Positions 1 through 35,871 of a stretch of DNA of 35,871 nt are shown here, piece after piece. Every line of letters begins with the position of its first letter. Position 1 is the first letter of the stretch. Source of the stretch: Acidimicrobiaceae bacterium (lineage in GTDB: Bacteria; Actinomycetota; Acidimicrobiia; Acidimicrobiales; RAAP-2); the NCBI GenBank assembly GCA_003141815.1, contig PLNQ01000112.1, positions 1 through 35,871 of the forward strand, in the 5' to 3' direction. The translations under genes were made by a program, and so were the position numbers. Below the pieces are notes generated by a model. It had not been told where the DNA came from. It worked only from the letters and a program-made list of their open reading frames with translations, and ran no database searches.

Positions 1-147
1 CTAACCATCATGCGTGTCACACTCGTTTGAGAAACTGTGTACGTGACAAAAAGGATTGAAAAGCAGTCGACAAACCTCGTCGAGGCCATCGGAAGCATCT
101 AGGTCGATTTCTCTTGTCAATACATCATTTCGTGCTATGAATCGTCC

Positions 148-1335
148 ATGGATTTCCGCACTCGTGACGTTTCACTGAAGAATCCCGGCTCATTGCTTCT
201 TCTTGCGATGCTGGCTGTCACCAGCCTCATCGGCGTCGTCCTGTTCGTACCAATTGGTCCGGCCGCGGCGTCCAGCACGTTTCCCACCATGAACGACTCG
301 GGCGGTATCTACTGGCGGTCAGCACCGAATTGGAACGATTCGGTCGCCCAGTCGGGCAACGGGTTCTATCCGGGCACGTACGTGAGCGTGAGTTGCTACG
401 AGTCGGGCACCACAGTACCGGGCAGTGCTGACACCATGTGGGTGCAGGCTTCATGGGTATCGGGCCCCGGGCACGGCTCGGGCTGGATGAATGAGCACTA
501 TGTCAATGACAATGCCGCAATCAACCATGCGGCGGCGGATGTTCCCCCATGCGACGGCTCATCTTCCACATCGTCTCCCACATCTACATCGCCTCCCACA
601 TCGACATCGAATCAAACGTCAGGTGGGCCGCCGAGCCAGTTGATCGCAGGCACTGTGGTTTGCGATTCGGGTCGCTCCGTGGCTGGCGTCTGGGTGCAGT
701 CGAGCGCTGGCGCGTCTCATTTTGCGAGTTGGAAGGCAGAAGCCTGGCTTAACGTGGCGCAATATCACGCGTATGTTTCTCCTGGTGGCACTATCAGCAT
801 TCATGTTGGATGTGGCCGACACGGGGCAGTCGATTGGACTAGCGACAACTGGACAGCGGCAGTCGCGGTGGGATCGGCCGCTCGGGTCATCAACGTCCTC
901 TGCTCCGACGGTACGAGCACCGGCAGCGGGATTCGTTGCGCCATCCCGACACAGGGCCGTACTGAAACTTGGGGTAACCCGGGCCAAGCGGGAAACTGCA
1001 CGTGGGAGGCTTCGAAGCTGATGTATGACGCAATTGGCGCGTATCCCGGATGGGGGGGCAATGCCCTTGTTTGGGCAACGAACGCGAGCCGAACGGGATG
1101 GACAGTCTCGCAGTTTCCGATGGTCAATTCGATCTTCGTCTCCCAGCCCGGATACGGGACTCCGAGTTCTGAAGGCCACGTGGGATGGGTGACGAACGTT
1201 AGCTCGGATGGTCGAAGCTTTTCCGCCACTGAGATGAACGTCAGCGGGCTCTACTCGCTGTATCGGGGTCGTTCACATGATTTGAATTCTACGATGCGCT
1301 TCGTCCTGATTCCGCCAAGCCCGCCGGTTGGCTAA
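148..1335 (+). CDS. Secreted protein with SH3-like N-terminal region and C-terminal CHAP-type (Cys/His amidohydrolase) domain
   Basis: Signal-like N-terminus (LLLLAMLAVTSLIGVVLFVP...AAA); Ser/Thr/Pro linker; CHAP-like NCTWEASKLMYD (Cys) and EGHVGWVTNVSSDGRSFSATEMN (His). Confidence 0.75.
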   Translation: MDFRTRDVSLKNPGSLLLLAMLAVTSLIGVVLFVPIGPAAASSTFPTMNDSGGIYWRSAPNWNDSVAQSGNGFYPGTYVSVSCYESGTTVPGSADTMWVQASWVSGPGHGSGWMNEHYVNDNAAINHAAADVPPCDGSSSTSSPTSTSPPTSTSNQTSGGPPSQLIAGTVVCDSGRSVAGVWVQSSAGASHFASWKAEAWLNVAQYHAYVSPGGTISIHVGCGRHGAVDWTSDNWTAAVAVGSAARVINVLCSDGTSTGSGIRCAIPTQGRTETWGNPGQAGNCTWEASKLMYDAIGAYPGWGGNALVWATNASRTGWTVSQFPMVNSIFVSQPGYGTPSSEGHVGWVTNVSSDGRSFSATEMNVSGLYSLYRGRSHDLNSTMRFVLIPPSPPVG

Positions 1336-1903
1336 GTCACAGTTTCGCGATCTCGTTCCGGGCAGTTATCGAATCGGCTGCCAGGTCGATAGCGTAGAGC
1401 GCCGGAAGTGCCCTTGGGCGAGATTGCAGCGACCAACTGCAGCCCAAGCGCAGTCGGTCACCGACTGTAACTAGATCGTGGGTCCCGAGGTTCAACGATT
1501 AGCTCCTCCGCGGCGAGTCTGAAGACTGGACGGCGAGCGACGTCGAAGAGGACGTCGTTGCCAACACTCAGACCAGAGCTGGCCGAAAAATCGAAGACAA
1601 AGAGTGGCCTGCCCCAGGGTTTAGTTACCTCGTTTTGATGAAGAACAGGCCTTAGATGAAAGGCTGTTAACCGAACCGTCAGTCCCCGACAACGAATTTG
1701 GGACGACTACTGCAGTGGACGACAGAGGCCAAGGATGGCCGCAAACGAAGACGATCGCGTCGTTCATTGTGACCGAACCCGCTTCCCAAATGCAAACAAA
1801 CAGCGAAACTGAGGATGGGCTTCAAGAGACGACGAGTTTATGGGGCTATGTTAGGCAGCCTAATAGGCATGTCAAGGTACTTTCCGAAGACGAGGATCAT
1901 CTC

Positions 1904-2728
1904 ATGAGCGAAATGGATACTTCGAATTATATGAAAACTCGACCAAGAACAGCAAATTATAGATTTTGGAACATTGGTGTCGCGGCGGTCATCAGTGCAG
2001 TGTTCGGTAGTTCCGCAGTGAGTCCGAACCTTGCGATGGCGGCAAGTTCACACCGGCTTAAGCATGCATCCATCAAGTGGGCCTTCGCACCCAACGCAAT
2101 TGATGCCAACACGCACCCAATTTTAAGTTACAGCGCCACAAAGTCGGCGCCAAGCGATCTCATCGTTATACAGAAGCAGTACGGAGGGGTGTGGCGTGAC
2201 GTGGCGAGACTTCACAGTATGGGCGGGACCTATCAGGCGGCGGCGGTGCTTCAAGGGGAATACAACTTCCGGATGGAGATCCGCAGTAATTTAGGCAAGA
2301 TGCTCGCGAAAGAGATCAAGCCACTCTACGTGTACGCAGATGTGCCACTCACTGAGTTCGCTGGGACTGGATCGGGCGGCACCGTCGTTGTGGGTCAGAA
2401 CTTGTTCGTGTACGTGGCAACGGATAGTTATGGTGGAGATTTTCTCAAGATTCTGAATTCCACTTGCCGCTCGGTCAACCTTCAAGTTGCGTACGTCAAA
2501 GGGCCGTACTTTACGCCCTCACCTAGCGCGACTTTGACTGCGGTAACGACAGTTGCCGATCCAGTGGTTCTCACGCTGATTTCTGGAACGTCTGGTGTGA
2601 TCCAAACTACGATGTCGAAAGATATCACCGTTCAAATGTCAGCCATCGACGGCGATGGTGGAGATACGGCATATATGGCCGGCACTCTCAATTGCTATAC
2701 AACAACCGGCATGAATCAGACTGGCTAG
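1904..2728 (+). CDS. Secreted protein of unknown function
   Basis: In-frame ATG at 1904 (MSEMDTSNYMK...) within the longer ORF, followed by a hydrophobic segment ending in AMA-A; no family recognised. Confidence 0.55.
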   Translation: MSEMDTSNYMKTRPRTANYRFWNIGVAAVISAVFGSSAVSPNLAMAASSHRLKHASIKWAFAPNAIDANTHPILSYSATKSAPSDLIVIQKQYGGVWRDVARLHSMGGTYQAAAVLQGEYNFRMEIRSNLGKMLAKEIKPLYVYADVPLTEFAGTGSGGTVVVGQNLFVYVATDSYGGDFLKILNSTCRSVNLQVAYVKGPYFTPSPSATLTAVTTVADPVVLTLISGTSGVIQTTMSKDITVQMSAIDGDGGDTAYMAGTLNCYTTTGMNQTG

Positions 2729-3051
2729 TGGGTAGGAGACTCAGGCGCACCGATTTCAGCGACGGCTATGGCGGGATCAATCACAATCTATAGCGAGGTC
2801 AAACTTTCAACTGGATCTTCGGTAGTCTCGTCTGCCGCCGGGTAGCTCAATTGTCGGGCCCACGCGCAGCCCCTGGTTCAAACCAGCCTTGCTCAGATCT
2901 GGTCTCGCCGACGAGCATGTAAGGAAGGAATGTTTGCGAACTCCACACGCCGTCGCCGTTGAATTCAGACTTGTGTTTCATTCATGACATGTACGGGTGT
3001 CTCAGGTATGTCAGTCCCCCAACAAAGGTGTCGTCCCGAGTGACTGGGGCG

Positions 3052-3720
3052 TCAGTTGGGGTTCTTAATCCCCGCGAGGATGATGTCGACCAACCGTTGG
3101 AGGTTTGCGCCGTCAACTCCGCTCTGACCGGCCGCGTGACAGGTTCCCATGACGAGGTTCAACATATCTTTGGTGGCAACGTCGTCTCGTACCCGGCCCG
3201 CGTCGACGGCGCGTTGACGAAGTACGTCGATGCGCACCATCAGTTCTTCGAGCACGTCAAAGAAGCGAACCTTGATGTCGATGCCAGCTTGGCCAAGGGC
3301 GTCGAAGAGGTCGTGCTTCTCTGACGCTTGGTGGGCGAACTCACGCAGGAACGAGCACAGACCTTCTTGCGCGTCGGGGTTCTTCGCGCACTCGTCGGCC
3401 GTCGCGATGAGACCTCTGAGGCGCGTGACGACGATCTCTTCGTAGAGCGCTTCCTTCGTGGGGAAGTGGCGGTACAAGGTCCCGATGCCGACGCCCGCGC
3501 GTTCAGCGACAATGTCGATGGGGACCGTGACGCCATCGAGGGCAAAAATTTCTTCGGCCGCTAGCAGGATCTTTTCGTGATTTCTTGCTGCATCGGCGCG
3601 CATGGGACGGGGCTCGCACATCGCTGAATCTGCTGATGGCGCTGTGACTACGGCACCGGACGTCGCGTGGACGCTGCGGTGATCCTCACTCATGAGTCCT
3701 CCCAACGGTGATGCTGACAA
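3052..3720 (-). CDS. TetR/AcrR family transcriptional regulator
   Basis: N-terminal HTH: ARNHEKILLAAEEIFALDGVTVPIDIVAERAGVGIGTLYRHFPTKEALYEEIV; divergent from an MFS exporter. Confidence 0.9.
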   Translation of the reverse strand: MSASPLGGLMSEDHRSVHATSGAVVTAPSADSAMCEPRPMRADAARNHEKILLAAEEIFALDGVTVPIDIVAERAGVGIGTLYRHFPTKEALYEEIVVTRLRGLIATADECAKNPDAQEGLCSFLREFAHQASEKHDLFDALGQAGIDIKVRFFDVLEELMVRIDVLRQRAVDAGRVRDDVATKDMLNLVMGTCHAAGQSGVDGANLQRLVDIILAGIKNPN

Positions 3721-3752
3721 ACGGAACCATCGTTACTATAGTGGAATTTATC

Positions 3753-3779
3753 CGGAACCGTAGTTCCGATTTAAATCGG
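3753..3779. promoter_or_regulatory. Putative TetR operator: two overlapping palindromes between tetR and MFS gene
   Basis: CGGAAC-CGTA-GTTCCG (3753-3768) and perfect 14-bp palindrome CCGATTTAAATCGG (3766-3779). Confidence 0.55.
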
Positions 3780-3855
3780 TCCGCGTCCAGAGTTTTCGCA
3801 GTTCGCAAGTGATTCAGCCCCCCGCAGTACTAGCCATACCGGAAGGAAGAGATAC

Positions 3856-5370
3856 ATGACCTCAGACGTCATCGATAAGAGCGCACCGATGGAGGAGACC
3901 GCACCGGATCCCAAGCGCTATTGGACCCTCGCGATCATCGCAATCGCTCAACTCATCATCGTGCTCGACGCCACGGTCGTCGTCGTGGCACTGCCGAGCG
4001 CGCAACGCGCCCTGCACATCTCCGTCGCGAACCGACAGTGGGTGATGAGTGCTTACACCCTCGCCTTTGGAAGTTTCTTGTTACTCGGTGGCCGCATCGC
4101 GGACTACCTCGGACGTCGGCGCGTCTTCGTCATTGGACTCATTGGATTCGGTCTAGCGTCGGGCATCGCGGGACTGGCACCGAATCAAGCCATGCTCTTC
4201 GGAGCGCGCGCCGTCCAGGGCGCCTTCGGCGCTCTCATGGCGCCAGCGGCACTGTCCTTGTTGACGGTGACCTTTACCGAAGCGCGTGAGCGCGCGCGAG
4301 CCTTCGGGGTCTACGGCGCGATCGCCGGTGGGGGCGCCGCTCTCGGCCTGGTGCTCGGCGGTGTTCTCACGCAGTACGCCTCGTGGCGTTGGACGCTGTT
4401 GATCAACGTGCCCATCGCGATCCTCGCCGCCGTCGCGGCCACGCTGGTGATCCGAGAAAGTCGAGTGGAGAGCCGTCACGGTTACGACCTGCCCGGCGCG
4501 CTGACTTCAACGGTGGGACTTTTTCTCCTCGTCTACGGCTTCACGATGGTCGCGTCGCACGGATGGGAATCGATGTTGACGGTGTCGCTGTTGTCGGGAG
4601 GCGTGTTGATCCTCGCGGCCTTCGTCATCATTGAACTGCGTTCCACGCAGCCGTTACTTCCGCTGAAGGTCGTCCTCGATCGCACGCGCGGCGGATCGTT
4701 CCTCGCGTCGCTGTTGGTCGGTATGGCCATGCTCGGGACGTTCTTGTTTCTTACCTACTTCTTGCAGGGAACCTTGGGCTACAGCGCGCTGAAGACGGGC
4801 TTCGCCTTCCTGCCATTCTCGGCGGGCATCATTGTTGGCGCGGGTCTCGCGAGTCGGCTCTTGCCGCGGACCGGGCCGCGGGGACTGATGATCACCGGTC
4901 TTTCATTGGCGACCCTGGGACTGCTCTGGTTCTCACGGCTCACTTCAGGCAGCTCGTACGTGACCCACGTCTTGGCCGGTGAGATCCTCGTGAGCATTGG
5001 GATGGGAATCACGTTCGTGCCAATGAACAGCACCTCGCTCTTTGGTGTCGACGAGGAGAACGCTGGCGTGGCGAGTGCGCTCGTCAACACCACCCAACAA
5101 GTCGGTGGTGCCGTGGGCACGGCCTTATTGAACACAATCGCGGCCTCGGCCACCGTCAGCTACTTGGCGCTTCGTGTCCACAACGCCTCGACGCTGAGCG
5201 CGGGCGCGGTGCACGGCTACACGACGGCCTTTGAAGTGAGTGCTGCGTTGGTGGCGGTGTCAGCAATCGTCGCTGGTCTCTTGATTGGCGGAAAACATGA
5301 GCACGCTGACCTCAAGAGCGACGTCGGTGCGCCAAGTGTCGCGCAGGGTACGGAGTTCGCCCTGGAGTAA
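3856..5370 (+). CDS. MFS drug:H+ antiporter, DHA2 (EmrB/QacA-like) family
   Basis: Multiple TM segments; LDATVVVVALPSAQRALHIS...WVMSAYTLAFGSFLLLGGRIADYLGRRRVF, typical DHA2 motif A; upstream GGAAGGAAGAG RBS. Confidence 0.92.
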   Translation: MTSDVIDKSAPMEETAPDPKRYWTLAIIAIAQLIIVLDATVVVVALPSAQRALHISVANRQWVMSAYTLAFGSFLLLGGRIADYLGRRRVFVIGLIGFGLASGIAGLAPNQAMLFGARAVQGAFGALMAPAALSLLTVTFTEARERARAFGVYGAIAGGGAALGLVLGGVLTQYASWRWTLLINVPIAILAAVAATLVIRESRVESRHGYDLPGALTSTVGLFLLVYGFTMVASHGWESMLTVSLLSGGVLILAAFVIIELRSTQPLLPLKVVLDRTRGGSFLASLLVGMAMLGTFLFLTYFLQGTLGYSALKTGFAFLPFSAGIIVGAGLASRLLPRTGPRGLMITGLSLATLGLLWFSRLTSGSSYVTHVLAGEILVSIGMGITFVPMNSTSLFGVDEENAGVASALVNTTQQVGGAVGTALLNTIAASATVSYLALRVHNASTLSAGAVHGYTTAFEVSAALVAVSAIVAGLLIGGKHEHADLKSDVGAPSVAQGTEFALE

Positions 5371-5386
5371 GTCGTCCTTGACGGTC

Positions 5387-6316
5387 TTACGATGACGGCG
5401 GTGCCTCGAGGGGCACCGCCGTTTGTTCGTCCGCGGGTACGGCGAAGCGTTCGATCGTGGCGTTGAGTTCACCGCCGACCAAGATGGCGAGACCCGTGAG
5501 GTAGAGCCAGAAGATGAGGATGGCGACGCCGGCGAACGCGCCGTAGGTATTTCCGTAGGAACCGAAGCTCGAGGTGTAGAAGGAAAAGCCCCACGAGACG
5601 AGCGCCCAAACAATCGTTGCGATGAGCGCCCCGGGGCTGAACCAACGCCATGGAGCGCGCGTCCGATTGGGGGCCACGTAGTAGAGAAACGCCATCAAGA
5701 AATTCATCAGCCCAAGAGCGATGAGAAAGCGCAGTACCGTCCAGACGGCGCTGAACGCGGTGCCACCAATGGGTGCCGTGTGCTTGATGACGTTGCCCAA
5801 TTGGGGACCGAAGATGATCAGCGCTGAGGCAGCGCTCCCGAGGACGGTCGCGCCCAGCAGGAGTGGTATCGCCACGAGTCGCTTGGCGATGAACGAGCGG
5901 TCCCTCGAAAGGTCGTAGGCCATGTCCAAGCCTTCTTCGACGATGACCATGCCTGATGTCGCGCTCCACAACGCCACCACGCACGCCACCACCGTGGTGA
6001 TGAGGTCGGCGCTGGAACGTTGCGTGGCGTGCGAGATCGCTCCGGTGAAGACCTGCGCCGCGCCAGCCGGCAATGATTTGGTGACGCCGTGAAGCAGATT
6101 GAGCACGACGCCGCGCGACACCGTAACAAGCGTGGCGATGCCCAAAAGGGCGATGATGATCGGAAAGATGGCGAGGAACCAGCGGTAGGCGAACGCGCCC
6201 GCGGCGACGTTGACGCGATTCATCTTCATATGCGTCAACGTCGATCGAAGGACCGCTAGCCAGCCATGTACAGGTTTCGCTTCAGCGCTCGTCAAGACCC
6301 CATCTTTACCTGTCAT
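5387..6316 (-). CDS. YihY/BrkB family inner membrane protein
   Basis: VNVAAGAFAYRWFLAIFPIIIALLGIATLV ... APNRTRAPWRWFSPGALIATIVWALVSWGFSFYTSSFGSYGNTYGAFAGVAILIFWLYLTGLAILVGGELNA is characteristic of the family. Confidence 0.9.
   Translation of the reverse strand: MTGKDGVLTSAEAKPVHGWLAVLRSTLTHMKMNRVNVAAGAFAYRWFLAIFPIIIALLGIATLVTVSRGVVLNLLHGVTKSLPAGAAQVFTGAISHATQRSSADLITTVVACVVALWSATSGMVIVEEGLDMAYDLSRDRSFIAKRLVAIPLLLGATVLGSAASALIIFGPQLGNVIKHTAPIGGTAFSAVWTVLRFLIALGLMNFLMAFLYYVAPNRTRAPWRWFSPGALIATIVWALVSWGFSFYTSSFGSYGNTYGAFAGVAILIFWLYLTGLAILVGGELNATIERFAVPADEQTAVPLEAPPSS
5395..5422. terminator. Stem-loop at convergent MFS / YihY gene ends (possible bidirectional terminator)
   Basis: ACGGCGGTGCC-TCGAGG-GGCACCGCCGT, 11-bp perfect stem, followed by TTGTT; overlaps the last codons of the minus-strand gene. 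Confidence 0.6.
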
Positions 6317-6339
6317 CGGTGAAGGCGTGGTCCTTGTCG

Positions 6340-6768
6340 CTAGAACGAGATTCCGCCGGTCGCGAAGAGGGCGACGGACGCCACGGCCATGATCGCGCAG
6401 GTGAGCCAGCCGAGGATATTGGCGACGTGACCATTGACGTAGTCGCCCATAAGTCGACGGTTGTTTGACACGATCATCACGATGACGAGCAGCGGCGCGG
6501 CGATAACACCGTTTATCACCGCGACGAAGACCAACAGTTTGATGGGGTTGACGCTCAAGAGACTGAGCGCCGTTCCACCCGGCGTTCCCACACCCACGAG
6601 GCCGTAGAACAGCGGTGCCTCACGAACGGACTTGGAGAATCCCCAATCTTTGCGAATGAGACCCGATAGTCCGACCGACCCTGACGCGGCGAGTACGGGC
6701 ACGTCGAAGCCGGCAACCGGGTCAGCCAGGCCGTGTTTCGATGTCTCTCGTGCGAGCACGTTGCTCAC
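6340..6768 (-). pseudogene. C-terminal fragment of an NRAMP-family divalent metal transporter
   Basis: REAPLFYGLVGVGTPGGTALSLLSVNPIKLLVFVAVINGVIAAPLLVIVMIVSNNRRLMGDYVNGHVANILGWLTCAIMAVASVAL matches the NRAMP C-terminal part; the N-terminal TMs are absent. Confidence 0.75.
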
Positions 6769-6841
6769 GCTGACGTCAACGCGGCGCGCAACATCCTTCG
6801 GGCCGGTAGAGCCTAGCAGGCTTTGCCTGCGGAGGTCGAAA

Positions 6842-7024
6842 CTAGGCCACTACCCGATAGTGCAGCTCGTAACAGAGATAGAGAGCCAACGAAAAGTCAT
6901 CGTCACTCAGCGCGTCGACCGGTCTGACCGGTGGGGTGGCACCAAGGGTTCCGGGTTGTCGCTGCAGCGCCGAGATGACCGTCGCGCTCAGAGGACCGCG
7001 CGGTCACGGCAGGAGTGGCCACTC
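6842..7024 (-). pseudogene. Fragment of a heme-oxygenase-like iron-containing redox enzyme
   Basis: Minus-strand reading WPLLP*PRGPLSATVISALQRQPGTLGATPPVRPVDALSDDDFSLALYLCYELHYRVVA*: matches the family signature (DDD..LALY.CYELHYR) with an in-frame TGA (7004-7006) and truncation after ELHYR. Confidence 0.65.
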
Positions 7025-7140
7025 GGCCTTCGATCGCGTGGGCGCCGTGTTCAGTCCTTGAGATGAATCAACGCGGACCTTGTTCGTTGCTCGCGGAACT
7101 GGAGCGGGGAACAGCAGACTCGACGACACGTCATATTTCG

Positions 7141-7347
7141 TCATTCCAGTCCCCACATCTGATCGAGCGAGGGACGCGGAGGGGCGAGCACGGTCTCCTC
7201 ATCGGTTACGACGTCAACGTCGAGCACCACTGTCGCACTCGCCGTGGTCGTCGCGGTGACGAGCAAGTCCGCCTTAAGTTCGTCGGCCCGCGCTATGAGT
7301 TTCAATTGGCGGTCATCCGCCGCTTGTCGTCTGTCAAATCGTTTCAT
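7141..7347 (-). CDS. Small hypothetical protein (68 aa)
   Basis: ATG start with RBS AAAGGGGAAG upstream on the minus strand; no recognised domain. Confidence 0.55.
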   Translation of the reverse strand: MKRFDRRQAADDRQLKLIARADELKADLLVTATTTASATVVLDVDVVTDEETVLAPPRPSLDQMWGLE

Positions 7348-7617
7348 GAGTCTTCCCCTTTCTTGGTCGTCATAACGTACTGCACTTGCGTTACTTTCGT
7401 TTCCTTTCGCGAGGACTGTTTCGAAACGGGCATCCAGTTCGCGTCAGGAAACGAGGGTCTTCATTCCGTCTTACTGATCTCGAATAACTCGCGCACAAAT
7501 GCCTCGAGCTGTCGAAGTAGTTCGAGTGACGTCAGAGGTTGCTCCGCCATCTGACCGGCACTGTTTCCTCGATGCGTTGCTCTTGGCGTCACGTTGAAGT
7601 TGCGCTTCGGGGTATCG

Positions 7618-7661
7618 CCGTCGACAGGGATTAGGGGGAGGCGCGTAATCCCTGTCGACGG
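7618..7661. repeat. Perfect 16-bp inverted repeat with 12-nt loop downstream of the CsbD-like gene
   Basis: CCGTCGACAGGGATTA-GGGGGAGGCGCG-TAATCCCTGTCGACGG. Confidence 0.9.
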
Positions 7662-7695
7662 GCGGTCTGTTGTGTCCAGCGAGTGGACGATTGTT

Positions 7696-7869
7696 CTATT
7701 CCTTGAAAGCATCTCTGACCTTCTCTCCGGCCTGCATCAGATGGCCTAGCTTCTGGTCGGTTCTTCCATCGGCTTCGAGTCGTTCGTCGCCAGCGATCTT
7801 CCCGGCGACTTCTTTCGTCTTGCCTTTGGCAACTCGCACGGTATTCCGCGCTTTGTCTCTGTGTCCCAT
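7696..7869 (-). CDS. CsbD-like stress protein (57 aa)
   Basis: MGHRDKARNTVRVAKGKTKEVAGKIAGDERLEADGRTDQKLGHLMQAGEKVRDAFKE; CsbD pattern (K.KE..G...GD..LEA.G..DQ..G). RBS AAAGGGA upstream. Confidence 0.85.
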   Translation of the reverse strand: MGHRDKARNTVRVAKGKTKEVAGKIAGDERLEADGRTDQKLGHLMQAGEKVRDAFKE

Positions 7870-8043
7870 TAGGCGTCCCTTTCTCATATCTCCTGGAGTG
7901 GCGAATGCCTTCCAGGTGCTGCACTCCCTTGCGATTGCTTTCGTCGGACCATCCACCGACGCTTCGATCGACCAACGCACACGGATTCACGGCGGGTCGT
8001 GACGTGGCGGCGCGTGGCGCTCTGGTGGACGGTGTTGGCTGAA

Positions 8044-8301
8044 CTATTCATGGATTGAACTCGAACTTCCTTGGGCTTCGACGATCCGCCAGTCGAAGGC
8101 GCGTCTGCTCGAACGCATCGGTCCACGCGATGGTGCCAATCGGAGATCGAAGCGACGAAACCACCGGTTTCGTGAATCAAAGGGGGACAGTCGCACGTTT
8201 GAAGGGAGAAAAGCCGTCTCGTGATGGGTAGAGACCCAGTACGCAACTGACCCAACGGCAATCGTGATGGCGATTAACGCCATTCCTGGAAGTCCCACCA
8301 C
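8044..8301 (-). CDS. Small single-TM hypothetical protein
   Basis: MVGLPGMALIAITIAVGSVAYWVS N-terminal hydrophobic helix; GAAGAAGG upstream of GTG; no homology recognised. Confidence 0.35.
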   Translation of the reverse strand: MVGLPGMALIAITIAVGSVAYWVSTHHETAFLPSNVRLSPFDSRNRWFRRFDLRLAPSRGPMRSSRRAFDWRIVEAQGSSSSIHE

Positions 8302-8709
8302 GCACCTTCTTCCGACAACCCTGACGCACTGTCAGGTGAGAGGAAAGCTGGGTCTAGACGTCCTTACAGGGGAGCGTAACAGCCTCGGGTGGACGGAAAT
8401 TGACACATTTGTGACTAATGTTTGACATGCTTTGAAGGTATTTCCTCGCGGACGATCCGTCTGAAAAGGCTTTATTTCTCGGCATATTTCAACGTATTTG
8501 ACGTCTCGAGGGCGCGGACGTCAGAGGAGCGACGTAAATTCTTTTTGCAATCGTCGTCCGTGTCGACTTTCCTTCGAGGATCACTGTTCGGTACCGCGGC
8601 ACGCGTAGTCCTCGCTCGATTGTGACGTGGAATGCCCGAATCAGCCGACGTCGACGTTCCATTGGCGAACGCTGAAAATCAGCGCCGAGGAGAGGTCAGC
8701 GCCCCTCTT

Positions 8710-9345
8710 CTATACCGCCAAGAGCTCGCGTTCGTCCAAGAACGCCCACCACGCCTCACCCACGAGACGCGCCGCGGCGTCGACGTCAGCTTCGTTGGGC
8801 TCGAGAGACGCGAGGGCGTCCATCGTCCACTCCGCGTGGTTTTCTTCGACCGATCCGTGGACCGTCCAGAACGTCACCGCGTCACTCGAAGCATTGAAGT
8901 GTTTGATGAGACCATCGGCCTTGGAGTCAGCGATCGCCGCTCCTTGGTACTCATAGGCCAAGAGGCCAGCGAGCGCCGCCTCGGGGCTTCGTTGGAGGAC
9001 TTCGTCGTACGATGCGACCAACGTCTTCATGGCAGGAGATATTGGCGCGTTCGAGGCTCCGTAGAAGTCGGCGAACGCCTCAAACAGTTCCAGGTGGCTC
9101 GGCGACGACACTTCATCTCGGTAGTTGTCAAGCACCGATTCGCGAGCGAGTCCCTCGGGAAGCTGTTCACTCAAACTCAGGAGGAACCTCGGCAGCATTG
9201 TCTCGAAGTAGCGGTACTGCTCTGCGTAGTTCGTCAACTCACCCTCTTTCAGTTCGCCAGCTTCCCAGCGCTGATAAAACGGATGATCCAGCAACTTTCG
9301 GTTGACGAGGGCGGCGTCGAGGATCTCATGCAGTTGAGTTTTCAT
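8710..9345 (-). CDS. TenA/PqqC-like (heme-oxygenase-fold) protein
   Basis: Start MKTQLHEILDAALVNRKLLDHPFYQRWEAGELKEGELTNYAEQYRYFETMLPRFL; E/H-rich helical pattern; internal ATG at 9345 chosen over the ORF's upstream extension. Confidence 0.75.
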   Translation of the reverse strand: MKTQLHEILDAALVNRKLLDHPFYQRWEAGELKEGELTNYAEQYRYFETMLPRFLLSLSEQLPEGLARESVLDNYRDEVSSPSHLELFEAFADFYGASNAPISPAMKTLVASYDEVLQRSPEAALAGLLAYEYQGAAIADSKADGLIKHFNASSDAVTFWTVHGSVEENHAEWTMDALASLEPNEADVDAAARLVGEAWWAFLDERELLAV

Positions 9346-9496
9346 AGGTTGAAAGTACCACTTGGCATCGTCAGGGGTTCGTGGGAAGAAGAAGTTTCGC
9401 CACCGTCGACTCAGATCGGGTCCCATCATGGAAGCGGTGGGGCGCCAGGGCGATCGACGCCCGGAGAGACGAACGCTACTCCGAAGGACGCCGGCG

Positions 9497-10198
9497 TTAG
9501 TCGCTGATGACCGTCGGGCTGAATCCAAAAAACAGACCCGACCCGACAACACCGGGTACGGAATTCAGCCGTGAGTCAAGGTCTGAGTTCACGTCAGGAA
9601 ACCTGACGTCCAAGATGAGGTTTCCTCTCTCGGTGACGACGGGCCCGTCCTTTGCGTCTGACATGCGAAGTTCCGAAGAGAGAACGTGGAAGGAACCCTC
9701 CAGTTGAGACCGCACGAGGTTGAACGACTCTGGAATGATTTCGAGCGGCACCGCGACGTTACGACCGAGTCGATCAACCCGCTTCGACGTATCGACGACC
9801 ACGTACCGATCGGGTGAACTTGTCATGATCAGTTTTTCTCGGACCATGGCGCCCCCTCGTCCCTTGATCATGTTGCCGGCGTCATCGATTTCATCCGCTC
9901 CGTCAAAAGACCATTCGGGGCGGCTTCGGAGAAGGCTGGTCGTCGCGACGTGGAGTTCGCGGCATTCGATCTCCATCTCCAACGACGTCGTTATCGCCGT
10001 GAACTGCCACCCCTGCTGGTGGGCTCGATTGGCGAGCGCGCGAAGCGTCAAGAAACTCGTCGATCCGCTTCCCACGCCCACGACGTCGCCGTCACGTAGT
10101 CGACCGCCCATTTCTTGGGCGATACGCGACTTTGCGTCGAAGTTCGCGATGTCCGACCACGACCGAGCGTGACCTTCTCCTGGAGTTTTCCATTCCAT
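9497..10198 (-). CDS. rpiA: Ribose-5-phosphate isomerase A-like protein
   Basis: VGVGSGSTSFLTLRAL, SFDGADEIDDAGNMIKGRGGAMVREKLI, VVVDTSKRVDRLG match RpiA motifs; AGAAGG RBS upstream. Confidence 0.8.
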   Translation of the reverse strand: MEWKTPGEGHARSWSDIANFDAKSRIAQEMGGRLRDGDVVGVGSGSTSFLTLRALANRAHQQGWQFTAITTSLEMEIECRELHVATTSLLRSRPEWSFDGADEIDDAGNMIKGRGGAMVREKLIMTSSPDRYVVVDTSKRVDRLGRNVAVPLEIIPESFNLVRSQLEGSFHVLSSELRMSDAKDGPVVTERGNLILDVRFPDVNSDLDSRLNSVPGVVGSGLFFGFSPTVISD

Positions 10199-10240
10199 GT
10201 TGATGCCTTCTAATGCTTACGCGACTTGAAAAAAACGATA

Positions 10241-10254
10241 CGCGAACGTTCGCG
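10241..10254. promoter_or_regulatory. Perfect 14-bp palindrome upstream of rpiA-like gene
   Basis: CGCGAACGTTCGCG, about 43 nt upstream of the rpiA ATG. Confidence 0.35.
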
Positions 10255-10292
10255 CGCACGCCTAATGAGCCGCGGAATGCTCTTTGCAACAG

Positions 10293-11714
10293 CTACCACG
10301 TGGGCCATCCGGAAGGCAAGGGACCGGGCGGTCCGAAGGGCTGGGGGAGACCGGGTCGTGCTCCGAGGGCTTGCAAGAGCGCACTGAAGTTCAGGCCGTA
10401 GGCGGTCGTGTTCTTTCCGTTGTATTCCACGTGGCCCGCGGCCTGTTCTGGCGACGCGGGCGGATCCGCCCAGCCAGTCTCGAGACAGGTCTTCGCGTCG
10501 TGCAGCACGCCCACGACGGTCGTCGCCGTTACGTGCTGACCGATGGCCACGCTGGGCGTGACATTCTCGGCGACGAAAACGTAGCGACCCTTCGCGGCGC
10601 CACTCGTCAAGCGGTAGGAGATGAAGACGCCACTCGGCCAACCCGGGTCGTAGAGATTATCGACCACGCCGTTGCCGAGTGCGTAGATCGGCCCGGACCC
10701 GCAGTAGTCGACACCTTGGTCGATCTCTTGGGGAAGTAGCGACGTAAGAGCGCGAAGCGGGTTGAGGTAGCCGCTGATCGGAGTCACGTCGATCGACACG
10801 TAGTAGCCACCGGTCGTGGGGTTCACTGAGAGCGCGCTGGCGAAACCACCGACGGGCATCGCGTTCGTCGCGGCGATCGAACCGTGCAGCGTGGCGCCGT
10901 ACCCGTCGATCTCGCCGTTCGCGCGAAGCACGTAGTAGCCCGACCCACTGGTCGCGGCCGCGAGAGAACTGACGGGGACCCCGCCGTACTTTCCGTGAGC
11001 ATCCGCGAGCGGTGAACCGTAGTTGGGCGCGTCAAAGCTGGCGACGTTGCCGGTCGAGGTAGCGATCCAGTACCCACCCGTCATGGGATCGACCGCGAGG
11101 GCGACCGCGACCACCGGGGCGATCGTTCGGTAGAAGAGGTGGCTGGCGAGTGACCCGTGTCCCTTCACGCCGTACGAGTAGACGGCGCCGTTCGCGCGAA
11201 GCACGTAGTAGCCCGACCCGTCGGGCGATGCGGCGATGGCGACGGCGGCTGGGTGCTGACCCCATCCTCTCGGCGGGACGAGGGTCTCACCGTGGAAGGG
11301 AGCGTTGAATCCTTGGACCCCGCCATTGGAGGCCACGATCCAGTACCCGCCTGTCGCCGAGTCGAGCGCGATGCCGGTCGCGGTGATGCCAGTAGGGAGA
11401 CTGCCCGCAGCTAGCGAGCCGTAGTTGGTCGCACCGTACGCGTCGACGGTTCCGTCCGCGCGAAGGACGTAGTAGCCCTTGCCGTCGGTGGAGGCGACGA
11501 CCCCGACGACGGCCGGACTCGCCGACGGAGGGGCGCCGAGGAAGGGGGCGTCGAAAGCGACCACCGTTGAAGTTGATGCGGTCGAGGTGGCCGCCGACGT
11601 GATCGGGATGGGCAGAGCGAGGGAAAGAGAAAGAAGGGAGCAAATGAAGATGGCCATCGACGCAAGGCGAGCGGAGGCGCAACGACCCGCGTTGTACGAA
11701 ACACGACCTTCCAT
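10293..11714 (-). CDS. Secreted repeat protein (propeller-like repeats) with C-terminal degenerate M23/LysM-peptidase-like domain
   Basis: Start ATG at 11714 preceded by CGGAGGAACAG; repeats GYYVLRADGTVDAYGA..YGSL / GGYWIV.SNGGVQ.FNAP; C-terminal EIDQGVDYCGSGPIYALGNGVVDNLYDPGWPSGVFISY resembles M23 but lacks canonical His ligands. Confidence 0.7.
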   Translation of the reverse strand: MEGRVSYNAGRCASARLASMAIFICSLLSLSLALPIPITSAATSTASTSTVVAFDAPFLGAPPSASPAVVGVVASTDGKGYYVLRADGTVDAYGATNYGSLAAGSLPTGITATGIALDSATGGYWIVASNGGVQGFNAPFHGETLVPPRGWGQHPAAVAIAASPDGSGYYVLRANGAVYSYGVKGHGSLASHLFYRTIAPVVAVALAVDPMTGGYWIATSTGNVASFDAPNYGSPLADAHGKYGGVPVSSLAAATSGSGYYVLRANGEIDGYGATLHGSIAATNAMPVGGFASALSVNPTTGGYYVSIDVTPISGYLNPLRALTSLLPQEIDQGVDYCGSGPIYALGNGVVDNLYDPGWPSGVFISYRLTSGAAKGRYVFVAENVTPSVAIGQHVTATTVVGVLHDAKTCLETGWADPPASPEQAAGHVEYNGKNTTAYGLNFSALLQALGARPGLPQPFGPPGPLPSGWPTW

Positions 11715-12041
11715 CAACTGTTCCTCCGGGCAATGAGTCTTTCGTAAGTCTTCATCACAGATGGGTCCAGCATCGAAACTCGGTCTGTGGTCGGGCCTGT
11801 CGGCGATGGCTGTCCACTCTCGAAGGGCGCGACCAGTTTTGCGCCGAGGCCGGGTGCTCGTCTTCAAACGTCAAGACCGCGGTCACCGCAATTCACAACA
11901 CCATTGTCGACCAGACGCGCCACACCGAACCAGTGTGCGTTTCGGAGGCGGCAATTCTCCAAGAGTCGAGTTCGGATTTCTCTCGCGATAGGGGCAATCG
12001 AGGTGGTCATCGCTGGCGCAGGGGTACGCACCGCCAGCGCT

Positions 12042-12263
12042 TCACCGCCGAACGCCGTCGCCGTTGTTGCTGACGTGAATCTCGTAGAGGACGTCATCAC
12101 CGAACTCGTAGAAATTCGGTCCGGTGGCGGGTCCCTCGAGGGGGATGTAGTTGGCGATGAGCGTGACGGTGTCCGACTTGCCCGGACTTACGAACGCGTA
12201 GAGGTCGGTGCTGTCGGCGACGGGGTCCTTGGCGATTTCCGGTGCTTCACGGTGCGATGACAT
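12042..12263 (-). pseudogene. N-terminal fragment of a DUF4331-family protein
   Basis: MSSHREAPEIAKDPVADSTDLYAFVSPGKSDTVTLIANYIPLEGPATGPNFYEFGDDVLYEIHVSNNGDGV is the family N-terminus; stop two codons later (RR*), with no continuation seen downstream. Confidence 0.75.
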
Positions 12264-12276
12264 TATTTTTCTCCTT

Positions 12277-12570
12277 CTAGCGAATCGCGCGCACGAGACG
12301 GCCGGCGATCTTGCGGTCGTGAATGGTCACTTCTCGGAGGCCCACGAAGAGACTGATCTCTCCCGTGCGCGAGTTCTTGATGTGCGCCACGAGGTCCTCG
12401 TTGCCACGAAGGTCCTCGTTGGGCGTCAACGGGGTGTCTTTGGGCGCGGTGGCACCCGCGACGGCGCCCCCGAGTCCGAGTGGAGCGGCCAGAGCACCGC
12501 CCGCCACCGCGGCGACCGCCGCAGCGGCTCCCGCGTGCTTGAAAAAAGTCCTTCGACTTAACGGTTCCAT
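12277..12570 (-). CDS. Tat-signal small protein, upstream of DUF4331 fragment
   Basis: MEPLSRRTFFKHAGAAAAVAAVAGGALAAPLGLGG, twin-Arg signal SRRTFFK; RBS GGAGGAGG upstream of ATG. Confidence 0.65.
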   Translation of the reverse strand: MEPLSRRTFFKHAGAAAAVAAVAGGALAAPLGLGGAVAGATAPKDTPLTPNEDLRGNEDLVAHIKNSRTGEISLFVGLREVTIHDRKIAGRLVRAIR

Positions 12571-13024
12571 ATGTCCTCCTCCGGTGATCTCTTCCACTTG
12601 TTCGGAGCCACGGGCGGCACGGATGTCGAAATTCTGAGACGGTCAAATAAGTGAATGCTCAGGTGGCGGAGTTCTCAGAAGACCAAGGAGTTTCAGTCCG
12701 ATCGGTTCATCCGTGTCCGGTGAGGTGAAAAGTGTCCACGGGAGCATTCACGGGTTTTTCGAGGAGGACGGGGCGTCAATCGTTCTCCGATGGGCGACCC
12801 TATTGCGCCTGGCGTCGCACGTCACGACACGTTCCAGCGACCTCTTGCACTCATCTCATGTCGTCGCGACAGGGGGCGAAAAGTATTCCCACAATCTGGA
12901 ACCTCGTTACATAGTGAGGTCAACCTAAGTTCTAACTGGGGACGGGGGCGTTCTCTTGCCTGGTCGTCCCTGTAAAACAGGTTGGGAAATGGAGTCGTTG
13001 TGACGTTGCATTTTGGGGAAAAGA

Positions 13025-13663
13025 GTGACTCACGAAAAGGTTCTTGTGAGTAAGGGAGACTCGAATACGAGGCAGCACATCATCGACGTCACCGAGAACA
13101 TGTTGGAAACACGTTCGAGTAGCGAAATCCACCTTGCGGATATTGCTGATCAGGCCCACGTTGGCGTACAAACGATCTACTACCACTTTCAGTCCCGTAA
13201 TCAACTGATCGCTGAAGCGCAGGCGTCAGCGTACGCTCGACTGACGAAGCCACTTCACGAGTACCTCTTGATGGCCGAGAACGCGCTCGTCGAGCAAGAT
13301 CAAGCGACGTTTTGGTCCGCACTCGGCGAGAACATATCGCTGGCGTGGGCGCACGGACAAAGTGGTGATCAATGGAGGATTTCCAAACTCCTTATCGACA
13401 TCTGGTTGGACGAAAAGACGCAGCGAAGATTTAGTGAAGTACTAGAAATTCAGTTCGATCGCTGGATCAACGCGATTGAGGCCGCGAAGCCACTCGGTTG
13501 GATCGATCCCGAGATCGATACGTACGCACTCATCACTTCGTGCTGGGCCGCCTCGATTGGACAATCACTGTTCGCAAGTTCCACCAAGATCTGCTACACG
13601 CCCCAAAGTATTCGCGACTTCTTTGTCAACATCGCAATTCCGAAAACCGGAGGCGGGTTCTGA
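13025..13663 (+). CDS. TetR/AcrR family transcriptional regulator
   Basis: TRQHIIDVTENMLETRSSSEIHLADIADQAHVGVQTIYYHFQSRNQLIAEAQ HTH; GTG start preceded by GGGGAAAAGA. Confidence 0.85.
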   Translation: MTHEKVLVSKGDSNTRQHIIDVTENMLETRSSSEIHLADIADQAHVGVQTIYYHFQSRNQLIAEAQASAYARLTKPLHEYLLMAENALVEQDQATFWSALGENISLAWAHGQSGDQWRISKLLIDIWLDEKTQRRFSEVLEIQFDRWINAIEAAKPLGWIDPEIDTYALITSCWAASIGQSLFASSTKICYTPQSIRDFFVNIAIPKTGGGF

Positions 13664-13792
13664 TAGAGGGTTGAAATCCCAAGACCAGCCGAACATATTC
13701 TCCATCGATGTAGAGGCGCGAACCGGGGAGAGCGATCGAGGGCGCGGCGACGTGAAGCGTCGCCTAACGAATTCTTGCTCTGGGCCTCACCA

Positions 13793-14715
13793 TTAGCGTC
13801 GAGTGCCGGGCGAGTTCTCGACCAGACGTACCAAGCGTTTTGCGGCCGGTGTGAGCGGCGTGCCCTTTAGCCACACGAGACGAATCGAGCGCTCAAGAGA
13901 TAGACCGTCGATGCTCACGACGACGAGTCGACCCTCGTCAACGTCGGATTCTACGGTGAGACGACTTAGGACTCCCGCCCCCACGCCCGAGGCCACGGCG
14001 GCCTTGATGGCGGTCGTCGAGCCCAGTTGGACGATTGGTGTCACGGAGAGATTCAGTGAATGCATCGCGACCTCGAGGACTTCGCGTGTTCCCGAGCCCG
14101 ATTCTCGCAAGACGAGAGGAACGGTTGAAAGCTCGGTCGGCGTCAGCGGCTTCTTTCGCTTCGCGAGCGGGCTCGACGGCGCGACCACGATGACCAGGTC
14201 GTCGAACGGATCACCCGTGATGCGAGTTCGAAAGGAGCACTTCGACCTTCCACGAATCCGATGTCGGCTTCTCCCCTTAGTACTACCTCGGTCACGTGCG
14301 TGGAGTTCCCCATCTGCAACGAGACCACCAGTGTCGGGTCGGTGTCTCGTAGGCGTGCGAGCCAACCGGGAACCAGATACTCGGCGACGGTCAGACTCGC
14401 CACGACGCGCAGACGCGTCGTGGCGTCCGCGTTGAGAGCACGTGCGCCTAGCTGGAGCTGTCTCATTGGTTCAAGTACTTCCTCGCTCCATTGAACGACC
14501 GCGACACCAGCGGAGGTCAGTTGGCCTCGACCGTGGGAGCGGTCCAACAACTGAAGACCCAACGATTTTTCGAGAGTACGTAGTCGCATGCTGGCTGCGG
14601 GTTGGCTTATGCGGTGCTGAAGCGCCGCCTGATGAATTGAACCGGTCTCGGCAACGCTGCGGAGAAGGTCGAGCGAGCGAACGTCGGGAACGGGCTCCGT
14701 CAGAGGCATAAGCAA
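13793..14715 (-). pseudogene. LysR-type regulator split by a frameshift
   Basis: Frame 1 (14715 down): LysR HTH RSLDLLRSVAETGSIHQAALQHRISQPAASMRLRTLEKSLGLQLLDRS to GEADIGFVEGRSAPFEL; frame 2: RITGDPFDDLVIVVAPSSPLAKRKKPL...AVASGVGAGVLSRLTVE to the stop at 13793. Confidence 0.8.
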
Positions 14716-14827
14716 ACCTTATAGTGACGCGCGAAAAATGGTCTTCCCAGACGGCGTTCTCCGGCGGAAGATGAATCATGTGGCCAGATCATCCGGTCCC
14801 TGAAGCATGGTTCCAAGGAGGTACACC

Positions 14828-16003
14828 GTGAACGTAGGACATTCGAGTGTGAGCGCTCTCGCTTTAGACGAGTCCGAAAAGCCCTCGGAGAAGTATTTGG
14901 GGCCCAACTGGTACGCGTCAGTGATGGGCACGGGCATCGTGGCGACCGCTGGCGCCTCCCTCCCGTTTGACGTTCCGGGACTGAAGACCTTCTGTTTGTT
15001 CGTGTGGATTCTCGCGGCGGGAATGCTCGTGGGGCTCTTGGTGGCGACATTCCGGAACTGGACAGGTTCCCCGTCGCTGGCGCGAAGTTATGGCCGCGAC
15101 GTTCTAATGTCCAACTTTTACGGCGCGCCACCCATGGCGTTCATGACGGTGGGTGCCGGGGCGTTGTTGGCGGCGCGCTCATTGCTCGGACTTCGCGTGG
15201 CCGTGGATCTCGATTGGATCCTCTGGGTCCTGGGCACCGTCGGGGGTCTCGTCACGGCGATCCTCATACCCTTTCGACTCTTCACCGAGATCGAGGTTCG
15301 ACCCGACGCGGCGTTCGGCGGTTGGCTGATGCCGGTCGTGCCGCCGATGGTGTCGGCGTCAACCGGCGCGCTCCTGATCCCGTACGTGTCCTCCCTGCAA
15401 GGGCGTTCTACCTTGCTCTACGCCTGTTACGCACTGTTCGGGATGAGTTTTATGGCTGCCGTCATCATCATCACGATGATCTGGTCGCGACTCGCGCACT
15501 TCGGATCTTCACACACCGCTCGCGTGCCAACGCTCTGGATCGTTCTCGGTCCGCTCGGCCAGTCGATCACGGCCGTAGGACTTCTCGCAACGCAAGCGCA
15601 TTTGGCGGTCGCTGCGCCAATCGCGAGCGCCATGGGTGTCTTCGCGATTCTCTTTGGCGTCCCGGTGTGGGGCTTCGCCATGTTGTGGAGTGCGCTCGCG
15701 TTGGCACTGACCGTTCGAACCATGCGAAAGGGAATGCCGTTTTCGCTCTCGTGGTGGAGTTTCACCTTCCCCGTCGGCGTCACCGTCACCGGAACGATTC
15801 AACTGGCGCTGCACACGGGAGTCCCCTTGTTTCGCTGGGCCAGCGCCGTTGGCTACGTCGCGCTCGTGATCGCGTGGTCTGTCGTGTTCGTGAAAACGAT
15901 GAACGCAACGAAGGGCGGCGTTCTCCTTCGGCCGCCGGCGCCCGGATCGACGACGCCCGTAGCGAGTAAGGACATTTACCCGCCATTACGGTCTCGTGCG
16001 TGA
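14828..16003 (+). CDS. TDT-family (TehA/SLAC1-like) transporter
   Basis: KYLGPNWYASVMGTGIVATAGASLPF and about 10 TM segments; perfect AAGGAGGT RBS before GTG at 14828. Confidence 0.85.
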   Translation: MNVGHSSVSALALDESEKPSEKYLGPNWYASVMGTGIVATAGASLPFDVPGLKTFCLFVWILAAGMLVGLLVATFRNWTGSPSLARSYGRDVLMSNFYGAPPMAFMTVGAGALLAARSLLGLRVAVDLDWILWVLGTVGGLVTAILIPFRLFTEIEVRPDAAFGGWLMPVVPPMVSASTGALLIPYVSSLQGRSTLLYACYALFGMSFMAAVIIITMIWSRLAHFGSSHTARVPTLWIVLGPLGQSITAVGLLATQAHLAVAAPIASAMGVFAILFGVPVWGFAMLWSALALALTVRTMRKGMPFSLSWWSFTFPVGVTVTGTIQLALHTGVPLFRWASAVGYVALVIAWSVVFVKTMNATKGGVLLRPPAPGSTTPVASKDIYPPLRSRA

Positions 16004-16064
16004 TGATTTCGTTGGCGTGGAGTGCTGCGGCGAAAGGTTTCACTCAATCCTTTAAGGTGCTTTT

Positions 16065-17486
16065 ATGAATACCCCAATCGCCCCCTCGGAACTACCCTCA
16101 ACCCTCGCCGGTCTTCGCGCTTCGGGCTACGAGTCGCGCTCGATCCGAGACGAAATCCGTCGAAACCTAGAAGATCGACTCGCCGCCGGTATTCCATTGA
16201 CCTCGTCGGTCCTGGGATACGAGGACACCGTCCTGCCCCAACTCGAGACCGCGCTCTTGGCCGGACACGACATCATCTTGCTGGGGGAACGCGGCCAAGC
16301 CAAGACCCGGATCATTCGATCCTTGGTGGAACTGTTGGACGAGTGGCTTCCCATCGTCGCGGGCTCGGACGTTCGTGACGATCCCTACGATCCGATTTCG
16401 GCGTTCGCCCTCGACCTCGTGAGCGAGAAGGGCGACGAGACGCCCGTGCGCTGGATCCACCGAAGCCAACGCTTCGCCGAGAAGCTGGCGTCACCGGACA
16501 CGTCGATGGCGGACCTCATCGGCGAGGTTGATCCCATCAAGGTGGCCGGGGGACTCTTCCTCGACGATCCGAAGGCGCTCAGTTACGGTCTCGTGCCCAA
16601 GTCCAACCGTGGCATCTTCGCCATCAACGAGTTGCCGGACCTCTCCGAGCGCATCCAGGTGGGTCTGCTCAACGTGCTCGAAGAGCGTGACGTGCAGATC
16701 CGTGGTCACCTCGTTCGTCTCGACCTCGACGTGTTGGTGGTCGCGACCGCCAACCCCGAGGACTACACCAACCGAGGTCGACTCATCACGCCGTTGAAGG
16801 ACCGCTTCGGATCCCAGATCCGTACCCACTATCCCGCCGAGGTCACCACCGAGATAGAGATCATGCACCAAGAGGCGCACTTGCCGACGTCACCAGTGCC
16901 GATCAAGGTGCCGTGGTTCATCGACGACATCGTCGCGCGCGTAAGCCACGTCGCACGCCGTAGCCACGTCATCTCTCAGACGTCGGGCGTGTCCGTGCGT
17001 CTCTCCATCGCGAACTACGAAACCGTAATCGCGAACGCGTTACGCCGAATGCTGCGCACGCACGACGCCGTCGTCGTACCGCGCGTGAGTGACCTCAGCG
17101 CCATGGTGCAGTCGACGCAGGGCAAGATCGAATTCGACACCATGGACGATAGTGACGCCGATCAAGTCATCGCGGCGCTGGTATCACTAGCGATACGCCA
17201 GTGCTTCAGTGACGTGCTCCTGGAAGAGGCGCCCGAGATCGTCGAGGCCTTCAACTCCGAAGCCATCGTGCACACCGGTGACGACCTGCCCGACGCTGAC
17301 TATCTCGCGGTGCTCGCCGCCATGCCCTCACTTGAGGCACCGGTGGAGCGCATCGCGGGACCGGGAGCGAGCGACGGCGAGAAGGCCGCGGCCGTCGAGT
17401 TCGTTCTCGAGGGTCTGTATCTCACCAAGCGTCTCGCGAAGGACGCCTCGGGAGCGAGGGCGCTCTACCGCTCGAGGAATCGGTAG
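16065..17486 (+). CDS. MoxR/Mg-chelatase-like AAA+ ATPase
   Basis: Walker A-like LLGERGQAKTRIIRSL; LADLIGEVDPIKVAGG; GIFAINELPDLSERIQVGLLNVLEERDVQIRGH; VVATANPEDYTNRGRLITPLKDRFG. Confidence 0.9.
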   Translation: MNTPIAPSELPSTLAGLRASGYESRSIRDEIRRNLEDRLAAGIPLTSSVLGYEDTVLPQLETALLAGHDIILLGERGQAKTRIIRSLVELLDEWLPIVAGSDVRDDPYDPISAFALDLVSEKGDETPVRWIHRSQRFAEKLASPDTSMADLIGEVDPIKVAGGLFLDDPKALSYGLVPKSNRGIFAINELPDLSERIQVGLLNVLEERDVQIRGHLVRLDLDVLVVATANPEDYTNRGRLITPLKDRFGSQIRTHYPAEVTTEIEIMHQEAHLPTSPVPIKVPWFIDDIVARVSHVARRSHVISQTSGVSVRLSIANYETVIANALRRMLRTHDAVVVPRVSDLSAMVQSTQGKIEFDTMDDSDADQVIAALVSLAIRQCFSDVLLEEAPEIVEAFNSEAIVHTGDDLPDADYLAVLAAMPSLEAPVERIAGPGASDGEKAAAVEFVLEGLYLTKRLAKDASGARALYRSRNR

Positions 17487-19480
17487 TGCCCGTTCGCTAC
17501 GGCTACCGTCGCTTCGGCGAGGACGACGACTTCAACGACCTCGACGTCGAGGAAATGTTGGCGCACTTGGCGGACGACTTCATGGAGAGTGGCGACCTCG
17601 ACGACGCCATGGACCGACTGCTGCGCGACGGCTATACCACCGAGGACGGCGAACGGATTGAGGGCCTGCGAGACCTCCTCGATCGCACCCGCAAGAAGCG
17701 TCGCGAACTCGAACAACAAGGCGACCCCGACGGCGAGATGCAGCGCTACCGCGAGTGGCTCGAAGACATCGAGGCCCTGGAGTCGAGCGAGCTCGACGAG
17801 CTCGTGGCTGACGCGGAGGCGTCGGAGGACGAACGTCGTCAGGAGGTGACGCGCGACCTCGTCGATCAGAAGAAGATGCAGCGTGAACTGATGAGCGACT
17901 CGCTCGCTCCACGCCTGGGCGACTACCGCGACTACGAGTTCGTTTCGTCGAAGGCTCGCGAAGAGTTCGAGGAACTGTTGAGCGAACTCGAGCGCGACGT
18001 GCTCGACACGTACTTTCAAAACTCGAAGGAGTTCATGGGTCGTCCGGATCCCGAAGAACTGGCGCGCATGCGCGACATGATGGACGCGCTCTCAACGATG
18101 ATCGAACAAGACCGCCGCGGTGAGGATCTCGACCCCACGTTCCAAGACTTCATGGAAAAATTCGGTGACTTCTTTCCCGGCGCCGAGAATCTCGAGGACG
18201 TCGTTCGCCAAATGGCCGAACGCGCGGCCGCCGCGGAGGCGATGTTCAATTCGCTGTCCAGTGAGCAGCAAGGCGAACTGCGCGCGCTCTTTGACGAGAT
18301 GATGCAGAACATGGAGCTCAACTTCTCCATGAACCGATTGGTGTCGAACTTGCGTCAAGCGACGCCCGACATTGATTGGGACCGCGCGCACCGCATGCGC
18401 GGTCAAGACGGTTCGCCCTTCGCCCAAGCCACCTCGGTCGCTGAACAGCTCGGCCAACTGAAGGGCCTCGAGGACTTTCTCGGCCAGAGTCACGCCGCCC
18501 AGGGACTACCTGAAGTCGACGTGGAGGCCGTTCGGCGCAACCTCGGTGACGACGCCGCGCGACACGTCCAGCGACTTCAAAAGGCGCTCCAGGGACTCAA
18601 AGACCAGGGTTTTATCGACCGCCAGAGCAATCGACTGAAGCTGAGCGCGAAGGGGATCCGAAAGATCGGCCAGATCGCATTGCGCGATCTCTTCAATCAA
18701 CTCCACGACTCGCCGACCGTCGGCGCCCATCCCGTCGCGACCTTGGCTCGAGGTGGTGACCGCGAAGAGACGGCGAAACCGTGGGAACCGGGCGAAGCCT
18801 TCGCACTGCACTTACCCAAGACGCTGAAGAATGCCCTGTTGCGCCAGGGTCCCGGCACGCCCTTGCAACTGCACCCCGACGACTTCGAGGTGGAGGAGTA
18901 TGAGTCGGCACGTCGTTCCGCGACCGTGTTCGCGATCGACCTGTCGCTCTCGATGGCCATGCGCGGCAATCTCGTGCCAGCGAAGAAGATGGTGCTCGCC
19001 CTCACGCAACTCATTCGCTCGAAGTTCCCCCGTGACTTCGTCGCAGTCGTGGGATTCGGCGAAACAGCGCAGGAACTGAAAATTGACGACATTCCGGCCC
19101 TCACGATTGACTACAACTACGGCACCAACCTCCAGCACGCCCTGGCGCTCAGCCGCCACCTCCTGCGCAACGAGCGCGGGGAACGCCAGATCGTGGTCGT
19201 CACCGACGGCGAGCCGACGGCGCACCTGACGGCCTCGGGCGAGCCGTTCTTTTCCTGGCCACCCGTGAAGGAGACCCTCGACAAGACCATGGCCGAGGTG
19301 CTGCGGTGCACCAAGGCGGGCCTCACGATCAACACTTTCGCCCTCGACATCGAGCGAAGCCAGTTCCCTTTTGTCGAGCAAATCGCCCGGGTGAATGGGG
19401 GGCGGCTCTTCTACACCGACGTCGACGACCTCGGAATCTACGCCCTCGACGATTTCGTCAAACACCGTCGCGCGGGCTAG
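17486..19480 (+). CDS. VWA-domain protein partnering the upstream AAA+ ATPase
   Basis: Overlaps the ATPase stop (TAGTG); MIDAS motif FAIDLSLSMAMRG; later VVTDGEPTAH; acidic coiled-coil N-terminal half. Confidence 0.88.
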   Translation: MPVRYGYRRFGEDDDFNDLDVEEMLAHLADDFMESGDLDDAMDRLLRDGYTTEDGERIEGLRDLLDRTRKKRRELEQQGDPDGEMQRYREWLEDIEALESSELDELVADAEASEDERRQEVTRDLVDQKKMQRELMSDSLAPRLGDYRDYEFVSSKAREEFEELLSELERDVLDTYFQNSKEFMGRPDPEELARMRDMMDALSTMIEQDRRGEDLDPTFQDFMEKFGDFFPGAENLEDVVRQMAERAAAAEAMFNSLSSEQQGELRALFDEMMQNMELNFSMNRLVSNLRQATPDIDWDRAHRMRGQDGSPFAQATSVAEQLGQLKGLEDFLGQSHAAQGLPEVDVEAVRRNLGDDAARHVQRLQKALQGLKDQGFIDRQSNRLKLSAKGIRKIGQIALRDLFNQLHDSPTVGAHPVATLARGGDREETAKPWEPGEAFALHLPKTLKNALLRQGPGTPLQLHPDDFEVEEYESARRSATVFAIDLSLSMAMRGNLVPAKKMVLALTQLIRSKFPRDFVAVVGFGETAQELKIDDIPALTIDYNYGTNLQHALALSRHLLRNERGERQIVVVTDGEPTAHLTASGEPFFSWPPVKETLDKTMAEVLRCTKAGLTINTFALDIERSQFPFVEQIARVNGGRLFYTDVDDLGIYALDDFVKHRRAG

Positions 19481-19549
19481 TGCGAAACCGCTCCCACCAG
19501 GTAGTTCAATAATTCGATTTGCATTTTCCTTAAAACCCCGCAACAATGA

Positions 19550-19571
19550 CACCGTTGTAATTACATCGGTG
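19550..19571. promoter_or_regulatory. 22-bp near-perfect dyad upstream of whiB-like gene
   Basis: CACCG-T-TGTAATTACA-T-CGGTG; 10 of 11 half-site positions are complementary. Confidence 0.5.
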
Positions 19572-19601
19572 GTAATTTCCGCCGACGGGGAGGATCGCCA
19601 G

Positions 19602-19877
19602 GTGGAAATCGTCGAACTGTTGAGCGGTATGGAAGATCGTGGCTGGCAAGCGCGATCGAACTGCATGGGCGTGGATCCGGACCTTTTCTTTCCCGAGCGT
19701 GGTGCGTCCACCCGGGAAGCCAAAGAGGTCTGTCGCGGGTGTGTCGTGCGTGAAGACTGCCTGGAGTACGCGCTCGAGAACGGTGAGAAGTTCGGAATCT
19801 GGGGCGGCATGAGCGAGCGCGAGCGTCGGCGACTTCGTCGAGCGCGCGCGATCGAACGTCGCGCGCAGGCCGGTTAA
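19602..19877 (+). CDS. WhiB-family [Fe-S] regulator
   Basis: NCMGVDPDLFFPERGASTREAKEVCRGCVVREDCLEYALENGEKFGIWGGMSERERRRLRR: C-(CxxC)-C and GIWGG. GTG 19602 with GGGGAGG upstream; alternative ATG 19629. Confidence 0.9.
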   Translation: MEIVELLSGMEDRGWQARSNCMGVDPDLFFPERGASTREAKEVCRGCVVREDCLEYALENGEKFGIWGGMSERERRRLRRARAIERRAQAG

Positions 19878-19881
19878 GCGA

Positions 19882-20697
19882 CTACGCCAGTCGAGCTTCG
19901 ATCGTCTTTTCGTAGCTCAGATCTAGTTGGTCCCAACGCAAGGGGTCTTGCGTTCGTAGCAACGACTCGGGAATGAGGCCCACCAACTCCGCGTGGTCGA
20001 TCGCGCCCACCGGCATCAGGTCCGCGACGTCGTCGTAGATCGTCGAAGGTCCAACCACTAAGGGCGAAATCAGATTGCAACTGATCTGCGTGAACGAACC
20101 CACACGAAAGGCGAGCGCGCGCACCTCGGGGCGACGAACGGCCTTGGCGACGGCCTTACCCTCATCGAGCGAGATGCCCCGTACCCAGAGATTCCACGCG
20201 ACGAGCACGCCCCTCGCACCGAGGGCGCTGGCGCCCCACTTGGCGTGGGGAACCTCCGGTCCGAGATCGGGGGTCAGTGTTCGAAACGCCCCTCGGCGGA
20301 CGTCGGGAAGTGACCGACTGGAACCATCAGGGAGCGGCCCGTAGAGAAAGACCGGCAGGTCGAAGGTGGTCGCCAACCAGGCCGCGGTCTCGTCTCGCAG
20401 CGCCACGGCTACGTGAGCATCTGATTCGTCGAGGGCGACGAAGGGCACGACGTCGAGGACCCCGAAACGCGGGTGTACGCCCGCGTGGTCTCGCAGATCG
20501 AGTGAGTCCGTTGCCTGGCTCGCGAGCGCGCGTACGTCGCGGCGCAGTTCAGCGCGGTGGTGAATCAACGTGAAGACGCTGCGATTGTGCGTATCGTCAC
20601 GGTGACGATCGCGCAACGAATCGCCGGCGGCGAAACTCAGCGCGTCGAGGACGTCGAGACGTTGTCCCTCGGAGATATTGACAACGCACTCAAACAA
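19882..20697 (-). CDS. Glutamate formimidoyltransferase-like protein (FTCD N-domain)
   Basis: CVVNISEGQRLDVLDAL...DDTHNRSVFTLI...LDLRDHAGVHPRFGVLDVVPFVAL and VRGISLDEGKAVAKAVR. Confidence 0.82.
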   Translation of the reverse strand: MFECVVNISEGQRLDVLDALSFAAGDSLRDRHRDDTHNRSVFTLIHHRAELRRDVRALASQATDSLDLRDHAGVHPRFGVLDVVPFVALDESDAHVAVALRDETAAWLATTFDLPVFLYGPLPDGSSRSLPDVRRGAFRTLTPDLGPEVPHAKWGASALGARGVLVAWNLWVRGISLDEGKAVAKAVRRPEVRALAFRVGSFTQISCNLISPLVVGPSTIYDDVADLMPVGAIDHAELVGLIPESLLRTQDPLRWDQLDLSYEKTIEARLA

Positions 20698-20706
20698 GAG
20701 GTTCGC

Positions 20707-20958
20707 TTAGTGAAGATCGCGATTAAAGAGGCGCACGCGACGACGTTCGCGTAGTAGGCGGCGGCGCTCTCGCTCGCTCTTGCCACCCCACACGCCATGA
20801 TCGATGTGATTGTCGAGTGCGTAGACGAGACATTGACTTGCGACTGGACACGTGACGCAGATTCGTTGAGCGATGATGACGCCCACGCCGTCACGGGGAA
20901 AGAAGGTCTCTGCTGGATACTCGCGACACTTCCCGTCGGCCATCCATTCGGTACTCAT
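20707..20958 (-). CDS. WhiB-family [Fe-S] regulator
   Basis: MSTEWMADGKCREYPAETFFPRDGVGVIIAQRICVTCPVASQCLVYALDNHIDHGVWGGKSERERRRLLRERRR; RBS AGGGAGGTAAGT before ATG at 20958. Confidence 0.9.
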   Translation of the reverse strand: MSTEWMADGKCREYPAETFFPRDGVGVIIAQRICVTCPVASQCLVYALDNHIDHGVWGGKSERERRRLLRERRRVRLFNRDLH

Positions 20959-20975
20959 ACTTACCTCCCTTCTTT

Positions 20976-21011
20976 CTACTTCTACCCTTACTTCTACACT
21001 TACTTCTACAC
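20976..21011. repeat. Three 12-bp tandem repeats in the whiB 5' region
   Basis: Plus strand: CTACTTCTACCC TTACTTCTACAC TTACTTCTACAC (minus: GTGTAGAAGTAA x2 + GGGTAGAAGTAG). Confidence 0.85.
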
Positions 21012-21163
21012 TCACAGTAGCGACCTCGCGCGTCACCATCTGCCACCTTTAGTTCGCGTGTTCACGAGGATTGCGCGTCTTATAACACCCTTAAAGATCA
21101 TTTATCGAACTCCAGTAGAATGAAGGAAGTACGCGCGTTTGTAACGCAATCGTAAGGAGTCTC

Positions 21164-21442
21164 GTGAGCCAGGTCCCGACAACAGAAGTCATCGAGGTCG
21201 TTGACCCGGTGGGTCACGTCCAAGTCATCTACCTCGGACCGGTGGCCCCGCACTGGGAGTGCCGGATGGTCTTCGGCGACGAGGAGCAGATCCAGGCCTT
21301 CGTTGACCGCGTGGACGCGCGACTTCGTTTTCTTCCTCCCCACGACCCGCAGTTTCGCCGCAACCGCGAACGCGTGAACCGTGACGCGGAACGAGAGAAC
21401 CTACTCGTCGAGTGGAACCTCGGCTACGACGAAGAGTCCTAG
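21164..21442 (+). CDS. Hypothetical protein (92 aa)
   Basis: GTG start with AAGGAG upstream; full-length open frame ending at a convergent gene; no recognised family. Confidence 0.65.
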   Translation: MSQVPTTEVIEVVDPVGHVQVIYLGPVAPHWECRMVFGDEEQIQAFVDRVDARLRFLPPHDPQFRRNRERVNRDAERENLLVEWNLGYDEES

Positions 21443-22569
21443 GCCAGCGGCGAGTTCGTCACTCGCTCGTACCATGCGTCAGGGTTGTTGAGTTCGCCCG
21501 CGCTCGGCAGTCCGTCCACGCGCAGTAACGCACCAAAGACGCTGAGTGAGTGCTTCTCCACGAGCGCCGACACGAAGGCCGTTGCCGCGTCGTGATGCGG
21601 TCCTTGAGTCGAGATGCCAAAGAGTGCGGCAGCCGCGTCCTCACCACGCGCGTCGCTACGTCGGTGTCTGGTGTAGGCCTCGGCCAGGGCGGGGCGTGGT
21701 CCGAGCAGCTTCTCAGTGATGTCCTGCGCCGCGGCGCAGAAGAAGGCGAGCAACACGCTCGCAGCCGCATTGATGGCGCGCGTGGCGTCGCTTTCTTCGG
21801 GCACCTCGATACCGTCGAGCAGTGATTCGGGATTGTTCATCATGTCGTTGATGTCGCCCGACTCCATCATTCCCTGCAGGCGTCCCATGAGATCGCCCTG
21901 GATGGCGTTGGCCTCGTTGACCGTGTCGATGAGCAGGGCTCGCAAGGCGTCACCGGTGCCCGGCTGAGAGAGGACCAGCGACGCCACGAACTCTTGGGCG
22001 AGCGCGAAGACGTAGACCTCGTCATGCTCCAATGACCACTCACTGGCGAAGTTGGCCAAGTTATTGACGACGAGCAGGTGCTGGTCATTCAGACGCGGCA
22101 GGGGCAACACGGCGAGCGACCACGCCCTCGCCGAGAAGTGGCCCGCGACCGATCCCATCTGAAAGCCCGCGAAGAGTGGTCCGATGGTCGAAGAGATCCG
22201 CGCCATGAGTTGATTGTTCGCATCCGCGTCGTCGAGCTCTTCGCTCGTCGTCGGCGGTGTGCTCGTGGCCATCGGATTCATCAAGGGACGCCATTGCTCG
22301 AGAGCGGCGAGCGTGAGGGCCGAACGATTCACCGCCACCACCGTTGGTTCACTCGAAACGCCAAAGAGGGCGTCGACGTGTCGTCCCACGAGCGGTGCCA
22401 ACTCTTCGAGTCGTTGGCGTTCGATGGGCAGGGGATTGGGGTCACCGTCGTCACCCCGGGCGATGTTGAGGGCGAGCTGGGTGGCCGTCGTGTACCAAGC
22501 GTCGGGACCCTGTTGACTCAACATCGAAAAGATGTCGCCGAACATGTCGCCGAAGGGGTTGGTCGTCAC
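21439..22569 (-). CDS. DUF2342 / zinc-metalloprotease-like family protein lacking HExxH
   Basis: MTTNPFGDMFGDIFSMLSQQGPDAWYTTATQLALNIA and GELNNPDAWYERV match family layout; the expected HEVAH site reads ALAQEFVAS. Confidence 0.65.
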   Translation of the reverse strand: MTTNPFGDMFGDIFSMLSQQGPDAWYTTATQLALNIARGDDGDPNPLPIERQRLEELAPLVGRHVDALFGVSSEPTVVAVNRSALTLAALEQWRPLMNPMATSTPPTTSEELDDADANNQLMARISSTIGPLFAGFQMGSVAGHFSARAWSLAVLPLPRLNDQHLLVVNNLANFASEWSLEHDEVYVFALAQEFVASLVLSQPGTGDALRALLIDTVNEANAIQGDLMGRLQGMMESGDINDMMNNPESLLDGIEVPEESDATRAINAAASVLLAFFCAAAQDITEKLLGPRPALAEAYTRHRRSDARGEDAAAALFGISTQGPHHDAATAFVSALVEKHSLSVFGALLRVDGLPSAGELNNPDAWYERVTNSPLA

Positions 22570-23660
22570 GGCACCAACTTAGAGGGACAGCCGAGCGTCA
22601 CGTTCACGTGGTGCACCGTGGACTTGTGGACGAAGCTGAGCTTCGCCGAGGTGTACGCGGGGGTCAGGTAGAGCGTCGACACCAACTGGTTCCAATTGTC
22701 GATTTCCTTGCCGTTCCAAGTGGTGAGGACGTCGCCCACGGCGACGTTGGCGTGCGCGGCGGCGCTGTAGCGCACGACGCTCTTCACGAGGACGCCCCCA
22801 CCTTGTTCGTCCTTGCCCACGACGCCGAGCTGCGCGTGACAGCCGTGGCCCGTGGCGACGACGACGGCGACCTCGGCCACGAACTGCGCGGCGTACCAGA
22901 AGTGCCGTGACGACAACACGGCCACGACGTGACCGCTCGCGTCGACGGCGATGGCGTCGACGTAACTACTGAGACTCGTGTCGGACTTCGTCGCCAAATA
23001 GCGCACGACGCCCTGGGCGTTGATGAGGGGGTCGCCGAGTGTTGTCATGGACCAGTCGTACTCGGGTGTCTTCGTCGAGCCACGAACGATCGGCGCCACG
23101 GCGACGACCGACGTGCTCGCGGGCATCGGATCAAGTTTCAACGCCGCGATCGGAACGCTCAAGTGCACGATGGAAAAGCCCATCACGCTGTCTCGGCCCT
23201 TCAGGGTCACGGGGAAGTTCACCTTCGTGGCGGTGGAGCCGGTGATCAGCGCGTTGACGGGAATCGCGACTGTCGTCACCGCGAGGTCGTGGGACAGCAC
23301 CAGTGCAGAGACGTGTACGACGTGGCCGGGCGTCGTGATCGTGAGGTCGACCGTACCCTTGGCTGCGGCGCGCGCCGACGCTGGGAGTGAACTGAGCGTC
23401 GTGGCCAAGTGCGCGGGGAGATTGCCGTTAGGGGTGCCAGCGCCCCGGTTGACCATGAGGACGATCCCGCCAACCACCAAGAGGATGGCCATGCCGCCCG
23501 CAATGGTCCGGGGGATGGTGGAGTGGGGCCGCACACTGGTCGTCGTCGCCAGTGTTTCAAAGCTCGGGAGCTCACTCGGGTGTACCCAGGGACGGCTTTC
23601 GGCCGACGGTCGCGCGCGACGGCTTCGGCGCCACCACCTCGATCTATCCCCATTAGCCAC
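22566..23660 (-). CDS. Membrane-anchored PDZ protein, degenerate HtrA/trypsin-like
   Basis: N-terminal TM GGMAILLVVGGIVLMV; C-terminal PDZ GGVLVKSVVRYSAAAHANVAVGDVLTTWNGKEIDNWNQL; 4-nt overlap with the DUF2342-like gene. Confidence 0.7.
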   Translation of the reverse strand: MANGDRSRWWRRSRRARPSAESRPWVHPSELPSFETLATTTSVRPHSTIPRTIAGGMAILLVVGGIVLMVNRGAGTPNGNLPAHLATTLSSLPASARAAAKGTVDLTITTPGHVVHVSALVLSHDLAVTTVAIPVNALITGSTATKVNFPVTLKGRDSVMGFSIVHLSVPIAALKLDPMPASTSVVAVAPIVRGSTKTPEYDWSMTTLGDPLINAQGVVRYLATKSDTSLSSYVDAIAVDASGHVVAVLSSRHFWYAAQFVAEVAVVVATGHGCHAQLGVVGKDEQGGGVLVKSVVRYSAAAHANVAVGDVLTTWNGKEIDNWNQLVSTLYLTPAYTSAKLSFVHKSTVHHVNVTLGCPSKLVP

Positions 23661-23717
23661 CTAGTGCAGGCTAGTTACGAAAGGACTCTTGTTGGCATCG
23701 CCCTAACATCGTTACTC

Positions 23718-24722
23718 ATGGCTTTAGACGTCGCGCTTGACATTGGCACCTCGAACACGCGCCTGGCGACCAGTCAGCGCGGCGTCTTATTCGACGAACC
23801 TACGATGGTCGCCATCGACACGAACTCCGGTGTCGTCGTCGAAGTCGGCCACGGCGCACTCGAACTCGTCGGTCGCACGTCACGTCACGTCGTCGTGTTT
23901 CGACCCTTCAATCAAGGCGCCACCGTCGACTTCGACGTCACGGCGCGACTCATCGAGGCACTCTTCGATCGTGCTGGCGTCTCCAAGTTGAGCCGCGCGC
24001 GCGTCGTCATGAGCGTCCCTTCTTTAGCGACGGCCATTGAACGACGCGCACTTCGCCAGGCCGCCATTCAAGCTGGTGCGCGCGAGGTGTCGTTAGTGGA
24101 AGCGCCCCTCGCCGCCGCGATTGGCCTCGGACTACCGGTCCAAGATCCCATCGGATCGGCCGTGACCCTCATGGGCGCGGGCGCGTCCGAGGCGGCGGTC
24201 ATCTCGCTTGGGGGCATCGTCACCGGTGGAGCGCGTCGAATCGGTGGCAACGACGTGGACGCGGCCATCGCGACGTCGCTACGACTCAACGTGGGCGTCG
24301 TCGTGGCCCCCTCCGTCGTCGAGATGCTCAAATGCACACTCGCTTCCGCACTCGGACGAACGACGGGACTCGTCGAAGTCGTACTCGCGCGCAGCGTGGA
24401 CCGAGGTGATCCCGTCGAAGTCGAAGTGAGCGCGGATTTGGTGAACGCGGCGGTGCACGACGTACTCAACTCGACGATTCGCATGATCGAAGAGTGCCTC
24501 AGTGACACGCCGCCCGACCTCTCTCAGGACGTCAGCGCGCGAGGCATGACCCTGGTCGGCGGACACGCCAACTTGAGCGACGTCGCCGAACTCGTCGCCA
24601 CGGCAACGGGGGTAGAGGTCAGCGTGGCTCCGCAGGCCGACCTCGTCGTCATCCAGGGACTGCAGGCCTGTCTCGAGGAGATGGCCTCACTGCACGCGTT
24701 GTTCCGTAGCGCCGACCGTTAG
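23718..24722 (+). CDS. MreB-like actin-fold protein (divergent)
   Basis: VALDIGTSNTRLATSQRGVLFDEPTMVAI...FRPFNQGATVDFDVTARLIEALF...RARVVMSVPSLATAIERRALRQAAIQAGAREVSLVEAPLAAAIGLGLPVQDPIGS...EAAVISLGGIV. Internal ATG 23718. Confidence 0.85.
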   Translation: MALDVALDIGTSNTRLATSQRGVLFDEPTMVAIDTNSGVVVEVGHGALELVGRTSRHVVVFRPFNQGATVDFDVTARLIEALFDRAGVSKLSRARVVMSVPSLATAIERRALRQAAIQAGAREVSLVEAPLAAAIGLGLPVQDPIGSAVTLMGAGASEAAVISLGGIVTGGARRIGGNDVDAAIATSLRLNVGVVVAPSVVEMLKCTLASALGRTTGLVEVVLARSVDRGDPVEVEVSADLVNAAVHDVLNSTIRMIEECLSDTPPDLSQDVSARGMTLVGGHANLSDVAELVATATGVEVSVAPQADLVVIQGLQACLEEMASLHALFRSADR

Positions 24723-25351
24723 TCGTCGGTACGTCGAAGCTGCGTGACCGCCGAGCGGACCTGCCAGTCACGGTCCTCGCCGGCTTCGTCGAGCGCGGCG
24801 TCGATATCGGGGCCCTCGAAGTTCGCGAGCGCCACGATGGCCCGACGACGGATCGGCGGCTTGTCTTTCAGCGACGCGATGATGGTCGATCGTGCCCGGT
24901 CGTCGCCGATGGCGCCGAGCGCGGCGATGGCCGACTCACGACAGCGCGCGTCGTCGTGGTCTTTGGCGACATTACAGAGGGTCTGCACTGCGTTGACGTC
25001 GAGGTGCTCACCGAGCGCGAAGGCGGCGCCCTCGACCACGAGTGCGTCCTCGTCGCCGAGCATGCCTTCGACTTCGACTAGCACGGATTTATCCTCCAGT
25101 GGCGCGTGTGCCAACTGCTGGAGCGCGTCGCGACGAACTTCGACGTCGCTGTCGCGTAGCGCTCGGAGCCAGAGGTCGGTCGCCATAAGTGATTGGCGCA
25201 CTAGTCCGCGAAGCGCCAGCACGCGACGCCGCGTGATGGGCGATTCGACGTTGGCCATCAGCAGCGCGGTACCCTCCGCACTTGGAGACAAACTCGCGCG
25301 TAAGAAATCGTTTTCGAAGGGCTCAACTATCGTGGTCTCATCACTAGTCAC
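24719..25351 (-). CDS. HEAT-repeat protein
   Basis: Repeated helical units, e.g. ALRDSDVEVRRDALQQLAHA, DHDDARCRESAIAALGAIGDDRARSTIIASLKDKPPIRRRAIVALANF; GTG start at 25351. Confidence 0.75.
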   Translation of the reverse strand: MTSDETTIVEPFENDFLRASLSPSAEGTALLMANVESPITRRRVLALRGLVRQSLMATDLWLRALRDSDVEVRRDALQQLAHAPLEDKSVLVEVEGMLGDEDALVVEGAAFALGEHLDVNAVQTLCNVAKDHDDARCRESAIAALGAIGDDRARSTIIASLKDKPPIRRRAIVALANFEGPDIDAALDEAGEDRDWQVRSAVTQLRRTDD

Positions 25352-25387
25352 GACCCCATTCCAGCACGACAGGGAACTCGTCGGTGG

Positions 25388-26488
25388 TTGAGCAAGTTTT
25401 ACGTAATCGTTCCAATCGTCGTCGGGCTCTTGATCGTGCTCGGAACCAGGAACACCAACGACTACCTGATCTCGCCGGGCAACGCGACGCCGGTCGCGCC
25501 ACTCGTGAAGATCCACGGTGTTGCGACGAACCCCACGCACGACGAGATCATGCTCGCCGACGTGTATGAGCAGCAGTTGAACTATTTTGGTTGGATCAAG
25601 GCGCACTTTCAGTCCCATGTGCAGATCATCACGGCCAGCCAACTCGTGGAACCGGGCATTCCACTCGACGAACTCCTCTCGCAAGGTTTTCTTCAGATGA
25701 GTGATGCCAAACAGGCCGCCGAAACGGCCGCCTTCCGCGCGGTTGGTTGGTCGGTCCCGGCGACAAGAACGGGCACGGTGGTGACGGCCGTCGTCGCGCC
25801 ATCACCGGCGAGGTCGGCCGGCGTGCATGTTGGCGACGAGATCGTTGGCGTCAACAACACGACGATTCGTTCGGGTTGTCAACTCATCGCTTCCGTGCAC
25901 TCGCTCGCGCCCGGCACGGCGTTGACATTGCACGTGCACGCCGTGAAGATCTCGAACTCCGGCGTGTTGACGTACGGGGCGTCGATTATCGTGAAAGTCG
26001 CCACGGCGAAAGCACCCGCGAACGTCGCAAGTTCCGGGTGCCCCGGGGTGACGGGGGTCGACCGCTCGTACCTCGGCGTCGCCGTCGAGGATGGCTTCAG
26101 TTACAAATTGCCCGCGACCGTCTCGATCAACACCGCAAGTATTGGCGGCCCCTCGGCCGGACTCGCGATGACGTTGACGCTCATTAACGAACTGACGCGC
26201 GGCTCTTTGACCGGCCACCACGTCATCGCCGTCACCGGTACCATCGACGCTCAAGGCAACGTCGGACCAGTCGGCGGCGTCGAGCAAAAGGCCGTAGCGG
26301 TGGCTCGCGCGGGGGCGTCGTACTTCTTCGTACCCGATAGTGGTGGCGACGTCGCGGCTGCGCGCGACGCGCGCCAAACGGGCCTCAAAATAATTCCTGT
26401 CACGACGCTTCAGCAGGTCCTGAGCGAACTGCGCTCACTCGGGGGCGCCAAACCCCAGCCCGTTACTAAGCCGTCCTCAGCGTTGTAA
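25388..26488 (+). CDS. YlbL-type membrane PDZ-Lon (S16) protease
   Basis: N-terminal TM, PDZ region (TGTVVTAVVAPSPARSAGVHVGDEIVGVNNTTI), S16 catalytic GGPSAGLAMTL (Ser) and GPVGGVEQKAVAVARAGA (Lys). Confidence 0.9.
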   Translation: MSKFYVIVPIVVGLLIVLGTRNTNDYLISPGNATPVAPLVKIHGVATNPTHDEIMLADVYEQQLNYFGWIKAHFQSHVQIITASQLVEPGIPLDELLSQGFLQMSDAKQAAETAAFRAVGWSVPATRTGTVVTAVVAPSPARSAGVHVGDEIVGVNNTTIRSGCQLIASVHSLAPGTALTLHVHAVKISNSGVLTYGASIIVKVATAKAPANVASSGCPGVTGVDRSYLGVAVEDGFSYKLPATVSINTASIGGPSAGLAMTLTLINELTRGSLTGHHVIAVTGTIDAQGNVGPVGGVEQKAVAVARAGASYFFVPDSGGDVAAARDARQTGLKIIPVTTLQQVLSELRSLGGAKPQPVTKPSSAL

Positions 26489-26526
26489 GCCAAAATATAG
26501 GTTCGCCACGCCGTAGTCTTGAAGGA

Positions 26527-28194
26527 ATGGACGACCGTCGAATAACCTCTACGACGCGCCCGTCGTCGTCCGATATCGTTCGGATGAACTTCACGACGGT
26601 GCGAAAAGGCGGGCTGGACCCGAACGAAGTCCGCTTGCACCTCGAGGCCGCGGCGCGCGAGATGGGTCACCTCGAGAACCGAGTTCGCGAACTCCAAGAG
26701 CAGGTCAACGAGGCCCAGCGCAAAGCCGCGAATCCTACCTTTGATGAGGCGACACTCACGGCCGCCCTCGGCGCGCAGAGTGCCGCGATCCTTCGCTCCT
26801 CGCACGAAGAAGCCGGGCGCGTCACCGCCGAGGCCCAAGAGCGCAGCGCCCAGGTCTTCACCGAGACCCAACAGCGCAGCGCCAGTCACCTCATCGAAGC
26901 GCAAGAGCGCGCGACGGCGTTGATTACTGAAGCCGAGAACACCGGGGCCACAATCGATCACGACGCTCGTTTGGCGGCCGAGCGACTCATCGACTCTGCC
27001 AAGGTCAACGGCGAGGCACTCGTCGATCGCGCGAGGGAGCAGGGCCGCGCGATTGTCGAACAGTCGAATGAGGCGCGCCGCAACGTACTCAACGACCTCG
27101 CGATTAAGCGAAAAGCGCTGCATCTTCAGATCGAACAGCTGCGCGCGGCGCGTGACACGTTAGGCTCTTTCATAGCAACAGTGCGTCTTCAGGTTGATGA
27201 CGTGTTGTCTGGAATAAACGGTTCCGACGAGGTCGCCCGCGGCGCCGCACTCGAGGCGCTGCGAATGCAGCCCGCGGCGCCGGAACCTACCGAAGAGGAG
27301 CTGCTGGCTGGCACGCCTCTACGTGAAGTGCCCGACGCTGCGCTTGAGACAGGAGAAGACGCCACGGTGACGAAGTCCCGATCACGCAAGCCGCCCAAGA
27401 GCGCCGCGCCCGTCGAAGAGTCACTGTTAGAGGACGACCCGTCCGGTACGGACGTCGTGAACGAGATCTTCGCTCGACTTCGTAAGGCCACTCTCGAAGA
27501 GCGGGGTGTCACGATACCGCCGCCCAAAAAGGCGGCCGCGCACAAACCCGAAACGCCCGTTGGCGTGCTCTTTCGCCGTCGCGACGCGGCGCTCGAAGAG
27601 TCGCTCGCGGTCCTGACGCGTCGAGTCAAGCGCGCGCTCCAAGACGACCAGAACATCATGCTCGAACGTCTGCGCGGTGTAAAGGCGATGATCACCACCG
27701 AACTCGAGGACGAGCACGACCAGCGCTCTCGTTACGCCGAGGCCGCCTTTGAGGCTCTCGAACATGCCGCCCAAGCAGGCGTGCAGTTCGCACGCGAAGA
27801 GGGCGGGGCTGCGGGTGCGAACGTCGAGAAGCAGTCGTTAGAAGATTGTGCTGCGGATCTCGCGGTCACCATCGTGTTAGCGCTGCGCAAGCGTATCCTC
27901 TCCGATAGCAGTGGTGACGGGCCCGAGCGCGTGAACGCGGCGTACCGCGAGTGGCGTGGTGCGCGCGTCGAACGACTCTGCACCGATGCGGCGCGACGAG
28001 CCTTCCACCTCGGTGTCGTGACGGCGTCCGTGGGACGATCGATTCGATTCTTTGCCGCGCCGAACGACGCGCCGTGCGACTTGTGTTCGCACGACTCTGA
28101 GACCGGTGAACGCATCGCGGGAGAGAAGTTTCCCAGTGGTTCTCCGTACCCACCGTTGCACGCGGGCTGCGCCTGCACTGTCGTACCCGTATAA
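26527..28194 (+). CDS. DivIVA-like coiled-coil protein with C-terminal MuF/SPP1-gp7-like domain
   Basis: N-terminal FTTVRKGGLDPNEVRLHLEAAAREMGHLENRVRELQEQV (DivIVA-like); C-terminal RAFHLGVVTASVGRSIRFFAAPNDAPCDLCSHDSETGERIAGEKFPSGSPYPPLHAGCACTVVPV resembles phage minor-capsid MuF C-terminus. Confidence 0.75.
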   Translation: MDDRRITSTTRPSSSDIVRMNFTTVRKGGLDPNEVRLHLEAAAREMGHLENRVRELQEQVNEAQRKAANPTFDEATLTAALGAQSAAILRSSHEEAGRVTAEAQERSAQVFTETQQRSASHLIEAQERATALITEAENTGATIDHDARLAAERLIDSAKVNGEALVDRAREQGRAIVEQSNEARRNVLNDLAIKRKALHLQIEQLRAARDTLGSFIATVRLQVDDVLSGINGSDEVARGAALEALRMQPAAPEPTEEELLAGTPLREVPDAALETGEDATVTKSRSRKPPKSAAPVEESLLEDDPSGTDVVNEIFARLRKATLEERGVTIPPPKKAAAHKPETPVGVLFRRRDAALEESLAVLTRRVKRALQDDQNIMLERLRGVKAMITTELEDEHDQRSRYAEAAFEALEHAAQAGVQFAREEGGAAGANVEKQSLEDCAADLAVTIVLALRKRILSDSSGDGPERVNAAYREWRGARVERLCTDAARRAFHLGVVTASVGRSIRFFAAPNDAPCDLCSHDSETGERIAGEKFPSGSPYPPLHAGCACTVVPV

Positions 28195-28214
28195 GAAAGT
28201 CGTAGGCTCGTCCC

Positions 28215-31112
28215 GTGCGCAGTCCCACCGACGTCCCTCAACGACCGCGTCGCCTCGGACGATTGTCACGGCGGTTCTGGATTGGGCTGATTGTCGTGGT
28301 CTTGCTGGTGGGTTTTCTCTCGCTGCGCAATCTGGCGGTCCTTTGGACTGATCAGATGTGGTTCTCGTCGGTCGGGTTCTCGAGCGTCTTTTCGACGCTG
28401 TTCTTCGTCAAGGTCGGACTCGGCTTCACCTTCGGCGCGATCTTTTTCTTCATCATGTGGGGCAATCTGTTGCTCACCGACCGATTCGGCGCGCGGGACC
28501 TCTCCTTCGAGCCCGAGGACGAGGTCGTGCGACGCTTCCAGAACGTCGTACGCCCCTACGCCAAGCGCGTCTACGCCGCAATCGCGCTGATCATGGGCCT
28601 CGTCGCGGGGTTGAACGCCACGGGTCAGTGGCAGAAGTACCTGCTCTTCTCGCACGCTCAGTCGTTTCACCAGGTAGATCCGGTCTTTCACAAAGACCTC
28701 GGGTTCTACATCTTCACTCTTCCTTTCGTGTCCTACGTCGTCACGTGGTTCCTCGTCGTCTTGATATTCGCCTTGCTGGTCACGACGGGCTTTCACTTCT
28801 TGAACGGTGGCATCCGCACCACGCGCGTGACGCCGCGCGTCGCGCCTCGGGTGAAGGCCCACCTCTCGGTGATCGGCGCCGCTATCGCGCTCATGAAGGC
28901 GGCCGGTTACCTCATCGCCAAGTGGGAGCTCGTCAACTCCAGCAACGGCTACGTCCAGGGCGCGACGTACACGGACATCCACGCGCGCATGCCGGCGCTG
29001 ACCATCCTCTTCTATCTGTCACTGGCCGCGACCGTGATCCTTCTCTACAACGTGCGCTCGAGGGGATGGTCTCTGCCGGTCGTCGCCGTGGGCCTGTGGG
29101 CCTTCGTGGCGCTCGTCATCGGCGTGCTCTATCCGACGTTCCTCCAAGCCTTGAAGGTGAGCCCCAACCAGCAGTCGCTCGAGTCGCCGTACATCCAGAG
29201 AAACATCACCGCGACGCGCGCGGCCTTCGGTCTCGACAAGGTGCAGGATCATACCTTCGCCGGTTCGACGTCGATTACCCAATCCCAGATCAAGGGCAAC
29301 ATGTTGACGTTGAACAACATTCGCCTATGGGACCCGTCGAGCAAAATCTCCCTCGAGACGGTGACGCGGCGTCAGTCGATTCGTTCGTACTACAACTTCA
29401 CGACGTTGTCCGTGGATCGTTACTTCGTCAACGGCAAGTTGACGCCGGTTCTCATCGGCGCTCGCCAACTCAACTCCAACAACCTGCCCTCGCAGAGTTG
29501 GGTGAACCAGCACCTGCAGTACACCCACGGCATCGGTGCCGCGGTGGTGGCGGCCAACCAGGTCGACCCGTCGACGGGCAATCCGATCTTCGACATCTCG
29601 AACGTGCCGCCTCTCTCTACAAACGGTCTGCCGCTCTTGACCCAGCCCGATATCTACTTCGGCATTGGCTACAACGGCTGGGTCGTCGCGAACTCGAAAC
29701 AGCCCGAACTTGACTACCAGGTGAATACGGGCAAGAACGCCGGCACCCCCGTCGAGACGCACTACACGAGCACCGGCGGTGTTCCGGTCGGCACCATCTT
29801 CTCGCGACTCGCGCTCGCGCTACGCCTCGGTGACTTCAACTTCCTGATCTCGAATCAGATCGACGCGAAGAGTCGCGTGCTCTTCGTGCGTGACGTAAAG
29901 CAGATGGCCCAAAAGGCCGCGCCCTTCCTCACGTTCGACTCCCAGCCCTACGCCGTCGTCGCCAACGGTGAATTGCAGTACGTCCTCGACGGCTACACGA
30001 CGACGTCCCAATACCCCTACAGCGAAGACGCCAATCAGCTCGGCATCAGCACCGGGGGACTGCCCGGAAGCTTCAACTACGCGCGCAACTCCGTGAAGGT
30101 CGTCGTCAACGCCTACACCGGCGCAATGACGTTCTACGCGAACGACCCCAACGACCCGATCCTGAAGGCCTACCGTTCGGCCTTCCCGACGCTGTTCCAA
30201 CCCCTGAGTGCCATGCCTTCGACCATTCGCACGCACCTGCGCTACCCAGGTGACCTCTTCTCGGTTCAGGCCGCGACGTTCGGGCGTTACCACATCACCT
30301 CCGCGACGGCCTTCTACTCCGCGTCGGACCGCTGGCAGATCTCGCCCACGACGGGGGCTGGTTCTCCCTCACAAGCGCTCGCGCGCACCTCGACGCTCAA
30401 CAAAGCTGGCGACGTTATCTCCACGTCGTTTTCCGCGATGAGCCCTGTCTTTCAGGTTGGTTCGCTACCGAACCAGAACAAACAACAGTTGCTCGAGTCG
30501 GTCGACTACGTGCCAGCAGGTAACTCCTCGACGGTGCAGAGTCTGACGGGCTTCATGATCGCCACGAGTGACCCCAACAACTACGGGCAGCTCAGTGTCT
30601 ACGAGACCCCTCGCGGGACGACGGTGACCGGGCCGTTGCAAGCCGACTCGGAGATTCAACAGACCTCCAAGGTCAGTTCGATCATCACGCCCCTCGACCA
30701 ACACGGCTCCAGCGTCATCCTGGGTAACAACCTCACGGTGCCCCTCGACTCGAGCGTGCTTTACATTCGCCCGCTCTACGTCACGAGTACGGCGAACCCG
30801 ATGCCGCAGTTGCGCTACGTCATCGCGGTCTTCAACCAAGACGTCGGAATCGAGCCGACGTTGGCAGGTGCACTGTCCGACGTGTTCGGGGCCAACGTCA
30901 CGGGCATCGCCAACTCGAACCCGGGCAACGGAGGCGGATCGGGCACTACGAACAAGGGCGCGATCGTCGCTTCGTATTTACAGCGGGCCTCGGTGGACTA
31001 CACAAACGCGCAGACCGCGTTGGCTAGCGGAGACCTCGGGCTCTACCAAAAAGACGTCAACGCCATGAATCAGCAGTTGAAGCTGGCCCAGAACGCGCTC
31101 AACAAGGGCTAA
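28215..31112 (+). CDS. UPF0182 family large membrane protein
   Basis: FWIGLIVVVLLVGFLSLRNLAVLWTDQMWFSSVGFSSVFSTLFFVKVGL; YPTFLQALKVSPNQQSLESPYIQRNITATRAAFGLDKV; LRYPGDLFSVQAATFGRYHIT are family hallmarks. Confidence 0.95.
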   Translation: MRSPTDVPQRPRRLGRLSRRFWIGLIVVVLLVGFLSLRNLAVLWTDQMWFSSVGFSSVFSTLFFVKVGLGFTFGAIFFFIMWGNLLLTDRFGARDLSFEPEDEVVRRFQNVVRPYAKRVYAAIALIMGLVAGLNATGQWQKYLLFSHAQSFHQVDPVFHKDLGFYIFTLPFVSYVVTWFLVVLIFALLVTTGFHFLNGGIRTTRVTPRVAPRVKAHLSVIGAAIALMKAAGYLIAKWELVNSSNGYVQGATYTDIHARMPALTILFYLSLAATVILLYNVRSRGWSLPVVAVGLWAFVALVIGVLYPTFLQALKVSPNQQSLESPYIQRNITATRAAFGLDKVQDHTFAGSTSITQSQIKGNMLTLNNIRLWDPSSKISLETVTRRQSIRSYYNFTTLSVDRYFVNGKLTPVLIGARQLNSNNLPSQSWVNQHLQYTHGIGAAVVAANQVDPSTGNPIFDISNVPPLSTNGLPLLTQPDIYFGIGYNGWVVANSKQPELDYQVNTGKNAGTPVETHYTSTGGVPVGTIFSRLALALRLGDFNFLISNQIDAKSRVLFVRDVKQMAQKAAPFLTFDSQPYAVVANGELQYVLDGYTTTSQYPYSEDANQLGISTGGLPGSFNYARNSVKVVVNAYTGAMTFYANDPNDPILKAYRSAFPTLFQPLSAMPSTIRTHLRYPGDLFSVQAATFGRYHITSATAFYSASDRWQISPTTGAGSPSQALARTSTLNKAGDVISTSFSAMSPVFQVGSLPNQNKQQLLESVDYVPAGNSSTVQSLTGFMIATSDPNNYGQLSVYETPRGTTVTGPLQADSEIQQTSKVSSIITPLDQHGSSVILGNNLTVPLDSSVLYIRPLYVTSTANPMPQLRYVIAVFNQDVGIEPTLAGALSDVFGANVTGIANSNPGNGGGSGTTNKGAIVASYLQRASVDYTNAQTALASGDLGLYQKDVNAMNQQLKLAQNALNKG

Positions 31113-31139
31113 CGAATCGTCTTTCGCCACGCTGTCGTT

Positions 31140-32534
31140 CTAGGAATCGTCTCGAGCGTCGAGGTGTCGAAAAGGATTGAGGAGCCCCTTCGGATCAAAA
31201 ACGTGCTTGATCTTGCGCTGAAGTTCGACGAGCGCCGGGTCCGCGAGCGCCAAGTACGGACCACGTTTGTCGACGCCGAGCCCGTGTTCTCCCGACACAG
31301 CGCCACCGAGGGCGAGGCCAGCGCGAAAGAGTTCGAGTAAGAATTCGTCACGCTTCTCCGCGTCGGGTTGGAAGACCGACAAGTGGACGTTGCCGTCACC
31401 GACGTGACCACAGCCCGCAACGAACGCGCCGTGACGCGTCGCCAGTTCACTGACGCTTTCGAGGAACGACGGCACGGTCGAGCGCGGGACGACCACGTCG
31501 ATGATGTCATTGGCTCCGGCGGCTTTCGCGAGCCAGAAGACTCGCTCGCGCGCTTCGATGAGTTGCGTCGCGGCGGCGCCCTCGAGCACGTACACGTCGA
31601 GCGCTCCGGCCTCCTCGACCAAGGCAGCCGCGGCCACAAGATCGCTCTCTAGCTGCTCGGGAGTTCTCGTCTCGAAGACGACGATAAGGTACGCCGCCGC
31701 CGCGTTAGCGACGTCGGGATTCACGCCGAGGTGAAGATCCGTGCCGCTCGACAGCGAGCTCATGGTGAGTACGTCGAGGTACTCGAGAATCGAGGGTGAG
31801 AGGCCTGAGGAAATCAGGGTGGGCACGACGCGCGTCACGGCCTGGAGATCGCTGAAGGGGACGAGCATGGTGGCGCTGTTCTCGAACACGGGCGAAAGTT
31901 TGAGCGTGACTTCGGTGACGAGCGCGAGCGTCCCTTCACTGCCGACGAGTAACTGCGTGAGGTCGTAGCCCGAAGAGGACTTCACGACCGGTCCGCCCGT
32001 CCGCAGCACGGTGCCGTCCATGAGGACCACCTCAAGGCCGAGGACGTGCTGGCGAGTCACGCCGTGGCGTACCGCGCGCATGCCCCCGGCGTTGGTGTTG
32101 ACGTTGCCGCCCAGCGAGCCAGAGAGTTCGCCGGGGTAGACGGGGTAGTGCAGCCCGGTGCCGAGTAACGCTTGGTTCAGTTCACGTAACGTGATGCCTG
32201 CTTGCACGACCGCGACGTGATCGCGTACGTCGATGCGAAGGACGGCGCGCATCTGGTCGAAGCAGATGACGAGGCCGCCGTTCACGGGCGTCACGCCACC
32301 CGAAAGTCCGGTGCCCGATCCACGCGGAGTCACGGGGACGTCGTGTCGATCGGCCCACGCCACGAGCTTCGCCACTTCTTCGCTCGAATGCGGTCGCACC
32401 ACGGCGAAGGGCTCGCGGTGGCGTTGGTGGAGTGACTCGTCGTGGAGGTCGCTCTCGGCGTGCGCGCCAGCGAAGGTCACGTCACCGTTGACGATCTCCT
32501 TGAGTTCGCCCTGTCGCTGGCTATCGTCCATCAC
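31140..32534 (-). CDS. FAD-binding oxidoreductase, glycolate oxidase GlcD-like
   Basis: VTPRGSGTGLSGGVTPVNGGLVICFDQM; YPGELSGSLGGNVNTNAGGMRAVRHGVTRQHVLGLEVVL; GEHGLGVDKRGPYLA; DPKGLLNP. Confidence 0.92.
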   Translation of the reverse strand: MMDDSQRQGELKEIVNGDVTFAGAHAESDLHDESLHQRHREPFAVVRPHSSEEVAKLVAWADRHDVPVTPRGSGTGLSGGVTPVNGGLVICFDQMRAVLRIDVRDHVAVVQAGITLRELNQALLGTGLHYPVYPGELSGSLGGNVNTNAGGMRAVRHGVTRQHVLGLEVVLMDGTVLRTGGPVVKSSSGYDLTQLLVGSEGTLALVTEVTLKLSPVFENSATMLVPFSDLQAVTRVVPTLISSGLSPSILEYLDVLTMSSLSSGTDLHLGVNPDVANAAAAYLIVVFETRTPEQLESDLVAAAALVEEAGALDVYVLEGAAATQLIEARERVFWLAKAAGANDIIDVVVPRSTVPSFLESVSELATRHGAFVAGCGHVGDGNVHLSVFQPDAEKRDEFLLELFRAGLALGGAVSGEHGLGVDKRGPYLALADPALVELQRKIKHVFDPKGLLNPFRHLDARDDS

Positions 32535-32593
32535 CGACGAACCCTACTCTTTGGTCCCACAGCTCAGGTCGGGCATTTTCGTGGCGGACAACA

Positions 32594-32623
32594 ACGAGAC
32601 CCCCTCGAAGGAGGGGGTCTCGT
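32594..32623. terminator. Strong stem-loop after the surface-protein gene
   Basis: ACGAGACCCCCTC-GAAG-GAGGGGGTCTCGT; 13-bp perfect stem, 4-nt loop; T-rich (TGTTGTCC) on the minus-strand exit. Confidence 0.75.
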
Positions 32624-32646
32624 ATCGATCGCCTTACGCGATGGAG

Positions 32647-34287
32647 TTACTTGACGGTGTAGCGGATGCTGGTCCTCTTGCCGCTCGCGAACTTAATCGT
32701 GAGGGTGTAGGTGCCCTTCTTCAGTGTCGTCGCTTCCTTCACTCGAACCGTCAGTCTTGCGCTGGTGGCCCTGAGTACGGTCGCGCTAGTACCCCTAGGC
32801 CCGGTAATCCTGGGTCCGCCGGTGAAGTTCCTACCGATGATCGTCAGGACGACGGTGCGGCCATGAACCGCGGCGCCAGAGACCCTGAGGGCCTTCGGCA
32901 CGGGTTTCACGATGGGCGGTGTGGTGCCCGTGACGACCAACGCGTACGAGAACGTGCCGGCGTCGCCGCTCGCGTCAGTCGTGGTGCCGGTCGCGGTGTA
33001 CGTACCGGCCTTCAACGCGCCAGAGGTGGACACGGCCCCTGAACTAGAGACCGCGACGCTTGGCGAACCAGTGGACTGCGTGTACGACACGGTGCCCTGG
33101 TTGCCACTCGTGGTGAGTTGATCCTTGAAACTCGACGCCGAACCCACGGCGATGGTGTTCGTCACGGGGAGGTTCTGAGAAATCACCTTCGCCTTCGCTG
33201 TGAAGCTGAATGATGCGTCAATCCATGAGGGCGCGCCAGCGCCGCAGATGGTCGCGGCGTGGGTGTCGTTACTCGGGTACGGAGTGGTGTTGACCTCGCA
33301 GAGGACCACCGTGTACGCCGTGCCGGCAACAACGGTCGCTGGCACCGTGATGGTGCCACCAAGGACGGGCGGACTCAACGTCTTGCCGTTGTAGCAGTCG
33401 TTCGAAATGGTGACGCCCGACGCGGGACCGCCGCCTATGGCTGTGGACGTGCCGGTAACGAACCAGACGTCAGCGAGGTACGGCCCAGGTGCGTTGCCGT
33501 ACCCGACCCCGGTACAACTATTCGGTGCGATCGCGGGCGTTGTACCGGCGGCCGCTGCTTGGACCGCTTGGACGGCGCTGCCCCACCAGTAACCGGTGTT
33601 GCCCGTGGCGTCGGCGACGTTGATGAGACTGCCCTCGGAACCCGTCGTTTGGAGCGGCTGGATACTGGGCGGGCTAGGTACCGTGGACTGCGAAGCGTAC
33701 TGAATCAAGTACTCAGCGCCGGTAACGGGCGCTAGTTGCGTGCTCGCAACCGCGATTGCGCAACCAAAGAGTCCGGCGTTGATCTCGGCCTGCGTCGGGG
33801 GGCAGACGCCGTTGGCGTCAGCGGTTGCAAATGTGGCCGGTACTGCGAACGTGGCGATCGAACACGATCCGGCGGTTCCCGCAGGACAGCCGGTGCTGGT
33901 CGCGCTTGGCGCGAAGGTACCAAGGGCACTCGTGTCGGCTTCAGTCGTTGGGATGACGCCCGACGTGCCGACGGCCGCGAGAAGCGAGGCTTCGGCGGCG
34001 ATCCCGGCACCAGAGGACGTGTTGCAGTTAAAGGTGACCACCGTGGTGCCAGCAACGACGCCGACGATCAACGTCTGCCCGGGAACTGCCGTGCCCGCCC
34101 CGGTGACGGTGATGTTGCAGGGTAACGGCGGGGCGGCGTGCGGCGTGCCTGACGCGGCTGACGCGCTGCCGACCGAGATGAGTGTCAGGCCCGCGACCAT
34201 GGCCAGGGCCGACGCGCCCGAGAAGGCGGACATCACCGACGCTCGACGCGTAGGACGAAACTGCGATTTACTAAATGGATTTCTCAT
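32647..34287 (-). CDS. Large secreted surface protein with C-terminal IPT/TIG-like domain
   Basis: ATG at 34287 with CGGAGA upstream; signal peptide ALAMVAGLTLISVGSASAA; Thr/Ser/Gly-rich body; LTIIGRNFTGGPRITG...YTLTIKFASGKRTSIRYTVK. Confidence 0.7.
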   Translation of the reverse strand: MRNPFSKSQFRPTRRASVMSAFSGASALAMVAGLTLISVGSASAASGTPHAAPPLPCNITVTGAGTAVPGQTLIVGVVAGTTVVTFNCNTSSGAGIAAEASLLAAVGTSGVIPTTEADTSALGTFAPSATSTGCPAGTAGSCSIATFAVPATFATADANGVCPPTQAEINAGLFGCAIAVASTQLAPVTGAEYLIQYASQSTVPSPPSIQPLQTTGSEGSLINVADATGNTGYWWGSAVQAVQAAAAGTTPAIAPNSCTGVGYGNAPGPYLADVWFVTGTSTAIGGGPASGVTISNDCYNGKTLSPPVLGGTITVPATVVAGTAYTVVLCEVNTTPYPSNDTHAATICGAGAPSWIDASFSFTAKAKVISQNLPVTNTIAVGSASSFKDQLTTSGNQGTVSYTQSTGSPSVAVSSSGAVSTSGALKAGTYTATGTTTDASGDAGTFSYALVVTGTTPPIVKPVPKALRVSGAAVHGRTVVLTIIGRNFTGGPRITGPRGTSATVLRATSARLTVRVKEATTLKKGTYTLTIKFASGKRTSIRYTVK

Positions 34288-34624
34288 GGATTCTCCGTAG
34301 CTGCTCAATGTTGTCGATGAATCATTAGGCGGTCTTAAAGATTTTTCGCCGTCATAACGACTATAGAGGTGGCCCATGTGTCACACAAGGTGACGACGCA
34401 CCTCGTCAGGTTCGAAAATACGGTTGATACGTGGATCATGTCTCCCTTTGACGCAAGTGCTACGAGAACGTCACGCAAACGTCATTTGCTTCGTCGAACA
34501 ATGATCGCAGCAACATTGGCGAATCTTGACAAAGTGTCACCACTTGAATTCACATATAACTTTCAAGAATTGGATTACAGAGGTTCGACGATTGTTCACT
34601 GATTGCATCGCCGACCGCATATTC

Positions 34625-35710
34625 CTACTTCTCGATGAAGTTGGCTCCTTCGATATCGGGCCACGCGACGACGCCACCGCGAATTTCAAGGCTGACCTTC
34701 GAATCACGCGCGGGGAGATTTGACGCGTCCGACGTTCTCACGGTCAACGTCGTGGCGCCATCGAAGTCCGCGAGAAGTTTTAGTACTGCGTCATGTCCGT
34801 AGAACTCGGTGGCGACAACACGAGCGGTGCCGACGGCGTCATCGTGAGTAGTTCCGAGGATGATCTGTTCGGGGCGAACGAGGACGAGGAGTTTTGTCCC
34901 ATCGATCACGCCACCTTCGATAGACGCGGCATTCTCTAGTTCGAGTAGGCCGAGAGGCGTGTCAACGACGCCGTCTTTGGCGATGCCCTTAAGGAAGTTG
35001 ACGTCGCCGAACTCGCGCGCCAACTCGGGCGAGGACGGTCGCGCGTAGATGCGAGCGGGCGTGTCGAACTGACTGATGCGCCCCTCACGAATGATTGCGA
35101 CACGATCGGCGAGCGAGAGTGCTTCGTCTTGATCGTGGGTAACGAGAATCGCCGTCGTGCCTGCGTTTCGCAGTACTTCGCGGACGTCGTGGCGTACCGC
35201 CGCTCGAAGACTCGCGTCTAGCGAAGAGAAGGGCTCATCGAGGAGCACGAGCGCAGGGTCGATAGCGAGACCGCGCGCCAGTGCGACGCGTTGTTGCTGA
35301 CCGCCCGAGAGTTGGTGGGGGTATCGCTCGGCCATTCCGCCCAGACCGACCATCTCGAGCAACTCGGTGACGCGCTTGCCACGACGGTCTCGGCGCGCGA
35401 GTCCAAAGCCCACGTTGCGTTCCACGGAGAGATGCGGGAAGAGACTCCCGTCTTGGGGAACGTAACCAATCCGGCGCTTTTCGGGCTCGACGAAGTGCGA
35501 CTCATCGTCAACGATCTCGTTCCCAAGTCGCACAGTCCCTCGTTCGGCGCGCTCGAAGCCAGCGATCACGCGTAATAACGTGGTCTTGCCACTACCCGAA
35601 GGTCCGAGTATCGAGACGAACATCCCCGCCGGAACGTTGAGGTTGAGATCCCGCAGGACGCCCTGGGTGCCGTAGGACTTATCGAGACCAACGATTTCGA
35701 GTTCGTTCAC
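34625..35710 (-). CDS. ABC transporter ATP-binding protein, FbpC-like (ferric iron) family
   Basis: Walker A GPSGSGKTT, LSGGQQQRVALARGLA signature, Walker B LVLLDEPFSSLD; C-terminal regulatory domain; GTG start overlapping the permease stop. Confidence 0.92.
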   Translation of the reverse strand: MNELEIVGLDKSYGTQGVLRDLNLNVPAGMFVSILGPSGSGKTTLLRVIAGFERAERGTVRLGNEIVDDESHFVEPEKRRIGYVPQDGSLFPHLSVERNVGFGLARRDRRGKRVTELLEMVGLGGMAERYPHQLSGGQQQRVALARGLAIDPALVLLDEPFSSLDASLRAAVRHDVREVLRNAGTTAILVTHDQDEALSLADRVAIIREGRISQFDTPARIYARPSSPELAREFGDVNFLKGIAKDGVVDTPLGLLELENAASIEGGVIDGTKLLVLVRPEQIILGTTHDDAVGTARVVATEFYGHDAVLKLLADFDGATTLTVRTSDASNLPARDSKVSLEIRGGVVAWPDIEGANFIEK

Positions 35711-35871
35711 TACGCAACCTTTCGAACGGGTGACGGACCTTGACGCAAGGGGAGTCGATCGAAGAATCGACCAAGTAGGTACGCCGGTAACGCCGCGAGG
35801 GCGATGATGAGCAGCGCGAACGGCGCGGCCTGGCCGTAGGAGAGGTTCTGTTGGTACGACCAGAACTGCGT
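35710..35871 (-). CDS. ABC transporter permease, C-terminal end only (continues past window)
   Basis: Minus-strand reading TQFWSYQQNLSYGQAAPFALLIIALAALPAYLLGRFFDRLPLRQGPSPVRKVA*, stop overlapping the ATPase start. Confidence 0.7.
   Translation of the reverse strand, partial: TQFWSYQQNLSYGQAAPFALLIIALAALPAYLLGRFFDRLPLRQGPSPVRKVA

Follow-up and report, generated by a model that had tools for sequence, protein, structure and literature searches.

The 35,871-nucleotide stretch of DNA analyzed here (the window) encodes a 555-amino-acid protein in which a DivIVA domain is joined to a C-terminal domain homologous to the MuF proteins of phage heads. The fusion is real and undescribed in the literature that was searched; this literature was open-access only, no paper joining DivIVA with MuF was found in it, and such absence is not proof. 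The gene is chromosomal and has been inherited vertically across the class Acidimicrobiia. We consider it probable, if by no means settled, that the product of this chromosomal, vertically inherited gene is a DivIVA-family scaffold with an exapted phage MuF domain that is reused as a docking or oligomerization module at the growth or division zone.

The first-pass annotation of this DNA had placed the open reading frame at positions 26527..28194, and both this location and the C-terminal letters that it reported were reproduced exactly on recheck (plus strand; M1 is invariant among 38 close orthologs). The DivIVA domain spans residues ~14-122 (26566..26892, plus strand) and includes F22 followed by RKGGLDPNEV, a variant of the DivIVA motif RGYDxxEVD, ahead of the coiled coil. 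The window protein exceeds the Pfam cut-off for the DivIVA family (PF05103; E = 1.7e-7, 31.7 bits against a cut-off of 28), and the same family is matched by the N-termini of all 66 diverse orthologs (best E-value 9.7e-20), among which F22, G29 and V35 are invariant; the DivIVA-like coiled-coil N-terminus described in the first-pass annotation is thus borne out. In the full-length AlphaFold2 model, residues 74-246 (26746..27264, plus strand) form a single long helix, predicted to be a coiled coil (pLDDT ~90 for most of its length), which is followed by a low-confidence linker (residues 247-343; 27265..27555, plus strand) containing a conserved helix (residues 309-325; about 27451-27501, plus strand) and then by the MuF domain (residues 345-555; 27559..28191, plus strand). 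The pTM of this model is 0.42, so that the placement of the domains relative to each other is unreliable. The linker helix carries the motif IFARLR that is present in 93 of the 139 members of the family compared to none of 1610 other ORFs. The canonical DivIVA of the source genome is a separate, 256-amino-acid protein encoded next to SepF and FtsZ (the identities of these two neighbors were read from the sequence, without a profile scan); therefore, the DivIVA-MuF protein is a second, dedicated member of the family.

The C-terminal domain of ~212 residues is homologous to phage MuF and portal-MuF proteins over its whole length, a conclusion that rests on PHROG, Pfam, hhalign and a structure model. 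Residues 331-555 of the window protein (225 residues) match, with nearly full coverage, PHROG 2662, a family of portals with a MuF tail (E = 7.5e-7), the match falling on the C-terminal 220 of the 717 profile positions; a match to PHROG 2841, a minor head protein, was detected as well (1.6e-4). Among the orthologs, 59 of 72 match PHROG 2662 (best E-value 2.7e-13) and 23 of 72 match Phage_Mu_F (PF04233) in Pfam (best E-value 6e-6). When an alignment of 72 members reaching down to 25% identity was compared, using hhalign, with five portal-MuF tails taken from viral contigs and phage genomes, the two were aligned over 208 columns with a probability of 98.9% (E = 3.1e-17). Because this phage set is small and was gathered starting from one ortholog, the hhalign value is to be read beside the independent PHROG and Pfam results. 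A control profile of the DivIVA region had an hhalign probability of 0.1% against phage MuF, which rules out a coiled-coil artifact as the source of the similarity. Chance similarity is excluded too, because the profile of the 72-member alignment retrieves phage portal-MuF proteins in a reverse search (3.3e-16 for that of phage Strzyga), yet none of the 4405 other ORFs of the same loci. The first helix of the domain carries the motif RxxKRxLQDxQNxxLxxLR (residues 365-383). The profile searches, proposed in the first-pass annotation as a check and positive in PHROG for the window protein, in Pfam for orthologs and in hhalign, together with the fold search described below, uphold its assignment of the C-terminus to the MuF/gp7 proteins; the annotation had, however, confined the likeness to the last ~65 residues, whereas the homology extends over residues ~345-555.

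The window protein by itself is not matched by Phage_Mu_F in Pfam, a result that leaves some room for an unrelated zinc ribbon that would have converged on the CxxC...HxxCxC pattern; we give this possibility hardly any credence, and, as far as such computational comparisons can tell, it is rejected by homology that covers 208 profile columns, helices included, and by the predicted fold. The AlphaFold2 model of the C-terminal domain alone, obtained with 39 sequences (pLDDT 87.9, pTM 0.87), yielded full-length matches to MuF proteins: a Foldseek search of viral models produced 54 matches at E <= 0.001, with TM-scores by query of up to 0.68, and of the named proteins in the top 50, nearly all belong to the head-morphogenesis, minor-capsid or portal type, the outcome that the MuF/gp7 hypothesis had called for. 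The Foldseek search against the PDB produced nothing significant, neither a zinc ribbon nor another solved fold, and a PDB sequence search returned only helical look-alikes and ribosomal proteins. Residue conservation points to a probable metal-binding knuckle consisting of C517, C520, H545, C548 and C550 (28075..28176, plus strand). Among diverse members, C548 is present in 57 of 57 and C550 in 56 of 57; the full CCHCC set is found in 58 of the 72 aligned members, the ligands being incomplete in the other 14. Of the C..C plus CxC layout noted originally, the terminal CxC is nearly constant, but the C..C half varies, as it does among phage MuF proteins. One genome (G073) contains two YlbL/DivIVA-MuF/UPF0182 loci (L187, 5021-6724, plus strand, and L188, 6041-7669, minus strand), in both of which the protein is truncated before the knuckle.

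The fusion gene is tightly packed between two genes for membrane proteins, namely, a YlbL-like protease with PDZ and Lon_C domains located 38 nt upstream (25388..26488, plus strand; Pfam and synteny) and a UPF0182 protein located 20 nt downstream (28215..31112, plus strand; PF03699, E = 1.4e-243, and synteny). The neighborhood also includes genes for a HEAT protein and, a short way upstream, an MreB/Mbl paralog (23409..24722, plus strand; PF06723, E = 6.7e-77, residues 107-428). The true start of the latter is probably near 23718 because the GTG-started ORF has a non-homologous N-terminus of ~100 residues; many relatives have a homolog of this paralog, too. Two further genes of the window lie on the minus strand: one (21439-22569) encodes a Zincin_2 (PF10103) homolog in which no HExxH was seen and QEFVA stands where one might be expected, so that it may possibly be an inactive protease; the other (22566-23660) encodes a protein whose C-terminal PDZ domain resembles those of HtrA proteases and in which Pfam matched no protease domain.

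UPF0182 is encoded directly after the DivIVA-MuF gene in 120 of the 121 loci, the lone exception being a contig end, and YlbL precedes it in most of them, the remainder being contig ends or cases below the search threshold. The loci were picked by the DivIVA-MuF gene rather than by its neighbors, and therefore this synteny is an independent observation; the fusion keeps its place beside YlbL and UPF0182 at practically all of the loci inspected. Where members of the phylum lack DivIVA-MuF, the YlbL and UPF0182 genes either adjoin each other or have other genes between them, such as one for a histidine kinase and a FecR-like one (identities assigned by inspection of the sequence). Given that MuF is a phage head protein and that, in the survey of Jamet et al., 2017, 96% of the muf genes in bacterial genomes were located in prophages or their remnants (PMC5576092), the gene could be suspected to belong to a degraded prophage or a gene transfer agent. 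We regard this as extremely improbable and reject it on the grounds of neighbors and distribution: the vicinity of the DivIVA-MuF gene contains no portal, capsid or terminase gene, in accord with the flanks free of phage genes described initially; the same cellular neighbors recur across three classes; and the portal part of PHROG 2662 was matched in only 3 of 60 genomes of the class. Neither of the two outcomes that would have refuted the first-pass annotation, an unrelated zinc ribbon without a MuF/gp7 profile match and a prophage location, was seen.

The whole protein is matched in 58 of 61 genomes of the family, and the MuF profile in 248 of 297 genomes and 146 of 162 genera of Acidimicrobiia. 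Two other classes contain matches in 8 of 24 and 17 of 66 genomes, and, in a sample of the phylum, 56 of 398 genomes match, 38 of these 56 being within Acidimicrobiia. Almost everywhere, there is one copy per genome. Of 16 examined loci of the class at which MuF was not matched, YlbL immediately precedes UPF0182 at 11, a DivIVA-like protein with the motif FAR[LI]R and no MuF is encoded at 2, and 3 show neither arrangement. The two MuF-less DivIVA-like proteins (L227, 238-1404, plus strand; L230, 4086-5084, minus strand) are directly followed by UPF0182; in them the FAR[LI]R motif of the linker is thus kept without MuF. The existence of class loci without the gene, and of two lineages that keep the DivIVA-linker part alone, implies that MuF is not indispensable. 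The simplest reading is a single old fusion event at the YlbL-UPF0182 locus, after which either the whole gene or just the MuF part was lost in some lineages. The distances between MuF domains correlate moderately with those between UPF0182 proteins (Spearman coefficient 0.385; 0 of 500 permutations). The dN/dS ratios for the MuF part against six close relatives are in the range of 0.02 to 0.14, indicating that the domain is maintained by purifying selection; these values are rough due to synonymous saturation (synonymous differences at 42-59% of the sites). Two draft genomes (L088, 1617-3342; L089, 6885-8586) have an interrupted reading frame in the fusion gene, reflecting either sequencing error or pseudogenes.

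These patterns bear on the possibility that the protein is an anti-phage decoy, a membrane-tethered MuF that captures incoming portals or poisons procapsid assembly. The SPP1 gp7 protein binds the portal (PMC5576092), for which a host copy could compete; nevertheless, the antiquity of the gene, its single copy, its fixed locus and the strong purifying selection on it make such a role very unlikely. Moreover, unlike what would be expected of a decoy tracking current phages, a tblastn search of 50,697 phage records with the domain of the window protein and with a second ortholog gave no significant match. The second ortholog produced one sub-threshold phage match (E = 3), which is itself a portal protein, and had no match in plasmids.

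DivIVA proteins are cytoplasmic scaffolds of membrane curvature, and the docking site of MuF in phages is the portal ring. Under the scaffold hypothesis that we favor, in which inferred membrane binding, self-assembly, ligand display and docking are added to the demonstrated domain architecture, homology, fixed locus and purifying selection, the DivIVA head would self-assemble and attach to curved polar or septal membrane, whereas the long helix and the flexible linker would hold two ligands, the FARLR helix and the MuF domain, out in the cytoplasm. The MuF domain, probably stabilized by metal, would most likely serve as a protein-docking or oligomerization module recruiting a partner to the growth or division zone, and the scaffold as a whole may serve the YlbL-UPF0182 envelope operon together with the nearby MreB paralog. 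In Bacillus subtilis, YlbL clears a cell-division inhibitor (PMC6051672). A role in the cell envelope or division, as the first-pass annotation had suggested, is still only inferred, on the grounds of the DivIVA part, the operon and the neighboring MreB paralog, without localization, binding or knockout data.

Alternatively, the MuF domain could bind DNA, the protein anchoring the chromosome at the pole or septum. DivIVA proteins are known to tether chromosomes in some bacteria, and K/R residues are conserved in helix 1 of MuF. Furthermore, SPP1 gp7 is called a DNA-binding protein in Stiege 2003, a designation taken solely from the title of that paper as listed in PMC5576092. Nevertheless, the MuF domain is acidic, with a charge of -4 in the window protein and a family median of -6, which renders DNA tethering less likely, and the conserved positive residues are concentrated in helix 1; we accordingly view a chromosome tether as unlikely, albeit not negligible.

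That a vertically inherited gene joins DivIVA to a phage-head MuF domain suggests the recruitment of a viral part for everyday work on the cell envelope; the direction, from a phage donor to a cellular recipient, is assumed by parsimony and has not been shown. A more specific scenario, which we put forward only tentatively and without considering it the likelier outcome, is that a docking domain of the phage head vertex was built into the growth or division machinery at an early stage of one branch of Actinomycetota and continues to dock a cellular partner that replaces the portal. Chromosomal muf genes are otherwise almost always prophage-borne; here, MuF is attached to a cytoskeletal scaffold and has been passed down as part of the chromosome across a class. 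The fusion offers a way to study, outside the virion, the molecular function of MuF, said to be unknown even for phage Mu, and puts a testable role on the uncharacterized operon of UPF0182, a protein without known function.

Compared to the DivIVA/Wag31/GpsB family, the protein shares the N-terminal F...RG[YFL]DxxEV motif followed by a coiled coil and differs in the added MuF domain; in a survey of DivIVA-like proteins, the words phage and fusion are absent from the main text (PMC9858780). It is a homolog of the Phage_Mu_F/SPP1 gp7 family by Pfam, through its orthologs, and by fold search, but occurs outside phages, with no portal adjoining, and the window protein lies below Pfam detection. 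Head-morphogenesis proteins of virions are portal-linked or portal-fused within the head module, unlike DivIVA-MuF. MuF polymorphic toxins (PMC5576092) are also multidomain proteins built on MuF; however, in these proteins of temperate phages, MuF is N-terminal and a toxin forms the C-terminus, whereas DivIVA-MuF has its MuF domain at the C-terminus, and neither a toxin domain nor a prophage was detected. The phage portal-MuF proteins of PHROG 2662, such as those of Brevundimonas phage Strzyga, in which the tail reads CAVCAGNAGAGAIEVEEDFPSGHAAPSAHPECRC, and Streptomyces phage Chymera, have the same C-terminal domain over ~210 residues, including the helices, the W before the knuckle and the CxxC...P..H..CxC...P pattern; there is no linked head gene here, and the N-terminal partner, which is the portal in the phages, is DivIVA in the fusion described here.
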